From the NCBI GenBank assembly GCA_020432045.1, contig JAGQHB010000103.1, forward strand, positions 1-64,000: a stretch of DNA of 64,000 bases, in the 5' to 3' direction. The position numbers and the translations under genes were made by a program. Below are positions 1-64,000 of this stretch, piece after piece (the first letter of the stretch is position 1; every line of letters starts with the position of its first letter). The stretch comes from Dehalococcoidia bacterium (GTDB lineage Bacteria; Chloroflexota; Dehalococcoidia; Tepidiformales; Tepidiformaceae). A model generated the notes under the pieces. The model saw only the letters and a program-made list of their open reading frames with translations. It had not been told where the DNA came from and made no database searches.

Positions 1-1156
1 AGCCCTCGGTGGCGAGACCTGCCGCGAACGTGACTCCGTGCTGTTCTGCGATGGCGACATCGAAGACGCGGTTCGGGTGCTTCGCGTGGACGGGAGCGAG
101 GCCGGTCCCCTCGAGCATTGCTGCCGTAACGGCGACGACGCGCGGGTCGGTCTCGATCAGCTCCTGGACCGCCTGGGCGAACACCTGGCTGTAGGTCGGG
201 AGCGGTGCGGGGGTACCGGGCGCCACCGGCTTCTTCAGCCAGTAGGTGCCGGAGTGGCTCTTCACGGGGTCGATTGCTGCCTCGGGGATGCCGTGGCCCT
301 TCTCGGTGAGGATATGGAGGAGCACCGGCCGCTCAGTATGGCCCGCTTTGATTGCGGCAAAGGTAGCCTCGAGTTCACGCAGGTCGTGGCCGTCGATTGG
401 TCCGTAATACTCGGCGCCGAACTGGTCCCAGAAGCTGGCGGGGACCAGCAGTTCGCGCATTGTGTTCTTTACTCGCTTTGCAGCATCCCACGCCTGGCGG
501 CCGAGCGGCAGGTGCTCGACGACGGTGCCGACTTCGTACTTGGCCTTGCGGTAGAGCGGGTCGACGCGCAGCTTGTTCACGTTCCGGGAGAGCGCGCCAA
601 CGTTTGGGCTGATCGACATCGCGTTGTCATTGAGGATGACGATAAAACGCTTCTCATGGAGTTCGCCCGCGTGGTTCATGGCTTCGAGCGCCATGCCGGC
701 GGTCATCGCACCGTCGCCGATGACCGCGAGGACCCAGTTGTCGCCGCCCTTCATGTCGCGGCCGACCGCCATGCCAAGTGCCGCGGAGATGGAGGTGCCG
801 GCGTGGCCGGCCCCAAACGCGTCGTGTTCGCTCTCGGTGCGGTCGGCGAAACCGGAGAGGCCCTGGAACTGGCGGATCGTGTTCATCCGTTCCCGGCGGC
901 CGGTCAGGATCTTGTGCACGTAGACCTGGTGGCTGACGTCCCAGAGGATCTTGTCAGACGGTGAATCGAACATACGGTGGAGTGCGACGGAGAGCTCAAC
1001 GACGCCGAGGTTCGACGCGAGGTGTCCGCCGCCACCGATCGTTTCGACCGTGTCGACCAGGAACTGGCGAATCTCGCCCGAAAGCTGTTCGAGATCTCCG
1101 TAGTCGAGTGTCTTCAGATCTTCGGGCGAACGCATGCGTTCCAGCAGACTGTTCAT
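1..1156 (-). CDS. dxs: 1-deoxy-D-xylulose-5-phosphate synthase, N-terminal 385 residues (3' end outside window)
   Basis: Thiamine-diphosphate enzyme that condenses pyruvate with glyceraldehyde 3-phosphate, the first step of the MEP isoprenoid pathway in the cytosol. Seen: the N-terminal LASNLGVVELSVALH segment, the ThDP/Mg motif from GDGAMTAG (about 147-154) to NDNAMSIS (about 176-183), the insert with DGHD, and the start of the pyrimidine domain with DVAIAEQHGVTFAAGLA, where the Glu is the conserved catalytic one. The gene runs off the left edge, so about 240 C-terminal residues of a usual 620-640 are missing. The ATG at 1156 was preferred over the in-frame ATG at 1162 because GGAGGG then sits about 6 nt upstream. 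A 124-bp gap separates it from the histidine kinase gene on the same strand. Confidence 0.97.
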   Translation of the reverse strand, partial: MNSLLERMRSPEDLKTLDYGDLEQLSGEIRQFLVDTVETIGGGGHLASNLGVVELSVALHRMFDSPSDKILWDVSHQVYVHKILTGRRERMNTIRQFQGLSGFADRTESEHDAFGAGHAGTSISAALGMAVGRDMKGGDNWVLAVIGDGAMTAGMALEAMNHAGELHEKRFIVILNDNAMSISPNVGALSRNVNKLRVDPLYRKAKYEVGTVVEHLPLGRQAWDAAKRVKNTMRELLVPASFWDQFGAEYYGPIDGHDLRELEATFAAIKAGHTERPVLLHILTEKGHGIPEAAIDPVKSHSGTYWLKKPVAPGTPAPLPTYSQVFAQAVQELIETDPRVVAVTAAMLEGTGLAPVHAKHPNRVFDVAIAEQHGVTFAAGLATEG

Positions 1157-1280
1157 GGACATCCCTCCATCAAGAACCAGGCCGATCAAACCACGAACGG
1201 GCACCGTGAACAGTGCGTTGGCTCACACGCCAACCGGGAGCAACGTACGAACTGGCCGGCGGGAGCGTCAACCCGCCCGA

Positions 1281-2495
1281 TCAACCGATCGCTTCAGCGG
1301 TGCGTGCGCCATGTACGCTCCGCGAATTGGCACCCGCTCCGACAGTGGCCGGCGCCGCTAGTTGGATGGTGAATGTCGTGCCCTTACCAGGTTCCGAGGC
1401 AACGGTGACCGTGCCGCCCATACAGGTGACGAGTTCACGGACGATCGAGAGCCCGAGGCCGGTGCCACCCTCACGCCGGCTGCGTCCACGGTCGACGCGA
1501 TAGAAGCGGTCGAAGAGGTGCGGCAGCGCCTCCTGCGGCACTCCCACGCCGTCGTCGGCGACGGCTAGCTCCGTGATGTTCCCCACGCGTCGCGTTGAGA
1601 GGCGGATGTTGGCGCCATCGCCGGCGTATTTGATCGCGTTTTCGACAAGGTTCTGGATGCAGCGGTACAGGAGGTCAGCCGAAGCCATCGCTTCAACGTT
1701 CGCGTCGCCGTCATGGGCCAGGGAGACGCCACGCTGATTGGCCAGTGGTTCAAGCTGCGCGATCACCTCGCGCACCACCGCTCCCGTCGCAACGGGCTCC
1801 AACTCCGGCACTTCGCCTTCGCTTGTGGTGAGCAGGAGGAGGTCTTCACTGAGCCGGGTGAGGCGCTCCGTCTGGGCCTTCACGGTGTCCAGCAGCTCCT
1901 TGTATTCCTCGGGGGACGCTTCGGGATCCATCTCCAGGACTTCGATGTTCGTGCGGATGGCGGCCAGCGGAGTCCTCAGTTCATGCGAGGCATCCTGGAC
2001 GAACAGCCGCTGCTGTGCGAACGAGCGCTCAAGCCGCTCGATCATGGAGTCAAAGGTGTCGGCGAGCGTCTTTAGTTCGTCGTCCGGCCCCTGGTGGTTG
2101 ATGCGCCGCCCGAGGTTGGATGCCCCGACCTCCGCGGCTGCCTCCGTGATGTCCCGCACGGGGCGGAGGAGCATGCCGGAGAGCAGGTAGCCACCGACGC
2201 CTGATGCCATCGCGAGGCCGAACACAGAGATCAGCGACCAGAACCGCAGCTTCTGCAGGTTCTCGGCAAACAGCGTGTCTTCCGCTTCCTGGAGGGTGAG
2301 GATCGGCCGTAGTGCCAGTGCCTGCCCCGGCCCTTCCCGGACCAGCTCATAGCGGGCATCCTTCACTTCGAGGACCGTGCGGTCGTACCGCATCGCGAGG
2401 TTCAGCGCGACGACGAACGCGACGGCAAAGACAAGCAGGAGGCCGGAATACCACAGCGTCAGCTTGAAGCGGACGGTGCGCGTAAACGGCGGCAG
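1281..2495 (-). CDS. Membrane sensor histidine kinase (EnvZ/BaeS-like), probable CTG start
   Basis: Inner-membrane sensor kinase, partner of the OmpR-type regulator just upstream. Order seen: TM1, a short extracytoplasmic region (about 45 residues), TM2 (about 85-110), HAMP, HisKA with the phospho-acceptor His in DASHELRTP (about 171), then the ATPase domain with N box NLVENAIKYA, G1 DDGVGV, F box FDRFYRVD and G2 GGTGLGLSI. The first ATG in frame (2393) would delete TM1, yet the frame stays open upstream and encodes a clear hydrophobic helix (FKLTLWYSGLLLVFAVAF). No ATG, GTG or TTG occurs between the in-frame stop and that helix, so CTG at 2495, eight bases after the regulator's stop, is the best start. 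The exact start is uncertain; the kinase call is firm. The inducing signal is unknown. Confidence 0.88.
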   Translation of the reverse strand: MPPFTRTVRFKLTLWYSGLLLVFAVAFVVALNLAMRYDRTVLEVKDARYELVREGPGQALALRPILTLQEAEDTLFAENLQKLRFWSLISVFGLAMASGVGGYLLSGMLLRPVRDITEAAAEVGASNLGRRINHQGPDDELKTLADTFDSMIERLERSFAQQRLFVQDASHELRTPLAAIRTNIEVLEMDPEASPEEYKELLDTVKAQTERLTRLSEDLLLLTTSEGEVPELEPVATGAVVREVIAQLEPLANQRGVSLAHDGDANVEAMASADLLYRCIQNLVENAIKYAGDGANIRLSTRRVGNITELAVADDGVGVPQEALPHLFDRFYRVDRGRSRREGGTGLGLSIVRELVTCMGGTVTVASEPGKGTTFTIQLAAPATVGAGANSRSVHGARTAEAIG

Positions 2496-2502
2496 GAGCG
2501 TG

Positions 2503-3165
2503 CTAGAGGACGTAACCCTTCCCCCGGATGGTCTCGATCAACTGTTCGCGGAACCCCTCATTTAGCTTACGACGCAGGTTGTTCATGTGTACCTTTACGG
2601 TCTGCGTAAAGGGGTTTGCGTGCTCGTCCCAGATGTGTTCCAGGAGTTCCTCCTGGGGGACGGCGCGGCCCTCGTTGCGGGCAAGGTAGTAGACGAGCGA
2701 AAACTCTTTGGGCGTCAGGTGGATTTCCTGGCCGTCACGTTTCACGCGGTTGGTATTTGGGTCGAGCTCGAGCCCGCGCGTGTCGATAACAGGCTCCCGG
2801 AGGCTACCTTCACGCCGCGTGATCGCACGGATGCGGGCTGCAAGTTCGCTGAAGGCGAACGGTTTCACAAGGTAGTCATCGGCGCCGTGGTCGAGGCCCT
2901 CGACTCGGTCCCGGATGGCACTTCGGGCGGTCAACATAATAATGCCGCCGCCGAAACGGTCTTCACGCAGCCGCCGGCAGACCTCCACTCCGTCGATGCG
3001 AGGGAGGTTGAGGTCGAGACAGACGACGTCGTATGTGTTGACCGCGGCCTTCTCAAGTGCCTCCGCGCCGTCAAACGCCACATCGACGGCATAGCCGAGC
3101 TTGGTCAGACCGCGTTCGATTGCACTCGAAATGGGCTCTTCGTCTTCGACGACAAGGATGCGCAT
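2503..3165 (-). CDS. OmpR/PhoB-family response regulator
   Basis: Cytoplasmic DNA-binding regulator of 220 residues. The receiver domain has the acidic pair (E8/D9-like VVEDEE), phospho-acceptor D51 in CLDLNLP, the conserved Thr in MLTA, and K101 in DDYLVKPF. The C-terminal winged helix (about 125-220) ends in the usual ETIRGKGYVL. It is first in a two-gene operon with the histidine kinase, 7 bp apart, so the pair is a complete two-component system. A repeated GGTAAAG element upstream may be its autoregulatory site. Target genes cannot be told from the sequence. Confidence 0.95.
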   Translation of the reverse strand: MRILVVEDEEPISSAIERGLTKLGYAVDVAFDGAEALEKAAVNTYDVVCLDLNLPRIDGVEVCRRLREDRFGGGIIMLTARSAIRDRVEGLDHGADDYLVKPFAFSELAARIRAITRREGSLREPVIDTRGLELDPNTNRVKRDGQEIHLTPKEFSLVYYLARNEGRAVPQEELLEHIWDEHANPFTQTVKVHMNNLRRKLNEGFREQLIETIRGKGYVL

Positions 3166-3221
3166 GGGTGTCCTCCCGTAGGCGTGTCCCTAGTAGGGTA
3201 TCGACCGTCCCGCGAAACATA

Positions 3222-3240
3222 GGTAAAGGTTATGGTAAAG
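3222..3240. promoter_or_regulatory. Direct repeat GGTAAAG x2 upstream of the two-component operon
   Basis: Two identical 7-bp copies of GGTAAAG (3222-3228 and 3234-3240), 12 bp start to start, lie about 60-75 bp upstream of the response-regulator start, reading CTTTACC on the regulator's strand. OmpR-family regulators usually bind tandem direct repeats about one helical turn apart, so this is a plausible autoregulatory site. It is also close to the 3' end of the class II aldolase gene. The assignment is inferred from spacing only. Confidence 0.35.
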
Positions 3241-3258
3241 AAGCTTAACCGGGCAGAT

Positions 3259-4524
3259 TCAGGATGGCTGGTGGACGTAACGCTCGACGAGCCGCCGGGA
3301 GCCATCCACACCCAGCTGGCCGAACAGGCGGACGAAACGCCCGGTCAGCGCAGTTCGAATCAGGGCGCGTTCGCTGCCGGGTATTTCGAGGCAGCGTTGC
3401 TTGAACGGCCCCCACGCTTTGCGGCGGCCACGACGGATGAACTGGGCGTCTGTCTCGCCCGGCTGGCGTTCCGAGGCGAGCGCTGAGAGCGTCCACGCGT
3501 GCATTTCGTCCCGGAGGCCCGCCGGGAACGCAGGATGGTCAATAACTGCATCCTGGAAGCCCGTGGCGAGATGGACCTCCGCGCATGCGACCTCTGGAAA
3601 GCGGCTGAACATTGAATCGGGGAGGGTGCTGGCACCGTGCTGGACGGTACCCGCCATCCCGTAGCGATCCGTGCAAATCGCTGAGAGGCGTCCGAGCGTT
3701 TCGAAATCGAGGGCGACGTCGGCCGTGCTCCCGTCGGGGAGGATGACGCCGCCATGCCGGGTCCCGGTTTGGACGCTCACCTTTGAAAGGCCGCCCACGG
3801 GCTCGCCCCTGGTGGCTTCCAGAAAACCCTCGACGAACGTGATGAGTTCCTCATCTGTGCTGTTGTGGCTGCCCACTTCGCCGATTTCGCCGCCGATGGA
3901 GACGGACACACCTTTCTGCTGGTTAGCACGAACAACCCGCGCCAGGTGCGCCGTAAGGTCGACATTCGGCCGTTGCTGGTCCGCTACCGCGGGGAAGGCG
4001 AGGTCGACAAGGGTCGAAGCATCGATGTCGATGTTGCCGAAGCCGGCGGCCAGCGCATCGACGATGAGCGTTTCGAGCGCTGCCATTTCGGCAGCGCGGT
4101 CGGCTGCATAGGCCGCTGGACTCGCCATAAGGTGGTCGAGCTGGAGGAAGACTGGGCCGCGCCAGCCCGATGCAAGCGCTGCCGCGAGTACCTGAGACGC
4201 GAACTCGGCCGGGTGCTGTCCGGTAAAGCCAACCTCAGCACGGTTGATCTCGAAAATGGCAGCCGCACAATCCGTGGCTCCCATAGCGTCAAACATGGAG
4301 CGGGCGACCTCGAACGTGAGGCCGCGGACATTGACCGCGGGCACCGTAAAACCGCCCGTTTCACGACGGCCTCTCGCTTCGTAGAGGGGAAGGATGGAGG
4401 CCGAAAAGATGCCGGCAGCGGAGGCCATGTCGAAGATGGTGGCCCGGGCGGTGGCAGCCTCCGCACCGTCGCGGGTGGCAGCACGAGCGAGTTGGCTGAT
4501 CGCCTCGATAGCAGCGGAATCCAT
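3259..4524 (-). CDS. Class II fructose-bisphosphate aldolase family protein
   Basis: Zn-dependent TIM-barrel aldolase homologue, 421 residues, larger than the usual 285-360. Barrel signatures in order: [10 protein letters not shown] near the N-terminus, QLDH (catalytic-Asp/Zn-ligand region), GGEIGEVG (the ELG...GG Glu motif), QTGTRHGG and QHGAS (Zn-His and phosphate-loop regions). The match is at family level and several motifs depart from the canonical HTDH and HGSSG, so the substrate could be another ketose bisphosphate or a tagatose-type sugar. Start: the ATG at 4524 begins [12 protein letters not shown]; upstream in-frame codons continue to 4668 but encode a low-complexity Arg/Pro-rich stretch over the divergent promoter region. 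It is transcribed divergently from a class I aldolase. Confidence 0.75.
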
Positions 4525-4666
4525 TGGGCCGAGGTTACCAAATTGCCGCAGTGGGAGTACGGAAGGGCAGCGGAGGCACCGGATCGCACGTATCATGGGG
4601 CGAAACACCCCGGTGGCCTGCTGCAAAGCCGTGGGCTGCCCCCTAAGGGAAGGGAGACACCAAACC

Positions 4667-5773
4667 ATGGTTATCGCACCTGCCGCTCCGGCAACTGAGC
4701 TTGGCCTGAGCGGGATTGCCGATCTCCTCGGCGCGAAGGCTGAATCACTGCTAAACCATCGCTGCGAAACAATCCCGGCCGACTCGCTCTACGTGCCCGG
4801 AGGAGACTTCGTCTCCCGCGTGTGGGCGGATTCGAACCGTTCGCCGCAGGTGCTCCGGAGCCTTCAATCGATTATCGACCATGGCCGCCTCGGCGGGACG
4901 GGGTACGTGTCCATCCTGCCGGTGGACCAGGGGATCGAGCATTCCGGCGGTGCGTCGTTCGCCAAGAACCCGGCGTACTTCGATCCCGAGAATATCGTCC
5001 GGCTTGCGCTTGAAGGTGGGTGCAACGCCGTTGCCTCGACGTACGGAGTGCTGGGGGCGGTGTCGCGCAAGTTTGCCCATCGCATCCCGTTCATCGTGAA
5101 GATCAACCATAACGAACTACTTACGTACCCCAACAAGTACGACCAGATCATGTTCGGGACCATCAAGGAAGCCTGGGACCTCGGTGCAACCGCCGTCGGT
5201 GCGACGATCTACTTCGCCTCGGAAGAGAGCACGCGCCAGATCGTGGAGGTCGCGAAGGCGTTCGCGTACGCGCATGAACTTGGCATGGCGACCGTCCTGT
5301 GGTGCTACCTGCGCAACCCGGGCCTGAAGGTCGATGGCGTGAACCATGAGACGTCAGCAGACATAACAGGACAGGCAAACCATCTTGGTGTCACGATCCA
5401 GGCGGACATCGTCAAGCAGAAGTTGCCCGAACAGAATGGCGGATTCCCCGCACTCAACCGCAACGGTGCGAGCTATGGGAAGAGTGACAGCCGGATGTAC
5501 AGCCAGCTGTCGACGGACCACCCGATCGACCTCACACGCTACCAGGTGGCGAACGGCTACATGGGTCGCGTCGGCCTGATCAATTCTGGTGGCGCGAGCT
5601 CCGGCGAAAGCGACATGGCGGAGGCGGTGATGACCGCGGTCGTGAACAAGCGAGCCGGCGGCATGGGCCTCATCAGCGGACGCAAGGCTTTCCAGCGGCC
5701 GATGGCGGAAGGGATCGGGCTTCTGAACGCGATCCAGGACGTCTACCGCTGTAAGGACGTGACCCTCGCCTAA
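4667..5773 (+). CDS. fbaB: Class I fructose-bisphosphate aldolase (DhnA/FbaB type)
   Basis: Schiff-base aldolase of the archaeal/DhnA type, 368 residues, interconverting fructose 1,6-bisphosphate and triose phosphates in glycolysis and gluconeogenesis. Seen: [14 protein letters not shown] near residue 85, the segment [10 protein letters not shown] with the likely catalytic region, [11 protein letters not shown], and the C-terminal phosphate-binding [13 protein letters not shown] and [12 protein letters not shown]. The ATG at 4667 has GGAAGGGAG about 10 nt upstream. The frame is open far upstream, but that stretch lies antisense to the class II aldolase and is not credible. A perfect 23-bp hairpin follows the stop. 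Two unrelated aldolases back to back suggest separate glycolytic and gluconeogenic, or backup, roles. Confidence 0.93.
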
Positions 5774-5784
5774 TCCCAGGGCAG

Positions 5785-5835
5785 CGCTGACGACGAAGAA
5801 GCCCGGCGCCTTGCCGGGCTTCTTCGTCGTCAGCG
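5785..5835. terminator. Perfect 23-bp hairpin, bidirectional terminator
   Basis: Arms 5785-5807 and 5813-5835 are exact reverse complements around a 5-base loop (GCCTT). The hairpin starts 12 bp after the fbaB stop and ends 20 bp before the end of the converging regulator gene. The A/T-rich GAAGAAG and CTTCTTC blocks inside the arms, rather than a long flanking T-tract, suggest it ends transcription from both sides. Confidence 0.85.
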
Positions 5836-5854
5836 GTAAGGCTGACTGAAGTCG

Positions 5855-6631
5855 TCAGGCTGCGCGAGTATCGGCGCCGGACTCACCGCGTGTAGTCCCG
5901 CGGCGTTCGAGCATGTAGCCAAAGCCGCGGATGTTCACGATGTAGTTAGGGTCGGCTGGTTCGAATTCGATCTTCCGCCGGATGCGCCGGATGTACACCT
6001 TGACGATTTCCTGCGCTTCCCGCTCAGAGTATGTGTAGTCTTGGACGGCACGGAGGATCTCGACGGGGCTGATGACCTTGCCAGCATTGCGGGCGAGGTA
6101 GGCGAGAATCTTGAACTCAGTCGGCGTGAGGGGGATAACCTCGTCGCCGCGCGATGCCTGGCATCGATCAAAGTCGAGTTCGAGGTCTCGCACCTGGATG
6201 CTGGCCGGCCCGCCTTCGAACGCATCGAACGAGGTGCCGGGAGATTTTCTGCGGGCAATGGCGCTCAACTGGGCTGTGAGCAGTTCGGGACCGTCGGTGT
6301 CGCGGAGGCACACATCGGCGCCGGCGTCGAGTGCCGATGACATGCCGTTTACGTGTGGGCCGGGAGCGATAACGACGATCGAGGCTCGGCTCGATCGTGC
6401 AACGTTCCCGATTACCGTCAGGTCACTCTCTTGCCGCGGGTCCACCGCCAGCAAGACGAGGTCTGGAGCAAGCTGAATGAGCAGCCGCTCCGTGTCTCGA
6501 TCGTGTGGCCGTTCCGTCGTGATGTACCCCTGGCGGGCAAGTGCCGGCAGCACATCGGCCGCCCGGTACTCCCGTGTGTGGGTCACGAACGCAACGGAAC
6601 GCCTCATGCGATCATCGTTCTTGTCTGGCAT
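5855..6631 (-). CDS. Orphan response regulator with degenerate receiver and winged-helix DNA-binding domain
   Basis: 258-residue OmpR-like protein whose receiver domain (about 10-130) has lost the phosphorylation chemistry. The acidic pair is replaced by TH (17-18), the phospho-acceptor position in DLVLLAVDP is Ala62, the switch Thr is Ala89, and the invariant Lys position in GADVCLRDTDG is Asp111. The C-terminal winged helix (about 150-245) is intact, with LTPTEFKILAYLARN, the IVKVYIRRIRRKI recognition helix and the GFGYML wing. It should therefore bind DNA without classical phosphorylation, perhaps sensing a ligand or partner as in atypical regulators such as RedZ or JamR. No kinase gene is adjacent. 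The upstream neighbour on the same strand is an alternative sigma factor. The ATG at 6631 has a GGGGGAAGGA leader. Confidence 0.85.
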   Translation of the reverse strand: MPDKNDDRMRRSVAFVTHTREYRAADVLPALARQGYITTERPHDRDTERLLIQLAPDLVLLAVDPRQESDLTVIGNVARSSRASIVVIAPGPHVNGMSSALDAGADVCLRDTDGPELLTAQLSAIARRKSPGTSFDAFEGGPASIQVRDLELDFDRCQASRGDEVIPLTPTEFKILAYLARNAGKVISPVEILRAVQDYTYSEREAQEIVKVYIRRIRRKIEFEPADPNYIVNIRGFGYMLERRGTTRGESGADTRAA

Positions 6632-6770
6632 TCCTTCCCCCGGTTCATCCTCTTGCTATACGGCTCAATGTTGCGCGCGGGGTGGGTCGCGCTGAGCCCG
6701 TGGTCTAATCATCGGCAGCGCTGGCCCGGCCGAAAGGGTGTCCATGAAGTAGAGATCCGATCGGATGCAA

Positions 6771-6795
6771 CAAACCGGCCACTTGGGCCGGTTTG
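6771..6795 (-). terminator. Rho-independent terminator of the sigma factor gene
   Basis: A 10-bp GC-rich stem (6771-6780 with 6786-6795, CAAACCGGCC and GGCCGGTTTG) with loop ACTTG lies 25 bp beyond the sigma factor stop on the minus strand. Read on that strand, the 3' arm ends in TTTG followed by TTG, a short U-rich tail. It separates the sigma gene from the degenerate regulator, so the latter likely has its own promoter in 6632-6770. Confidence 0.7.
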
Positions 6796-6820
6796 CATGG
6801 CAGAGCTGCGGTTAGGACTG

Positions 6821-7606
6821 TCAGGCGGCGTCCTTGAGGAGTGCTCTGCGCAGGCGCTTGACAGCCTGGCTGTGCAGTTGGCTTACCCGTGTCTCCGAGA
6901 CCGACAGGACGACCGCGATGTCTTTCATCGTCAGCCGCTCCACGTAGTAGAGGGATACGACGAGCCGCTCGCGTTCCGGAAGGCCTTTCACCGCGCGGAT
7001 GAGGTCTTCGTACAGTTCCTTTTCTTCAAACATCCGCGTGAAGTCGATGTCTTCGTCGCTGGTAGGCATCTCCGCAGCGGGGAACGAATCGCCGTCGTCG
7101 TCCTTGGCGAGCATCTTGTCTAACGAGACGGTAACCCAGCGTGCGTTCGAACTCGCATCGCGGTACTGGTCGATCGAGATGCCTAGGTGCGTCGCGGCCT
7201 CGACTTCGGTCGGAGTCCGTCCGAGGGCGACCTCGAGTTCAGATTGTGCGCGTTGGACGTCGCGGGCCTTCTGTCGCATCGTCCGGCTGAGCCGGTCCAT
7301 GCGCCGGAAGGCGTCAATCATAGAGCCACGGATTCGCCGCACGGCATAGGCGTGGAAGTTCGTGCCCTTGGTCGGGTCGTAGCGGCGGACCGCTTCCACG
7401 AGCCCGCAGGTGCCGTAGCCCACGGCGTCCTCATATTCGAGCAGTCCCGGGATTTCCAGTGGAAGCGAGCGGGCCACGCGCCGCACCAGGGGCGCGTACT
7501 GCGTGACGAGCTGTTGTTGCGCTTCGTGCGGGAGGCGGTAGCCGCCGCCCTCTTCGTCCGCCGGGACGAGTGTCTCGAGATCAACGGTACTAGTTGTGGT
7601 GTCCAT
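6821..7606 (-). CDS. Alternative RNA polymerase sigma factor, FliA/WhiG/SigB-like
   Basis: 261-residue sigma-70-family factor with regions 2, 3 and 4 but no region 1.1. Region 2 (about 35-105) has EDAVGYGTCGLVEAVRRYDP and the RRIRGSMIDAFRRMD segment typical of sigma-28/WhiG-type group 3 factors. Region 3 follows (GRTPTEVEAATHLGIS), then an acidic linker, then region 4 with LPERERLVVSLYYVERLTM and the helix-turn-helix SVSETRVSQLHSQAVKRLR. The family directs flagellar, sporulation or stress regulons. No flagellar, anti-sigma or sporulation gene is nearby, so the regulon is unknown. The ATG at 7606 has AGGTAGGGG just upstream, and a hairpin terminator follows. Confidence 0.93.
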   Translation of the reverse strand: MDTTTSTVDLETLVPADEEGGGYRLPHEAQQQLVTQYAPLVRRVARSLPLEIPGLLEYEDAVGYGTCGLVEAVRRYDPTKGTNFHAYAVRRIRGSMIDAFRRMDRLSRTMRQKARDVQRAQSELEVALGRTPTEVEAATHLGISIDQYRDASSNARWVTVSLDKMLAKDDDGDSFPAAEMPTSDEDIDFTRMFEEKELYEDLIRAVKGLPERERLVVSLYYVERLTMKDIAVVLSVSETRVSQLHSQAVKRLRRALLKDAA

Positions 7607-7849
7607 CCCCTACCTGCCGGTCCTTTGTAGTTCCGCTCTGTTGTCCGGTGTGAACCGCCCGAGTTCGTTCAGGACTTCCTGATTGTTCAGGGTGTGGCGG
7701 TGACAGAACAACGCATTTCCGGTGACAGCATCGTTCCGCCTCGGTGACTGAATGGGACATAAAAGAGGAGCGTGAATCTGTATAAACACACATAACTGAT
7801 ATAGTGCGAAGTTACGCTTTTATGCGATCACTGTAACCCGCCGCTGTGG
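7607..7849. promoter_or_regulatory. AT-rich divergent promoter region
   Basis: 243 bp with no credible gene, between the sigma factor (minus) and the beta-propeller gene (plus). The right half (about 7750-7825) is distinctly AT-rich for this genome and includes TATAAA (7781-7786) and TATAGT (7800-7805), which could be -10 elements for either direction. I see no clear -35 partner at 17 bp, so the exact promoters are not assigned. Confidence 0.4.
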
Positions 7850-9067
7850 GTGCCCTTGCGCCAGCCGGGCCCCGGGCCCTGTAATGGCCGCGCATTGACT
7901 GCGGAACTCATCATTTCTGAGGGCGTCGGGCGTCTGCGGCGCGCGATCAGATCCGACCATGGTTCGTGGGCCGACGTCCCGCTGGCTGCTGAGGGGCTGT
8001 GGCCTTCGTGGTCGCCCGATGGCGCGCGCCTCATCGTCACCTGGGCCGGAACCCGCGGAAAAGACGTACGGAGCGCGGTACGGCTCCTCGATGGGGACGG
8101 GCGCGCCATCCGCGACCTCTACGTCTCCGCAGCGGACGGTCCGGCGGTCATCGCCCCGCGTGTGCCGCAATACGCCCGGTGGTCTCCGGGAGGCGACATG
8201 GTTTCCATCGTTGCCGCCGCTGCAGATTCTCTCTCGTTGTATCTCAGCGACCCTGAGGGTGTTTTCACTGCCGACCGCATCGCCAGGGGCGCTCCTATCT
8301 TCCATACGTGGTCCGACGACGGGCGATTCCTTGCGATCCACGCCGGGGCGGAACTGTTGCTGTACCGCGTAGCAGAACGGGAGACGGTGCTGCTCGCTTC
8401 GGAAGCAGTCGGCTTTCGCGCGCCGGTGTTCGTTAGCGGCGGCCTCGCGTACTGCATTGCCGCCGCCGATGGGGTCACACTCGTCTGGCGCGATTTGGAC
8501 GCCAGCGAGTCGCATTCGCTGGCGAGCTACCCGGCGGGTGCCGTCCTACAGCGGAGAGGTGGCCCCGGTGGCGAACTGGCCGTGTCGGTGGCTGCAGGCG
8601 AGGACATGGCCGGTTCGCTCGGTGGAATGTGGGCCCTGGACCCCGGTGGAACAGCGCGGCCCCGGCTGATTGTTCGCGGCCCGTTCAATGCCGCAGCCTG
8701 GTCGCCGGCCGGTGATAAGGTGGCCCTGATCGTGCCCACGCAAATCGGTGATGGACGCTTCGCCGTCAACGTCCACGACGCTGACGGGCGCTTCGACTCG
8801 GCAACTGAAGGGTTTGTCCCGTCGCAAGATATGCGGACCTTCATGAGCTTTTTCGACCAGTACGCGGGGTCGCATCCGGTCTGGTCTCCAGATGGAAGCG
8901 CTCTTGTCGTGTGTGGACGGCTTCCGGGTGACGGTGTTGCCTGGTCGTTCGCAGACCAGCAACGAGATTATGTATGGTACTGGAGTGCTCACCGGGGATC
9001 GCCACTGGAGATGGTCGGCGCCGGCGACGCTGCGTTCTTCGCACCGGAGAACGGAAACGCCCGGTAA
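7850..9067 (+). CDS. TolB/PD40-type beta-propeller protein
   Basis: About 405 residues built of WD40-like PD40 blades. At least five blade motifs are visible: PSWSPDGARLIV, ARWSPGGDMVSI, HTWSDDGRFLAI, AAWSPAGDKVAL and PVWSPDGSALVV. Such propellers bind proteins or carbohydrates and are often exported, but no signal peptide or membrane helix can be seen with this start, so the location is unclear. GTG at 7850 is the first usable start; it lacks a ribosome-binding site and the frame stays open a little further upstream, so the N-terminus is uncertain. ctpA follows 83 bp downstream and may be co-transcribed, which would suit a cell-envelope quality-control role. The function is otherwise unknown. 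Confidence 0.72.
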   Translation: MPLRQPGPGPCNGRALTAELIISEGVGRLRRAIRSDHGSWADVPLAAEGLWPSWSPDGARLIVTWAGTRGKDVRSAVRLLDGDGRAIRDLYVSAADGPAVIAPRVPQYARWSPGGDMVSIVAAAADSLSLYLSDPEGVFTADRIARGAPIFHTWSDDGRFLAIHAGAELLLYRVAERETVLLASEAVGFRAPVFVSGGLAYCIAAADGVTLVWRDLDASESHSLASYPAGAVLQRRGGPGGELAVSVAAGEDMAGSLGGMWALDPGGTARPRLIVRGPFNAAAWSPAGDKVALIVPTQIGDGRFAVNVHDADGRFDSATEGFVPSQDMRTFMSFFDQYAGSHPVWSPDGSALVVCGRLPGDGVAWSFADQQRDYVWYWSAHRGSPLEMVGAGDAAFFAPENGNAR

Positions 9068-9150
9068 GTGGCATCGTTGGCGGGTGCCGAGGGCGCCGAT
9101 ACACTCTCCACAACCCATGATCCTTCCGGACAACTGAGAGCCCCCAACCC

Positions 9151-10473
9151 ATGCAAATGCCGGTCAAGCAGGACTCGCCAGGGACGGGTGAGCATGTCGC
9201 TCGCGTCATGGTCATCGTCTTCCTCGCTCTCGCGACACTGATGCTCGCGTTCGCACTAGGATTCGGCGTCCGGGAACTCACGGACGACAGCAGTGGCAGT
9301 GCTTCGCCGGCGGGCGGTTCCGGCGGTTCGAACGGCGTGGCGGCGCCGAATGCGGCCTTTATCGATGAGATCGTGCAGCTGCTCGAGTCCCAGTACGTGG
9401 ACCGCAAGCTGCTCAACACGGACGACCTTCTTGATGCGGCAGTGAACGGAGTCATCACCTCCCTGAACGACCGCGAGACGCATTACATCCCGCCGGAGGA
9501 CCTGAAGGGTGGCGCCCTGGCGCTCGATTCCAGCTACCAGGGCATCGGCGCGAGTGTTTCGGACAGTGCGGGCGAGATTCGCATCGTCGCGCCGTTCCGT
9601 GATTCGCCTGCCGAACAGGCGGGCATCCGCTCCGGTGACGCTATTCTCGAAGTCGACGGTGAGCCGACCGATGGCTGGACCGATTCGATGGCAGTGGAAC
9701 GAATTCGCGGGCCCAAGGGTTCAACGGTCACGCTCACCGTCCGGCACACAGATGGGAGCGTTGAGACGCTGGACATCGTCCGTGGCGAGATCGCCATCGA
9801 TAGCGTGTTCCGCGAGCCGAACCTTGAAATCATCCCGGGAGAGAGCGACAAATCGATCGTGGACCGTACCGGCGCTGTTGTCAGTGATATCTGCTACCTT
9901 GCGATTTCCCAGTTCCATGACAAGACACACCAGGAGCTGATCGACCGGGCTTCTGACATTGAAAAGAGCGGTTGCACGGGCCTCATCCTCGACCTCCGGT
10001 CGAACCCCGGCGGTGGCCTCCAGGCCACGATCGATGTGACCGATGAGTTCCTCGACGAAGGCACGATCATCATTGAACAGGATGCGAATTCGAACCGGCA
10101 GGTCACTTCGGCCAAGAATGGCGGCATCCTGACGAAAATCAAGATGGTGACCCTCGTGGATGCGGGCAGTGCGTCAGGCGCCGAAGTCCTCGCCGCCGCT
10201 CTCCATGACAATCGGCGTAGCACGACCATGGGCGCCCAGACGTTCGGGAAGGGGACCGTAAACCGCCTCTTCCCGCTGCAGAGCTGCGGCAACCCCGACG
10301 ACTGCGGGGCGGTGTACATGAGCGTTGGCCGCTGGCTCACCCCGAATGGCGACCTCATCGAGGGCCTTGGCATCGTCCCCGATGTAGCGATCGAGATGAC
10401 CGCGGAGCAATACGTCGATGAGGGCGACGTACAGATATTCGCCGCGATCGACTTTCTGCGTCAGAAGCCCTAG
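9151..10473 (+). CDS. ctpA: C-terminal processing serine protease (S41 family, PDZ)
   Basis: Membrane-anchored, extracytoplasmic protease of 440 residues that degrades or trims proteins from their C-termini. Order: N-terminal TM helix (about 18-40), Gly/Ser-rich linker, helical domain, PDZ (about 125-210, GIGASV and AGIRSGDAILEVDG), then the S41 catalytic domain with the carboxylate-binding LDLRSNPGGGL, nucleophile S342 in DAGSASGAEV and K367 in TFGKGT. The 25-residue Ser-Lys spacing matches E. coli Tsp. A CGNPDDC segment after the Lys could form a disulfide outside the cell. Start: ATG at 9151 (second ATG two codons on); no strong ribosome-binding site. A hairpin terminator follows. Confidence 0.95.
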   Translation: MQMPVKQDSPGTGEHVARVMVIVFLALATLMLAFALGFGVRELTDDSSGSASPAGGSGGSNGVAAPNAAFIDEIVQLLESQYVDRKLLNTDDLLDAAVNGVITSLNDRETHYIPPEDLKGGALALDSSYQGIGASVSDSAGEIRIVAPFRDSPAEQAGIRSGDAILEVDGEPTDGWTDSMAVERIRGPKGSTVTLTVRHTDGSVETLDIVRGEIAIDSVFREPNLEIIPGESDKSIVDRTGAVVSDICYLAISQFHDKTHQELIDRASDIEKSGCTGLILDLRSNPGGGLQATIDVTDEFLDEGTIIIEQDANSNRQVTSAKNGGILTKIKMVTLVDAGSASGAEVLAAALHDNRRSTTMGAQTFGKGTVNRLFPLQSCGNPDDCGAVYMSVGRWLTPNGDLIEGLGIVPDVAIEMTAEQYVDEGDVQIFAAIDFLRQKP

Positions 10474-10500
10474 CACCCTACACTGGGTGCAGCGAACCGG

Positions 10501-10530
10501 CAGAGGGCGTCATCCGGCGCCCTCTGTTTT
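10501..10530 (+). terminator. Rho-independent terminator after ctpA, abutting smpB
   Basis: A 9-bp perfect stem (CAGAGGGCG with CGCCCTCTG, 10501-10509 and 10518-10526), 8-base loop, then TTTTGTT: a textbook intrinsic terminator on the plus strand. It ends only about 15 bp before the smpB start, leaving no room for a downstream promoter. It may therefore act as an attenuator or partial terminator, with smpB depending on read-through. Confidence 0.8.
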
Positions 10531-10545
10531 GTTCCGGACCGGACT

Positions 10546-11034
10546 ATGAGCACCAAGACGAAGGCCAGGCCGAAGACCAGCAGCAACAGCGGCACGATCG
10601 CCCTGAACCGCCGCGCGCACCACGATTTCGAGATCGTCGACCGCGTCGAGTGCGGGATTATGCTGACCGGGTCCGAGGTGAAGTCCGTCCGGGAACATCG
10701 TGTCCAGCTCCAGGGCTCATACGCGCGCATTCGGAACGGCGAGGTCTGGCTCCTCGATGCGCACATCGCTCCCTATGCCAACGCCGGCTATGCGAGCCAT
10801 GAGCCAACGAGAGACCGCAAACTGCTGCTGCACCGAAAAGAGATCACGCGGCTGTCCCAGATGGTCGGTGAGCAAGGGCTGACGCTGATCCCGCTAGCGA
10901 TGTACTTCAAAGGCGGGGTAGCGAAGGTGGAGATCGGGGTCGCCCGAGGACTTCACCATTATGACAAGCGAGAACGCATCGCTGAACGCGACGTGAAACG
11001 GGATGTGCAGCGCGCGTTGCGCAGAAACGCCTAG
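10546..11034 (+). CDS. smpB: SsrA-binding protein SmpB
   Basis: 162-residue OB-fold RNA-binding protein that delivers tmRNA to stalled ribosomes for trans-translation. Family signatures: LNRRAHHDFEIVDRVECGI, LTGSEVKSVREHRVQL, SYARIRNGEVWLLDAHI, RKLLLHRKEI and the C-terminal YDKRERIAERD, followed by a basic tail that enters the A-site channel. The N-terminal 16 residues are Lys/Thr/Ser-rich and likely disordered. A tmRNA (ssrA) gene is often near smpB, but I do not see one here. The stop TAG shares the palindrome CTAG (11031-11034) with the stop of the converging gene. Confidence 0.97.
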   Translation: MSTKTKARPKTSSNSGTIALNRRAHHDFEIVDRVECGIMLTGSEVKSVREHRVQLQGSYARIRNGEVWLLDAHIAPYANAGYASHEPTRDRKLLLHRKEITRLSQMVGEQGLTLIPLAMYFKGGVAKVEIGVARGLHHYDKRERIAERDVKRDVQRALRRNA

Positions 11035-11567
11035 CGTTTCTTCCGGCGGGGTGACGCCGGCTGCGTCGGGAACTGTCCGGCGAGTTCGTCCGGCTGTTCA
11101 ACGCTGACGCGGAGCCGTTGGGCTTTCAGGCCGAACACTCGCGGCACAAGCCAGACTCGGACCTTATCCCGGAGTTCCAGTTCAGTGATTCGCCCGGGCG
11201 CTGAGGCCAGGACGACCGTTGACCCGAACCAGGTGCGGACGCCGAGGCCACCCCACCAGGGATGTTTTGCGGTTCGCGCGGCCACAATCCCTCCGGGCGG
11301 GATAAGCGTGTCAATAAATCCACCGAAGCGAACCCGCGTGCCCTCCGGCCCAACGATGACGCGGGAGGCTGGCATCTGAAATGCAAGGCGGCACAGCCAT
11401 ACGAACACGAGGGCCATGAACGCCGCAGGTATCAGCGCAACCAGGCTACCGTTATCGATGAAGGTCGATACCATTCCGGCTGCCCCGGCGCCGAGCACGA
11501 GCGCGCCAAAGATCAGTACGACCTGAAACAGGCGCATCCAGCGGAACCGGTAGCATGTTTCAGGCAT
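11031..11567 (-). CDS. Two-TM membrane protein, probable PH-like domain
   Basis: 178 residues. Two adjacent TM helices (about 11-33 and 37-60) are followed by a mostly beta region resembling bacterial PH-like membrane domains (SRVIVGPEGTRVRFGGFID, then a strand-rich stretch with Trp-Trp-Gly-Gly) and a Lys/Arg-rich tail. I cannot name a precise family. The ATG at 11567 overlaps the pgk stop in ATGCCTGA, implying translational coupling to pgk; no specific link to glycolysis is evident. The gene converges on smpB with shared stop bases. Confidence 0.7.
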   Translation of the reverse strand: MPETCYRFRWMRLFQVVLIFGALVLGAGAAGMVSTFIDNGSLVALIPAAFMALVFVWLCRLAFQMPASRVIVGPEGTRVRFGGFIDTLIPPGGIVAARTAKHPWWGGLGVRTWFGSTVVLASAPGRITELELRDKVRVWLVPRVFGLKAQRLRVSVEQPDELAGQFPTQPASPRRKKR

Positions 11568-12744
11568 CCGTGAGCGCGGCGACACCGGGCAGCTCGCGGC
11601 CCTCCAGCATTTCAAGTGATGCTCCGCCCCCGGTAGAAACGTGGGTGAACTGGTCCTTTAGTCCGGCTTGCGCGACGACTGCCGCCGTTTCGCCACCGCC
11701 GACGACGGTGGTTGCATCGAGCGCAGCGATAGCGCGAGCGAGGTCGAAAGACCCGTGCGAGAATGGCTCCATCTCGAAGACGCCCATGGGTCCGTTCCAG
11801 ACGACGGCCTTCGCCCGTGCGAGAGCGGTGGTGAACGCAGTGACCGACTGAGGTCCGATATCGAGAATCATGTGCCCGTGCGGTACCGCGCCTACGTCGA
11901 CGGTGGCGGTGGCGGCGTCCGCTGCAAAACGGTCGGCGGTCACGCAGTCCACGGGGAGGTGGACCTCCACACCGCGTTCACGTGCACGGATGATGGTCCT
12001 ACGGGCGGCATCGACCTGTTCGTCTTCTACGAGCGAAGCCTGGACGTCGACGCCCTCGGCTTTCAGGAACGTGTTGGCCATGCCGCCGCCGACGAGGAGG
12101 ATGTCGATCTTCGGCAGGAGATGGTCGATGGCGGGGATCTTGCTGCTCACCTTTGCTCCGCCGACGACGGCTGCAAAGGGGGCCGGAGGATTGGCGACGA
12201 GTTCGCCGAGGTAGCGCACTTCCTTCTCCATGAGCAGTCCCGCGGCTGATGGCAGAAGGCGCGCCACGCCCTCTGTAGAGGCATGCGCGCGGTGCGCAGC
12301 ACCAAAAGCATCGTTCACGTACGCGTCGGCGAGCGATGCCAGTGCGGCCGCGAATGCGGGGTCGTTCTTCTCTTCCTCAGCGTGGAATCGCAGATTTTCG
12401 AGGAGGACGACCGATCCCGCGGGCGCCGACTCGACCAGGGTGCGTACTTCGGGGCCAATGCAGTCAGTGGCTCGAATGACGGGCTTCCCGATCAGCTCGG
12501 AGAGGCGCGTGGCGACCGGGGCGAGGGACTGGGAGAGATCGCGCCCCTTTGGGCGTCCCAGGTGCGAACAGAGGATGACCGTGGCGCCGCGCTCAAGTAG
12601 CTGCCGGATGGTGGGGAGCGATTCGACGATCCGCGTGTCGTCGAGCACCGCTCCTTCGCTGAGCGGCACGTTGAGGTCGGCGCGGACCAGCACCCGCTTC
12701 CCGGCGACGTCGAGGCCAGCCAGAGTACGAAGCCGGCCGCTCAT
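11560..12744 (-). CDS. pgk: Phosphoglycerate kinase
   Basis: 394-residue cytosolic glycolytic enzyme transferring phosphate between 1,3-bisphosphoglycerate and ADP. Diagnostic motifs: RVLVRADLNVPL near the N-terminus, HLGRPKG (substrate-binding His/Arg), VGGAKVSSKI, LLVGGGMANTFL, and the nucleotide-binding VVGGGETAAVV near the C-terminus. The length is normal. Its ATG overlaps the rpiB stop (ATGA), and its own stop overlaps the next gene, so rpiB, pgk and the membrane protein form one coupled transcript. GAPDH is not adjacent, unlike the common gap-pgk arrangement. Confidence 0.98.
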   Translation of the reverse strand: MSGRLRTLAGLDVAGKRVLVRADLNVPLSEGAVLDDTRIVESLPTIRQLLERGATVILCSHLGRPKGRDLSQSLAPVATRLSELIGKPVIRATDCIGPEVRTLVESAPAGSVVLLENLRFHAEEEKNDPAFAAALASLADAYVNDAFGAAHRAHASTEGVARLLPSAAGLLMEKEVRYLGELVANPPAPFAAVVGGAKVSSKIPAIDHLLPKIDILLVGGGMANTFLKAEGVDVQASLVEDEQVDAARRTIIRARERGVEVHLPVDCVTADRFAADAATATVDVGAVPHGHMILDIGPQSVTAFTTALARAKAVVWNGPMGVFEMEPFSHGSFDLARAIAALDATTVVGGGETAAVVAQAGLKDQFTHVSTGGGASLEMLEGRELPGVAALTDA

Positions 12745-13208
12745 GCCCGCGTCGTCTCGCGGGCGATGCCCCGTGCTTCCACGTCCATCATCTTGCCGAC
12801 CCTCCGTTCATGGCGGCCGCCTTCGAACTCCGCCTTGGTGAACGCGCGCAAGATGTCGTCCGCGACGCCGATGCCAGTCTCCCAGCCGCCCAGAGCGAGA
12901 ACGTTTGCGTTGGCGTGCTGCCGCGCCCGGGCAGCACCCCAGCTCGTGTGGCACAGCGCGCAGCGGATACCCGGCACCTTGTTCGCAGTGATGCTGATGC
13001 CGACGCCGTTGCTGCAAATGACGACCCCGAGCGCGGCACGGCCACCGAGGACCGCCTCTGAGACGGCGACGGCGTATTCGGGGTAATCGACGCTTTCGAG
13101 GGAGTAGGTCCCGAGATCCAATACCTCGTGGCCGAGCGTCTTTGCTGTTTCGATCAGGTGTTCCTTCAGAGGAAACCCGGCATGGTCGGAGCCAAATGCC
13201 AGGATCAT
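12741..13208 (-). CDS. rpiB: Ribose-5-phosphate isomerase B (RpiB/LacA family)
   Basis: 155-residue isomerase interconverting ribose 5-phosphate and ribulose 5-phosphate in the pentose phosphate pathway. Seen: the N-terminal GSDHAGFPLKEHL, the DYPEYA segment, the catalytic Cys in VVICSNGVGISITANK (about residue 65), and the RCALCHTSWGAARARQHANANVLALGG block. The usual CGTG(I/T)G is CSNGVG here, a conservative change that keeps the Cys base. The start has no strong ribosome-binding site. It is first in the rpiB-pgk operon and divergent from guaA; ribose phosphate feeds the purine run across the intergenic region. Confidence 0.95.
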   Translation of the reverse strand: MILAFGSDHAGFPLKEHLIETAKTLGHEVLDLGTYSLESVDYPEYAVAVSEAVLGGRAALGVVICSNGVGISITANKVPGIRCALCHTSWGAARARQHANANVLALGGWETGIGVADDILRAFTKAEFEGGRHERRVGKMMDVEARGIARETTRA

Positions 13209-13290
13209 GGTTGCACCGCCTCATCTGTGGGGTCGCTATCAGTATGCCGGTACGACGTCGAGACGATCCACGATCGTGGGCCCGAATTCG

Positions 13291-13319
13291 TTGACCAAAG
13301 TGCGCAGTTCCGCTACGTT
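13291..13319 (+). promoter_or_regulatory. Sigma-70-type promoter of guaA
   Basis: TTGACC at 13291-13296 and TACGTT at 13314-13319 with a 17-bp spacer. Transcription would begin near 13326, about 11 nt before the guaA ATG, leaving almost no leader and no room for a riboswitch. Confidence 0.6.
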
Positions 13320-13336
13320 CGCTGTCTTCACAACCG

Positions 13337-14923
13337 ATGTCTGCGACTGAGAACCTTTCCGAAGCAGTTGAACATGGGGTTGGCGCCCGGCATGAGGCGA
13401 TCGTTGTCCTCGATTTCGGTGCCCAGTACAGCATGCTTATCGCGCGACGTGTCCGGGAGCTGGACACATACTGCGAATTACTTCCCCACGACACGCCCTG
13501 GGAGCAGGTGAAGGACCTCGACCTGCGAGGCATCATCCTTTCGGGCGGACCCGCGAGTGTCTATGAAGATGGCGCGCCACAGGCGCCAGCGTGGGTGTAC
13601 GAGAGCGGCGCTCCGGTCCTTGGCATCTGCTACGGCATGCAGCTCTTTGCGCACCAGCTCGGCGGCCGTGTAGCACCCGGGACGGAGCGGGAGTTCGGGC
13701 CGGCCAGCATCTCCCGCGTGGAACACTCCCAGCTGTTCGAAGGGCTCCCGGACGAGGTGGAAGTGTGGATGAGCCACGGTGACCGCATTGAGACGCTTCC
13801 GCCAGGGTTCGAGGCAATTGCCCGGTCCGCGAACTCGCCCGTCGCCGTCATGGCTGACTTGAAGCGGAAGTACTACGGCCTGCAGTTTCACCCGGAAGTG
13901 GTGCACACCCCACGCGGCAAGGAGATGCTGGCGAACTTCGTGCATGGCGTTTGCGGGTGCCCCGGGACATGGACCCCCGGCAATTTTATCGACGAAACCG
14001 TCGAGGCCATCCGTGCGCAGGTCGGGACCGGCCGCGTGATCTGTGGACTTTCCGGGGGCGTGGATAGCGCGGTCGCGGCAGCACTTGTTCACCGCGCGAT
14101 CGGTGACCAGCTGACCTGCATCTTTGTCGATAACGGCCTGCTTCGCGCGGGTGAAGCCGAGCAGGTCGTGGAGACGTTTGAGCGCCACATGCACATGAAC
14201 CTGGTGCATATCGAGGCGGAGGAGGCGTTTCTCTCGCAGCTGGCAGAAGTGACCAATCCCGAAACGAAGCGCGTCAGGATTGGCAACACGTTCATCCGCA
14301 TCTTCGAACGAGAGTCGCGGAAGATCGACGATGCAAGGTTCCTCTGCCAGGGGACGGTCTATCCCGACGTGATTGAAAGTGCCTCGGCCGGCAAGGGCAG
14401 CGCCAAGATCAAGACACACCACAACGTGGGAGGGCTGCCCCCAGACATGAAGCTGGAGCTCGTGGAACCGCTGCGGCTCCTGTTCAAGGACGAGGTGCGC
14501 AGGATTGGCGAGGCGCTGGGATTGCCGGAAGAGATGGTCTGGCGGCACCCGTTCCCCGGACCCGGACTCGGAATTCGCTGCATCGGCGAAGTCACCAAAG
14601 AACGGCTCGAGATGCTCCGCGGGGCCGACAGGATCGTGATGGACGAGATCGAGCGCGCGGGCCTCTACCGTGAGATCTGGCAGTGCTTCGCCGTGCTGAC
14701 AGATACCAGGACGGTCGGCGTGATGGGCGATTTCCGGACGTATGGCTACGCAGTTGCGATACGTGCGGTGACGGCCGATGACGCGATGACTGCTGACTGG
14801 GCACGGCTCCCACACGACCTTTTGGGCCGCATGGCGAACCGCATCGTCAACGAAGTGCAGGGAGTGAACCGCGTCGTCTACGACATCACCAGTAAGCCTC
14901 CCGGCACCATCGAATGGGAGTAG
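13337..14923 (+). CDS. guaA: GMP synthase, glutamine-hydrolysing
   Basis: 528-residue enzyme converting XMP to GMP using glutamine and ATP. The N-terminal class I amidotransferase has LDFGAQYS, nucleophile C98 in GICYGMQL and the His/Glu pair in [10 protein letters not shown]. The ATP-pyrophosphatase domain carries the PP-loop [16 protein letters not shown], and the C-terminal dimerization domain ends in [14 protein letters not shown], the standard GuaA terminus. The ATG at 13337 gives a slightly extended N-terminus of about 20 residues before the amidotransferase fold. purD begins 38 bp downstream, so guaA probably heads the purine run. Confidence 0.98.
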
Positions 14924-14961
14924 CCGTCCGGTGCTGATACGCCGTTCGAGACGAAGTCAGC

Positions 14962-16233
14962 ATGGGTAGCCGCGTCCTGCTTGTTGGTGCCGGCGCCCGC
15001 GAGCACGCGATCGCATGGAAGCTGCGGCAGTCGCCGAAAGTTGACGAGATCTTCGTCGCTCCTGGAAACGCGGGGACCGCTGCCGTCGCCACCAACGTGC
15101 CCGTGACCCCTAAGGACATCGACGCCCTCGTCAGGGCCGCAGCTGACCTTCGCATCGACTTCTACCTCGCGACGATGGACGACCCACAGCCGCTTGGGCT
15201 TGTCGATAGGCTCCAGGCGGCCGGCATCCTCTGCTATGGCCCATCGGCGAAGGCGGCACAGCTTGAGTCCAGCAAAGCATGGGCGAAGGCGTTCATGGTG
15301 CGTCATGGAATCCCAGCGGCAGATTCACGCACGTTCTCGGACTACCGCGCAGCGTGCTCCTATGTTGAGTCACGGCCGGACGGGCCCCTGGTTGTGAAGG
15401 CGAGCGGCCTCGCAGCTGGCAAAGGGGCCATGGTCTGCAACGACAGCCGCGAGGTATTGGAGGCGCTGGATATCGCGATGGTCCGCAAGGACTTCGGCGT
15501 TGCCGGCGAAACGGTAGTGATCGAAGAGCGGCTTACCGGCTGGGAAGCGAGCGCCCACGCCTTTTGCGACGGAAAGACCGCTGTGATGATGCCGTACGCG
15601 ACTGACTACAAGCGGGCAGGCGACGGCGATATCGGGCTGAACACCGGGGGGATGGGGTCGTACTCGCCGAGCGCGGGTGTGGATGCCGAACTTGCCCGGG
15701 CTGTGTACGACGCTGTCGTCGCTCCGACCATTGTGGGGATGGCAGAAGAAGGGATTCCGTTCAACGGCACGCTGTTCCCGGGCCTGATGATCACTCCCGG
15801 CGGGCTCCGAGTACTGGAATACAATGCCCGGTTCGGAGACCCCGAAACGCAATCGCTGATGGTCCGCCTTGAATCGGATTTGTTCTCGATCTGCGAGGCG
15901 GCGGCGCAGCAGCGACTGGCTGACGTACCAGTGGTGTGGAGCGACGACGCGTCCGTGTCGGTGGTTCTCGCGAGTGGCGGATACCCCGCAACGTACAAGC
16001 TTGGCTATGTCATCGAAGGGCTGGACGCCGTCGATGACAACGTGCATGTGTTCCACGCGGGGACGAAAGAAGACCCCGGCGGCGTGCTCAGCAACGGCGG
16101 CAGAGTACTGACCGTGACGGCGACCGGGAAGACCATTGCAGAAGCAAGGCTCCGCGCCTATGACAATGCACGGCGGATCCGCTTCGTGGACATGTTCTAC
16201 CGCAAAGACATCGCGGCCGGCATCGATGAATAA
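14962..16233 (+). CDS. purD: Phosphoribosylamine-glycine ligase (GAR synthetase)
   Basis: 423-residue ATP-grasp enzyme for the second step of purine synthesis: phosphoribosylamine plus glycine and ATP gives GAR. N-terminal VLLVGAGAREHAIAWKL and APGNAGTAA, ATP-grasp LVVKASGLAAGKG, EERLTGWEAS, GLNTGGMGSYSP, and the metal/ATP-binding RVLEYNARFGDPETQ are all present. Odd: the near-invariant VGPE-x-PL motif in the phosphoribosylamine-binding domain reads LATMDDPQPLG, so the Gly-Pro-Glu is lost while the following Pro-Leu is kept. No clear Shine-Dalgarno precedes the ATG. purB follows 63 bp later. Confidence 0.95.
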   Translation: MGSRVLLVGAGAREHAIAWKLRQSPKVDEIFVAPGNAGTAAVATNVPVTPKDIDALVRAAADLRIDFYLATMDDPQPLGLVDRLQAAGILCYGPSAKAAQLESSKAWAKAFMVRHGIPAADSRTFSDYRAACSYVESRPDGPLVVKASGLAAGKGAMVCNDSREVLEALDIAMVRKDFGVAGETVVIEERLTGWEASAHAFCDGKTAVMMPYATDYKRAGDGDIGLNTGGMGSYSPSAGVDAELARAVYDAVVAPTIVGMAEEGIPFNGTLFPGLMITPGGLRVLEYNARFGDPETQSLMVRLESDLFSICEAAAQQRLADVPVVWSDDASVSVVLASGGYPATYKLGYVIEGLDAVDDNVHVFHAGTKEDPGGVLSNGGRVLTVTATGKTIAEARLRAYDNARRIRFVDMFYRKDIAAGIDE

Positions 16234-16296
16234 GGCGGGCGGGTCTGGCCCGGTGTGTTCGAACGTCCGCCTTCCCTACCGTATGCTGGGTAAACC

Positions 16297-17589
16297 ATGA
16301 TCCCCCGGTACTCCCGCCCCCAGATGGCCGCGCTTTGGACGGACCAGGCGAAGTTCGAGCGCTGGCTCGACGTTGAGATAGCCGCTGTCGAGGCGTGGGC
16401 CGACCTGGGCCAGGTGCCACGTGAGGCTGCTCAAATCATCCGTCGCGACGCCAGCTTCGACCTCGACAAGGTCAATGAATACATGGCGATCACGCACCAC
16501 GACGTCACAGCCTTTCTTCGGTCGGTTTCCGATTCCCTCGGTGAAGAGGGACGTTATGTGCACTTTGGTCTTACGAGTTCCGACGTCTGGGACACGGCGA
16601 CGGGCCTCCAGCTGCGCGATGCTGTCGACCTGCTGCTCGCCGATATAGATGCGCTCCAGGTCGTGCTCGAACGGCAGGCACGGACCTACCGGGACACGCT
16701 CTGCACGGGTCGCACTCACGGCGTGCACGCGGAGCCCACGACCTTCGGTCTCAAGCTGACCGTCTGGGTCGATGAGATGCGCCGCAACCGCGTGCGGTTG
16801 GAACAGGCGCGGACGGCGATCGCGGTCGGCGCCATCAGCGGCACGGTCGGTACGCATGCCTCTGTGCCGCCGAAACTGGAAGAGATCGTCTGCGAGCAGC
16901 TTGGCCTGGGGGTCGAAGCAGCGTCTACGCAGGTCATCCAGCGCGACCGGCATGCACAATTTGTGACGACGCTCGCGCTCATTGGCGCTTCGTTGGAGAA
17001 ATTTGCGACGGAGATCCGCGCCCTTCAGAAGACCGAAGTGCGCGAAGCCGAGGAGCCCTTCGACGAAGGGCAGACTGGTTCCAGCGCGATGCCGCACAAG
17101 CGCAACCCGGAGAAGTGCGAGCGCATTACAGGCCTCGCGCGGGTCCTCCGCGGGTACGCCTTAACGTCGATGGAAAACATTGCTCTCTGGCATGAACGTG
17201 ACATCAGCCACTCCTCTACCGAGCGCATCATCTTCCCGGACGCGTGCCTGCTGCTGGACTACATGCTGAATATGTTCACCGGCATAATGGATCGGCTGGT
17301 TGTATTTCCCGAGCATATGCGCGAAAACCTCGAACGTTCGTATGGGCTCGTATTTTCCCAGCGGGTGCTGCTCGCGCTCATTGAGACGGGAATGAGCCGC
17401 CAGGACGCATACGCAATCGTGCAGCGCAACGCGATGGCCTCCTGGAACGGGCGAATGCCATTTCTCGACTTGTTGCTGGCGGACCCGGAGGTCGGTGCCA
17501 GGCTGCGCGACGACGAAGTCCGTGCACTGTTCGACTATCAGTTCTACCTGCAGAACATCGGTGCCACCTACGAGCGACTCCGCCTGTGA
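16297..17589 (+). CDS. purB: Adenylosuccinate lyase
   Basis: 430-residue fumarase/aspartase-superfamily lyase acting twice in purine synthesis: SAICAR to AICAR, and adenylosuccinate to AMP. Seen: YSRPQMAALWTDQAKFERWL at the N-terminus, catalytic-His regions THHDVTAFL and GRTHGVHAEPTTFG, and the signature loop SSAMPHKRNPEKCERI. There is no ribosome-binding site in front of the ATG, but TATGCT sits 10 bp upstream (16281-16286), so the transcript may be nearly leaderless. The stop overlaps the next gene's GTG (GTGA). Confidence 0.98.
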   Translation: MIPRYSRPQMAALWTDQAKFERWLDVEIAAVEAWADLGQVPREAAQIIRRDASFDLDKVNEYMAITHHDVTAFLRSVSDSLGEEGRYVHFGLTSSDVWDTATGLQLRDAVDLLLADIDALQVVLERQARTYRDTLCTGRTHGVHAEPTTFGLKLTVWVDEMRRNRVRLEQARTAIAVGAISGTVGTHASVPPKLEEIVCEQLGLGVEAASTQVIQRDRHAQFVTTLALIGASLEKFATEIRALQKTEVREAEEPFDEGQTGSSAMPHKRNPEKCERITGLARVLRGYALTSMENIALWHERDISHSSTERIIFPDACLLLDYMLNMFTGIMDRLVVFPEHMRENLERSYGLVFSQRVLLALIETGMSRQDAYAIVQRNAMASWNGRMPFLDLLLADPEVGARLRDDEVRALFDYQFYLQNIGATYERLRL

Positions 17590-18389
17590 GTAGTGCCGTG
17601 CCGCGGCCCACACAGGTGCCCGTTCGCGCGACCGTTTCCGAGGCGTGGGCGCTTCTGCGCGCACACCCTGCGCGCCTTATGCTACCGCTCTTCGTGGTGG
17701 CCGTCGGAGCCACGGCGGCGGCCGAGGGCGCCCGTGCCTTGGCCTATTTGACCGTCTTCGCCGACGAACCGTTGCTACGGCCCGGCGATGCATCGAGTGT
17801 CGCGAGCAACCGTGTCCTGTTTGTGCTGTTTGTGGCAGCCGCTCTTGAGACGCTCTTCTGGTTGGTCGCGCGGGGAGGGACAATCGTCGCAGTGGCCCGA
17901 ATCAAAAGCGGCAAGCCGGTGGCGCTCGCAGAGTCACTCGACCCGGCCTTTACTCGAATGGGCGGTATCGTTGCCCAGGGCATCATGTGGACCGGCATCC
18001 TTGGAGGACTGCTGCTCTCCTTGTTTGGTGCCATTCTGCTCCCGTACATCGGGGCACGGCTAGCGCTCGGGACCGAAGTACTGCTGCTGGAAGGGCGGTC
18101 GCCCGTGGGAGCCTTCGCGTCCAGTTGGGCGATGATGCGAGGCCGCGTGATAGCGTGGCTGGGAGCCCTCAGCATGGCACTCGCCGCCTGCGTCGTCCCC
18201 GCGTTCGTCGTAGTTGCCGCGCTAGGATTTCTTGTGGGAGGTAACCGCGAGGTTGAAATTGTGAGCACGGCCGTAGCAGCGGTGCTCCTCGCAGCCGCGC
18301 TTGTGCCCGTAGTCGCGTTCCTGACGACGGTGACAACCCTTTTCTATCTCAGGGCCAAGGAGATCGACGGTGGACAACGTACTGCTTGA
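17586..18389 (+). CDS. Polytopic membrane protein inside the purine operon
   Basis: 267 residues with about six hydrophobic helices (near 30-55, 75-100, 125-155, 180-215, 230-255). It resembles the loosely defined bacterial families with a glycerophosphodiester-phosphodiesterase-type membrane domain: the SEAWALLRAHPARLMLPLFVV opening and a mid-protein SPVGAFASSWAMMRGRV element are typical, where an amphipathic SW.L...R segment repeats. It starts with GTG overlapping the purB stop (GTGA) and runs 20 bp into purC, so it is translationally tied to purine genes. No transport or enzymatic motif is seen, and I cannot assign a function. Confidence 0.75.
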   Translation: MSSAVPRPTQVPVRATVSEAWALLRAHPARLMLPLFVVAVGATAAAEGARALAYLTVFADEPLLRPGDASSVASNRVLFVLFVAAALETLFWLVARGGTIVAVARIKSGKPVALAESLDPAFTRMGGIVAQGIMWTGILGGLLLSLFGAILLPYIGARLALGTEVLLLEGRSPVGAFASSWAMMRGRVIAWLGALSMALAACVVPAFVVVAALGFLVGGNREVEIVSTAVAAVLLAAALVPVVAFLTTVTTLFYLRAKEIDGGQRTA

Positions 18390-19254
18390 ATCAGACCTTC
18401 CGAACCGGGCACATCGCGGCAAGGTGCGCGACACATACGACCTCGGTGACCGTCTGCTGATCGTCGCGACGGACCGCATTTCGGCGTTCGACGTCGTGCT
18501 GCCGGCCGGTATCCCTCGGAAAGGGGAGGTGCTGACGCGCCTGTCTGCCTGGTGGTTCGGGCGCATCGCCAGTGTGGTGCCGCATCACTTCATCTCGCTG
18601 ATCACGAAGGAGAACGCGGGCGAAGTGCCGTTGCCGCTGGATGAGCGCTACTACGGTAGGTCGATGCTCGTCCGGAAAGCCAAACGCATCGACGCGGAGT
18701 GCATCGTCCGCGGCTACATATCCGGTTCTGGGTGGAAGGACTACCAGAGCAGCGGCACCGTCTCGGGTATCCGTCTTCCCGAAGGGCTCAGTGAATCGGA
18801 CCGGCTGGCGGAGCCCATCTTTACACCGACGACAAAATCAGAAGTCCATGACGAGCCGATCACCTTCGAGCAGCTCACGGAACAGTTCGGGGAGGAACAT
18901 GCGAACGCAATGCGGGTCCGATCCCTGGCTACGTACGGCTATGCGCGCCAGGTCGCGGAAGAGCGGGGCATCCTGATAGCCGACACCAAGTTCGAGTTCG
19001 GCATCTGGAACGAAGAAGTGATCCTCATCGACGAAGTGCTGACCCCGGACAGCAGCCGCTTCTGGCCGGTCGACCGGTACCGGCCGGGCGGTTCACAGCC
19101 GAGCTTCGACAAGCAACCAGTCCGTGACTGGCTCGCGGCATCAGGGTGGAAAGACGGCGATCCGATCCCCGGAATGCCGGCTGAGGTTGTCGCTGCCACA
19201 ACGGAACGGTACATGACGGTGTACAAGATGCTGACGGGCGAGGAACTCGACTGA
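18370..19254 (+). CDS. purC: SAICAR synthetase (phosphoribosylaminoimidazole-succinocarboxamide synthase)
   Basis: 294-residue enzyme joining CAIR and aspartate with ATP. Signatures: HRGKVRDTYDLGDRLLIVATDRISAFDVVLP, the loop RKAKRIDAECIVRGYISGSGWKDY (split here only by description), and DTKFEFGIWNEEVILIDEVLTPDSSRFWP near the C-terminal third. The length is that of the longer, yeast-ADE1-like form rather than the 237-residue E. coli form. GTG at 18370 with AAGGAG about 8 nt upstream fixes the start inside the preceding membrane-protein gene. purS starts 2 bp after the stop. Confidence 0.97.
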   Translation: MDNVLLESDLPNRAHRGKVRDTYDLGDRLLIVATDRISAFDVVLPAGIPRKGEVLTRLSAWWFGRIASVVPHHFISLITKENAGEVPLPLDERYYGRSMLVRKAKRIDAECIVRGYISGSGWKDYQSSGTVSGIRLPEGLSESDRLAEPIFTPTTKSEVHDEPITFEQLTEQFGEEHANAMRVRSLATYGYARQVAEERGILIADTKFEFGIWNEEVILIDEVLTPDSSRFWPVDRYRPGGSQPSFDKQPVRDWLAASGWKDGDPIPGMPAEVVAATTERYMTVYKMLTGEELD

Positions 19255-19255
19255 C

Positions 19256-19573
19256 ATGGCCAAAGATTCAAAGAAGCATAAGCAGGCGAAGTCACCGAAG
19301 GAACAGGAGTTCCTGGCACGTGTCTATGTGTCGCTCAAGCCGACGGTCAACGACCCGGAGGGCAACACGATCGCGAGTGCACTGGACTCGCTTGGCTTTG
19401 GCGGTATTGACTCCGTGCGGGCGGGGAAGTACTTCCAGGTTAGACTGCGCGCTCCGGGACCGAAGGAAGCAAAGAAGTCGGTCGACCAGATGTGTTCGCG
19501 CCTGCTGGCCAATCCCGTGATCGAGGCCTATAGGTTTGACGTCGACGTCGATGGTAACGATCGCCGGCCCTAA
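19256..19573 (+). CDS. purS: PurS subunit of FGAM synthase
   Basis: 105-residue small subunit that links PurQ (glutaminase) and small PurL in formylglycinamidine ribonucleotide synthase. The core matches the family: ARVYVSLKPTVNDPEGNTIASALDSLGF, then VRAGKYFQVRL and a C-terminal NPVIEAYRFDV. A Lys-rich stretch of about 20 residues is added at the N-terminus. purQ and purL, normally next, are absent; the following gene faces the other way, so the other subunits must be encoded elsewhere. The stop overlaps the converging gene's stop (CTAA). Confidence 0.95.
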   Translation: MAKDSKKHKQAKSPKEQEFLARVYVSLKPTVNDPEGNTIASALDSLGFGGIDSVRAGKYFQVRLRAPGPKEAKKSVDQMCSRLLANPVIEAYRFDVDVDGNDRRP

Positions 19574-21129
19574 TCGGGACGGCAGCCAGAATCGTTGAGC
19601 ATCTTCGAAGTTGCCACTGCCTGCGCCACGATCCATGCATCGAAGGCCGTGGCGCGATTGATGGAAGAGAAGTACGCGACGTAGCAGGCTTGCAGCTTGG
19701 CTGTCGAGTTCCAGGGCAGGCGCGACCCGTCCCGGCTGGCGAGCCAGGCATAGACGGTATTAAGTTTGTCGGTCGGCGACAGGGCCGCCTCGATTGGGTA
19801 GCCCGGGTCTGGCGGACTCCAGAGGTCGCGATAGTAAAGCTTTGTGCCCATCGTCGCCTCCGCCCATGTCTCGCGATCATCAAACTCGCCTGGCCATGCA
19901 GCCTTGAACACGAAGATTGCACTCCCCTCGTTCAGGGCACCGGCTGGTCCCCGATTAACGCAGTTGAACGAGTGGAAAGCCTCATGCGCGAGAACGTTGC
20001 GGGTTTCGGTTGGGTTGAGACCCGCAAACGAACCCGGAGCAAGCCAGACCTGGTTGCACGCCCCGAAGAAGCCTGATCCTTCAAGTGACACCCGCGTGTA
20101 AGCGAAGATCTCCGCATAGAAGCCAAGATTCGAGTTCGCGAGGATAGCCTCCACAGCATGAAGGAGCTGGGCGCGCGCGCCACCGCTCGCGTTACTGTCG
20201 AGCAACAGGGCAGCGAGTGCTGAGCGCTGCTGCGATCCGAGCGCGGCTACCGCCGCGTTGATGGTCGAAATGGTCGATTTTTCGGCCCATATACGGACGG
20301 ACTCACGGCTAGAACAATCCATCGCGGCCCCGAGCGACTGCGTGCACGGAGAAGGGTCTTGGGGAAGAGGTGCGGACGCACAGGCCTCCCCATTCTCCGC
20401 CACTAGGAAAGAGCCCGACCAATCCGTGAGGGACTGATAGTTTGCATCCGTGAGGCGAACGCGCAGTTCCATCCTCGTGTCAGACCAAAGCAGGTGGGAG
20501 ATCTTTGCGATGTCCACGACAGCGGCAGTGCCGGACCAGACGACTTCGGTGTCAAAGTGGATGGAGACCGCACCCGACCCTTGATGCTGGAAATTGAGAT
20601 GCATACCGGAGAAGTTGGCGGTTGCCATCCCAGTGCCGAAGACGGTGAGGGTGCGTTCGGCGGGCGTACCGGTACGAAGTACGCAAGCGGGGGCGACCGG
20701 GTCAACTGTCCGGATCGACGGGAGTTCGGAAGGCGGCGGCATCGGCGGCTGAGGAGTACCTGAAGTCGGATTGTAAAGGTGCCAGCCTCGTTCCGCAGTC
20801 CACACCTGTCCGGCAAGCGGGTCCAAATAGAACCCCCCACCCTTGCTGCCATAGTCGAGCTGATTCACCCAGAGTGGTGCAAACGCTCGCGGTGGTTGTG
20901 GGGCAAACACATGCCAGCCGCGCTCACCCGTCCAGACTTGGTTAGAAACGGAGTCCCAGTAGAAACCGCCACCTGCCGAGCCGTATTGAAGGTCGTTTAC
21001 CCACAAGGGCGCTGCAGCGGATGCATTTCCCGGTTTGGCACTAATGCTGGCCAAAGAAGCTGCGGCCAAAAACGCCAACAGGAGCGTCCATCGCGCAACA
21101 GCAAGAAATCGAACGCGATGACGTTGCAT
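19570..21129 (-). CDS. Secreted protein with twin N-terminal repeats and HExxH metallopeptidase-like domain
   Basis: 519 residues from ATG 21129. A signal peptide (basic RHRVR, hydrophobic core, likely cleavage after SAKPGNASA) leads into two tandem ~37-residue repeats at about 40-77 and 84-121, both starting APLWVN and sharing YGS.GGGFY, QVWT.ERGWH. A Pro-rich linker and a beta-rich, perhaps Ig/IPT-like domain follow, then a helical C-terminal domain with HEAFH at 382-386 and a downstream NEG whose Glu (401) fits a third zinc ligand, as in gluzincins. Six or more Cys suit an exported fold. The combination suggests a cell-surface-binding metallopeptidase, but the family is not recognised. Codon starts upstream to 21213 precede the signal peptide and are unlikely. 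Confidence 0.78.
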   Translation of the reverse strand: MQRHRVRFLAVARWTLLLAFLAAASLASISAKPGNASAAAPLWVNDLQYGSAGGGFYWDSVSNQVWTGERGWHVFAPQPPRAFAPLWVNQLDYGSKGGGFYLDPLAGQVWTAERGWHLYNPTSGTPQPPMPPPSELPSIRTVDPVAPACVLRTGTPAERTLTVFGTGMATANFSGMHLNFQHQGSGAVSIHFDTEVVWSGTAAVVDIAKISHLLWSDTRMELRVRLTDANYQSLTDWSGSFLVAENGEACASAPLPQDPSPCTQSLGAAMDCSSRESVRIWAEKSTISTINAAVAALGSQQRSALAALLLDSNASGGARAQLLHAVEAILANSNLGFYAEIFAYTRVSLEGSGFFGACNQVWLAPGSFAGLNPTETRNVLAHEAFHSFNCVNRGPAGALNEGSAIFVFKAAWPGEFDDRETWAEATMGTKLYYRDLWSPPDPGYPIEAALSPTDKLNTVYAWLASRDGSRLPWNSTAKLQACYVAYFSSINRATAFDAWIVAQAVATSKMLNDSGCRPD

Positions 21130-21614
21130 GACGGATTCCGTTCGCCGGGATGCAGCCCGGGGCTGGTGCCGCGAGACTAACCGATCGGAAACGTGAATAA
21201 CAGGACGAACCAACGGGCGTGGTCGCGGTCCGTTTCCGGACTAGCGCTCACGCCCGCGAGGCATGGGGATCCTCGTAACCGGGTTGCCGGGCCGTCCAAC
21301 GGAGTATGTCGATTACTTCGCCGGGTCGGAACCGGTCCTCCGCCCGTCGACGTGGGAGGCGGACTGCGCGCTCTTCATGTTTCTCTGTCCGGACGCGACC
21401 ATAAATGTCCCTCCACGGTTGTTCGGGCTTTCGGTGGGCGGCCCATCAAGCCCGCTGACCGCCGTAACCGAACCGCCCTGAGCAACTTCAACATCCGAGA
21501 GTGACGGCTAATCGCCTGGCCGGGAGCGTGTCGCCTCGCAGCCCGGCGGGCCTAGAATCCTGACCGTGCGCAACGGGTGCTTCTAAGACAGTCAGTCCTT
21601 GCCGCCGAAGGCCG
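21130..21614. other. 485-bp intergenic region, nothing recognised
   Basis: It lies upstream of the secreted protein gene (minus) and downstream of the AAA+ ATPase gene (minus). Short open frames exist (for example 21263-21481, plus) but have no family resemblance or ribosome-binding site. I see no tRNA, riboswitch fold, strong hairpin with T-tract, or repeats. It presumably holds the promoter of the secreted protein gene. Confidence 0.5.
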
Positions 21615-23006
21615 TTAAGCCCAGGTCCCCGCGTTCGAAGCGAAATACACCTCGCAGGCGCGGCGGCACGCATTGGGGTCGAGAACAGGCGGGCGCTTCA
21701 CAAATCGTGCTTCTTCGATGATGAGCTGGAGGATGTCACGTGGGTGGCAGCTTCGGGGGTTGGCGGCGCTGGCCGTGTGGACGAGGTCAACGGCAGCCTC
21801 AACGGTGCCTTCCGGGGTCTCGACGCCCATCGCATCCGCGAATCGGCGGAAGATTTCGGCCATCTGTTGGGGTGTCGGTTCGGGAATCCTGATCTTGTAG
21901 GGAATACGCCGAAGGTGCGCTTCTTCGAGCATTGATCGCGGTTCGAGGTTCGTGCTGAAACAGATCGTGCTGCGGAACGGGAAGGTGATCCGCTCTCCGG
22001 TGACCAGGGTTGTTGTGTCTTCGCCGCGTTCGAGTGCGGCGATCCAGCGGTTCAGCAGCTGGTGTGGCGCCACAGCCTGTCGGCCGAAGTCGTCGATCGT
22101 GAGGAGCCCACCATGCGCCTTGAGGTGCGGCGGCGCCTGGTGATAGCCAACGGCCGAATCATAGGCGAGGTCGAGGTCTTCGGGCCGGAGTTCACCGCCG
22201 ACGAACACGAACGGACGCCGAATCCGCACCCAGCGGCGATCGACGCTTGAATTCGAATCGACCGAGTCCTCACCTTCGACGACGACGTGCACGAGGTCGT
22301 CGTAGAGCTTGATGATGTGGCCGCTGACGAAAATGGCGTAGGGGAGCATTGTGACCCCGAACATCGCTTCGCTGCAGAGTTCGAGGATCGTCGTCTTCCC
22401 GTTTCCCGGGGCTCCCCAGAGGAGTGCTGGACGGCCCGAGGTGAGCGCCAGGCAGACCTTGGCGACGATGTCACGGGCGAGGACCAACTGCTGGAGGGCG
22501 CGCGCGAGCCGCACCGGGTCCGGTGCGCCGGCTTCCTGGTCGTCTTCGAGTAGCCGGAAGTATTCCGTGATTGGCACCGGACATGGACCGACGTAGCGGC
22601 TGCGGGTGAAGGCGTTGTCGGCCTCCCGCATCCCGGCTTCCGTGAGCCGGTACTGCCACTCGGACTCGAGCCGGCCGGATGCCGCTGTCGTCTCGACCCA
22701 GCGCGTGCGCTTCAGCTCGTCAAGCACTGTCCGGATGACGGCTGGCGGGATCCGCGTCGCCTGTGAGAGGCCCATTGGCGTGGGGACGGCTATCCGGTAG
22801 AGCGTCTTCAGCAGAAGGTCTTCTACGAAGCGATCGGGCAGACCGAGATCTTCGGGGTGCGTCGGCGCCGGTGGGAGTGTCGGAAGGACATGCAGAGGCG
22901 TGTTGACAGGTCGCTGCGGTGGTGCCTGGGGCTCGGGCGCGCGCTGGCGGTCCGGTTCCCGCGCGAACGCGAGGTTGCCATATGTATCCCCACCCGACGT
23001 TTCCAT
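21615..23006 (-). CDS. AAA+ ATPase with N-terminal winged-helix-like region
   Basis: 463 residues. A Pro-rich N-terminus (1-50) precedes a helical region resembling a winged helix (about 55-125, GLSQATRIPPAVIRTVLDEL). The AAA+ domain has Walker A GAPGNGKTT (about 193), Walker B LLTIDDFG, a sensor-1-like ICFSTNLEPRS and an Arg-finger-like LRRIPYKIRIPEP, with a lid domain at the C-terminus. This architecture is that of the little-studied AAA ATPases common in Chloroflexota and often near pilus or secretion genes; no such genes are here. It follows GNAT, Nudix and HEAT genes on the same strand with a 66-bp gap. Confidence 0.82.
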   Translation of the reverse strand: METSGGDTYGNLAFAREPDRQRAPEPQAPPQRPVNTPLHVLPTLPPAPTHPEDLGLPDRFVEDLLLKTLYRIAVPTPMGLSQATRIPPAVIRTVLDELKRTRWVETTAASGRLESEWQYRLTEAGMREADNAFTRSRYVGPCPVPITEYFRLLEDDQEAGAPDPVRLARALQQLVLARDIVAKVCLALTSGRPALLWGAPGNGKTTILELCSEAMFGVTMLPYAIFVSGHIIKLYDDLVHVVVEGEDSVDSNSSVDRRWVRIRRPFVFVGGELRPEDLDLAYDSAVGYHQAPPHLKAHGGLLTIDDFGRQAVAPHQLLNRWIAALERGEDTTTLVTGERITFPFRSTICFSTNLEPRSMLEEAHLRRIPYKIRIPEPTPQQMAEIFRRFADAMGVETPEGTVEAAVDLVHTASAANPRSCHPRDILQLIIEEARFVKRPPVLDPNACRRACEVYFASNAGTWA

Positions 23007-23072
23007 GCAGCCGCCCCCCGGGAGTGCGATCCTGTGAGGTTAGTTTCGGCTGCGCACCCGGTTATCAGCAGG

Positions 23073-23666
23073 TCAAGAATCTGCAGATTCGGTGTCAGTG
23101 CTGGCCGGCGCACGCGGCTCAGCGACGCTGTCGAATCGCCCTTCGCCATCCCACATGAGCCACCACTCGCGGCGGGCTTCCATACGGACAAACCACTCCG
23201 GGTCCCGGTAGACGCGGGCTGAATCGTCGAACCCGGCACGGTGGAAGCTGCGAAGCGCACGCTCGTTCCATTCGAGCGTGTGGAGCACGAGCACGCGGAA
23301 CGGGTAGGTTGCCCAGAGGTGGCGCAGGAAGGCGACCATGAGCGCTGACCCGGCGCCGCGGCCTCGCGCTGCCGGGTCACCGAGAATCATCCCGAGTTCG
23401 GCGGACTCCCGGCCGGCAGAAGCGTTGTAGTACATGATGCTTCCGACGTGGTAGCCGTCGCCATCGTCGATCGAGAAGGACTCGTGCGAGCCCGAATGGA
23501 ACGCGACCTCCAATTCGGTACGGGCGACGTAGTCATCGAAGGAGATGGCCAGCGGGGGCTGACCCTCATAGCGCGCGAGAGCAGGGTCCCGGCGCCAGGC
23601 GTAGTCGTTTACGAGGTCCGATTCGACCCGGGGCCGAATAAGGAACTCCCCGGCGCGAGCGATCAC
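23073..23666 (-). CDS. GNAT-family N-acetyltransferase
   Basis: About 197 residues, RimJ/RimL-like. Seen: FLIRPRVESDLVNDYAWRRDP at the start, beta-4 SAELGMILGDPAARGRG with the acetyl-CoA pyrophosphate loop RGRGAG, and VLHTLEWNERALRSFHRAGF, the typical C-terminal N-x-x-x-x-x-x-Y/F-E-K-x-G-F-like segment. The substrate is unknown. GTG at 23666 was chosen because the family fold starts right after it; an alternative TTG at 23705 overlaps the Nudix stop (TTGA). It is third in a HEAT-Nudix-GNAT run. Confidence 0.82.
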   Translation of the reverse strand: MIARAGEFLIRPRVESDLVNDYAWRRDPALARYEGQPPLAISFDDYVARTELEVAFHSGSHESFSIDDGDGYHVGSIMYYNASAGRESAELGMILGDPAARGRGAGSALMVAFLRHLWATYPFRVLVLHTLEWNERALRSFHRAGFDDSARVYRDPEWFVRMEARREWWLMWDGEGRFDSVAEPRAPASTDTESADS

Positions 23667-23701
23667 TTCGTGGCGGCGGCGATGGCTCGATGGTCCGGCA
23701 C

Positions 23702-24133
23702 TCAAGGGGGTGCCACCAACAGGCCGGCCGCGGCTTCCACCACGGCGCGCTCGCCTGGGTATGTGAGCCGGCGGAGGGCCTCCGGGAAGGAGACCCACTC
23801 AACGACGTCGAATTCATGGTCATGGTCTGCGACGTTCCCGCCTGCCGGATGCATCAACCAGTGGTGTACACGCTTGTGGACGCGCCCGCCATCGGCAGAG
23901 AACCAGTAGTCGATGACCTTGATTGGTTGGCCGATGTGGACGACAAGGCCGGTCTCTTCCTGCACCTCGCGGACGGCTGTTTCTTCGAGCGATTCGCCAG
24001 GGTCGGGCGTGCCCTTGGGAAGGACCCAGAGCTGCTCGCGCTGGCGTCCGCAGAGCACCAACTCCAGCGCATCCGGCTGGCCGCGGAACACGACTCCGCC
24101 TGCCGAGACCGCGTCGCGGACGTGCCTGCTCAT
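23702..24133 (-). CDS. Nudix hydrolase
   Basis: 143 residues with a complete Nudix box: GTPDPGESLEETAVREVQ followed by EETGL, matching G-x5-E-x7-R-E-U-x-E-E-x-G-U. The N-terminal SAGGVVFRG and the late VHHWLMHPAGG strand are typical of small, Ap4A-like or general housecleaning Nudix enzymes that hydrolyse nucleoside diphosphates linked to another moiety. The exact substrate cannot be read. ATG at 24133 overlaps the HEAT-repeat gene's stop (ATGA). Confidence 0.93.
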   Translation of the reverse strand: MSRHVRDAVSAGGVVFRGQPDALELVLCGRQREQLWVLPKGTPDPGESLEETAVREVQEETGLVVHIGQPIKVIDYWFSADGGRVHKRVHHWLMHPAGGNVADHDHEFDVVEWVSFPEALRRLTYPGERAVVEAAAGLLVAPP

Positions 24134-25071
24134 AGCCCGATCCTGGAGGCGAGCAGGTCCTTGTCCTCGTGGTACTTGGCATCTTCGATCGCTTCTTCAA
24201 TTGCGTCCGCCACTGGGCCTTCTTCGTCAGCATCGATCCTCTGCAGCACCTCGACCGCTTCCTCACCGCCGATGGCGCCGAGGGCCGAAATTGCCGCGAT
24301 GACGACCTCGTCGTCTTCGTCGGCGAGCAGGTCCTTCAGCTGTTCGATTCCCGCTTCCGAGCCGATGAGTCCGATCGCATTGGCGGTCTGGAAGCGCATT
24401 TCCGGGTCCTCAGATGTGGCAGTCTCCTCCAGGAATTCGAGCCAGCGCTCATTGGCAGAAGCGCCCATTGCCCGAACGGCAGCGAGCCGGATGCGGGAGT
24501 CAGCCTCGTAGTAGGCATCGGTAATTGCAATGTCGACCCATGGGAGGCTGCGTGGGCCGAGCGATTCCAGTGCACGGGCGCGGACATCGACGGACTCTTC
24601 GCGCGCTTCCCATACTTCCTTGAGTTGGGAGACAAGCAGGTCGCCCGCTTCGGTGTCGAACCGGCCGAGCTCGCGATCGAGGACAAAGCCTGCAAGTGCT
24701 TCCGCGACTGCGGCACGCACGCCTTCGTCGGGGTCAGAGCGAAGCATCTGGGCGTACAACCGTGCGAGCGCCGTCGAGCGGTTCTCCCAGCCGGCGAGGA
24801 CGGCCATTCGCCGGACGTCAGCGTCTTCGTCTGAGATTGCGACGCGGACAAGGCCGCTGAAATCGAGGTCGACGTTGTCTTCGGCAAGTTCGAGGCTCCG
24901 TTCGAGTACGGACCGGCGCATCTCAACGGGAAGGGATGGCCAGCGTGCGCGGAGGACGGCGCCTTCGGCCCGGCCGAGGTCGGACAACACCGTGAGTTGG
25001 ACCGCGCCCGGTCGCTCGCCGGTCGCGAGCCGTTCGAGCAGCGTTTCGAGGCTAGTAATGGAGGGCGGCAT
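24130..25071 (-). CDS. HEAT-repeat protein
   Basis: 313 residues, acidic, almost wholly helical, made of about seven HEAT/PBS-lyase-type repeats. Clear units are ISDEDADVRRMAVLAGWEN, RSDPDEGVRAAVAEALAGF, EADSRIRLAAVRAMGAS, TSEDPEMRFQTANAIGLIG and ADEDDEVVIAAISALGAIG. Such proteins are adaptors or scaffolds and no enzyme motif is present. It sits 42 bp after plsY and is translationally coupled to the Nudix gene. Confidence 0.85.
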   Translation of the reverse strand: MPPSITSLETLLERLATGERPGAVQLTVLSDLGRAEGAVLRARWPSLPVEMRRSVLERSLELAEDNVDLDFSGLVRVAISDEDADVRRMAVLAGWENRSTALARLYAQMLRSDPDEGVRAAVAEALAGFVLDRELGRFDTEAGDLLVSQLKEVWEAREESVDVRARALESLGPRSLPWVDIAITDAYYEADSRIRLAAVRAMGASANERWLEFLEETATSEDPEMRFQTANAIGLIGSEAGIEQLKDLLADEDDEVVIAAISALGAIGGEEAVEVLQRIDADEEGPVADAIEEAIEDAKYHEDKDLLASRIGL

Positions 25072-25113
25072 GAATCGAGTGTAGCATGCGAGGTTCGGCT
25101 TTTGCTGTTGTAC

Positions 25114-25740
25114 TTAGCCTGTCGCGGGCCTGCTGCCACCCTTGCCAATCTTCGGCTCGGTGTGGGCAATAAGGCGGCGCATGTTCGGGATGTGCATGTA
25201 TTCGATAAGTGCGACGGCCACGAGTACGTAGCCGACGTAGGGCCATGGCTGCCATCCGGCGATGGCGCCGGCAAGGACGATTAGTGCAGCGATTGGCGCG
25301 ACCGTGATGGACATGAGGGACACGTAGCGCGTCGAAACGAGCACAAGCGCCGCGAGTATGGGGAATATCACGGCAACGACAGGTGTAAGCCCGAGGATGC
25401 CGCCGAACGCTGTTGCGACACCGCGGCCGCCACGAAACCCGGCGAAGACGGGCCAGATATGCCCCGCGATCGCAGCGGCAGCCCCTGCCGCTGCCACGCC
25501 AGCATCGTCCCAGAGGAAGCGCCCGAGCAGCGCCGGCACCGCGCCCTTGGAGATGTCTCCGACGATAACCAGTGCGGCGGGCAACTTGCCGGCTGTACGG
25601 AGCACGTTCGTAGCACCCGTCTTACCGCTTCCGCTCTTCCGAATGTCCTGGCGCAGCCAGAGGTACCCGACCACCAGGCCGAATGGGACGGACCCAAGGA
25701 GGTATCCCGTCGCTATGTTCGCCAGGTACTCGAACGTCAC
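25114..25740 (-). CDS. plsY: Acyl-phosphate:glycerol-3-phosphate acyltransferase
   Basis: 208-residue integral membrane enzyme making lysophosphatidate from acyl phosphate and glycerol 3-phosphate, the first step of phospholipid synthesis with PlsX. The three PlsY active-site loops are visible: SGKTGATNVLR (family SGNxGATN), GHIWPVFAGFRGGRGVAT, and RYVSLMSI. About five TM helices. The Asn of SGN is Lys here, a small departure. It starts with GTG overlapping the der stop (GTGA), a pairing seen in many bacteria. Confidence 0.95.
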   Translation of the reverse strand: MTFEYLANIATGYLLGSVPFGLVVGYLWLRQDIRKSGSGKTGATNVLRTAGKLPAALVIVGDISKGAVPALLGRFLWDDAGVAAAGAAAAIAGHIWPVFAGFRGGRGVATAFGGILGLTPVVAVIFPILAALVLVSTRYVSLMSITVAPIAALIVLAGAIAGWQPWPYVGYVLVAVALIEYMHIPNMRRLIAHTEPKIGKGGSRPATG

Positions 25741-27083
25741 TTGCGACGTTCCTCTTCTTCGCGGCCACGAAAGATGATTTTGATGGCGGTGCCTTCGAAG
25801 TCGGCTGCCTGGCGGATTTCGCGTTCGAGATAGCGGCGGTAACTGAAGTGGAGGAGGTCCGGGTCGTTCACAAAGAGGACGAAGACCGGAGGGTCGACAT
25901 CCGCTTGCGTCGCGTAGAACAGCTTGAAACGCCGGCTGTGGACGACCGGAGGGACGTGGTCGCGCAGCGCCTTCGTGAGCACGGCATTGAGTTCCGGCGT
26001 GCCGAGGCGCCGGCGACGTGCTTCCCTCGCCATGACACAGAGCTCAAGCAGTTGGTCCAGGCCCTTGCCCTCAAGCGCGGAGATGAACGCGTACATAGCC
26101 CAGGGGACGAACTTGGCGCGTCCCTGGAGCTGGCGCTCTGCCCATTCCCGCTGGGCTTCCGGGTCTTCCCAGAGGTCTGTCTTGTTCACGGCAATGATAA
26201 GGGCGGTTGAGGCATCCATCGCGAATCCGGCGATGTGCGTGTCCTGTGCAGTAAGGCCCTCGGTACCATCGACCACGAGGACCGCGACGTCACAGCGATC
26301 GACAGCCGTACTCGCACGCATGACTGAGTGGCGTTCGACGCCGGTGCCGAGCTTACCCGGCCGCCGTATGCCGGCAGTATCGATCAGCAAGAACCGGCCA
26401 TGCTCCGTATCGAGTTCGGTATCGATCGCGTCCCGGGTGGTGCCGGCAACCTCGCTGACGATCATCCGGTCCTCGCCTGTCAGTGCGTTTACCAGCATCG
26501 ATTTGCCGACATTGGGGCGGCCGATAATCGCAACGCGGATTCGGTCTTCTTCCACCGGTGGAGGCGCTGCCGGAAGCATCGCCACGACATCGTCGAGCAG
26601 CACGCCAACGTTTACGTTATGGAGAGCACTGATTGCGAGGGGCTCGCCGAAGCCAAGGCCAGTGGTCTCGGCAAGCGCCTGCAATTCACGGGCGTCGTTG
26701 TCCGCCTTGTTGGCGACGAAGATGACGGGCTTCCGGCACTTTCGCACCTCATCTGCGATGTCGTAGTCGCTCGACGTCAGGCCGTCCCGCGCATCGACCA
26801 ATAGGACGACAACCGTGGCGGTACGCATGGCCGTGCGGATTTGCTCGAGGATAAGCGGGCCAAAGACGTTCTCGGAAACGGTCTCAAAACCACCTGTATC
26901 TACGAGCCGAAACCGCGTGTCCAGCCATTCGACATCGGCCTCCAGGCGATCACGGGTCGTCCCCGGTTCGTCCTCGACGATAGCCTGGCGGTGACCGACG
27001 ACGCGGTTGAAGAGCGACGACTTGCCGACATTCGGACGTCCGACAATGACAACCCGAGGAAGGGAGGCGCTGGATGCGCTCAA
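25737..27083 (-). CDS. der: Ribosome-associated GTPase Der (EngA), two G domains
   Basis: 448 residues. It helps assemble the 50S subunit. G domain 1 has GRPNVGKSSLFNRVVG, DTGG and NKAD; G domain 2 has GRPNVGKSMLVNALTG, DTAG and NKTD; a C-terminal KH-like domain follows with HSRRFKLFYATQ and the basic tail. The frame continues upstream inside cdaR, but the Der fold begins right after TTG at 27083, which overlaps the cdaR stop (TTGA), giving a normal length. No ATG or GTG is available there. It sits between cdaR and plsY in an overlapping-gene operon. Confidence 0.96.
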   Translation of the reverse strand: MSASSASLPRVVIVGRPNVGKSSLFNRVVGHRQAIVEDEPGTTRDRLEADVEWLDTRFRLVDTGGFETVSENVFGPLILEQIRTAMRTATVVVLLVDARDGLTSSDYDIADEVRKCRKPVIFVANKADNDARELQALAETTGLGFGEPLAISALHNVNVGVLLDDVVAMLPAAPPPVEEDRIRVAIIGRPNVGKSMLVNALTGEDRMIVSEVAGTTRDAIDTELDTEHGRFLLIDTAGIRRPGKLGTGVERHSVMRASTAVDRCDVAVLVVDGTEGLTAQDTHIAGFAMDASTALIIAVNKTDLWEDPEAQREWAERQLQGRAKFVPWAMYAFISALEGKGLDQLLELCVMAREARRRRLGTPELNAVLTKALRDHVPPVVHSRRFKLFYATQADVDPPVFVLFVNDPDLLHFSYRRYLEREIRQAADFEGTAIKIIFRGREEEERRK

Positions 27084-28399
27084 GGAGTTCCCACCGGTAT
27101 CAGAGTGATTGTAACCGGGTCGACTCCCTCGAGGGTAATGCCTCCCGGTAGTGCCACATCTGCAGTGTACGTGGCCGTCCCCGCTGTGGCTCCATTGAGT
27201 GAGATCGAAGCCTTTATGTCCGACGTGGAGAGTGAGGCCATCGACGCGAGAGCCCCCGCTACCCGTACCTGTACCTGCAGTCGTGAGGCCTGGACAATAA
27301 GGCCTGCCGGCAGGCCGGTCAGCTGGACGCTGACGAAATACGTGGCGGACTCGCAGGGCGACGCGGGCGATGTGCCGCACTTGATGGGCGCGATCTCCAC
27401 CCGGACCACGGCCGTTTGGCGTTCGATCGACACGTTGGGCGGCGGTTGGATCGTGATCGTCTTGGTCACATTTCCCTTGGCGCCCGAGACATCGATAGGC
27501 TCAAGGGCAAGCGGACCCTGCAGGCCCTCGATCACTGCCGTCGGCCCTGTCACCTCGACAGCTGAGGGCTCAACTGAGATGTTCGTGACCACGTAACCCT
27601 TCTCCGGTTGTCCCGTGACCCGGGGCTGCAGACCGACGGCGGAGGGCGTGAAGATCTCTTCTATCGAGAACGTCGCACTCGCCCGCGACTCGGAGAGCAT
27701 CACCTGGAGGACGTTTCCATCCGTTGAGCGGACAACCAGTGCACCGCTTGACGTGAACGACCGGGTCTTTGCAGTTGCAAGGCTGACTTCCAACTCGACC
27801 CGGTCCACGCGGTTGATGAGGTCGGCGCTCCCCTGGACGGTGACGAGCGGAGGGTCGATCGACGGTGGGACATCGTGGCCATCAACCTGCTTCACCCGGA
27901 AGCCGGCAGGCGGACCCTCCAGGATCCGCACTTTGACTTCGACGTCGCGCTTGAGCGACGCCGTGAGGGGGACATCGATGGATGATGGAATTACCTCGAG
28001 GACATCTACATCACTACGCCGTGAGACCACCTTGACGGGCACGCGTGCAAGGCCGGCGGCCGGATCGACGCGGGAGAGGTCGACCTCGGCGCGGAAGTCC
28101 GATCGCCGCAGCGAGTCAAGGTCCCCTTCTCGTGCCTCCACGCGTACGAGCACAGTCTGCAGTGACTCGACGATGTAGCCCTCGGGGAGATTTACCGCCT
28201 CGACTTCAATGCCGCCTTCGGCCGGGGCACGCCCTTCGACACGGGGGTTGTCTACGTCCTGGATGATTGTCCAGAGCGCGAGGGCTGTAATCAGGCTTAG
28301 CACAGCCGACATCCAGTGCCGCCGCACATCCATGCCGGTCGATCGGGCGAGAACCGAGGCGACCTGCCAGGCATTTCGCGCTCGTTCCTCCAGCCTCAT
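27080..28399 (-). CDS. cdaR: CdaR/YbbR-domain regulator of diadenylate cyclase
   Basis: 439-residue membrane protein: a short cytoplasmic N-terminus, one TM helix (about 30-48, SAVLSLITALALWTII), then an extracytoplasmic region of four YbbR repeats (about 55-435). Repeat hallmarks are the V.V.G....I..V..V...V strings, such as VTVQGSADLINRVDRVELEVS and VEVTGPTAVIEGLQGPLALEPI (read as separate pieces). CdaR binds and modulates CdaA/DacA in Firmicutes. ATG at 28399 overlaps the dacA stop (ATGA), so the two are translated together. Confidence 0.92.
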   Translation of the reverse strand: MRLEERARNAWQVASVLARSTGMDVRRHWMSAVLSLITALALWTIIQDVDNPRVEGRAPAEGGIEVEAVNLPEGYIVESLQTVLVRVEAREGDLDSLRRSDFRAEVDLSRVDPAAGLARVPVKVVSRRSDVDVLEVIPSSIDVPLTASLKRDVEVKVRILEGPPAGFRVKQVDGHDVPPSIDPPLVTVQGSADLINRVDRVELEVSLATAKTRSFTSSGALVVRSTDGNVLQVMLSESRASATFSIEEIFTPSAVGLQPRVTGQPEKGYVVTNISVEPSAVEVTGPTAVIEGLQGPLALEPIDVSGAKGNVTKTITIQPPPNVSIERQTAVVRVEIAPIKCGTSPASPCESATYFVSVQLTGLPAGLIVQASRLQVQVRVAGALASMASLSTSDIKASISLNGATAGTATYTADVALPGGITLEGVDPVTITLIPVGTP

Positions 28400-29202
28400 G
28401 TCGCACCGCCGGAGACCACATCGAAGCGGGCAGGGTCGAGCAGGGATTCGAGTGTGGACCGCAGGCGCCGTCCGTCGGGCATCCGAATCAGGCGTCCAGA
28501 GAACGCGATCCGGATGTCTCCCGTCTCCTCTGAAACGACGACGGCGCATGCATCGGTGGTTTCTGTGACGCCGACGGCTGCGCGGTGACGCGTCCCGAGC
28601 TGTCCCTGGCCGGCAGCCAACGTATCGGCCAGAGGGAGCACGCACCCGGCGGCGACGACCCGTTCATCGCGGATCACGACGGCCATGTCGTGGAGCGGTG
28701 AATTGGGAAAGAAGATCCCGGTCAACAATTCGGGCGAGACGATGGCATCGACCCCGACTCCGGTCTCGATAACGTCCTGGAGGCCGGTGCCACGTTCAAA
28801 TACGATTATCGCACCGTGGCGTGCCTTGGCCATGCGCTCAGCCGCCTCCACGACGGCCTCAATGAGGGCGCCCCGCGCGGTTTCGCTGAGCGCATGAAAC
28901 CCGGTGCGCCCAAGCCTATCGAGCGTCCGGCGAATTTCCGGTTGAAAGAGAATGGCACCGCCGATAATGAGGCCGGAGAGCGAGTGCCGGACGATGAAGT
29001 TGATTGCCGTGAGGTCGAATGTCCTTCCGAGGATGACGGCGCCGAGGAGGACCGCCAGCGCACCGCGTGCCTGGGTCATCGCCCGGGAGCCAGCGATCAG
29101 CCGAAGCGTCGCGTAGAGGAGCGCACCAAGGATCAGTACGTCGACCAGCGCCGAGGCGTCGAATCCCGCGAGTATCTCCCTCAGGCGTTGCAGGTCGGGC
29201 AT
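28396..29202 (-). CDS. dacA: Diadenylate cyclase (CdaA/DacA type)
   Basis: 268-residue membrane-anchored enzyme making cyclic di-AMP from two ATP. Three N-terminal TM helices (within 17-85) precede the DAC domain (about 105-225), which shows IIVFERGTGL, the NSPLHD-MAVVIRD segment, CVLPL and GTRHRAAVGVTE with the RHR motif at 205-207. The catalytic DGA motif reads DMA (172-174): the metal-binding Asp is kept but the middle Gly is Met. ATG at 29202 is preceded by CTGGAG about 5 nt upstream. argF ends 62 bp upstream on the same strand. Confidence 0.93.
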   Translation of the reverse strand: MPDLQRLREILAGFDASALVDVLILGALLYATLRLIAGSRAMTQARGALAVLLGAVILGRTFDLTAINFIVRHSLSGLIIGGAILFQPEIRRTLDRLGRTGFHALSETARGALIEAVVEAAERMAKARHGAIIVFERGTGLQDVIETGVGVDAIVSPELLTGIFFPNSPLHDMAVVIRDERVVAAGCVLPLADTLAAGQGQLGTRHRAAVGVTETTDACAVVVSEETGDIRIAFSGRLIRMPDGRRLRSTLESLLDPARFDVVSGGAT

Positions 29203-29264
29203 AAAATCTCCAGGGCAGGCCCATGAACCTCCCGGATGATACGGGAAAGGTCGTCACTATCGAG

Positions 29265-30200
29265 TTAGCGCCTGACCTCATGGTCCACGCCAAGAAGTTT
29301 GCATATCGCGGCAGCCTGGGCCCACGTCCGATTTTCGGCCTGGTCGAAGATAATCGAGCCTTCGCCTTCGAACGCCTCGTCGGTGATCTCTTCGCCGCGA
29401 TGGGCAGGAAGGTCGTGCATGACGAGCACGCCAGTGCCCGCGATTTTCCGCAACTGAGCGTTGACCTGGAAGCCCGCAAAATCCATCCGCCTGCGCTCAG
29501 CTTCACGTTCAAAACCCATCGAAGTCCAGGTATCCGTATAGAGCGCGTCCGCTCCCTCGGCGGCCAATTCCGGGTCCGTGAGCGTCGCGAAGGAGCCGCC
29601 CGCCTCAGCCGCGCGGATCGATGCTTCGGTCGCTGCCCATTCCGGGAGCTGATAGCCCCGTGGTGTCGCGATTCGGACGTGCATGCCGAGTGAGACAGCA
29701 GTGAGCGCGAGGCTGGTCGCGACGTTGTTGCCGTCGCCGATGAATGCGAGCGTGTGCCCGGACACATCCTCGAGATGTTCAGTGAGCGTCACGAGATCGG
29801 CCAACGCCTGGCAGGGGTGCTCTTCATTCGTGAGGGCGTTGATAACCGGGATGGTGGAATAGCTCGCATACTCGTCGACAATTGCCTGGCCAAAGGTGCG
29901 GATAGCGACGATGTCGACGTACCGGCCGAGGACGCGGGCCACGTCCTTAATCGGCTCCCTCTCGCCAAGGACACCCTCCTGAGGCGTCAGGTAGACGCTG
30001 TCGCCGCCAAGGTGGCGCATCCCGACCTGGAAGCTCACCCGGGTGCGAAGCGAAGGCTTTTCGAAGAGCAGCGCGAGTTGCCGGCCATCAAGGACTCGCT
30101 GACGGGTCCGTTTGAGGACGAGGGCCAATTTGACTAGGTCCTGGATCTCGGCAGCCGAAAGGTCGGCGCTTGAGATGAGATGGCGAGGGGAGTGGGGCAT
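29265..30200 (-). CDS. argF: Ornithine carbamoyltransferase
   Basis: 311-residue cytosolic enzyme making citrulline from ornithine and carbamoyl phosphate in arginine synthesis. Carbamoyl-phosphate loop FEKPSLRTRVSF (50-54 SLRTR), HPCQALAD (128-135), and the ornithine-side DTWTSMG (223-229) identify OTC rather than ATC. The usual H-C-L-P motif reads HDLP (262-265), so the conserved Cys is Asp263. The ATG at 30200 has no Shine-Dalgarno, and TATACT lies 7 bp upstream, suggesting a leaderless transcript. No other arg genes are near. Confidence 0.95.
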   Translation of the reverse strand: MPHSPRHLISSADLSAAEIQDLVKLALVLKRTRQRVLDGRQLALLFEKPSLRTRVSFQVGMRHLGGDSVYLTPQEGVLGEREPIKDVARVLGRYVDIVAIRTFGQAIVDEYASYSTIPVINALTNEEHPCQALADLVTLTEHLEDVSGHTLAFIGDGNNVATSLALTAVSLGMHVRIATPRGYQLPEWAATEASIRAAEAGGSFATLTDPELAAEGADALYTDTWTSMGFEREAERRRMDFAGFQVNAQLRKIAGTGVLVMHDLPAHRGEEITDEAFEGEGSIIFDQAENRTWAQAAAICKLLGVDHEVRR

Positions 30201-30207
30201 AGGCGAC

Positions 30208-30213
30208 AGTATA
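30208..30213 (-). promoter_or_regulatory. -10 element of argF, probable leaderless transcript
   Basis: On the minus strand, TATACT ends 7 nt before the argF ATG, so transcription should start at or next to the start codon. No convincing -35 hexamer is found at 16-18 bp. No ribosome-binding site exists between the hexamer and the ATG. Confidence 0.45.
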
Positions 30214-30338
30214 CGGATGTCTTCGTGAAACGCCGGAAGGAGCCCAGGAGGGGGTGATTGTCGCCTAAGCCGTGGTGTGCGAGGGTAGTCGAGGTATCCC
30301 TCACCGGCACTGGACGGACATTCCGTAACGTGTCTCTC

Positions 30339-30369
30339 TTGCTGAGTGGGTTTAGGCGCGTGATATACT
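30339..30369 (+). promoter_or_regulatory. Putative promoter of the tRNA pair
   Basis: TTGCTG (30339-30344) and TATACT (30364-30369) with a 19-bp spacer, followed by a GC-rich discriminator. Transcription would start about 15 nt before mature tRNA-Lys. The long spacer lowers confidence. Confidence 0.5.
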
Positions 30370-30390
30370 CCCGCGCGTCTCGTTTTCGGG

Positions 30391-30466
30391 GGGCCGCTAG
30401 CTCAACTGGTAGAGCAGCTGACTCTTAATCAGCCGGTTGGAGGTTCGAGTCCTCCGCGGCTCACCA
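30391..30466 (+). tRNA. tRNA-Lys (anticodon CTT)
   Basis: 76 nt with the CCA end encoded. Acceptor GGGCCGC pairs with GCGGCTC through one G.U; the D arm is GCTC...GAGC; the anticodon stem CTGAC... encloses the loop with CTT; the T arm is GGAGG-TTCGAGT-CCTCC. Reads AAG lysine codons. Confidence 0.96.
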
Positions 30467-30479
30467 GCCCCCGTTCCGT

Positions 30480-30502
30480 GGGTGCGCGTGTCACGCGCAC
30501 CC
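30480..30502. other. Hairpin between the two tRNAs
   Basis: A 9-bp stem, GGGTGCGCG (30480-30488) with CGCGCACCC (30494-30502), loop TGTCA, in the 45-nt spacer between the tRNAs. No T-tract follows, so it is more likely a processing or spacer structure in a shared precursor than a terminator. Confidence 0.45.
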
Positions 30503-30511
30503 AGCACTTGT

Positions 30512-30593
30512 GGGGAAGTGTCGGAACTGGCAGACGAGCATGACTTAGGATCATGTGCCGAAAGGCGTAGGAGTTCGAGTCTCCTCTTCCCCA
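30512..30593 (+). tRNA. tRNA-Leu (anticodon TAG)
   Basis: 82 nt. Acceptor GGGGAAG pairs with CTTCCCC, discriminator A; anticodon TAG at 30546-30548; long class II variable arm (TGCCGAAAGGCG); T arm AGGAG-TTCGAGT-CTCCT. The CCA end is not encoded (CGA follows), unlike the tRNA-Lys next to it. Confidence 0.95.
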
Positions 30594-30675
30594 CGAAAAG
30601 AGAACCCACGGGTGACCGTGGCAGCGCGCGAGGCCGCCAGCCCGGGAAACCCGGAGCCTGGAGGAAGGAGAAGGG

Positions 30676-31677
30676 ATGCCGCTCATTGAGGTGAAAGACC
30701 TCCGAACGTACTTCTATACGCAGGAGGGGGTCGTCAAAGCGGTCGACGGCACTTCGTATGTGGTGGAAGAAGGCGAAACACTCGGCCTGGTCGGTGAGTC
30801 CGGCTGTGGCAAGAGCGTTTCTGCACTTTCCATCCTCCGCCTGATCCCCCAGCCGCCAGGAAAGATCGTCTCCGGTGAGATCATCTTCCAGGGCCGTGAC
30901 ATTCTGAAGCTCGATGAAGACGAGATTCGGAAGATCCGTGGCAACGAGATCGGGATGGTCTTCCAGGAGCCGATGACATCGCTCAACCCCGTGTTGACGA
31001 TCGGCCGCCAGATGACCGAGGCGCTCGAACTGCATATGGATCTCCATGGCAAGTCGGCGAACGACCGGGCCACGGAATTGCTGGAGATGGTCGGCATCCC
31101 CGAGGCGCGGGCGCGCCTCGATGACTATCCGCACCAGTTCTCAGGTGGTATGCGCCAGCGCGTCATGATTGCCATGGCGATGAGCTGTAACCCGAAGCTT
31201 CTCCTGGCGGACGAGCCGACGACGGCGCTCGATGTCACGATCCAGGCACAGATTCTGGAAGTGATGAACCGGCTCAGCCGCGAATTCGGGACAGCCGTGA
31301 TCATCATTACCCACAACCTCGGCGTCGTCGCGCGCTATGCCGACCGGGTAAATGTGATGTACGCCGGGCGTGTTATCGAAACCGCAACAGCTACCGAGCT
31401 GTACGGCAACCCAAAGCATCCTTATACGGTCGGGCTGCTCAACTCTGTTCCCCGGCTCGATGAGACACGGAAGCAGAAGCTTGTCCCGATCGACGGTCTG
31501 CCACCGGACCTCGCGCACCTCCCACCGGGTTGCCCGTTCTATCCCCGCTGTTCGTGGCGCGTAGACAAATGCAAGGAAGAATACCCCCCGTGGAAGCTGG
31601 TGGCCGATGGCCACTACGCAGCATGCTGGGAATCCGACCGCGTTCGGAGGGAGGTGTCAGTTGGCGCAGCAGGTTGA
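30676..31677 (+). CDS. oppD: Oligopeptide/dipeptide ABC transporter ATPase, OppD/DppD type
   Basis: 333-residue cytoplasmic ATPase subunit of a peptide importer. Walker A GESGCGKS (about 39), Q loop with [11 protein letters not shown], signature FSGGMRQRV, Walker [13 protein letters not shown], switch His in IITHNLGVV, and the C-terminal Opp/Dpp extension with four Cys (CPFYPRC, DKC, AACW) that in this family holds an Fe-S cluster. ATG at 30676 has a strong GGAGGAAGGAG leader. It is followed by oppF with overlap. No permease or binding-protein genes are adjacent, so the pair must serve pores encoded elsewhere. Confidence 0.95.
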
Positions 31678-32698
31678 CAGCCAGACCAGAGGGCAGGGCC
31701 AGGGCAGCGTAAAGGCGGGCGAAGTCCTGCTAGACGTCGAAGACCTGCAGGTGTTCTTCCCGATCACCGCAGGGCTCCTCGTGCAGCGCAAAGTCGCTGA
31801 CGTGAAGGCGGTCGACGGGATCACGTTCAGCGTGAAGCGTGGCGAAACGCTCGGACTCGTTGGCGAATCTGGTTGCGGCAAGAGCACGACCGGCAAGTCC
31901 ATTCTTCAGCTCAACCGCCCGACGGCCGGGAAGGTGCTTTTCGAAGGACAGGACCTGACAAAGCTGAAAGGCGGGAACCTCCGCAAGTTCCGCCGCCGGA
32001 TGCAGATGATCTTCCAGGACCCCTACGCGTCGCTGAACCCGCGTATGTCGGTCGGAAGCATCATTAGCGAGCCCCTGACCATCCACAAGCTGGCAAGTGG
32101 CAAGGACAAGAAGGAGCGCGTCCACAACCTGCTCCAGACCGTCGGGCTCAACCCCTACTTCGCGAACCGCTTTCCACACGAATTCTCGGGCGGCCAGCGT
32201 CAGCGCATTGGTATTGCGCGAGCCCTTGCCGTTGAGCCGGACTTCATTGTCTGCGACGAGCCGGTGTCCGCCCTGGACGTTTCGATCCAGGCACAGATCA
32301 TCAATCTCCTGCAGGACCTCCAGGGCCAGTTCGGACTGACCTACCTGTTCATTGCCCACGACCTGTCGGTTGTGCGTCACATTAGCGATCGCGTGGCCGT
32401 CATGTATCTCGGCCACATCATGGAGCTCACGGACCGGGACTCGATCTTCGAGAATCCGCTGCACCCGTACACCAAGGCATTGATGTCGGCTGTTCCGATT
32501 CCCGACCCGAAGATCGAGCGCCAACGCGAGCGCATCATCCTCCTCGGTGACGTGCCTAGCCCCGTGCGCCCGCCGAGCGGCTGCGTATTCCATACGCGAT
32601 GCCCTATCGCCATCGACGTCTGCCGCGAACAGCGGCCGGAGTGGCGGAATGTCGGCACCGCCACCAAGGAACACTGGGTCTGGTGCCACCGCGTTTAG
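31661..32698 (+). CDS. oppF: Oligopeptide/dipeptide ABC transporter ATPase, OppF/DppF type
   Basis: 345-residue partner of OppD. Walker [30 protein letters not shown], signature [12 protein letters not shown], Walker [24 protein letters not shown], and a C-terminal [15 protein letters not shown] with the Opp Cys cluster. TTG at 31661 is chosen because GGAGGGAGG lies about 6 nt upstream and the frame before it is a shadow of the oppD end; the genes overlap by 17 bp. A strong bidirectional hairpin follows. Together with OppD it forms the heterodimeric motor of a peptide or related-solute importer. Confidence 0.95.
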
Positions 32699-32722
32699 CG
32701 GCAGCGAACAAGCTGTGTGAAA

Positions 32723-32754
32723 GAAAGGGGCCGGTCTCTTGACCGGCCCCTTTC
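32723..32754. terminator. 14-bp hairpin terminator between oppF and the kinase gene
   Basis: GAAAGGGGCCGGTC (32723-32736) and its exact complement (32741-32754) around a TCTT loop. The stem carries AAA/TTT at its base on both strands, so it can terminate oppF (plus) and the Ser/Thr kinase gene (minus). Confidence 0.85.
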
Positions 32755-32793
32755 TGCGCGTGTGGTGCCTGCCTGCGGTGACGGCTGCCGACG

Positions 32794-34077
32794 TCAGGGA
32801 GTGGGCGTGATGGCCCGGGTGCCGGCCGTCGGCGTCCGCACCGGGACCGTTGTGGGCGTACCCTCCCAGGGGTTGGCCGTGGCCGTAGGCGTCCCCGTCT
32901 GCGTGACGCTTGGCCGTGGCGTGGGCGTCCGCGCAGGTGTCTGCGTTGGAGTCGCCGTACCGGTCGATGTCGGCGTTGCGGTCCTGGTCGGGGTAGACGT
33001 GGTTGTGGGTTCGGGAGTCGGCGTCTCAGTGGGGGTGGGGGTAGCTGTCGGCTCGACGGTGGGCGTCGGTATGGTGTCAGTGCCGTTGTCGCGGCTGCCG
33101 GCCCATAGCGCTGCTGCGGTGCCGGCCGTCACCGCGAGCAAGCCGGTCAGCGCGACTGCGAGCCAGAGTCCTCCGCCAGCCCGCCGCTTCGGGTTGACGA
33201 CCCTCCTGGGGACGGGGCTGCGGGGCACAATAACGGGGGCCGGCCGCGGGCTCGCCTGGGCACCTTCACCGGCCCGGCGCAGTGCGGAACTGAACTCGGC
33301 AGCGCCACCGAAACGGTCGGCAGGCACGAGCGCAAGGGCACGGGCGAGGATGGACTCCAATGCCGGGGATGCCTCCGGCGCGTGCGCACGAAGCGGAGCA
33401 GGCGCCCTTACCAGCCGTTGTCCAGCCATCGCCGCGGGGTTTACCCCGCTGAACGGCAAGCGGCCCGCCACGAGCTCGTAGATCGTGAGTCCGAGTGAGT
33501 AGACGTCGGAGCGAGCGTCCGGCGGTTCACCCTGGATGACTTCGGGCGCGAGGTAGGCAATGGTGCCGAGGATGGACCGCGCCTCGCTCGTGGAGAGAGT
33601 CCGGTTGACCGTCTGTGCGATCCCGAAATCGACGGCCTTGGCTACGCCATCTTCGGTGATAAGAATGTTTTCGGGCTTTATGTCGCTATGGAAGATCCCC
33701 TGGCCGTGCGCGTACGCAAGCGCGTCTGCAACCTGGCGGCCATACCGGACGGCCTCTTCTTCCGGCAGCCGCCCACCCCGGATGTCGAGCAAGTCCCGTA
33801 GCGAGACACCGTGGACGTATTCCATGACCAGGAATGCACGGTCGCCCGCATGGCCGGCGTCATAAATTGCGACGATGTTTGGGTGCTGGAGGCGGGCGGT
33901 CAGGCGTGCTTCTCGTTCGATCTCCCGGTCGACATCACCTGCAGAGCCATCGCGGAGCAGCTTGATAGCCACCCAACGGCCAAGGCGGCGGTCCTCGGCG
34001 AGCCAAACTTCGCCCATGCCCCCGCTGCCGATGAGGCGCTCAATCCTGTAGCGGCCTTCAAGAACGCTGCCTTCCAC
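32794..34077 (-). CDS. Membrane Ser/Thr protein kinase (PknB-like) with Thr/Pro-rich outer tail
   Basis: 427 residues. The N-terminal Hanks-type kinase (about 8-270) has the Gly loop IGSGGMGEVW, K39, catalytic loop HSDIKPEN (130-137), DFG 150-152 and APE. The Arg before the catalytic Asp is Ser (HSD, not HRD), so it is a non-RD kinase and may not need activation-loop phosphorylation. One TM helix (about 304-326) is followed by about 90 extracellular residues that are almost pure Thr/Pro/Ser, with no PASTA repeats. GTG start at 34077. It is divergent from ftsW and one gene away from FHA proteins and a PBP, so its likely role is cell-wall or division control. Confidence 0.93.
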   Translation of the reverse strand: MEGSVLEGRYRIERLIGSGGMGEVWLAEDRRLGRWVAIKLLRDGSAGDVDREIEREARLTARLQHPNIVAIYDAGHAGDRAFLVMEYVHGVSLRDLLDIRGGRLPEEEAVRYGRQVADALAYAHGQGIFHSDIKPENILITEDGVAKAVDFGIAQTVNRTLSTSEARSILGTIAYLAPEVIQGEPPDARSDVYSLGLTIYELVAGRLPFSGVNPAAMAGQRLVRAPAPLRAHAPEASPALESILARALALVPADRFGGAAEFSSALRRAGEGAQASPRPAPVIVPRSPVPRRVVNPKRRAGGGLWLAVALTGLLAVTAGTAAALWAGSRDNGTDTIPTPTVEPTATPTPTETPTPEPTTTSTPTRTATPTSTGTATPTQTPARTPTPRPSVTQTGTPTATANPWEGTPTTVPVRTPTAGTRAITPTP

Positions 34078-34142
34078 GCTTGTTGCAGCCTATCGGAGCA
34101 GTGGCCAGAGGACGAACAGGCGCATCGTGGTACGTTCTCGGC

Positions 34143-35429
34143 GTGAACCTGGCCGTCAGGGCGATCGCCTCGCCGGTACGTAACCTGGAACTGCTGCAGC
34201 TCGTGGCTGCCCTCGCATTTGTGGCAGTCGGCTGGCGGGCGCTAGAGGCTTCCCCGGCGGCGCCCCCGGCCGGCCTCGCCTCGGTCGTCCCTCAGCTGGT
34301 GATTACTGTATTGGCTGGCCACACCGTGTTGCGAGTCGTCGCGCCCGAAGCGTCGCCTCTACCGTTCGCAGTGGGCGTCTTCCTTGCCTCTGTCGGCCTC
34401 GTGATCGTTGCTCGCCTTGATCCGAGCGTCGCACAGGCGCAGGCGAACTGGATCAGCCTTGGAGTTGTGCTCGCCGCCGCCGGCGCAGTCGTGGGCAAGC
34501 GTTACGAGCTCCTGCGCCGCCAGCGCTACACGGCAGCCGCATTGGCGCTCGTATTGCTCCTCATCACGGGCATGCTTGGGTCCACCATCAATGGGGCCCG
34601 GCTGTGGCTGAACGTTGGTGGCCAGCTCGTCCAGACCACCGAGATCATCAAGGTGCTGCTGGTGGTCTTTGTGGCTGGCTACCTGGCGGACGAGGCCGCG
34701 GTCCTGTCAGTTCCCCCCGTCAGGTTCCGCGCACGCCGCTACTCGATGATCCCCCGGCTGATCCCTCTCATCGTTGCGCTCGGCGGGTCAATCGGCGCGC
34801 TTGCACTGTTGCGGGACCTCGGGAGCATCGCCATTCTCCTCTTGTTTGCGGGTGGGATGCTCTTCATCGGCACCGGCCGGCTCCGGTACCCCGTTGCAGC
34901 GGCTGTAGTGGCGCTTATGGCCGCTACGCTCGGGTATGTAGCCTTCGACCATGCCCAGACACGGATCGACACGTGGCTGGACCCCTGGGGCGATGCTTCC
35001 GGCACTGGCTACCAATCCATCCAGGCTATCTACGCCATCGAGGCCGGAGGGATCACAGGGACGGGGCTGGGCCTCGGGCGACCCGATTCGATCCCGGCAG
35101 CACCAACGGATTATGTCTTTTCGGCGATTACAGAGGAGATGGGCCTCGCGGCCGCGGCCGGTGTGGCGCTGGTGTATGTGCTGTTTCTCTACGGCGGGCT
35201 GAGGATTGCAATCGATTGCCCGGATCGGTTTGGGCGCATGCTCGCATCCAGCATCGCCGTCCTGATTGCGATCCAGGCTGCCGTGATTATCGCCGGCAAT
35301 TTGCGCCTCGCCCCAACGACGGGGATTACGCTCCCATTCGTTAGCTACGGCGGGTCGAGCCTCGTCGTAAACTTCTTCCTCGCCGGGATCCTTACGGGGA
35401 TCTCGCGGTCGAGTTCGTCCCGGCACTGA
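34143..35429 (+). CDS. SEDS-family peptidoglycan polymerase, FtsW/RodA type
   Basis: 428 residues with about ten TM helices. It polymerises lipid II into glycan strands together with a class B PBP. Diagnostic parts: NGARLWLNVGG in the large loop with following QTTEIIKVLLVVF, the DPWGDASGTGYQSIQAIYAI stretch, TDYVFSAITEEMG with the conserved acidic pair, and the C-terminal LPFVSYGGSSLVVNFFLAGIL. GTG at 34143 was chosen over TTG at 34080, whose extra residues would overlap the kinase promoter. Its 3' end overlaps the converging fhaB-like gene by 38 bp. The cognate PBP is two genes away. Confidence 0.93.
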   Translation: MNLAVRAIASPVRNLELLQLVAALAFVAVGWRALEASPAAPPAGLASVVPQLVITVLAGHTVLRVVAPEASPLPFAVGVFLASVGLVIVARLDPSVAQAQANWISLGVVLAAAGAVVGKRYELLRRQRYTAAALALVLLLITGMLGSTINGARLWLNVGGQLVQTTEIIKVLLVVFVAGYLADEAAVLSVPPVRFRARRYSMIPRLIPLIVALGGSIGALALLRDLGSIAILLLFAGGMLFIGTGRLRYPVAAAVVALMAATLGYVAFDHAQTRIDTWLDPWGDASGTGYQSIQAIYAIEAGGITGTGLGLGRPDSIPAAPTDYVFSAITEEMGLAAAAGVALVYVLFLYGGLRIAIDCPDRFGRMLASSIAVLIAIQAAVIIAGNLRLAPTTGITLPFVSYGGSSLVVNFFLAGILTGISRSSSSRH

Positions 35430-35856
35430 CATCGAAGCTGAACCGGACTGCGCCTATCTGGAGCGTCGCGCCGCTGCGGAGAGCGACGCGATCGCCAGCC
35501 ACATGCTCACCGTCGACGCGGGTGCCGTTGGTACTGCCAAGGTCCCGGATCGCCCACGTGGCACCGTAGGCATCAATGATCGCGTGCCTTCCCGATACCG
35601 ATGCGTCCGCAAGGACGATGCCGTTGGCCACGTCGCGACCGATGGTTGTTTCGCCTGCGAGCGCAAACTGGGTCCCCGGCGAAAGACCGGTGCGGGCGGG
35701 CGAAATAACGATGAGCATCGCTGCAGCTCCACCGGGCTGTACTCGCGACCGCGGCATGAGCGTGCCGCGAAGGATCAGCGCCGTAACGAGGACGAACGCA
35801 AAGATGATTCCGATCAGGGCGAGCCTGAGCGCCAGTAACTCGGACGGATCGGTCAC
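35392..35856 (-). CDS. Membrane-anchored FHA-domain protein (FhaB-like)
   Basis: 154 residues. One N-terminal TM helix (about 8-30) and a C-terminal FHA domain with TTIGRDVANGIVL, SVSGRHAII and LGSTNGTRVDG: the Arg, Ser/His and Asn that bind phospho-Thr are all present. GTG at 35856 overlaps the stop of the FhaA-like gene (GTGA). In mycobacteria FhaB/FipA is phosphorylated by PknA/B and links them to FtsZ/FtsQ; the same layout here implies it reads phospho-Thr made by the nearby kinase. Confidence 0.9.
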   Translation of the reverse strand: MTDPSELLALRLALIGIIFAFVLVTALILRGTLMPRSRVQPGGAAAMLIVISPARTGLSPGTQFALAGETTIGRDVANGIVLADASVSGRHAIIDAYGATWAIRDLGSTNGTRVDGEHVAGDRVALRSGATLQIGAVRFSFDVSAGTNSTARSP

Positions 35857-36536
35857 CCCCGGTATTCCAGCCACAGGTAGACATCGCCGATGCGGACCAT
35901 CGTGCCCGGTTGAAGGGGTGCGTGTTCGCTTGCGGCGCCGTCCACGATGATCCCGTTCCGGCTCCCGAGGTCCTCGATAACCAGCTTTCCATCTTCGAGC
36001 ACGATCCTGGCGTGTGCGCGGGAGACGGCCATGTTGGCGAGCACGAGGTCGTTCCAGGAGGCGCGACCGATGGTGAAGGGAACGTGGGAAATGTCGATGC
36101 GAGAGCCGTCGCTTGTTACGAGCATCGCCCCCTGGAGGAGCGAGAGCTGCTGCGTTTGGCCTGCCGGAGAATGGCTCGGCCGGTGAGCAACATCGGCGAA
36201 GCGGGCAGCCACGGAGGGTCCTCCCACGGGGACGGCGGGTGACACCTCGAAATGGACGAGCCGCGGCCCCATCCTGCTAAACCCTTCCCTGGCCTCCACC
36301 CGGTCCAGCATGCGGTCGAGCTGAGCACGGAATTCTGGCACGAGTGGCTCAAAGCTGACGAAGTCGTCGGGGTTGAAGGTGAGGACTAGCTGGTTTGGCA
36401 TCACGTGATCGCGGACCGCGCGGATCGCGACATCTTCGACTCGCTGGAGGAGTTCGACAGGATGGATCCCGCCGGAGACCGCCCGTACGCCCCGCTCGAG
36501 GAATCGTTCTATGAAGGTTGTGCCGTCGTCTGTCAT
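35853..36536 (-). CDS. FhaA-like protein: DUF3662 domain plus FHA domain
   Basis: 227 residues. The N-terminal DUF3662-type domain (about 8-115) matches FhaA: FIERFLERGVRAVSGGIHPVEL, then VMPNQLVLTFNPDDF. A linker and a C-terminal FHA domain (about 150-225) follow, with FTIGRASWNDLVLANMAVSRAHARI and LGSRNGIIVDG. In mycobacteria FhaA binds the phosphorylated pseudokinase MviN and tempers peptidoglycan synthesis. ATG at 36536 overlaps the PBP stop (ATGA). Cytoplasmic; no TM helix. Confidence 0.93.
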   Translation of the reverse strand: MTDDGTTFIERFLERGVRAVSGGIHPVELLQRVEDVAIRAVRDHVMPNQLVLTFNPDDFVSFEPLVPEFRAQLDRMLDRVEAREGFSRMGPRLVHFEVSPAVPVGGPSVAARFADVAHRPSHSPAGQTQQLSLLQGAMLVTSDGSRIDISHVPFTIGRASWNDLVLANMAVSRAHARIVLEDGKLVIEDLGSRNGIIVDGAASEHAPLQPGTMVRIGDVYLWLEYRG

Positions 36537-37939
36537 GGGAGCAACGCCGCCTTGAGGACTGCTGCCGCGATCGGGGCCGCGACTTCGCCTCCTCTGCCTC
36601 CATTTTCCACGATAACGGCAACAGCGGCTTGTTTCCCATCCCGGGAGCCGAATGCGATGAACCAGGCGTGAGATTGGCCGGATGTCCCTGTCTCTGCCGT
36701 GCCTGTCTTCCCGCCCGCCTCGAACCCGAGATTTGACATCCCCGAGACGAGGCCACGCGAGACGACCTCCCTCATCATGGCTGCGACGGTATTGGCCGTG
36801 TCCGCTGGCAACACGCGCGTCAGCCTGGGGTTTGCCTGGGCCGCGAACTGCGCTGAGGAATTCGCCTCTCCGGCGACGATGCGTGGTCGCGGCATTTCGC
36901 CTCCGTTCGCGACTGCAGAGGCGACCAGCGCCATCTGGAGCGGCGTCACCAGTAGTTCCCCCTGGCCAAAGGCAGTGCTCGCCAGCAGCACATTGGTGCG
37001 CGGCGAACCAGGGAGCCTCAGTTCAGATATCGCCGTGGTGAGCTCGAAATCCAGTGGCCGTTCGAAACCTAGCCGCTGTGCGGTGTCCTCCAGGCGGTCC
37101 CAGCCGAGCCGGTTGGCTCCTATATCGGCGAAGACTGCGTTCACCGAGTAAATGTACGCATCGCTGAATGGATAGCGCCCGACCCCCTGGGGCACGTTGC
37201 TACAGCTGATCGGGAAGCCTTCGATGACAATCTCGCCGGGGCATTCGACGATCGTCGATGGCGTGATCACCTTGAATTCCAGTGCCGATGCTGCGGTCAC
37301 TGTCTTGAAAGTCGATCCCGGGGGGTACAGCCCGTGGGTGGCACGATTCAACAGTGGCGACGAGGGGTCGTTGAGCAGTGCTTCGCCATTTGTCGCGAGC
37401 GATCCGGGGTCGTACGTAGGCACAGAGACCATTGCGAGGATGTCGCCGGTCGTGGGGTCGATGGCGACAACGGCACCGTTCCGCGCTCCGAGGGCCTCTG
37501 CGGCAGCCGCCTGGACTCTCGAGTCGACTGTGAGGCGGACGTCGCGGCCGACCGGCGGCGCGCGGTCGAACTCAGCATTGAGGGCGGCCCCCCAGCCTAC
37601 CGGCGCCTCCCCGGAGAGCGCACCGTCTCGCGTCAGCTCGATCCCCTGGGAACCGTACCGGGGGTCGATATAGCCGATGATGTGCGCCACGGAAGCGTCG
37701 TGGTACGTCCGCCCGCCGCTCGGAAGCGACTCGGCGAGGACGGCACCGTCAGCAGCTAGGATGCGGCCGCGTGAGGGATTCGAGAAACGATCGAGGACAC
37801 GCGGATTGAGGTCGCCCTGAGCCAGGTCGCTCCGCGCGACCTGCCAGTAGCCCAGGGCCGCCACAACGACAGCCACGAAGACGATGCCCGCAGTGCCGGC
37901 CAGCGCGGCCATTCGCTCGAATCGGTTGGGAAAGAGCAC
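36533..37939 (-). CDS. pbpA: Class B penicillin-binding protein (PbpA/FtsI-like transpeptidase)
   Basis: 468-residue D,D-transpeptidase anchored by one TM helix (about 12-33). Motifs in order: S209-T-F-K212 in PPGSTFKTV, S265-V-N267, and K411-T-G413 in GGKTGTAE, so the active site is complete. The short N-terminal module (about 50-130, with SRGRILAADGAVLAE) resembles actinobacterial PbpA rather than the longer FtsI. GTG start at 37939. It heads a tightly overlapping pbpA-fhaA-fhaB operon; its polymerase partner is the converging SEDS gene. Confidence 0.94.
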   Translation of the reverse strand: MLFPNRFERMAALAGTAGIVFVAVVVAALGYWQVARSDLAQGDLNPRVLDRFSNPSRGRILAADGAVLAESLPSGGRTYHDASVAHIIGYIDPRYGSQGIELTRDGALSGEAPVGWGAALNAEFDRAPPVGRDVRLTVDSRVQAAAAEALGARNGAVVAIDPTTGDILAMVSVPTYDPGSLATNGEALLNDPSSPLLNRATHGLYPPGSTFKTVTAASALEFKVITPSTIVECPGEIVIEGFPISCSNVPQGVGRYPFSDAYIYSVNAVFADIGANRLGWDRLEDTAQRLGFERPLDFELTTAISELRLPGSPRTNVLLASTAFGQGELLVTPLQMALVASAVANGGEMPRPRIVAGEANSSAQFAAQANPRLTRVLPADTANTVAAMMREVVSRGLVSGMSNLGFEAGGKTGTAETGTSGQSHAWFIAFGSRDGKQAAVAVIVENGGRGGEVAAPIAAAVLKAALLP

Positions 37940-37976
37940 GTTTTCAGTGTACGGCCAGAGTCGAATGGGACGAAAA

Positions 37977-38008
37977 AGAGGGGCTACGCCGGCCGGCGTA
38001 GCCCCTCT
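37977..38008 (-). terminator. 32-bp perfect palindrome, terminator of the acyl-CoA dehydrogenase gene
   Basis: A fully self-complementary GC-rich stretch (AGAGGGGCTACGCCGG and its complement, no separate loop) with five A on the left, which on the minus strand gives a 3' T-run. It sits 20 bp beyond the acyl-CoA dehydrogenase stop, just ahead of the PBP gene on the same strand. Confidence 0.85.
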
Positions 38009-38028
38009 GCTGTGGAACGAAATGCGGA

Positions 38029-39204
38029 CTAGCCGCGCGGGAGCCCGAGGCCGCGGGTCGCGATAATGTTCCGCTGGATCTCGTTGGTGCCCGAGTAAAT
38101 CGTGGACGGGACGGTGGTGAGGTACTGCTCGGGGAGCTCGCCACCGAGGATGGCACGGGGCTCTTCCGGAACAAACTGGCCACCGAGGCCAACCATGTTG
38201 ACGCCAAAGTTGTAGATCTTTTGGCCGAGTTCGGATTGGAAGATCTTGACGACGGAGGCCTCATGGTTCGGCACGCCACCGGTCGACTGGATGTGCCCGA
38301 TCCGGTAGCCGAGGAACTTGCCAACGTTGTTCCCGATCACGAGATCGGCAAGCTTCAGGCGGTTCTTGCGCTGCTTGTCGGCGTCCAAGCCCTTGAGGAT
38401 GACCGACAGGTCTTCGAGCACGCGGCGCTGGGAGGCCGTTGTACCGATGCCAGAGCGCTCAAAGTCGAGGAGGGTCATGCCCACGTACCAGCCGCGGTTC
38501 TCTTCGCCGATGCGGTTAGCGACGGGGACACGGACATCTTCAAAGAAGACTTCGTTGAAGTGGTGGCGGTTTGCCATGTTGATAAGCGGACGAATGGTGA
38601 GCCCGGGGGTGTTCTTGATGTCGTCGATCAGCAGGAAGCTGATACCGCGGTGCTTGGGCGCATCCGGGTCCGTGCGGACAAGCGTAAACATCTGGTTGGC
38701 GCGGTGGCCACCGGATGTCCAGATCTTCTGGCCGTTAAGGACGTATTCGTCGCCATCGCGGACGGCACGCGTCTGAAGGCTGGCGAGGTCGGAGCCGGAG
38801 CCCGGCTCGCTATATCCCTGGCACCAGATGTCCTCGCCGCTGGTGATCTTGGGAAGGTACTTGGCCTTCTGTTCGTCCGAGCCGTGGATAATGAGCGTGG
38901 GGCCGATCATGCCGACGCCGAAGCCGCGCGTGCCGGTATCAGGTGCACCGCGGTAGCCGAACTCTTCGTTGAAGACAATCTGTTCGTAGATCGAGGCACC
39001 GAGGCCGCCATATTCCTTTGGCCACGCCGGGGCGATCCAGCCACGCTTGCCGAGTTCCTGGTTAAACGCTACCGCTTTCTGGAAATCCTCCTCGCCGCGC
39101 TCGCCCCACTGGCCCGGCCCGTCCTTCTTGCCGAGCTGTTCATCGAGAAAGCGCTTCACTTCCTGGCGAAGGCCCTCTTCTTTGGCACCGAACTTCATAT
39201 CCAT
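38029..39204 (-). CDS. Acyl-CoA dehydrogenase
   Basis: 391-residue FAD flavoenzyme oxidising an acyl-CoA to the 2-enoyl-CoA. N-terminal helical domain with FLDEQL and WPKEYGGLG, the FAD-binding strand CQGYSEPGSGSDLASLQTRA, KIWTSGGHRANQMF, and the C-terminal LPSTIYSGTNEIQRNII-like end (here TVPSTIYSGTNEIQRN). The usual catalytic Glu position lies in this last region. It belongs to the ACAD group seen with steroid or branched-chain substrates, but the specificity cannot be told. ATG at 39204 has AGGAGA at good spacing. It is monocistronic or last after the channel gene, and ends in a strong hairpin. Confidence 0.93.
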   Translation of the reverse strand: MDMKFGAKEEGLRQEVKRFLDEQLGKKDGPGQWGERGEEDFQKAVAFNQELGKRGWIAPAWPKEYGGLGASIYEQIVFNEEFGYRGAPDTGTRGFGVGMIGPTLIIHGSDEQKAKYLPKITSGEDIWCQGYSEPGSGSDLASLQTRAVRDGDEYVLNGQKIWTSGGHRANQMFTLVRTDPDAPKHRGISFLLIDDIKNTPGLTIRPLINMANRHHFNEVFFEDVRVPVANRIGEENRGWYVGMTLLDFERSGIGTTASQRRVLEDLSVILKGLDADKQRKNRLKLADLVIGNNVGKFLGYRIGHIQSTGGVPNHEASVVKIFQSELGQKIYNFGVNMVGLGGQFVPEEPRAILGGELPEQYLTTVPSTIYSGTNEIQRNIIATRGLGLPRG

Positions 39205-39331
39205 GGCATGTTCTCCTGTGATCGTGGACGACACGATGCTCCCAAACGTTGCCATGCATTGTGAGGGACTTCGTTCGCGAGCGAAACCTTAACGACGAGT
39301 TCGGGGCCCTAAGAAGCCTGAGAATTCACGA

Positions 39332-39967
39332 TCACTCGATATTGTCATCGGCATGAAGCTGTGGGCGGGGCAGTTGAACACCGAATCGCTGTGCTGTTAT
39401 CACTCCGCAGGCCACGAGTGTCGCGGCCACGAGCGAAGCCCACGCAGGGTTCAGGGGATGCAGGAGCCACACGACCACTCCTCCACACAGTGCTGCTGTC
39501 GCGTTGACTTCGGCCCGAAGGACGGCGGGCACGTCGTCCGCAAGCAGGTCGCGGAGGACTCCACCACCGGTGGCCGTCACGATCGCAAGGATGAGAACTG
39601 CGGGAAACGGCAGGCTGGCGGAAATCGCCGCGAGTGCGCCAGCCGAGGCGAATGCGCCAAGGCCCACAGCACGGCAGAGTAGGAGCACACCATCAAGCGG
39701 GACGCGGCTACGGGAGATGAGCGGGATGGAGGCGACCGACGAGCCAATAGCAAGCACGAAGTAGTCCTCGCGCACAAGGACGAGGGGCGTCCGGTCGATG
39801 AGGAGGTCTCGGATGGCCCCACCGCCAAGGCAGGTGACCACCCCAAGGACGACGAGCCCAAAGACATCCAGGTTGCGTCGCAGGCCGACGGCGACGCCGG
39901 AATACGCGAACGCGACGATTCCAACCCGGTCGAAGATGCCGACGAGCGTTCCTGGTGAGATATCCAA
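39332..39967 (-). CDS. TRIC-family cation channel protein (UPF0126/YadS)
   Basis: 211 residues, seven predicted TM helices arranged as two related halves. Each half has the TRIC hallmark: TCLGGGAIRDLLIDRTP in the first and ATGGGVLRDLLADDVP in the second. Prokaryotic TRIC channels pass monovalent cations; structures are trimers. TTG at 39967 is the only usable start and has no clear ribosome-binding site. It is 35 bp downstream of ilvC, probably co-transcribed. Confidence 0.9.
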   Translation of the reverse strand: MDISPGTLVGIFDRVGIVAFAYSGVAVGLRRNLDVFGLVVLGVVTCLGGGAIRDLLIDRTPLVLVREDYFVLAIGSSVASIPLISRSRVPLDGVLLLCRAVGLGAFASAGALAAISASLPFPAVLILAIVTATGGGVLRDLLADDVPAVLRAEVNATAALCGGVVVWLLHPLNPAWASLVAATLVACGVITAQRFGVQLPRPQLHADDNIE

Positions 39968-40002
39968 GGAGAGGGATCCTATCGCGGGAGGAGCGAACGA
40001 CC

Positions 40003-40998
40003 CTACTTACCTTTGAGCCAGCTCATCATGCCACGCATTTCCGCGCCGACGGCCTCTACCTGGTGTTCGGTGTCGCGGCGGCGCATGGCGAGGAAGCTGG
40101 GGCGTCCGGCCATGTTCTCCAGCACGAATTCACGAGCGAACTGGCCAGTCTGGATCTCGGTAAGGATCTTCTTCATCTCGGCCTTGGTCTCATCGGTGAT
40201 GATGCGGGGGCCGCGCGTGTAGTCGCCATACTCGGCGGTGTCGCTGACTGAGTAGCGCATGCGCGAGAGGCCGCCTTCATAGATCAGATCCACGATCAAT
40301 TTGAGTTCGTGCATCGTCTCGAAGAACGCACTCTCCGGCTGGTAGCCGGCTTCGATGAGCGTCTCGAACGCAGCCTTGATCAGAGACGAGATGCCACCAC
40401 AGAGGATGACCTGCTCACCGAAGAGGTCGGTTTCGCACTCTTCGCGGAAGGTGGTTTCAAGGATACCTGCGCGGGCGCCGCCGATGCCCTTCCCGTAGGC
40501 GAGGGCGACCTGCATCGCCGTTTCGCTGTAGTCCTGGTGGATGGCCACGAGGCAGGGGACGCCGCCGCCCTCGGTGTAGACGCGGCGGACGAGATGGCCG
40601 GGGCCCTTTGGCGCGATCATCGCTACGTCGACGAACGGCGGTGGCTGGATCTGCTGGAAGTGGATGTTGAAACCGTGCGCGAACATCAGCATCTTGCCCT
40701 CGGCCAAGCCGGGCTCGATGGCTTTTTCGTAGACGGCCCGCTGCACCTGGTCGGGGATGCAGAGCATGATGATGTCGGCTTCACGCGATGCCTGCTCAAC
40801 GGAGGTGACGCGCAAGCCCTGCTGCTCCGCCTGCGCCCATGAACCCGAACCCGGGTAGAGACCGACGACGACATCGACGCCGCTGTCTTTCAGGTTGAGT
40901 GCGTGTGCATGACCCTGGGAGCCGTATCCCACAACAGCGACCTTTCTGCCAGCAAGCAGCGAGAGGTCAGCGTCGTTGTCATAGTAAAGCGTGGCCAT
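40003..40998 (-). CDS. ilvC: Ketol-acid reductoisomerase, class I (short)
   Basis: 331-residue enzyme converting acetolactate or acetohydroxybutyrate to dihydroxy acids in branched-chain amino acid synthesis. Rossmann motif [15 protein letters not shown], cofactor loop GLYPGSGSW, active-site [33 protein letters not shown] and the knotted C-terminal [11 protein letters not shown]. In the cofactor loop the Arg common in NADPH enzymes is Tyr, while the two Ser remain. ATG at 40998 starts the fold directly. ilvB/ilvN are not nearby. The upstream neighbour encodes a SnoaL-like protein. Confidence 0.97.
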
Positions 40999-41062
40999 GC
41001 GTGGTTCTCCGATACAGGGTGAGATTGGGCGCGTCTTCCGGCGCACTGTGTTCGTGGTGGCG

Positions 41063-41869
41063 CTAGATCGGGAGGATGACCTTCCGCATGTGCCGGTCGT
41101 TCGCGTAGTTCTCGTTGGGCCGGACGCCGATCTCGCGGAGCATCCAGTAAACCTCGACGACCATGATCTTGCCATCGACGAGGCGATACCATTCGGCCTT
41201 CCGTGGCCGGCTGGGGTCGTAACTAGCTTCGACAAGCGCTACGTGGTCGCCCGCCGTGAGGGACGTTACGCGCTGCTGCCCAAACGCTGGCTGTGGGATG
41301 CTTCCAACGAGGTCAACCATCTTGTCGAACCCGGCGACGCTGCCATAGACGCCATCGATCATGACCGCCTTGTCGGCGAAGAATGCCCGCCCCGCGTCCA
41401 TGTCGCCCGCGGCGAGCGCGTTCAGCATCTCCTGGACCGTCTTCTTGGTCTGGGATGCGGAGCCGCCGCGGAACCCGCGGGCGTTGTCCATGGCTGCGGC
41501 TATTGGCTTTTCGAATTCGATGTCCCTGAACATTGCGTAGCTACGCCGCTCGACGACTTCGCCGTCGACGACACGGAATACTTCCGCGACGCGCTGTGTA
41601 AACGGGCGCCAATCGTATCCCTTGGCTTCGATGGTGGCGCGGACGATGACCGTCTCGCCGGACTCGATGTATTCGAGGTCACTGTAGTTGCAGTCCGCAT
41701 AGTCCTTCAGGAACTGGCGATGCCAATCCGCGATAGCGACGCTGCTGCGCAGGGTGGGCCCGCGGAACGAATGAAACACCGCCGCAGGAGCGTGGTGTGC
41801 TTCGATCTCGTGGAATCGGTCGAAGTTAATTGCCGTGAGAAGTGCGTTCACCGCGTCAGTGTTCGACAT
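41063..41869 (-). CDS. Tandem SnoaL/NTF2-like domain protein
   Basis: 268 residues with two cone-shaped alpha+beta NTF2-like domains. The first (about 1-130) has [21 protein letters not shown] and [12 protein letters not shown]; the second (about 140-265) has [27 protein letters not shown]. Both fit the SnoaL pattern of polyketide cyclases and small-molecule isomerases/hydrolases; which, if either, is catalytic is unknown. ATG at 41869 begins MSNTDAVN. It lies between the OsmC and ilvC genes on the same strand, with 64-72 bp gaps. Confidence 0.8.
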
Positions 41870-41941
41870 GCTCGGTAAAGGGTGCCTCGCTGAAAACTGC
41901 CGGGCGATTGTACCCCGGGAACGGGAAAGAACCACCGCCAC

Positions 41942-42466
41942 CTATTCGATGACGATCGTAAGACTGTTTTCTGTGCGGATCAGACGTGTGAGTGGACAGC
42001 GCTCGGCGACGAAAGCATGGACTCGCAGGAGGGTCGCGGGATCAACACCGGCGGCGTCCACTGATACGTGGGCCTGAATGTCCCAGGGCACCGGCGGATC
42101 CGCGCAGTCGATGCCGAGCAGCCCGGCGTCGTTGTTTTGGGCGGTGACGCGCACCTCGACGCGGTCCAGCGGGACATCGAGCGTTGCCGCCGCGATCTCG
42201 TAGGTGTGTGTGAGGCAGGTGCCGATGACGCCGCAGAGAAGTTCGGGCGACGACGGACCCAGGCGGAACCCGCCGAACGCTGGCCCAGAATCGCTCATAT
42301 ACAGCTGCGAACCGATACGGAGCTTGCGGACACCCGTCGCGTCGTCGGCCACAATGGTGGCTTCCACGGTTTCACGCCAGTCCTCGGGGTCCGGACGCGC
42401 GGCTGCCGCGGCCTTCATTGCTTCCCGTTTGCCGGTGAGATAGTCCCGAAGTCCCCGTACTGGCAT
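41942..42466 (-). CDS. OsmC-family peroxiredoxin-like protein
   Basis: 174 residues. The OsmC fold is recognised by the first reactive Cys in LLCGVIGTCLTHTYEIAA (C84), the strand VEVRVTAQ, and the second Cys in AERCPLTRLI (C155). The two Cys at this spacing reduce organic hydroperoxides in OsmC/Ohr proteins; the arginine usually paired with them is not obvious. Unusual for the family is a 40-residue charged N-terminus. Confidence 0.85.
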   Translation of the reverse strand: MPVRGLRDYLTGKREAMKAAAAARPDPEDWRETVEATIVADDATGVRKLRIGSQLYMSDSGPAFGGFRLGPSSPELLCGVIGTCLTHTYEIAAATLDVPLDRVEVRVTAQNNDAGLLGIDCADPPVPWDIQAHVSVDAAGVDPATLLRVHAFVAERCPLTRLIRTENSLTIVIE

Positions 42467-42511
42467 GGCGTACCTCTCCCGGCCGATTTGAGGATGTGCC
42501 GGGCTACTGGC

Positions 42512-42517
42512 GATACT
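42512..42517 (+). promoter_or_regulatory. -10-like element 7 nt before the PD-(D/E)XK-like gene
   Basis: GATACT ends 7 nt before the ATG at 42525, the same geometry as argF, with no Shine-Dalgarno, suggesting leaderless initiation. No good -35 is visible. Confidence 0.35.
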
Positions 42518-42524
42518 CTACGGA

Positions 42525-43403
42525 ATGCCAGGCGACAACCTCTTCACGCTGCTGTCCTCCTACCGTCCCGGGGCGGCAGCTTCTCCATTCGAAAACTACT
42601 GCACCAGTGGTCTCGCGTACTTCCTCCAACACGGCGACAGCCAGCTCTGCGAACTGTTCGCCAGGGCGGCAGGGTGCCCGGGCCAGAAGGTCGTCGCTGC
42701 CGAGGTGCAGCCGTTGCTTGCAGGCGCCGGGTTTGCTGACCTCGTCCTGACGTTCGAACAGGGCGAACGGTGCCTCGTGGAAGTGCAGGTGGAGCCCGGC
42801 TACGAACCACAGACGATCGAGACGCTGGAAGAGCACGCGCGCTACTGGCGCGAGAAGCCACAGATGGTGTTTCTCACGTTGCCGGGAGTGGAGGCCCCGG
42901 AATCCTGGGCATCGCTCTCATGGATCGATTGTGCCGATGCGATCGAGGCAGGTGGGAACGAAGTTGAGTGGCAATTCGCCGAGTTCATCCGGCGCGACAT
43001 CCTCGGGCTCGGACCGGTGCCATTGGAGCAGGCGATCGCATCGAACCGGCTCTACGCCCTTGGGGCAGCGGCGATCCGTCATCGATTCGGCACGAGGGCG
43101 CGCTATGTCAACAGTGCTTCACGTCCGATCGGTGGCCGGTACCGCTATCTCGGTACCACCTTCGCCGTCGATGGCAGCGACATGGAGTTCTGGGTGGGGA
43201 TCGTCAACGAGGCCGTGCCACTGAGTGAGCACTACTACTTGATGCTGGCCAGTAAGTCTGCTCCGCTCGATCAGGCAGTCGAGACGCCACGGCCGACATC
43301 GGACTGGAAATGGATGCACTGGACGGGGAGTGGCCGGGTTGTGCGCCCAATCACGATTGAAATGTACGATGAATTGCTCGTGCGCCTCCCGTTTGAGGCT
43401 TAG
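42525..43403 (+). CDS. PD-(D/E)XK-nuclease-like protein of unknown role
   Basis: 292 residues. The opening NLFTLLSSYRPGA...PFENYCTSGLAYFL resembles a group of uncharacterised PD-(D/E)XK-superfamily proteins. The core candidate is D72 in FADLVLTF, 13 residues, then E86-V-Q88 in CLVEVQVE. The usual E-x-K Lys is Gln, which occurs in some active family members but may also mean lost activity. The C-terminal half (about 165-290) is beta-rich and unassigned. The gene is isolated between two minus-strand genes, with its stop overlapping that of acuI. Confidence 0.6.
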   Translation: MPGDNLFTLLSSYRPGAAASPFENYCTSGLAYFLQHGDSQLCELFARAAGCPGQKVVAAEVQPLLAGAGFADLVLTFEQGERCLVEVQVEPGYEPQTIETLEEHARYWREKPQMVFLTLPGVEAPESWASLSWIDCADAIEAGGNEVEWQFAEFIRRDILGLGPVPLEQAIASNRLYALGAAAIRHRFGTRARYVNSASRPIGGRYRYLGTTFAVDGSDMEFWVGIVNEAVPLSEHYYLMLASKSAPLDQAVETPRPTSDWKWMHWTGSGRVVRPITIEMYDELLVRLPFEA

Positions 43404-44392
43404 CCCCCCACGCGGATAAGTACCCTTCCGCGGACGCCACCCTTGAGGATCGTGGCTGTCGCCTGGGCCACGCCATCCAGGTCGGTTTCGACGGCGATTG
43501 AGTCAAGAAGGCCGGCCGGTTTGAGATCCGTCGCCATCCGTTGCCAGAGGCGGATGCGCTCTGCCATGGGTGTCCAGACAGATTCGATGCCGAGCAGGTT
43601 CACACCGCGGAGGATGAACGGATACACCGTCGTGTTGAGTTGATTCCCGCCCGTGAGCCCCGAAAGGGCAATCGAGCCCCCGTACTTCACCGTCCGGGCG
43701 AGATAGGCGGTCGTCGCGCCGCCAACTGGGTCAACGGCGGCGGCCCAGCGCTCCGTCTCCATCACCCGCCGGGACTCGGCGCTCACTTCTTCGCGAGTCA
43801 GTACCTCCGTAGCCCCGAGGTCGCGGAGAAAGGTGTGCTCCGCCGCCTTGCCGGTGCTGCCGGCGACCGTGTAACCGCGGCCAGCGAGCATGCTCACGGC
43901 AGTGCTGCCGACGCCTCCGGTGGCACCAGTGACGATGACCGTGCCGTTCTCCCGATTGAGCCCCATCCGCTCCATCGCTTCGATCGAGAGGGCAGCGGTG
44001 AACCCGGCGGTGCCGAGGGCCATCGCTTCTTTGGGCGACATTCCGTCCGGTAGCGGTGCGACCCAATCAGCAGGAATGCGCGCCAGCTCGGAGTAGCCAC
44101 CAAAGTGATTGATGCCAAGGTCATAGCCTGTGACGATGACCGGCTGACCTTTTACAAAGCGTGAATCGGTCGAGGACTCGACCGTCCCGGCAAGGTCGAC
44201 TCCGGGAATCATCGGGTAGTTCCGGACGACGTTGCTCTCGCGGGCCGTGGCCAGGCCGTCCTTAAAGTTGACGCACGACCACGCCACCCGAATGGTGACG
44301 TCTCCGGGCGGCAGGTCCGACTCCGTGAGCGTTTCGACGCCCGCCGAGAATTGCTCGCCGTCTTTGCGAAGGACGAACGCCTGGAAACTCAT
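43400..44392 (-). CDS. acuI: AcuI/YhdH-type NADPH-dependent acrylyl-CoA reductase (MDR superfamily)
   Basis: 330-residue zinc-free medium-chain oxidoreductase. Seen: VNFKDGLATA, PMIPGVDLAGTV, GLNHFGG-like GINHFGGYSEL, LGTAGFTAALS, the Rossmann loop VTGATGGVGSTAVSML and RGVNLLGIESVW, all typical of the AcuI/YhdH subgroup that reduces acrylyl-CoA to propionyl-CoA. Physiological use of acrylyl-CoA here is unproven; the enzyme may act on other enoyl-CoAs or reactive enones. Strong GGAGGT before the ATG. It is 49 bp downstream of the VWA gene and possibly in the same operon. Confidence 0.9.
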   Translation of the reverse strand: MSFQAFVLRKDGEQFSAGVETLTESDLPPGDVTIRVAWSCVNFKDGLATARESNVVRNYPMIPGVDLAGTVESSTDSRFVKGQPVIVTGYDLGINHFGGYSELARIPADWVAPLPDGMSPKEAMALGTAGFTAALSIEAMERMGLNRENGTVIVTGATGGVGSTAVSMLAGRGYTVAGSTGKAAEHTFLRDLGATEVLTREEVSAESRRVMETERWAAAVDPVGGATTAYLARTVKYGGSIALSGLTGGNQLNTTVYPFILRGVNLLGIESVWTPMAERIRLWQRMATDLKPAGLLDSIAVETDLDGVAQATATILKGGVRGRVLIRVGG

Positions 44393-44441
44393 GCTTGCAC
44401 CTCCAGCGGGCCGATCTGGTAGACACGGCGAGTGCCGAACC

Positions 44442-47400
44442 TTACTCCGTTAGCCTCCGGTAGAGGGTCGGAAGACGGCTGGGGAGCGCCTCGATGTCGG
44501 CGACAACTTCGTAGCCGATGTCCTCGCACATGGTCTTCAGGTAGTCGTGCCCGGCGCGGTCGACGGTCAGGCAGAACGGCGTGATGCCCTCGCGCTTCGC
44601 TTCATTGAGTGCCTGCTTGGTGTCGTGGATCGCGTACTCCTTTTCGGTGCGATCACGGCCGTAGCCGTGGTCCTGCGGGCGCCCGTCGCTAAGCAGTACG
44701 AGGATCTTCACCTTCGCGTCCGTGAGCATCAGCTTGTGCGTCGCGTGACGGATTGCCGGCCCCATGCGTGTCGATCGAATGGGTGTGACCTTGTCGAGCC
44801 GCTTCTTAATCGCGTTGTCGAGGTGCTCATCGAAGTCCTTGATCACGAAGAATTCGACGTTGTCGCGCCCATAGCCGGAGAAGCCGTAAATGCCGTACTG
44901 GTCGCCGATCGTTTCCAGGGCGGTCATCAGCAGGACGGTCGACTCCTTTTCGAGATCGATGATGCGCTTCGGGGGGCTGGAGAGTTCCTGGCGGCGCTTG
45001 GAGACCCACCAGCTGAGGTATTTCCGCGGGTCGTCGTCGTAGTCGTCGTCATCGGGACGGCGGTCGCGCTTGTTGATCTCTTCGTCAGTCGACGCAGACA
45101 TGTCGACGAGGAAGGCAACAGCCACGTCACGCTCAATTTTGTTGCGGCGCCAGTAGATCTTCTCGTTCGGAGAGCCACCGGCTTTGCGCTCGATCATCCA
45201 GTCGATGGCAGCATCGAGGTCGAAGTCTTCGCCCTCGGGAAGGCGCTTAATCTTCCGGAACAGTTCGGGCTTCATCAACTCGAACTGTTTGCGGGTCTGG
45301 GCGACGAGCCCGGCGTGCTCCTTCAGGGTGTTTTCGTAGAAGTTCTCCTCGCCCTGCTCCAGCTTCTGCTCCTTCACGGCACACCAGCGGGGCTTGTAGT
45401 CGTGTGCCCGGAAATCCCACTCGTCGTAGTAGTAAATCGTGACGACCGGGGCGAGGGGTGCCTCGTCCTCGTCTTCGCCGGTGCTGGCGTCCCCCGTTGG
45501 GTCGCCCTTCTTGTTCTCCTTGTCGCCGGAGGGGGTCCCGGCCTCTTTCATGAGGTTGGAGAGGAACATGCCGGTCGTCTGGTCGATGTCCCCTTCCATC
45601 ATGGCGTCGAGGTTGATTTCGGCGCTCTTCTCCAGGAGTTCCTGGAGCTGCTCCGGGGTCAGCTGCTGTGGATTCTGTTGCCCCGCTTCGCCACCCTGGG
45701 CGTCCTCACGGAGCTTCATCAGCAGCTGTACGAGCTCCGGCTTGAAGTCGCCGCGGAAGTCGACATCGTCGGGACTCTCGTACTCCTCGCCTTCGGCAAC
45801 ATCGCCCATCTGCATGTCAGCGCCTTCGCCGCCCAGCTCGCCAATATCGACGGACATTTTGTCGCCGGTGTCGGGAGCTTCGACCTCCTCCCAGTCGCCG
45901 TCCTCGTCGTCGGACTCAATTGTGTTGGGGATCATTGAAGCGATGCGATAGAGGGCAAACGTGGCCTCGGCCGAATCGGCGACGTTGGAGCCCTGGCGGA
46001 AGGCCGCACCCAGGAGGCCAAGTCCCTGCTCCATCTCTTCGCGGTGCGTCTTTGGGAAGCGGACGGCGTCGTCGCCGTCGAGGCTCGCCCGCACGAGGTT
46101 CTCGACGAACGCCTGGCGTAGCGGAAGCTTGCGGATGTCGCTGCGGGTCGCCAGGGCATCCTGCTGCATCCGCTGCAATGCCTTTCGGATTCCCCCATAT
46201 TCGCGCCGGATAGATGCGTCGACGCGCCCGTCTTCGACCACGGTGAAGAGGTCTGCCGCCATCTTGCGGTCTGGGAACAGGTCGAAGAATGCCTCGATCG
46301 CCGTCACAGCGGCGGATTCACGGGAGGCCATCAAGGAGGGGAGCCGGGACTGTAGGGTTGCCGGTTCCAGGTCCGTTGAGAATTCGAAGCTGCCAAACTC
46401 GATGCGGCCGGCCTGATGTGTCGCGAAGACCTTCATCGCTGCGAAGTTTTCGGCCTTGTCGTGGTATCGCTCCATCGATTCAGGGAGGAAGATCGTTGTC
46501 CCCTCGGTGCTGGCGCGGTCCTGGTCGACCCAGCCGATACCCTTTTCGGTGAGGGCTGCGGAGGACTGGAGCGAGAGATTCCGTCCTGTGAGCGCCTTGC
46601 AGTAGAGGCGCATGATCTCGCCGACCTTGCTCAGCTCGACTCGTGCCGAGAGCGTATCGAGCACATCCTCTCCACGGGTGGACTGGAGGCGGAAGTAGGC
46701 TTCGCCGCCATCGTGGCTCATCTGGAGGATGCGGAGTCCTGAATCCTGCCATGCGTCCAGTTCGTCCATGCGGATGCGGCTCAGGACGGTGGGGACGCTG
46801 ACGAGGAAGTCCATCGCGGCGAATGCAGAATGCGGCGCCAGCTGTTCGGCGAGTTCGATGATGCGGAAGTGATCGTCGGGTTCCAGCTCGCCCATCGCGT
46901 TTGCGGTCTCTTCGAAGTACTGGAAGGCCGAGCGATTGTGGCCCCGGGCGACCTGCGCGGCGAGTGTGAGGTACCGTTCACGTGCGGGCCCGTGGACTTT
47001 CTGAAGCAGATGCACGCCGCGCTCGAAGTACAGCCGCGAGTCTGCCCAGCTGGACTGGGCGAGTTCTGTAGCGAATGAGATGAAGGGGACGCGGTCATCC
47101 TCATCGAGGCCGCCGAGGACCGTAGGGGCGGTCGTGAGGCAGGCGGAAGCGAGCTCGTAGCTGTGGCGTGAGAGTTCGTCGATGAAGACGACAAGACGCG
47201 CTGCCTGGTTGAGGCGCACGACCTCGAAGAGAGGGCCCGCCTGATCGTAGAATTGGGCGGCGAGGGACGAACTCTTCCAGTTGCCCTTATAGAGCCGCCG
47301 GCCGAGATCGGCCCACTGGCGCAGGTGTGTTGGGCCGAGTTCCCGCGCGGCGGCAGGAGCGGCTCTTAGGAACGACATCGCCAGCGGAGCGGACTCCGCG

Positions 47401-47678
47401 GCCATGGAAACGGACTCGCGGGCCAGCGTTTCGAGCGCTTCCCAGTCGACGGTTTGGGGCAGTTCAGCCCCGGCACGGAAGTATTCGACCGCGGCTTCCC
47501 AGGAGCGGAGGCTGAGGGCCGTCAGTTCGATGCCGGACTGCGACCACATTTCGAGCTGGGTCGGGGTGAGCCGCGGAGCGAGTGCACGGAGGCCCGCCTC
47601 GAACTGCTGCTGCAGAGGCGCCGGGAACCCGGACAGTCGCTCGCGATGACGGGCTAACAGTTCAGGGACAACGCTCAC
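44442..47678 (-). CDS. Giant NorD/CbbO-like VWA protein with N-terminal helical-repeat solenoid
   Basis: 1078 residues, far longer than NorD or CbbO (about 600-800). Residues ~38-350 form about eight divergent 38-40-residue helical repeats, each roughly L...W/F...A..L...S...A..YF..A..LL. A middle helical region follows, then a very acidic, Gln/Glu-rich linker (about 590-740), then the family marker YYDEWDFRAHDYKPRWC, and a C-terminal VWA domain with a full MIDAS: D859-M-S-A-S863, T970 and D998. NorD/CbbO proteins act with a MoxR ATPase to mature or re-activate a client enzyme. That ATPase is two genes upstream. GTG start at 47678. No client enzyme is visible. Confidence 0.88.
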   Translation of the reverse strand: MSVVPELLARHRERLSGFPAPLQQQFEAGLRALAPRLTPTQLEMWSQSGIELTALSLRSWEAAVEYFRAGAELPQTVDWEALETLARESVSMAAESAPLAMSFLRAAPAAARELGPTHLRQWADLGRRLYKGNWKSSSLAAQFYDQAGPLFEVVRLNQAARLVVFIDELSRHSYELASACLTTAPTVLGGLDEDDRVPFISFATELAQSSWADSRLYFERGVHLLQKVHGPARERYLTLAAQVARGHNRSAFQYFEETANAMGELEPDDHFRIIELAEQLAPHSAFAAMDFLVSVPTVLSRIRMDELDAWQDSGLRILQMSHDGGEAYFRLQSTRGEDVLDTLSARVELSKVGEIMRLYCKALTGRNLSLQSSAALTEKGIGWVDQDRASTEGTTIFLPESMERYHDKAENFAAMKVFATHQAGRIEFGSFEFSTDLEPATLQSRLPSLMASRESAAVTAIEAFFDLFPDRKMAADLFTVVEDGRVDASIRREYGGIRKALQRMQQDALATRSDIRKLPLRQAFVENLVRASLDGDDAVRFPKTHREEMEQGLGLLGAAFRQGSNVADSAEATFALYRIASMIPNTIESDDEDGDWEEVEAPDTGDKMSVDIGELGGEGADMQMGDVAEGEEYESPDDVDFRGDFKPELVQLLMKLREDAQGGEAGQQNPQQLTPEQLQELLEKSAEINLDAMMEGDIDQTTGMFLSNLMKEAGTPSGDKENKKGDPTGDASTGEDEDEAPLAPVVTIYYYDEWDFRAHDYKPRWCAVKEQKLEQGEENFYENTLKEHAGLVAQTRKQFELMKPELFRKIKRLPEGEDFDLDAAIDWMIERKAGGSPNEKIYWRRNKIERDVAVAFLVDMSASTDEEINKRDRRPDDDDYDDDPRKYLSWWVSKRRQELSSPPKRIIDLEKESTVLLMTALETIGDQYGIYGFSGYGRDNVEFFVIKDFDEHLDNAIKKRLDKVTPIRSTRMGPAIRHATHKLMLTDAKVKILVLLSDGRPQDHGYGRDRTEKEYAIHDTKQALNEAKREGITPFCLTVDRAGHDYLKTMCEDIGYEVVADIEALPSRLPTLYRRLTE

Positions 47679-47738
47679 GATATGGTCCTTTTCCGGCCGG
47701 CGCCGAGTGTTGTGCCGGCCACAGATGCGGGCCCGGCA

Positions 47739-48344
47739 TCATCCGGGAGGTGCGGCTTGCAACCGGTTGGGGTCAGGGTAATCGTAGAACGCGACCTCGC
47801 CGCTTGTCGTGTCCCAGACCGCGCAGGACAGCTGAAACTCGTTGCGGTGATCGCGGCCGTCACCCGTGGAGCCGGGATTGATGACGAGCACATTCCCGTA
47901 GCGTTCAGCCATCTTGAAGTGCGTGTGGCCGACGATGATGGCGTCGCAGTCAAGTTCGGCGGCCTTCGACCACACCTTTTCGTGCGGGTAGTGGTAATCC
48001 TTCCACGGCTCCCATGGGGATCCGTGGGTCATGATCACCTTCTTGCCGTCGACCACCGTTTCAATCCGGTACGGTTTTTGCCGCATCCAGGTAACGAGGT
48101 CCTGGTCCACCGCCGGGTTCGATAATGCCCGCTGGCCATCCTGCGAGAGGATGGTCTCCTCGTGGTTGCCGAGCACGACGTGGGCGCCCGTTTCGCGGAG
48201 GAGCTGGACGACTTCATTCGACCAGCGGAACTGGAACACCGAATCTCCTGCACAGAACAGTTGGTCGATGGGGTCCATGAGCTCAAGCGCGCGGCGCAGG
48301 CCTGCGATGTTGCAGTGGATATCCGAAACGATGCCGACTCTCAC
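47739..48344 (-). CDS. Calcineurin-like metallophosphoesterase (YfcE/MJ0936 type)
   Basis: 201 residues with the full dimetal motif set: GIVSDIHCN (D-x-H), CAGDS (GD), VLGNHEE (GNH), MTHGSPW (H) and VGHTHFK (GHxH). Family members hydrolyse phosphodiesters or phosphomonoesters, some cyclic nucleotides. GTG start at 48344. It is set between the MoxR and VWA genes (23-bp and 60-bp gaps), an unusual insertion in a MoxR-VWA pair, so it may belong to the same pathway. Confidence 0.92.
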   Translation of the reverse strand: MRVGIVSDIHCNIAGLRRALELMDPIDQLFCAGDSVFQFRWSNEVVQLLRETGAHVVLGNHEETILSQDGQRALSNPAVDQDLVTWMRQKPYRIETVVDGKKVIMTHGSPWEPWKDYHYPHEKVWSKAAELDCDAIIVGHTHFKMAERYGNVLVINPGSTGDGRDHRNEFQLSCAVWDTTSGEVAFYDYPDPNRLQAAPPG

Positions 48345-48367
48345 TGGCGCTCCGCTGATGGCTTCGA

Positions 48368-49249
48368 TTACTCGAAAATGCTGGTGACGACTTCTTCAAT
48401 GCTGCGTTGCACTTCGAGGTCATCCGTCAGGGCCCAGGTGATTGCGACCTGGCAGGCGCGCCGGGCAGGTACGCCCTGGGCGATGAGCTTGCCCGCGTAG
48501 ATAAGCAGCCGGGTGCTGACGCCTTCACCGAGACCGTGTTCTTTGAGGTTGCGGACCTTTTCGCCCAGCTTCGCGAGGTCCGTCGCGACATCTTTCCCGA
48601 CCTCGGCCTCGTGGGAGATGATCTCGGTTTCGAGATCCTTCGGGGGGTAGTCGAACTCAATGGCAATGAAGCGCTGCCGGGTCGAGTGCTTCAGGTCTTT
48701 GAGCGCACTCTGGTATCCCGGGTTGTACGAGATGACGAGAAGGAACCCGTCGGCCGCTTCCACGACCTGTCCCAGCTTTTCGATGGGGAGGAGGCGTCGA
48801 TAGTCGGTCAACGGGTGGATGAGGACCGTCGTGTCTTTGCGGGCTTCCACCACCTCGTCGAGGTAGCAGATGGCTCCAACTTTGACGGCACGGGTAAGCG
48901 GCCCATCGACCCATCGGGTGCCATCGGAGTCGAGCAGGTAGCGGCCGACGAGGTCGCTGGCGGTGAGGTCCTCGTGGCAGGCGACGGTGATCAGCGGTGT
49001 TCGGTGCTCGGAGCTCTCACCGGAGGCCGTGGTTCGCGAATGCGAGCGGGCAAGGCGATAGGCCATGTATTCGACGAAGCGCGTCTTGCCGGCCCCGGTA
49101 GGCCCTTTGAGGAGGACCGGGATGCGCTGTTCATACGCTGTTTCGAAGAGGGAGACCTCATCGCCGATTGCGAGGTAGTAAGGCTCCTCCTCGATCGTGT
49201 ATTCCTCGACCGCGTGGACCTTGTGTCCCTGGTACGTTGTGTTGGCCAC
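48368..49249 (-). CDS. MoxR-type AAA+ ATPase, NorQ/CbbQ subfamily
   Basis: 293 residues. Walker A GPTGAGKT (49-56), Walker B AICYLDEV (127-132 region), sensor 1 ISYNPGYQ, and CbbQ-type C-terminal lid with [16 protein letters not shown] and the RRACQVAI helix. NorQ/CbbQ ATPases form hexamers that, with a VWA partner, insert metal into nitric-oxide reductase (NorQD) or reactivate Rubisco (CbbQO). Neither norBC nor cbbLS is present. GTG at 49249 starts 2 bp after the coaE stop. Confidence 0.92.
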
Positions 49250-49251
49250 GG

Positions 49252-49872
49252 CTAGTCCCTCCCCGCGGCTGCGCGCAGCCGCGTTTGAAGCGCGCTCCAG
49301 GCCGCTGCGATGGCAGAATCGAGTTCCGCGAGCGAGCCATTATTTTCGATCACGATGTCCGCTCGGGACGTGCGCTCGTCGTTCGAGAGCTGCGAATTGA
49401 TTCGCGCACGCGCGGCTTCTTCGTCGAGGCCATTGCGCTCGGCGAGACGCTTGACCGCGAGGTCTGGCTCGACAGTGACGACCCAAACCTCGGTCGCGAG
49501 ATCCTCCCAACCGGCCTCAAAGAGGACCGCCGCTTCGAGGCAGGCGACGTTGTTGCCGGCGACTTCCAGCTCCGACAGTTCTGCACTGGCGAGCTTACGG
49601 ATGCCTGGCCAGACGATGTCGGTGAGCCGCTTTAGCTCTTCGGGCTTGCCAAAGACCTTGCCGCCAAGGACACGACGGTCGATCGTCCCGTCTGCCGCAA
49701 CCAGCTCGGGGCCAAATGCTGCGACGACGGCATGGAAGGTATCGCTGCCGGGCTCGTAGGTGCGGTGGCCGAGGATATCGGCATCAATGACGGGGATGTC
49801 GTGGTCACGGAAGAACTTGGTAACCGTTGACTTCCCACTCGCGATGCCGCCGGTCAGTCCAATGACGTGCAA
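49252..49872 (-). CDS. coaE: Dephospho-CoA kinase
   Basis: 206-residue P-loop kinase for the last step of CoA synthesis. Walker [13 protein letters not shown], substrate loop [20 protein letters not shown] and the [18 protein letters not shown] lid with Arg residues are typical. TTG start at 49872 with CTGGAG about 6 nt upstream. It precedes the MoxR gene by 2 bp and may head the operon that continues to the VWA gene. Confidence 0.96.
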
Positions 49873-49970
49873 GTGAAGCTCCAGGGAGGGTTCGATTTAG
49901 TCGAACGGATAGGATACGGGGGGAAGCGCCAAGGGCCAAAGTGCAGGCCAAGATTCGAGCCACCTGGCCG

Positions 49971-50411
49971 CTATTCGACCTGCGGTTGTACCGCGGAGGG
50001 GACGATGCGGACACGGTTTCGTGGCGATACGCGGGCGCATTGCTCGCAGTGGTAGACCACCGATACGCCGTGGCCGCATTCGTGGTCCACGATTTCGAGG
50101 TCGTGGTCCATGTATTTCTCGCCCCAGCGGGAGAGCGCACCGACGATAGGGCCAAGGTCGTGGCCCTTGTGCGTGAGGAGGTACTCCGCCCTGGGCGGGT
50201 GGTCGCTGTAGATCCGCCGGAGGATGAGCCCCTCGCGTTCGAGGAGCTTGAGCCGGTCTGACAGGACCGATCCAGGGATGCCTTCGGCGGATTCCTTCAG
50301 CTCTGCGAAGCGCCGTTTGCCGCGCAGCAGGTCGCGGACAACAAGCAGCGTCCAGCGATCACCGACGATATCGAGCGTCCCGGCGACCGGACAGCGGACT
50401 ATGCGCGGCAT
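49971..50411 (-). CDS. HxlR-family transcriptional regulator with C-terminal Cys/His cluster
   Basis: 146 residues. The winged helix matches HxlR: CPVAGTLDIVGDRWTLLVVRDLL, GKRRFAELKES, GIPGSVLSDRLKLLEREGLI and the wing YSDHPPRAEYLLTHKG. Beyond residue 110 the protein carries HECGH followed by CEQCA, a possible zinc ribbon that most HxlR regulators lack and that could sense redox state or metal. ATG at 50411 has GGAGG at 7 nt. It is divergent from fbiC across 103 bp that contain twin palindromes, so it probably represses itself and F420 synthesis. Confidence 0.92.
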   Translation of the reverse strand: MPRIVRCPVAGTLDIVGDRWTLLVVRDLLRGKRRFAELKESAEGIPGSVLSDRLKLLEREGLILRRIYSDHPPRAEYLLTHKGHDLGPIVGALSRWGEKYMDHDLEIVDHECGHGVSVVYHCEQCARVSPRNRVRIVPSAVQPQVE

Positions 50412-50455
50412 TGCGAGACCTCCGTTGTGCGCTATGATAGCGACGCGAGCGAATA

Positions 50456-50490
50456 ACTCCAAGATATGGACTCACTCCAATAACTGGACT
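50456..50490. promoter_or_regulatory. Twin 17-bp palindromic operators between hxlR-like gene and fbiC
   Basis: Two near-identical imperfect palindromes, ACTCCAAGATATGGACT (50456-50472) and ACTCCAATAACTGGACT (50474-50490), start 18 bp apart, each with ACTCCA and TGGACT arms around a 5-bp centre. Location 25 bp before fbiC and 45 bp before the regulator start fits a shared operator overlapping both promoters. Binding of the HxlR protein is inferred from position and symmetry. Confidence 0.7.
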
Positions 50491-50514
50491 GTCCACCGCG
50501 CACCGGAGGACATG

Positions 50515-52974
50515 ATGACGAACGGCTACCACGAACTCCTTGCTCGCGTCCGCGATGGCGCCTCACCGACCGACGACGAAGCACGGCAGTTGACGGATTT
50601 CACGGAACTGGAACCGCTGTTGGAAGTGGCGACTGCGCTGAACGACGCTGGCCACGGGAACGTGATCTCATACTCGCGGAAGGTGTTCATCCCGCTTACC
50701 CAGCTTTGCCGCGACGTCTGTCACTACTGCACGTTCGCCAAGCCCCCCCGGCCCGGCCAGCGCGCCTATCTGACTGCGGACGAGCTGCTGGCGATCGCCC
50801 GCGCAGGCGCCGATGCAGGATGCAAAGAGGCACTCTTCACGCTCGGCGATAAGCCGGAGCTACGTTACAAGGTCGCGAAGCGTGAGCTGGCCGAACTCGG
50901 CTACGAAACGACGATCCAGTACCTCGCGGCGATGGCGGACCTCGTCTTCAAGGAGACAGGCCTGTTGCCGCACGCCAACCCCGGTGTGATGACACGGGAG
51001 GAAGTAGCACTGCTGCGTACCGTGTCGATTTCGCAGGGGATCATGCTCGAAAGCGCGTCTGATCGGCTGCTTGAGAAAGGCGGCGTGCACTACGGTTCAC
51101 CGGACAAGCGCCCGGGCGTCCGGCTTGAAACAATGCGCCACGCCGGCGAACTCCAGGTGCCATTCACTTCCGGGATCCTGATCGGTATCGGTGAAACACG
51201 CGCCGAGCGGATCGACGCGCTCCTCTCGTTGCGGGCCCTCCACCGGGAACACGGACATATCCAGGAGATCATCGTCCAGAACTTCCGGGCAAAAGCCGGC
51301 ACAAAGATGGCCGACGCACCCGAGCCGGACCTGGAGGACCTGCTCTGGACGATCGCGATGGCCCGCGTGGTGTTTGGGCCGGAAATGAACATCCAGGCAC
51401 CGCCCAACCTCAGCTACGATCTGTACCCAAGGCTCATTTCCGCGGGCCTAAACGACTGGGGTGGTGTCTCTCCTGTGACGCCCGACCATGTGAACCCGGA
51501 AGCACCCTGGCCACACCTGGAACAGCTGCGGCAGAACACCGCCGCCTGTGGCCGCGAACTCACCGAACGCCTCGCGATCTATCCGGCCTACGCGCTGGAT
51601 GGAGACCGCTGGCTGGATGAACAGCTGAGGACGCCTGTAGTCCGCGCGATCGACGCCGACGGATTTGCCCGGACAGAGGATTGGGCGCCCGGCGAGTTGG
51701 CGGATATCCCGGCGGCATACCGGCCGTTGGTCGCTGGAGAGCCTTCGAGGCCAACCGGACCCGTGACTGCTCGTACCCAGAAGATTCTTGACCAGGTCGA
51801 ATCTGGCGAGAGCCTATCTGAAGCGCAAATTGCGGCACTGTTCCGCGTGCGCGGGTCGGATTTCTTCGCGGTGTGCGAGGCAGCCGATGCGCTTCGGGAG
51901 CGGGTCAACGGCAACACCGTCAGCTACGTCGTCAACCGGAACATTAACTACACGAATGTCTGCTACTTCAAGTGCCAGTTCTGTGCGTTCTCCAAGGGCA
52001 AGCTGAGCGAAAACCTTCGGGGGACGCCCTACGACCTCGACCTCGATGAGGTGGTGAGGCGCACGACCGAAGCATGGGAACGCGGCGGCACGGAAGTCTG
52101 TATGCAGGGAGGTATCCACCCGGACTACACCGGCGAGACGTACCTGGAGATCCTGAACGCGGTGAAGGAAGCGCAGCCGGATATCCATGTCCACGCCTTC
52201 TCGCCACTGGAGGTTTCGCAGGGGGCAGAAACGCTCGGGCTGCCGGTGCGGGAGTACCTGCGACGCCTGAAGGCGGCTGGACTGGGGACACTCCCCGGCA
52301 CCGCAGCGGAAGTGCTTGACGACGAGGTGAGGAGGACGCTTTGTCCCGACAAGCTCTCGACGCAGGAGTGGCTTGATGTGGTGGAGGCGGCACACCTCGA
52401 AGGGTTCCGGACGACCTCGACAATCATGTACGGCCACATCGATGGACCGGTGAACTGGGCGCGCCACCTGATGCGGCTACGCGAGCTACAGCAGCGCACC
52501 GGGGGAATTACGGAGTTCGTGCCTCTGCCGTTCGTGCACATGGAGGCGCCGATATACCTCAAAGGCAAGGCGCGCCAGGGGCCGACGTTCCGTGAGGCCG
52601 TGTTGATGCACGCGGTTGCGAGGCTCGTCCTGCACCCGTTGATCACGAACATCCAGGTGTCGTGGGTGAAGATGGGGGTTGATGGCGTGCGGGCCTGCCT
52701 GAACGCGGGCGTGAACGACATGGGCGGCACGCTGATGAACGAGAGCATCAGCCGGGCAGCCGGCACGCTCCACGGGCAGGAGCTGCCCCCAGCTGCGATG
52801 GAGGAGATCATCCGCGCTGCGGGGCGGGTGCCACGACAACGAAGCACGCTCTACGGCGAGCCACCCACCGAACAGCAGGTACGGTCGTTTGGAGCACCCG
52901 AACTGCTGCCGATCGTGCTGACACCGCTGAAGCCCAGGGGGCGGCGGCGCGAAGCCGTCTCCTCCGGCGCGTAG
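50515..52974 (+). CDS. fbiC: FO synthase FbiC, fused CofG-CofH (coenzyme F420 synthesis)
   Basis: 819-residue double radical-SAM enzyme making FO (deazaflavin) from tyrosine and 5-amino-6-ribitylaminouracil. The N-terminal CofG half has C65-R-D-V-C69-H-Y-C72, with GDKPE and PNLSYDLYPRLISAGLNDWGGVSP; the C-terminal CofH half has C483-Y-F-K-C487-Q-F-C490, HPDYTGETY and INDMGGTLMNESI-like VNDMGGTLMNES. The fused form is typical of Actinobacteria and F420-making Chloroflexota. GGAGGA lies just before two adjacent ATGs; the second (50515) is better spaced than 50512. No fbiA/B/D nearby. Divergent from, and likely controlled by, the HxlR regulator. Confidence 0.97.
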   Translation: MTNGYHELLARVRDGASPTDDEARQLTDFTELEPLLEVATALNDAGHGNVISYSRKVFIPLTQLCRDVCHYCTFAKPPRPGQRAYLTADELLAIARAGADAGCKEALFTLGDKPELRYKVAKRELAELGYETTIQYLAAMADLVFKETGLLPHANPGVMTREEVALLRTVSISQGIMLESASDRLLEKGGVHYGSPDKRPGVRLETMRHAGELQVPFTSGILIGIGETRAERIDALLSLRALHREHGHIQEIIVQNFRAKAGTKMADAPEPDLEDLLWTIAMARVVFGPEMNIQAPPNLSYDLYPRLISAGLNDWGGVSPVTPDHVNPEAPWPHLEQLRQNTAACGRELTERLAIYPAYALDGDRWLDEQLRTPVVRAIDADGFARTEDWAPGELADIPAAYRPLVAGEPSRPTGPVTARTQKILDQVESGESLSEAQIAALFRVRGSDFFAVCEAADALRERVNGNTVSYVVNRNINYTNVCYFKCQFCAFSKGKLSENLRGTPYDLDLDEVVRRTTEAWERGGTEVCMQGGIHPDYTGETYLEILNAVKEAQPDIHVHAFSPLEVSQGAETLGLPVREYLRRLKAAGLGTLPGTAAEVLDDEVRRTLCPDKLSTQEWLDVVEAAHLEGFRTTSTIMYGHIDGPVNWARHLMRLRELQQRTGGITEFVPLPFVHMEAPIYLKGKARQGPTFREAVLMHAVARLVLHPLITNIQVSWVKMGVDGVRACLNAGVNDMGGTLMNESISRAAGTLHGQELPPAAMEEIIRAAGRVPRQRSTLYGEPPTEQQVRSFGAPELLPIVLTPLKPRGRRREAVSSGA

Positions 52975-52987
52975 ACGCGCAACGGGC

Positions 52988-53818
52988 CTATGGGCTCCAG
53001 GTCACGACACCGATTGGGAGCGGATGGTCGGCGATGCGGATACCTTCGGTGGTCCGGTGGGATTCCAGCCACGCTGCGAGCAGGGCGTCCTTCGCCCCAC
53101 CCTCCTGGATGAAGAGCTGATGCCGGAGAAAGCGTCGAGCGACTTCTGCATCGTCGTATAGGGCGGGTCCGCGAACCCCGGCGAGCCGTATTTCCGGCGT
53201 CTTGCCGCGAGCGAGCAGCAGGGTGAGGAATTCGGGAAGAGCCGGGAGGACCGCGCGCTCAACTCCATGGACTGGGGGCCATGCTCCGGCCGCGACGCTG
53301 GCAGGCGCCTCGTAGAGCAGGACTGCCACGCAGAGCCGGCTGGCGGCGCGCTCCATCGCGTCGAGAAATGGCCCAATGTCCTCGATGTCGTATCCGACGT
53401 GGGAAATGAAGGCGACATCGACGGCTGGAGGCGGTTCAAGCGGCCACGTCGCCGGGATCAACTCGATGTTGGAGATGCCGTACTGGGTCATCCCGTCTCC
53501 AAGGACTGAGCGCATCCCCGCCGACGGTTCGACCGCGACGACCTTGCCCGCCTTCTGCGCCAATGCGAGGGCGTAGCGGCCACCGCCGGCGCCAATATCG
53601 AGCCATGTTTCGCCGGGAAGTACGAGATTGCGGAGGGCATCGAGGGCTGGTTCGTCGGTGCGGAGAGGATCGGCCCGGAAGGATGCGGCCATCGGCGCGT
53701 AGAAGTCCTTCGGGGGTTCGCCTTCGCGGTACGCCTCGGCCTGGTCGCGGTTAGCGCGCACGCGGTTGGCCCACGCGGTCAGAGCTTCGGATCGGGTCGG
53801 CCTGAGCGGGTCGTTCAT
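52988..53818 (-). CDS. Class I SAM-dependent methyltransferase
   Basis: 276 residues. Motif I is TWLDIGAGGGRYALALA, with the acidic end of strand 2 in VVAVEPSAGM and motif IV in VDVAFISHVGYDIEDIGPF. The N-terminal 70 residues are helical. The substrate is unknown. ATG at 53818 was chosen because upstream codons lack family features. It converges on fbiC with a 13-bp gap. Confidence 0.85.
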   Translation of the reverse strand: MNDPLRPTRSEALTAWANRVRANRDQAEAYREGEPPKDFYAPMAASFRADPLRTDEPALDALRNLVLPGETWLDIGAGGGRYALALAQKAGKVVAVEPSAGMRSVLGDGMTQYGISNIELIPATWPLEPPPAVDVAFISHVGYDIEDIGPFLDAMERAASRLCVAVLLYEAPASVAAGAWPPVHGVERAVLPALPEFLTLLLARGKTPEIRLAGVRGPALYDDAEVARRFLRHQLFIQEGGAKDALLAAWLESHRTTEGIRIADHPLPIGVVTWSP

Positions 53819-53917
53819 GATACGCAGTCTCCGGCGGGAAACCGGGCGTTGCAACTCGCCCGGAGCGTACCTATGCGATACTGGATCCACTGAATTGCCG
53901 CCGAAGGAGAACGCAAC

Positions 53918-54268
53918 TTGGCAACTCGCAACCCCCAGGAACCCTTCACCCGGATCTCGGTCGCGGAAGCGAAAGCAAAGCTCGATGACGGGTCCGCCGT
54001 GATGGTGGACGTCCGCGATCCGGGCGAATACGCGGAAGTCCACGCCGACGGCGTCCGTCTTATCCCTGTGAACACGGTCGTCAACGAGGTCCAGCAGATC
54101 CGGGACTATGCAGGAAACAAAGAAGTTATGTTTATCTGCAGGTCGGGCCAGCGATCTGCGCTCGCAGCGGAATTTGCGGTCGCCGGGGGGCTCTCCGACA
54201 TCGAGCTGTACAACGTGGAAGGTGGCACACTCGCCTGGGTCGAGGCCGGTCTGCCGCTTGGCGACTAG
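53918..54268 (+). CDS. Single-domain rhodanese-like protein
   Basis: 116 residues with VMVDVRDPGEYAEVHADGV and the active-site loop C74-R-S-G-Q-R-S, so a catalytic Cys is present for sulfur transfer or a related persulfide role. The TTG start at 53918 has a strong AAGGAG 8 nt upstream. An alpha/beta hydrolase gene follows 15 bp downstream. Confidence 0.93.
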   Translation: MATRNPQEPFTRISVAEAKAKLDDGSAVMVDVRDPGEYAEVHADGVRLIPVNTVVNEVQQIRDYAGNKEVMFICRSGQRSALAAEFAVAGGLSDIELYNVEGGTLAWVEAGLPLGD

Positions 54269-54283
54269 GACACCGCGGATTCA

Positions 54284-55108
54284 GTGACGGAGGCGATCGA
54301 CCGCAGGGTATCGCTGCCGGGCGGGCAGTTCCGCCTGCTGGAGTGGGCCGGCGCGGAACCATCCGCCGTGTTTCTGCACGGGCTGACTGGCACGGCTGAT
54401 GTCTGGCGCCCATCTATCGGCGCGTTGGCGCCTGGCGCTCCGCATTCGTTCGCGATCGACCAGCGCGCCCACGGACGCACGAACGCGGACCGGGCGCGCG
54501 AAACCGCCCGGCGCATGGCGCGGGATGTCGCGGATCTCGTGGCCTCGCTGGGCCTTGAGCGGCCGCATCTTGTCGGGCATTCCATGGGGGGCCGGATAGC
54601 GATCGTTGCCGCGGCGCACTACCCACAGCTGTTCCGGTCGGTCGCCATCGTCGATATCGGCCCTGATGCGTGGAAGCAGAACTGGGTGGATTCGGTCAAC
54701 GGGTTCGCCCGGATGCGCCCCTCCCTGAGTGCCGGGGATATCGCCCGGACCATCGAACGGCGCCAGCTCGACGCCGACAACGAAGCGGCATTCCGCGCGC
54801 GATTTGCCGAGCAGCCGGACGGCAGCTTTCGCCCGTTGGGGAGCGTCGAGGCAATGTCGCGGATGGTGAGGATCCAGCGTTCGGCGAGCTACTGGTCCGA
54901 CTGGGAAGCGATCCGGCCACCCGCCCTGTTGGTGCGCGGCGGCGATTCCGATGAGCTGCGGCCGCACGTCTTTGACCAGATGCGGCGGCGCAACCCGGCC
55001 GTCGAGGTCGTGGAGTTCGCGGGTGTTGGCCACAATGTGCCGCTGCTGGCCCCGGCACGTCTCGCCGCAACATTGGCGGCGTTCTGGCGCAACATCAGCG
55101 GGCCTTGA
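54284..55108 (+). CDS. Alpha/beta hydrolase (Ser nucleophile)
   Basis: 274 residues. Oxyanion-hole FLHGLTGTADVW, nucleophile elbow GHSMGGR, acid in LLVRGGDSDELRP and terminal His in FAGVGHNVP give a complete triad in the esterase/haloperoxidase-like group. The substrate is unknown. GTG start at 54284. It is followed 37 bp later by the sortase gene. Confidence 0.9.
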   Translation: MTEAIDRRVSLPGGQFRLLEWAGAEPSAVFLHGLTGTADVWRPSIGALAPGAPHSFAIDQRAHGRTNADRARETARRMARDVADLVASLGLERPHLVGHSMGGRIAIVAAAHYPQLFRSVAIVDIGPDAWKQNWVDSVNGFARMRPSLSAGDIARTIERRQLDADNEAAFRARFAEQPDGSFRPLGSVEAMSRMVRIQRSASYWSDWEAIRPPALLVRGGDSDELRPHVFDQMRRRNPAVEVVEFAGVGHNVPLLAPARLAATLAAFWRNISGP

Positions 55109-55145
55109 AGATCAGGGCCGGGCTCCCGTTCGTACCAGAGGTGGC

Positions 55146-55814
55146 ATGAGACATCGAATTGTTGCTCCCGTCGTCCTGTTCGCCTTTCTCGCGGGCATTG
55201 CGTTGCTGAGCGTGTCGCTCGCCGCACCGGAAGGGCTGACCCGGCGAGCGGTGCTGCCGCACATCTCGAACGCCGACCCGGAGCCAACGCCCACCCCAAC
55301 AGCAACGCCAGCGCCACGAAAGGACCCGTACGTCGGGCCGATCAAGTCGTTGTACCTCGGCTCAGCACTGGTCTTGGGCGGAGCACCACTGGAAGAACGC
55401 GATACCTACTTCAGCGGTGGCCGCGAGTATTTCGAAGACCCCTCTGCGCCGCAGTACATCACCTGGTATCCGAGGTTCGGGCGGCCGGGATGGGCGGCGG
55501 GGAACACGATCTTCGCCGCTCACGTGAACTATGTGCATTACGGGAACGGCCCGTTTGCCTACCTGCTGGATGCAGCTGCAGGGGACGCCCTCTACATAAC
55601 CATGGACAACGGCGACATGCTGACTTACACCGTTAAGTCTGTGACGCTCTACCACCTGGCCGGGCTGGACATGGACGCGGTGGTATTTCCGGCGCTGGAC
55701 AGCCATACGGAGCGCGTGACGTTGATTAGCTGCGGTGGGACGTTCATCCCTGCTGCGGTCGGCGGCGAATACGACAGCCGGATCGTGTTGGTGGCGGAGC
55801 GGTACGTGCCTTAG
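55146..55814 (+). CDS. Class F-like sortase (cysteine transpeptidase)
   Basis: 222 residues, secreted and membrane-tethered by an N-terminal TM helix (about 6-27), followed by a Pro/Thr linker and the sortase barrel. The triad is visible: H126 in IFAAHVNYV, C196 in VTLISCGG and R212 in YDSRIVLVAE. The single short HxNY and the compact ISCGG loop point to class E/F rather than A or B. Sortases join LPxTG-like proteins to the wall; no sorting-signal protein is seen in this window, so its substrates are elsewhere. The ATG at 55146 has AGAGGT about 3 nt upstream. Confidence 0.9.
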   Translation: MRHRIVAPVVLFAFLAGIALLSVSLAAPEGLTRRAVLPHISNADPEPTPTPTATPAPRKDPYVGPIKSLYLGSALVLGGAPLEERDTYFSGGREYFEDPSAPQYITWYPRFGRPGWAAGNTIFAAHVNYVHYGNGPFAYLLDAAAGDALYITMDNGDMLTYTVKSVTLYHLAGLDMDAVVFPALDSHTERVTLISCGGTFIPAAVGGEYDSRIVLVAERYVP

Positions 55815-55924
55815 GGATGCATCCAAAGCCCTGACCGCGCTGCACCCAAACCCGAAGCGCCGTCTATCTCCAATGGGGCGGCACGGATCCCGCGTGTGCT
55901 CAGCGCAGCGGCTACCCGGAATCC

Positions 55925-55953
55925 TTGTGAGCTTGCCAAGGACTTGCTAAGAT
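55925..55953 (+). promoter_or_regulatory. Putative promoter of rpoD
   Basis: TTGTGA (55925-55930), 17-bp spacer, TAAGAT (55948-55953), about 65 bp before the ATG. The rest of the 205-bp gap after the sortase gene shows no other feature. Confidence 0.55.
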
Positions 55954-56019
55954 GGACAAGGCGGATTGCGCCCATTTCCGTTTGTGCCCGTCCGTCGAAG
56001 AAGGAGTTCTAACCAGTAG

Positions 56020-57639
56020 ATGAGTGACGATACCCTGACCGAGACCCCAACCGCTGCCGGCAGCGACATGCTTGGCAGCGTGTTGAGCCGTCTTTCCAGC
56101 AGCGAATTCGAGGAAGAGTCAGACGAGGACACCCCTGCTGACCTCGAAGAGGAAGAAGAAGAAGAAACCCAGGCTGAGCAGGAAGAAGAAGAAGTAGAGT
56201 CCGTCGCGCTCCTCGCCGACGAGGCTGAGGGCATTGACGACCCGGTCCGGATGTACCTCCGCGAAATCGGCAAGGTTTACCTGCTGACTGCGGACGATGA
56301 GAAGCACCTCGCCCGCCAGATGGAAGAAGGCATCCATCTGCGCCAGATCGAGGAAGCGTATGTGGCGACGTATGGGCATCCGCCCTCCGCGGCGCGCGTC
56401 GCCGTCTCGCTCCTGGAGCAGTGGACGGGTCTGCTGCCGGTATTCAAGGCGGCGAAGCCGTTTCTCGACGATTACGACAAGATCATCGCAAGGAACGCGC
56501 CAGTACTCGACAAGGATGAGCCGCCGCCGCGTACGCCAAAGTGGCGAGTCGCGGGCACACCGAAGCTGAAGAACATGTCCTTCTCCGAGGTCATCGGCGA
56601 TTCGCAGTTCCGCGGACTAATCGACGGCGAGCTGGACGCGGACTTCCTCCGGTACGCGAACCAGAAGATGAAGCGGACCGGCGACGACCAGGACGACCGT
56701 ACCCACAAGGACATCGTCCTGCTCTCAATCGTCACGCATATCCTGAATCGCGACCTCGTGTCGCAGATGGGCGAAGAGGCTGGCGGCGAGGACAACCTCA
56801 TCCCGCCGATCGACGGACTGGTCGAAAAGCTGGCGCCGCTGGAGGACAAGCTCCGGTACCACTTCGAGGCGCTGAAGCAGCACGGCGACCGTGCCGAGCG
56901 GCGTCTCACGGAGGCGAACCTTCGCCTTGTGGTGTCGGTGGCGAAGAAGTACATCGGCCGGGGCATGTCGCTGCTGGACTTGATCCAGGAAGGCAACATC
57001 GGCCTCATACGCGCGGTCGAGAAGTTCGACTACCGCAAGGGCTTCAAGTTCTCGACGTACGCGACATGGTGGATCCGGCAGGCGATCACCCGCGCGATAG
57101 CGGACCAGGCGCGGACCATCCGCATCCCGGTCCACATGGTGGAGACGATTAACAAGCTGGTACGCGTCAGCCGCCGCCTCGTGCAGGAGTACGGACGTGA
57201 GCCGACGAGCGAAGAGATTGCTCGCGGCATGACGGAAGCCGGCAAGCAAGACGCGGCATCGATGTTTAGCCCGGAGCGCATCCGGGAGATTCAGAAGGTG
57301 TCGCAGGAGCCGGTCTCCCTCGAGACGCCGATCGGCGAAGAGGAAGACAGCCACCTTGGGGACTTCATTCCCGATGAGGGCGCTCTCGCCCCTGCGGAGG
57401 CCGCGAGCCAGCAGCTCCTCCGGGAGCAGGTCGAGGATGTGCTCGCGAGCCTGACGAGCCGGGAACGGCGTGTTTTGCAGCTTCGGTTTGGTCTCGAGGA
57501 CGGTCGAAGCCGCACCCTCGAAGAGGTTGGACGCGAATTCGGGGTCACCCGCGAACGCATCCGCCAGATCGAAGCGAAAGCCCTTCGAAAGCTTCGGCAC
57601 CCGAGCCGGAGCCGGAAGCTGCGAGACTACCTGGACTAG
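56020..57639 (+). CDS. rpoD: Primary RNA polymerase sigma factor RpoD/SigA
   Basis: 539-residue housekeeping sigma-70. A low-complexity Glu-rich N-terminus (about 28-65) stands in for region 1.1. Region 1.2 is [22 protein letters not shown], then a non-conserved insert of about 150 residues, region 2 ([55 protein letters not shown]), region 3 and region 4 ([38 protein letters not shown]). The complete set and the [13 protein letters not shown] linker mark it as group 1. A clear terminator follows. Confidence 0.97.
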
Positions 57640-57662
57640 CGCAGCTATTTCACGACGAGCGA

Positions 57663-57698
57663 AAGCGGGCAGCATGACGGTGCTGCCCGCTTCGTTTT
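57663..57698 (+). terminator. Rho-independent terminator of rpoD
   Basis: 12-bp perfect stem (57663-57674 with 57681-57692, AAGCGGGCAGCA and its complement), TGACGG loop, then CGTTTTG. It starts 23 bp after the rpoD stop. Confidence 0.85.
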
Positions 57699-57782
57699 GT
57701 CCGGTCGATCGCGGCAGTCTCCGTCTTTCATTCCCTCAGTCCCACGGCCAGAATGCCGCAAGAATGAAGGAGGGCCACGACT

Positions 57783-58517
57783 ATGGGAAGGCTCGACGGG
57801 AAGATTGCGCTCATCACCGGCGGCGCGCGCGGCCAGGGGGCGGCCGAAGCACGGCTGTTTGCTGCGGAAGGCGCGGTTGTGTTCCTGACCGATGTCCTCG
57901 ATGCGGAGGGTGCTGCGGTTGCGGCCGAGATCGATGGCCACTACCTCCGGCACGATGTGACGAACGAGGCAGCGTGGGAGTCCGCGGTGGCCGAGGTCGT
58001 CCGGTTGCATGGGCGGGTCGATGTGCTTGTGAACAACGCCGGGATCTACCGATCGGCGCCGCTGACGGAAATGTCGCTGGATGACTACCGCCGTGTAATC
58101 GACGTGAACCAGGTTGGTGTGTTTCTCGGGTTGAAGCACGTCGGCCGGCAGATGCTGCTTCAGGGTTCGGGGGCGATGGTGAACATCTCCTCCGTCGCGG
58201 GTCTCAGGGGTGGGGGCACGGCCATCGCCTATACGGCCAGTAAGTGGGCTGTACGGGGGATGACGAAGACAGGTGCACAGTACTTCGGGCCGCACGGCAT
58301 CCGGGTGAATTCAATCCACCCGGGCCTCATCGAAACACCAATGCTGCACCAGCTGCCGGGGATGGATGCTGATCCGGAACGTTATGTGCAGCGGATTCCA
58401 ATGGGCCGGATCGCCGAGGCAGACGACGTGGCGAAGCTCGCTCTGTTCCTCGCCTCGGACGACAGCTCCTACATCAACGGGGCGGAGGTCACCGTCGATG
58501 GCGGGATGACCGCATAA
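57783..58517 (+). CDS. Short-chain dehydrogenase/reductase (classical SDR)
   Basis: 244 residues. Cofactor motif TGGARGQG, structural NNAG, catalytic Ser in ISSVAG and Y-x-x-x-K in YTASK, with PG motif HPGLIETPM, so all catalytic residues are present. Acidic residue after strand 2 (LTDV) favours NAD(H) over NADP(H). The GARGQG variant and overall pattern resemble FabG-like and 20-beta-hydroxysteroid dehydrogenases, so a steroid or hydroxyacyl substrate is possible. GGAGG precedes the ATG. It converges with an alpha/beta hydrolase gene. Confidence 0.93.
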   Translation: MGRLDGKIALITGGARGQGAAEARLFAAEGAVVFLTDVLDAEGAAVAAEIDGHYLRHDVTNEAAWESAVAEVVRLHGRVDVLVNNAGIYRSAPLTEMSLDDYRRVIDVNQVGVFLGLKHVGRQMLLQGSGAMVNISSVAGLRGGGTAIAYTASKWAVRGMTKTGAQYFGPHGIRVNSIHPGLIETPMLHQLPGMDADPERYVQRIPMGRIAEADDVAKLALFLASDDSSYINGAEVTVDGGMTA

Positions 58518-58524
58518 CGGTGCA

Positions 58525-59382
58525 TCACGCCGGTGTTTGCGCTCGCAGGAATGTCCGTACGGTATCGATGAAGTCCTGTCTGCGATCCGGGTCGTTCCAC
58601 TGGAAAGGCAGCATCGTGGCGTTTGGCGCCTCACGGGCAATGCGTTCGCCGATCCCTCGCGGGTGGAACGGGTCGTTGCCGGGAGCTACGAGCATTGGCG
58701 TGGTGCAGGATTGCATCCATTCGGGCGTCGCTGTGAAGTAGGGCGGCTTGTCCGGCCACATGCCGTCACGGAAGGCGACAACCAGCGCGACGTAGTCCTC
58801 GGGCGCCATCGCTTCGATCTCCGCGCGGAACGCCGGGTCATTGGCGATGCGCGGGGCGAACGGTCCGGCAGCGTTGTTCGCCATGAACAGCGAGTTCTGG
58901 ATCGCTGCGGCCGTGACGGCCTTCATGCCCTCGGCCTTCGCTACCCGCATGGTCTCGTTGAACATCGCGTAGAAAACACCGACGTTGTTGGTTTCGTTTA
59001 GGCCGACCGGGTTCTGAGCGACAGCCGCGGCGATTCGTTCAGGCGCAGCCTGGATCAGGTTCCAGATGTAGGCACCGCCTATGCAGCCCCCCATCACGTG
59101 GGCACGGCGCGCGCCCGCATCATCGAGGACAGCGAGCTGGTCGCCTGCAGTCTGCGCGTAGCTAAAGGGTGTGGCGGGGGCGAAACTCGTGCCGGCGTGG
59201 CGCTGGTCCATGCCGATGACTCGGAATTCGTCGCTGAGTTCTTTCATCGGGTTGAAAGCGCTCTGATCCCAGAACTCGACCTGGCTGGAGACGCCGCCAG
59301 GAGCGATGAGAAGCAGGGGGAAGCCCGTACCTTCGACCTCGTAGTGGATCGAAGCACCGTCGGGACGAGCAATGATCGTCAT
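58525..59382 (-). CDS. Alpha/beta hydrolase with cysteine nucleophile
   Basis: 285 residues. The fold is recognised by LLLIAPGG (oxyanion), GMDQRHAGTS, elbow VMGGCIGGAY and acid region LVAPGNDPFHP. The nucleophile position is Cys100, not Ser, as in dienelactone hydrolase-type enzymes. The catalytic His near the C-terminus is not clear: the last His in the protein is the one in NDPFHP. This may make it a slow or non-hydrolytic member. It follows the Rieske gene on the minus strand with a 41-bp gap, so the two may be co-transcribed. Confidence 0.8.
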   Translation of the reverse strand: MTIIARPDGASIHYEVEGTGFPLLLIAPGGVSSQVEFWDQSAFNPMKELSDEFRVIGMDQRHAGTSFAPATPFSYAQTAGDQLAVLDDAGARRAHVMGGCIGGAYIWNLIQAAPERIAAAVAQNPVGLNETNNVGVFYAMFNETMRVAKAEGMKAVTAAAIQNSLFMANNAAGPFAPRIANDPAFRAEIEAMAPEDYVALVVAFRDGMWPDKPPYFTATPEWMQSCTTPMLVAPGNDPFHPRGIGERIAREAPNATMLPFQWNDPDRRQDFIDTVRTFLRAQTPA

Positions 59383-59423
59383 CGGAACCCTCCGTGGGCC
59401 GCATGTGACACGAGTCTACTGCG

Positions 59424-59798
59424 TCAGCGGCGATGGCCACGGCGCGGGCGCGGCGGCGTGGGGGACTCGACCGAAAGGTCAGCCTCGAGGACACCTTCCG
59501 CCGACACGCGGATTGGGAAGCTGGCAACGGGCCGGATCGCGGGCAACGTCAGTGCGCGGCCGTCGGTTGGATCGAACCGCGCCCCGTGGCGCGGGCATTC
59601 AACCTGGCAACCGTTCACCAGTTCGCCGTCGGCGAGCGGGCCATCGTCGTGGGTGCAGCGGTCTTCGATGGCGTAGAAGCGCCCTTCGCAATGTACGACC
59701 AGCACGCTGCGCGCACCTTCCGGATGGAAGTCCTTCATCGCCCCTGGTGGGATTTGATCCGCAGGACCGAGCGTTGTCCACCGGGTTTCATCAGTCAT
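59424..59798 (-). CDS. Rieske [2Fe-2S] ferredoxin
   Basis: 124 residues. Cluster motif C48-T-H50 and C68-P-R-H71, matching C-x-H-x(17)-C-x2-H; the fold is that of ferredoxins from aromatic-ring dioxygenases or NirD-like proteins, soluble and single-domain. It would pass electrons to an oxygenase not found here. The C-terminal 20 residues are Pro/Arg-rich. ATG at 59798 starts the fold. Divergent from the CoA-transferase pair. Confidence 0.93.
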   Translation of the reverse strand: MTDETRWTTLGPADQIPPGAMKDFHPEGARSVLVVHCEGRFYAIEDRCTHDDGPLADGELVNGCQVECPRHGARFDPTDGRALTLPAIRPVASFPIRVSAEGVLEADLSVESPTPPRPRRGHRR

Positions 59799-59954
59799 TA
59801 CGGCGCATCGTCCATCCTTGGCGGCTTTGGGCCGCTCCTGCCGATCGTAGCAAGTACGGCGGGCAGGCGCCGCATTGCGAACCGATCCGTGCGTTGGAGG
59901 AATCGGTTTGCTATTGTCCCGCCAGCGTTCGTGGCGGAAAGACCGGGGGTAAGC

Positions 59955-61160
59955 ATGCAAGCACTCGATGACTTCGTTGTCCTGGACCTGACACAGCACA
60001 TCGCGGGACCGTACGCCACCAAGCTGATGGCCGACTTCGGAGCGGATGTGATCAAGATCGAAAAGCCGGGCGGCGATGTCGCCCGCGGCCTCGGCCCTTT
60101 CGCAGGAAATGAGGCGAATTCCGAGAAGAGCGGACTCTTCTTCTTCCTCAACACAAACAAGCGGTCGGCGGTCCTGGACCTGAAGAGCGACGACGGCTGC
60201 GAGGCTGTCCGTGCCCTGGCTGAGCGGGCAGACGTCGTGGTCAGCAGCTTCGCTCCACTTGTGGCCGGACGGTTGGGGCTCACCTGGGACTTCTTTCGCG
60301 CGGTCAAGCCGGACCTCTCGCTGATCTCGGTGACGAACTTCGGGCAATCGGGGCCGTATCGCGATTACCGCCTCACGGAGCTTCCGCTATACGCCCTCGC
60401 GGGCGAAATGTACTCGATGGGCATGACTGAGCGGGAGCCGGTGAAGATGGCCGGTACTGGCGCGCTATTCGAATCTGGCGCGGCCATCGCCCCCGCTATC
60501 CTCGCTGCAGCGATGGCGGGAAAGCTAAGCGGCGAGGGTCAGCACATCGATGTTTCGCTCGCGGAGACACATTTTGGTGGTGTGGACCGGCGCCACGCGA
60601 CGGCGATTGGCTTCCAGTTCACCGGGCGCCGAACCATGCGGGCGGCCGGTGGAGCCGCGGGAATGCCGGGCGGGATCTACCCGTGCGCCGATGGCTGGGT
60701 GGAGTTCGCCGCCGCCGGTGTCCGCCCCGACCGGGTCGCAGACATGCTGAACCAGGCGGAGTGGCTCGACGATCCGCAGTTCCAGGACCCGCAGGCACGA
60801 GTCCTGCCGGATGTAATAGACGCATGGAACGCACACTTCATCGTGTGGTGCCTGGATCGGACGAAACGCGAGATCTGGGCCGAGGCTCGCAGGGCGAAGG
60901 TCATGTGCGGACCGCTCTTTTCGACCGAGGACCTGTTCGAGGACGACCATTTCCGCGCCCGGGGGTTCTGGGCGAAGGCGGAGCATGCCGCAATGGGCGC
61001 GGTGGAGTTCCACGGCCGGCCCTTCATCATGCAAGAAGGCGGCTGGGAGTTACGCCGGCCAGCACCGCTACTCGGTGAGCACACCGCTGAGGTGCTCGAG
61101 GAGTGCGGGCTCGCCCCCGCACTTGTTACGCGCATCATCGCCGCGGGAGGTGGGAAATGA
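59955..61160 (+). CDS. Family III CoA-transferase (CaiB/BaiF-like), subunit lacking the catalytic Asp
   Basis: 401 residues. N-terminal VVLDLTQHIAGPYATKLMADFGADVIKIEKPGGD, NTNKRSAVLDL and GQSGPYRDYRLTE are hallmarks. The catalytic Asp expected in the D-x-x-x-G motif is missing: the aligned stretch reads GALFESGAAIAPAILAA, with Leu in the Asp position. The family uses that Asp to form acyl-anhydride and CoA-thioester intermediates, so this subunit probably is structural or binds substrate. Its stop overlaps the next gene's ATG (ATGA), a sign of 1:1 partnership. Confidence 0.92.
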   Translation: MQALDDFVVLDLTQHIAGPYATKLMADFGADVIKIEKPGGDVARGLGPFAGNEANSEKSGLFFFLNTNKRSAVLDLKSDDGCEAVRALAERADVVVSSFAPLVAGRLGLTWDFFRAVKPDLSLISVTNFGQSGPYRDYRLTELPLYALAGEMYSMGMTEREPVKMAGTGALFESGAAIAPAILAAAMAGKLSGEGQHIDVSLAETHFGGVDRRHATAIGFQFTGRRTMRAAGGAAGMPGGIYPCADGWVEFAAAGVRPDRVADMLNQAEWLDDPQFQDPQARVLPDVIDAWNAHFIVWCLDRTKREIWAEARRAKVMCGPLFSTEDLFEDDHFRARGFWAKAEHAAMGAVEFHGRPFIMQEGGWELRRPAPLLGEHTAEVLEECGLAPALVTRIIAAGGGK

Positions 61161-62485
61161 GTCCAGCAAAGCCGCTCGAAGGGGTACGTGTGATCGACCT
61201 TTGCGTCGTCTGGGCAGGGCCGTTTGCGACAATGCTGATGGGGGACCTCGGCGCTGAGATCATCAAGTGCGAGAACCCGTTTGTCTGGCAGCCGATGACG
61301 CGCGGCGGCATGGCGCGACCTCCACAATTCCTGATCGATCGTGGCGCACCGTGGGGCACGGGTTACCCGGACAACGTTCCCGGTGAGCGGCCCTGGAACT
61401 ACAGCCCGACATTCGTGAGCCTCTATCGGAACAAGAAGAGCTTTTGCGTGGACCTTCGTAGCCCGGAGGGGCTGGACGTGCTGCGCCGCCTGGTGGAGGT
61501 GTCCGACGTTGTCTACGAAAATAACGCCACGGGTACGCTCGAAGGCCTCGGGATCACCTATGACTGGCTGAAATCCATCAAGCCGGACATCATCTTTGTC
61601 CGTGTTCCAGCTTACGGAAGCACGGGGCCGTACTACAACGCCCGCGCACTCGGGGTGCACCTGGAAGCGGTGATGGGACACACACTGCTGCGCGGCTACG
61701 ATGATGCCGACCCGAGCGCGAACACTGCGATCTATTCGGGCGACTACATGGCCGGTGCCCAGGGTGCGTTCGCGGTAATGACGGCGCTCTGGCACAAGCG
61801 GAAGACGGGGAATGGTCAACTCGTGGAGATCGGACAGGCCGAGAACGCCTCGGCGATGTTCACGCAGGCGATCATGGACTACTCGCTCAACCGGAACGTG
61901 CAGACAACAATCGGGAACCGGGACGTACACGGTCAGTACCCGTGTGGCGTCTATCCGTGCATGTCACCTGGCTCGGCAGAGGAGTGCCTCGACCGCTGGG
62001 TCGCTATCCATGTGGAAAACGACGAGCAGTGGGCGAGCTTCCGCGTGGCTATGGGCGGCCCAGAGTGGGCGAGTGATTCGCGCTTCGACACGAACGATGG
62101 CAGAGAGGCCCACTACAAGGAGATCGACGCCGCGATCGCCGAGTGGACCCGGACTCGGGACGACTATGAGGTCATGCACTTGCTACAGGCACACGGGATA
62201 GCGGCTGCGCCGGTGCTCGAAGCATCACGTATGTTCGACGAACCGCACCTGAGGGCGCGCGACTTCTTCCGCACGCAACGCATCGAAAACGGCAAGGAGT
62301 ATGAGTTCGTTGGCCCGATCTGGAATTTCGAGGACGCGCCGGTCGCATTCCGGCAGGCGCCAGTTGGTCTCGGTGAGCACAACGAGTACGTGTACCGGGA
62401 GGTACTGCGTGTGGACGACGCGGAATATGAGCACCTCCGCGACCTCGGCTGGATCACCATGGATTACGATCCATCGGTGCCCTGA
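61157..62485 (+). CDS. Family III CoA-transferase (CaiB/BaiF-like), catalytic subunit
   Basis: 442 residues. GVRVIDLCVVWAGPFATMLMGDLGAEIIK, NKKSFCVDLRSPEGLDVL, GSTGPYYNARA and the catalytic motif SGDYMAGAQGAFAVMTAL with Asp present. It is longer than subunit one by an insert near residue 40-70. Paired with the preceding Asp-less subunit it resembles heteromeric enzymes such as benzylsuccinate CoA-transferase BbsEF; here substrate could be any organic acid. A SAM methyltransferase gene follows 3 bp later. Confidence 0.93.
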   Translation: MSPAKPLEGVRVIDLCVVWAGPFATMLMGDLGAEIIKCENPFVWQPMTRGGMARPPQFLIDRGAPWGTGYPDNVPGERPWNYSPTFVSLYRNKKSFCVDLRSPEGLDVLRRLVEVSDVVYENNATGTLEGLGITYDWLKSIKPDIIFVRVPAYGSTGPYYNARALGVHLEAVMGHTLLRGYDDADPSANTAIYSGDYMAGAQGAFAVMTALWHKRKTGNGQLVEIGQAENASAMFTQAIMDYSLNRNVQTTIGNRDVHGQYPCGVYPCMSPGSAEECLDRWVAIHVENDEQWASFRVAMGGPEWASDSRFDTNDGREAHYKEIDAAIAEWTRTRDDYEVMHLLQAHGIAAAPVLEASRMFDEPHLRARDFFRTQRIENGKEYEFVGPIWNFEDAPVAFRQAPVGLGEHNEYVYREVLRVDDAEYEHLRDLGWITMDYDPSVP

Positions 62486-62488
62486 TCG

Positions 62489-63259
62489 ATGATTGTATCG
62501 GGCGAAAACCGGCTCTACGGTGACCTCGCGCCCTGGTATCACCTGCTCTCCCATCCCTCGGAACACGCCGCAGAGGCGGACTACTACGGCGCCGTGATCC
62601 GGGAATTGGCTCCGGGGGCCGCGACGCTGTTGGAGCTTGGCTCCGGCGGTGGTAATAACGCCTCCTACCTGAAGCAGGCGTACACGTGCACGCTATCGGA
62701 CGTTTCTGACGCAATGATCGCGATCAGCCGGGAGATCAACCCTGAGTGTGACCACATCCACGCGGACATGCGGACGTTGAGACTCGGCCAGGCGTTCGAT
62801 GTCGTCTTCGTCCATGACGCGATCGAGTACATGCTGACCGAAGTCGACCTCCGGGCTGCGATTGAGACCGTGGCCGCACACCTGGCGCCCGGCGGTATAG
62901 CCCTGATTACGCCTGATGCGGTAAGCGAGACCTTTGAGCCGGGGACCGACTGCGGAGGCAACGACGGCGACGACGGTCGTAGTCTTCGCTATCTGGAGTG
63001 GACGACGGATCGGGATCCTGGCGATTGCGTGTTTGAAGTCGAGTTCGCAATGCTCCTTCGAGAACCGGACGCCGGGCTGCGAGTCGAATACGACCATCAC
63101 ACGTTTGGAGTGTTTCCGCGGGCGACGTGGCGGAGGCTGTTTCACGACGCAGGGCTGGTGGAAGTGCCCCATGGGATCCCTGACCCGTACGAAGGGCAGC
63201 ATGTGGTCTTCGCGCTTCGGAAATCGATAGAGCGACTGCAAACGGCCGATCTGACGTGA
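62489..63259 (+). CDS. Class I SAM-dependent methyltransferase
   Basis: 256 residues. Motif I LLELGSGGGNNASYL, acidic strand-2 end in TLSDVSDAMI, motif IV FDVVFVHDAIEYM and motif VI LAPGGIALI. An N-terminal YGDLAPWYHLLSHPSEHAAEADYY motif is common to methyltransferases of small metabolites. Begins 3 bp after the CoA-transferase stop, so probably one operon. The exact substrate is unknown. Confidence 0.85.
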   Translation: MIVSGENRLYGDLAPWYHLLSHPSEHAAEADYYGAVIRELAPGAATLLELGSGGGNNASYLKQAYTCTLSDVSDAMIAISREINPECDHIHADMRTLRLGQAFDVVFVHDAIEYMLTEVDLRAAIETVAAHLAPGGIALITPDAVSETFEPGTDCGGNDGDDGRSLRYLEWTTDRDPGDCVFEVEFAMLLREPDAGLRVEYDHHTFGVFPRATWRRLFHDAGLVEVPHGIPDPYEGQHVVFALRKSIERLQTADLT

Positions 63260-63264
63260 AGCTG

Positions 63265-63270
63265 TAAACT
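63265..63270 (+). promoter_or_regulatory. -10-like element before the M20 peptidase gene
   Basis: TAAACT ends 6 nt before the ATG at 63277 with no Shine-Dalgarno, matching the leaderless geometry of argF. No clear -35. Confidence 0.35.
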
Positions 63271-63276
63271 GCGGCC

Positions 63277-64000
63277 ATGCCTGACAATAACCCTTCTGTG
63301 AACTGGGAGCCGGTCCTCGACGAGGCACTCGATATCTTCCAGAGGTTCCTTCGTGTCGACACCTCCAACCCCCCGGGGCGGGAGCGGCTGGCATGCGACT
63401 TTCTGGGTGCGATTCTTAAAGCCGAGGGCATTCCGTACACCCTCTACGATGCCGGCGACGACCGCGTATCGCTCAGGGCCATGCTCCAGGGTGATGGCTC
63501 GAAGCGGCCGTTCATGCTGCTGAACCACACCGACGTCGTGCCGGTGCAGCGCGAATACTGGGATGAAGAGCCGTTCAGCGGGCTCATCAAGGACGGGCAC
63601 GTCTGGGGACGCGGAGCGCTCGATATGAAGGGGCTCGGCGTCGCGCAGCTCATGACCTTCCTGCTCGCGAAACGCCTGAGCCTGCCGCTCGCACGGGATC
63701 TCGTGTTCTTCGCACAGGCGGATGAGGAGGCGGGCAGCGAATTCGGGATGCGGTTCATCGAACGGGAGCATCCCGAGACACTGGACGCGGAATTCGTGAT
63801 CAACGAGGGCGGCTCCGGCACGACGGAGCTTTTCGGCGTGCAGCGTCCCGTGTATAGCGTGGCGGTAGCAGAGAAGGGTCCGCTCTGGCTCCGGCTCGTC
63901 GCTGAGGGCCGCCCGGGGCACGGTTCGATGCCACACGATGACAACGCGCTCGACCGGCTCGTGCGTGCGATGTACCGGATCCAGACGTGGGAGCGGCCGC
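63277..64000 (+). CDS. M20-family metallopeptidase, N-terminal part (cut by window end)
   Basis: First 241 residues. Dizinc ligands are visible in order: H in MLLNHTDVVPV, D in GRGALDMKG, the catalytic/ligand Glu pair in QADEEAGSEFG, and the following INEGG segment. The lid domain begins with GRPGHGSMPHDDNA. The pattern is of ArgE/DapE/CPG2-like peptidases or acyl-amino-acid deacylases (M20A); the substrate is unknown. The remaining about 200 residues lie beyond the right edge. Confidence 0.93.
   Translation, partial: MPDNNPSVNWEPVLDEALDIFQRFLRVDTSNPPGRERLACDFLGAILKAEGIPYTLYDAGDDRVSLRAMLQGDGSKRPFMLLNHTDVVPVQREYWDEEPFSGLIKDGHVWGRGALDMKGLGVAQLMTFLLAKRLSLPLARDLVFFAQADEEAGSEFGMRFIEREHPETLDAEFVINEGGSGTTELFGVQRPVYSVAVAEKGPLWLRLVAEGRPGHGSMPHDDNALDRLVRAMYRIQTWERP

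Follow-up and report, generated by a model that had tools for sequence, protein, structure and literature searches.

An atypical response regulator (ARR) of a Dehalococcoidia bacterium has lost every residue of the standard phosphorylation chemistry, and substitutes that do not vary among its orthologues stand in their place. We consider it probable (roughly 60%) that ARR is a phosphorylation-independent pseudo-receiver regulator of the OmpR/PhoB type and that the upstream gene product, a FliA/WhiG-family sigma factor, sets its supply via a dedicated promoter. The gene lies in a stretch of 64,000 nucleotides (the window), and the features around it are collected in Table 1, where RRc denotes the neighboring canonical regulator; below, genomes, loci and genera are labeled G, L and g, respectively.

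According to a 2025 review (PMC12632262), pseudo-receivers make up about 6% of receivers, both ligands and partner proteins are listed among their inputs, and how they are switched on and off is called a mystery. Pseudo-receivers as such are therefore already known; what is new here is that the pseudo-receiver is restricted to one family, that its pocket has been fixed anew throughout, and that a flagellar-type sigma factor, for which one promoter is visible so far, accompanies it almost constantly. We found no description of the ARR–sigma gene pair in the open literature searched (Tepidiforma; Chloroflexi; Dehalococcoidia flagella/FliA), and a Tepidiforma paper that treats flagella (PMC10284905) uses none of the terms "sigma factor", "two-component", "fliA" and "FlgM" in its main text. 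With 24 orthologues carrying a replaced and re-fixed site, a near-constant sigma factor and an element found at a single site in 14 genomes, these bacteria offer a system for studying pseudo-receiver control. Some of them (Tepidiforma) are in culture, so that control by supply, by a ligand and by heterodimerization should be separable experimentally.

Table 1. Features of the window around the ARR gene
Feature	Position	Strand	Remarks
Histidine kinase, HAMP-HisKA-HATPase	1281..2393	-	adjoins RRc, syntenic
RRc, canonical OmpR-type response regulator	2503..3165	-	syntenic with ARR in most relatives
23-bp perfect inverted repeat	5785..5835		lies between ARR and the aldolase gene convergent with it
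ARR, atypical OmpR/PhoB-type response regulator	5855..6631	-	258 aa, ATG start
ARR domains			pseudo-receiver, about residues 10-130; variable linker, 131-142; winged helix, 143-244
Promoter-like element, CCCTTTCGG-N11-CTGCCGATGATT	6707..6738	-	putative; 75 nt before the ARR ATG; FliA/WhiG-type spacing
10-bp perfect inverted repeat	6771..6795	-	between the sigma gene and the ARR promoter
FliA/WhiG-family sigma factor	6821..7606	-	directly upstream of ARR; assigned by profile match; linked to ARR in relatives

A Predicted Receiver Fold with a Replaced Active Site

The only domain that Pfam recognized in ARR was the Trans_reg_C winged helix (E = 3.6e-21; 75.5 bits, cut-off 26.2), which was matched in 23/23 orthologues and places their output domains in the OmpR/PhoB class. 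Response_reg (PF00072) gave no match to ARR at E ≤ 1, and when the whole genome was searched with this profile, 18 other places were matched and the ARR locus was not among them; the profile is silent because the sequence of the receiver half has diverged too far for it to match. An AlphaFold2 model based on 20 aligned sequences (mean pLDDT 84.1) predicts a (beta-alpha)5 receiver joined to a winged helix, the five strands and five helices of the receiver being mostly at pLDDT 86–96 and the arrangement of the two domains being unreliable (pTM 0.52). In a structural alignment, this predicted receiver matched that of KdpE with a Z score of 15.6 and an rmsd of 2.0 over 115 residues. Foldseek and VIA-align placed ARR among OmpR/PhoB regulators (KdpE, MtrA, CosR, RpaA, RitR), and by sequence profile its nearest solved relatives were KdpE and, slightly lower, MtrA. 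By its predicted fold, ARR is a bacterial pseudo-receiver, in keeping with a preliminary description of the region, in which the receiver pattern had been read as kept and the winged helix as intact.

The active-site positions were read from an alignment of ARR with six canonical regulators of its own genome. H18-T19 occupies the place of the acidic pair, A62 that of the phosphate acceptor, A89 that of the Thr and D111 that of the Lys, while the aromatic (Tyr) switch position is C108. All of these residues are identical in 24/24 orthologues, which means that the five active-site substitutions reflect neither chance nor sequencing error. An Asp at the acceptor position was looked for in the same alignment and occurs in none of the 24. 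The preliminary description had named A62, A89 and D111 correctly; it had also reported the acidic pair as TH, which holds insofar as no acid is present, but T17-H18 is out of register by one residue, unless the pair had been read in another way. Since the acceptor, the acidic pair, the Thr and the Lys are all gone, the standard aspartyl-phosphate chemistry is impossible in ARR, as had been proposed. Judged from its sequence, with Ala62 at the acceptor position and no Response_reg match, ARR falls outside the definition of a two-component receiver.

Conservation was counted in a 23-sequence alignment, from which the partial ARR of L031 was left out (alignments A1 and A2). Within the receiver, conservation proved highest in the loops of the old active site, with 20/27 positions invariant as compared to 33/93 in the rest of the domain (Fisher p = 7e-4); in the linker, 0/12 positions were invariant. 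The usual signatures are replaced by THTRxY, TTERPHDR (in which one T is nearly, but not wholly, invariant), (I/V)DPR, APGP and RD(T/S)DG. Because these loops are so strongly constrained, we favor a rebuilt site under selection over decay, and the pattern points to the old phosphorylation face having become a fixed surface. A decaying pseudogene was rejected, both because of this constraint on the loops and because the frame is open in 24/24 orthologues (in L031 it runs into the end of the contig).

As the rebuilt face is conserved, one further input to ARR, a ligand or a partner, seems likely; the face would most likely bind a partner protein or a small ligand that tunes ARR. A stronger version, in which ARR is gated by a ligand as in JadR1 or RedZ and a small molecule or anion at the rebuilt face alters DNA binding, is possible but doubtful. 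It would fit the loops of the old face, where H18, T19, R20, H43, D44, R45, D64, R66, D111 and D113 are invariant in 23/23 aligned orthologues. However, the same residues might equally contact a protein partner or form salt bridges within ARR, and the neighboring genes imply neither a ligand nor a biosynthetic gene cluster. Binding of B12, an idea that arose from a Pfam match and from a paralogue adjoining methylmalonyl-CoA mutase, was provisionally discarded: the match was sub-threshold (6/23 orthologues, best E = 3e-4) and left the His18 loop uncovered in the member inspected.

A thiol switch of the RitR or HP1021 kind, acting through Cys108 and Cys157, appears very unlikely. Both cysteines are invariant in 23/23 sequences and the former occupies the Tyr switch position, but Cys108 is part of a strand and Cys157 of the winged-helix platform, neither being in the linker, and Cys108 is common to only some of the paralogues.

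Distribution and Paralogues

ARR was found in 24 of 37 genomes of its own family, the source genome included, the relatives standing at 65–74% identity; at this level of identity it was absent from 24 genomes that represent as many other families of the class. When 400 genomes were drawn from the phylum, four had an ARR match at E ≤ 1e-45, all from the same family. Tepidiforma flava and other Tepidiforma are among the named records, and judged by this kinship the window comes from a relative of Tepidiforma within the Dehalococcoidia. As far as tested, ARR is confined to one Dehalococcoidia family, the one that holds Tepidiforma.

More diverged pseudo-receivers form paralogous groups within this family. 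A tree separated 27 pseudo-receiver rows from 8 canonical rows (support 100/99), which suggests that the pseudo-receivers of the family may have a single origin, bearing in mind that several paralogues are long-branched and that the canonical rows are only eight, all but one from the source genome. One truncated paralogue (x_G001) was dropped from the active-site comparison.

One of the pseudo-receiver paralogues, present in the source genome and two relatives (L123 6483-9271, L125 and L132), adjoins a gene that was identified by eye as methylmalonyl-CoA mutase-like. At a second locus, seen in three genomes of one genus (L124 6745-13299, L133 and L134), the pairing of a sigma factor and a pseudo-receiver recurs: a pseudo-receiver regulator is found there with a second FliA-like sigma factor, along with a CpaE/TadZ-like ATPase (by eye), a NarL-type regulator and a PAS histidine kinase.

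The Linked Sigma Factor

The alternative sigma factor noted earlier beside ARR could be assigned to the FliA/WhiG family, as it scores 229 bits against TIGR02479 (FliA_WhiG; cut-off 189.6). Against the WhiG equivalog PRK06288 it reaches 217 bits, below the cut-off of 343, and so does not qualify as a Streptomyces WhiG. The sigma gene lies directly upstream of ARR on the same strand in 23/24 ARR loci. Across the 37 genomes of the family, 23 have both genes, two the sigma gene only, one ARR only and 11 neither (eight of these from one genus); the co-occurrence is significant by genome (p = 1e-6) and by genus (p = 0.008), the latter value depending on few independent losses. In both genomes with the sigma gene only (G004 and G024) the contig ends just after it, and G024 retains an ARR-type element at that end (L131). 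No sigma gene was detected in the 69% complete genome G009, which has ARR. There, the sigma slot (L052 8727-9550) holds small reading frames of helix-turn-helix and PemK/MazF-like type, identified by eye.

The ARR-linked protein is the sole FliA/WhiG-family sigma factor found in the source genome, where neither flagellin nor FlhA was found; the same two proteins were not found in G006. Flagellated relatives possess, in addition, a flagellar FliA-type sigma factor, encoded some 6 kb away from a flagellin-family gene; this second sigma factor shows fixed differences from the ARR-linked one in what we take to be regions 2.4 and 4.2. The source genome also encodes one FlgM-like anti-sigma factor (G000:C84:107773-107919, L197; 32.1 bits, cut-off 25), and similar stand-alone genes are present in relatives. 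This protein is a candidate partner of the ARR-linked sigma factor, and a FlgM-like anti-sigma is likewise a candidate signal input upstream of it. One could go further and imagine a flagellar-type sigma factor detached from flagella and serving a single promoter, that of ARR, so that sigma (perhaps with a FlgM-type anti-sigma) would replace the histidine kinase as the gate, in a circuit that outlives flagella, as in the source genome. We regard this extension as speculative and rather unlikely.

The Promoter-like Element before the ARR Gene

In relatives, the element in front of ARR has the consensus CCCTATTAG-N11-CTGCCGAAGATA, and its spacing equals the 15 nt that separate the −35 and −10 boxes of flagellar/WhiG promoters. 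The boxes themselves have been given as TAAA and GCCGATAA (PMC8325347). We scored 18 of the 24 upstream regions, at most two per genus, with profiles trained on other genera, and the element was recovered at the same place in 18/18. In 15 of these regions its score exceeded that of all 300 shuffles, while in the other three, from g7 and g14, shuffles did as well in 1, 2 and 4 cases out of 300. Because the training sites had been picked by consensus, the weight lies in the fixed place across genera and not in the score alone. The copy in the source genome is diverged (23.5 bits, as against up to 35.8).

The search for a wider sigma regulon yielded no convincing second target with an ARR-type element, either at ≤1 mismatch in 10 genomes or at ≤3 mismatches in 14. 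With up to two mismatches, the element occurs once in each of the 14 genomes, at ARR; beyond that site there were 11 matches, all with three mismatches, versus 43 control matches. In the 10-genome search, further matches stood above the reversed control in several genomes, as scattered single-mismatch sites. One match in G007 near a FlgM-like gene (20.0 bits) fell within an open reading frame and was dropped. When 23 regions were examined by eye, the flagellin promoters in these genomes often had the CCCTA part in common with the element but a different −10, CGATAAC or CGATACC.

Promoter divergence was found to track sigma divergence when ARR divergence was allowed for (partial r = 0.35, permutation p = 0.0065). 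It also tracks ARR divergence given sigma (p = 0.037), and for this reason an operator read by ARR has to be weighed. That the element is an operator, for ARR or for another factor, and not a sigma promoter would also suit the near-palindrome ACCCTATTAGGGT found within it in many genomes. The palindrome is missing in Tepidiforma, however, where the half-elements and the fixed 11-nt spacer remain, and both the spacing and the −10 match FliA/WhiG promoters, so that we judge an operator unlikely.

We therefore keep to a sigma promoter as the preferred reading. The ARR gene would be a target of the sigma factor encoded just upstream, which would read the element; when sigma is active, ARR would be made and would bind DNA. 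The cell would then control the amount of ARR, which would be active, or primed, once made. As ARR has no phosphorylation chemistry and has a sigma-type promoter of its own, supply is the simplest form of control and presumably the main one, with the rebuilt face acting as a binding site.

Scans for sigma-70 promoters and terminators around ARR returned none, and an Rfam scan of the window detected two tRNAs only. The 10-bp inverted repeat might mark the end of the sigma transcript, and the 23-bp repeat could be a two-way terminator; neither was called by a terminator scan that requires a T run. A purine-rich GGGGGAAGGA is found upstream of the ARR ATG.

Flagellin Genes as Possible Targets

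A different role for ARR would be that of a flagellar gene activator like Rem, which is also of the OmpR-type class, acting on 11-bp repeats before flagellin genes; a repeat layout of this kind is typical for binding by the OmpR/PhoB family. Rem, a flagellar ARR of the Rhizobiales, is named in the review cited above (PMC12632262). In relatives, the regions upstream of flagellin genes (L156–L165) contain GTYCACC units spaced by 11, 22 or 33 bp, with 15 pairs as compared to 0.5 in shuffles. Genome-wide, pairs of this kind outnumber those of the control in eight genomes with ARR (83 vs 22) and not in six g12 genomes lacking ARR (23 vs 25). The g12 genomes are, though, distinct in many other respects, and many matches to the pattern lie inside coding frames, as did several of the 18 genome-wide matches inspected. 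Moreover, the source genome and G006 keep ARR and sigma with neither flagellin nor FlhA, and G002 (78% complete) has FlhA without ARR. The ARR gene itself has no GTYCACC repeats in front of it. Taken as a Rem-like activator, ARR would thus have a possible flagellar link that some genomes do not bear out, and we think such a role quite unlikely.

Comparison with Known Regulators

The circuit favored here, with sigma supplying ARR, resembles that of WhiI, a regulator with a NarL/LuxR-type output where ARR has an OmpR-type winged helix. In Streptomyces, sigma-WhiG supplies WhiI, whose heterodimer partner is BldM (PMC4125116). The likeness is that an atypical, orphan-like regulator is apparently driven, from a promoter dedicated to it, by a FliA/WhiG-family sigma factor: before ARR, an element with FliA/WhiG spacing was found, and sigma would use it. 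WhiI, however, keeps part of the pocket, whereas all the pocket residues of ARR are gone; in addition, the sigma and ARR genes are adjacent here and have a canonical OmpR pair as neighbor. This suggests that sigma-drives-ARR circuits may have arisen outside Streptomyces with another output domain.

The closest profile and fold matches of ARR are RpaB (E = 6.6e-30), MtrA and KdpE, but ARR lies far below the cut-offs of these families (104 of 330 bits for RpaB) and lacks the active site. Also among its fold matches are CosR, RitR, GlnR and the atypical orphan regulator of structure 2hqr, which we take to be HP1043, while the NblR profile matches with E = 8e-14. Together with ChxR, these are OmpR-type regulators that work independently of phosphorylation. 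None of the six is orthologous to ARR, and they have other residues and other known controls.

In the CmrRST system of Clostridioides difficile, CmrT is an OmpR-type ARR encoded, like the present one, near a normal OmpR regulator and a kinase (PMC12548384). CmrT carries a phosphomimetic Glu and retains the T and K, in contrast to the Ala acceptor, the lost T and K and the linked sigma factor of our ARR.

The Neighboring Regulator, Kinase and Aldolases

The RRc and kinase genes lie 2.7 kb from ARR in the window, and in 18 of the 20 loci that are long enough (L056, which ends inside ARR, was not counted) such a pair follows downstream of ARR on the same strand within about 6 kb. The preliminary description had stated that ARR has no kinase. 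That is right in the sense that ARR is tied to RRc and the kinase by gene order alone, but with a syntenic HisKA kinase nearby, ARR is not an orphan regulator.

This arrangement raises the alternative that ARR is a heterodimer partner of RRc, with the nearby kinase acting indirectly; partnerships of this kind have been proposed for CmrT/CmrR and demonstrated for WhiI/BldM. Besides the conserved gene order, RRc is highly conserved (85–91%) in the genomes that also have ARR, and in L057 and L059 it starts 100–130 bp after ARR, a gap small enough that the two genes may share a transcript. On the other hand, RRc exists without ARR in G011, G014 and G020 and lies on a separate contig in G015 and G022. 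The position that we take to be the canonical alpha5 interface Arg is, furthermore, an invariant Gln121 in ARR. On balance, a heterodimer seems somewhat unlikely to us.

Between ARR and RRc, the window contains two unrelated aldolase genes arranged head to head (3259-5773), a class-II FBP-aldolase-like one on the minus strand and a DeoC/LacD-type one on the plus strand. In most loci of the relatives, this slot is occupied by one of the two aldolases, and both are present only in L052.
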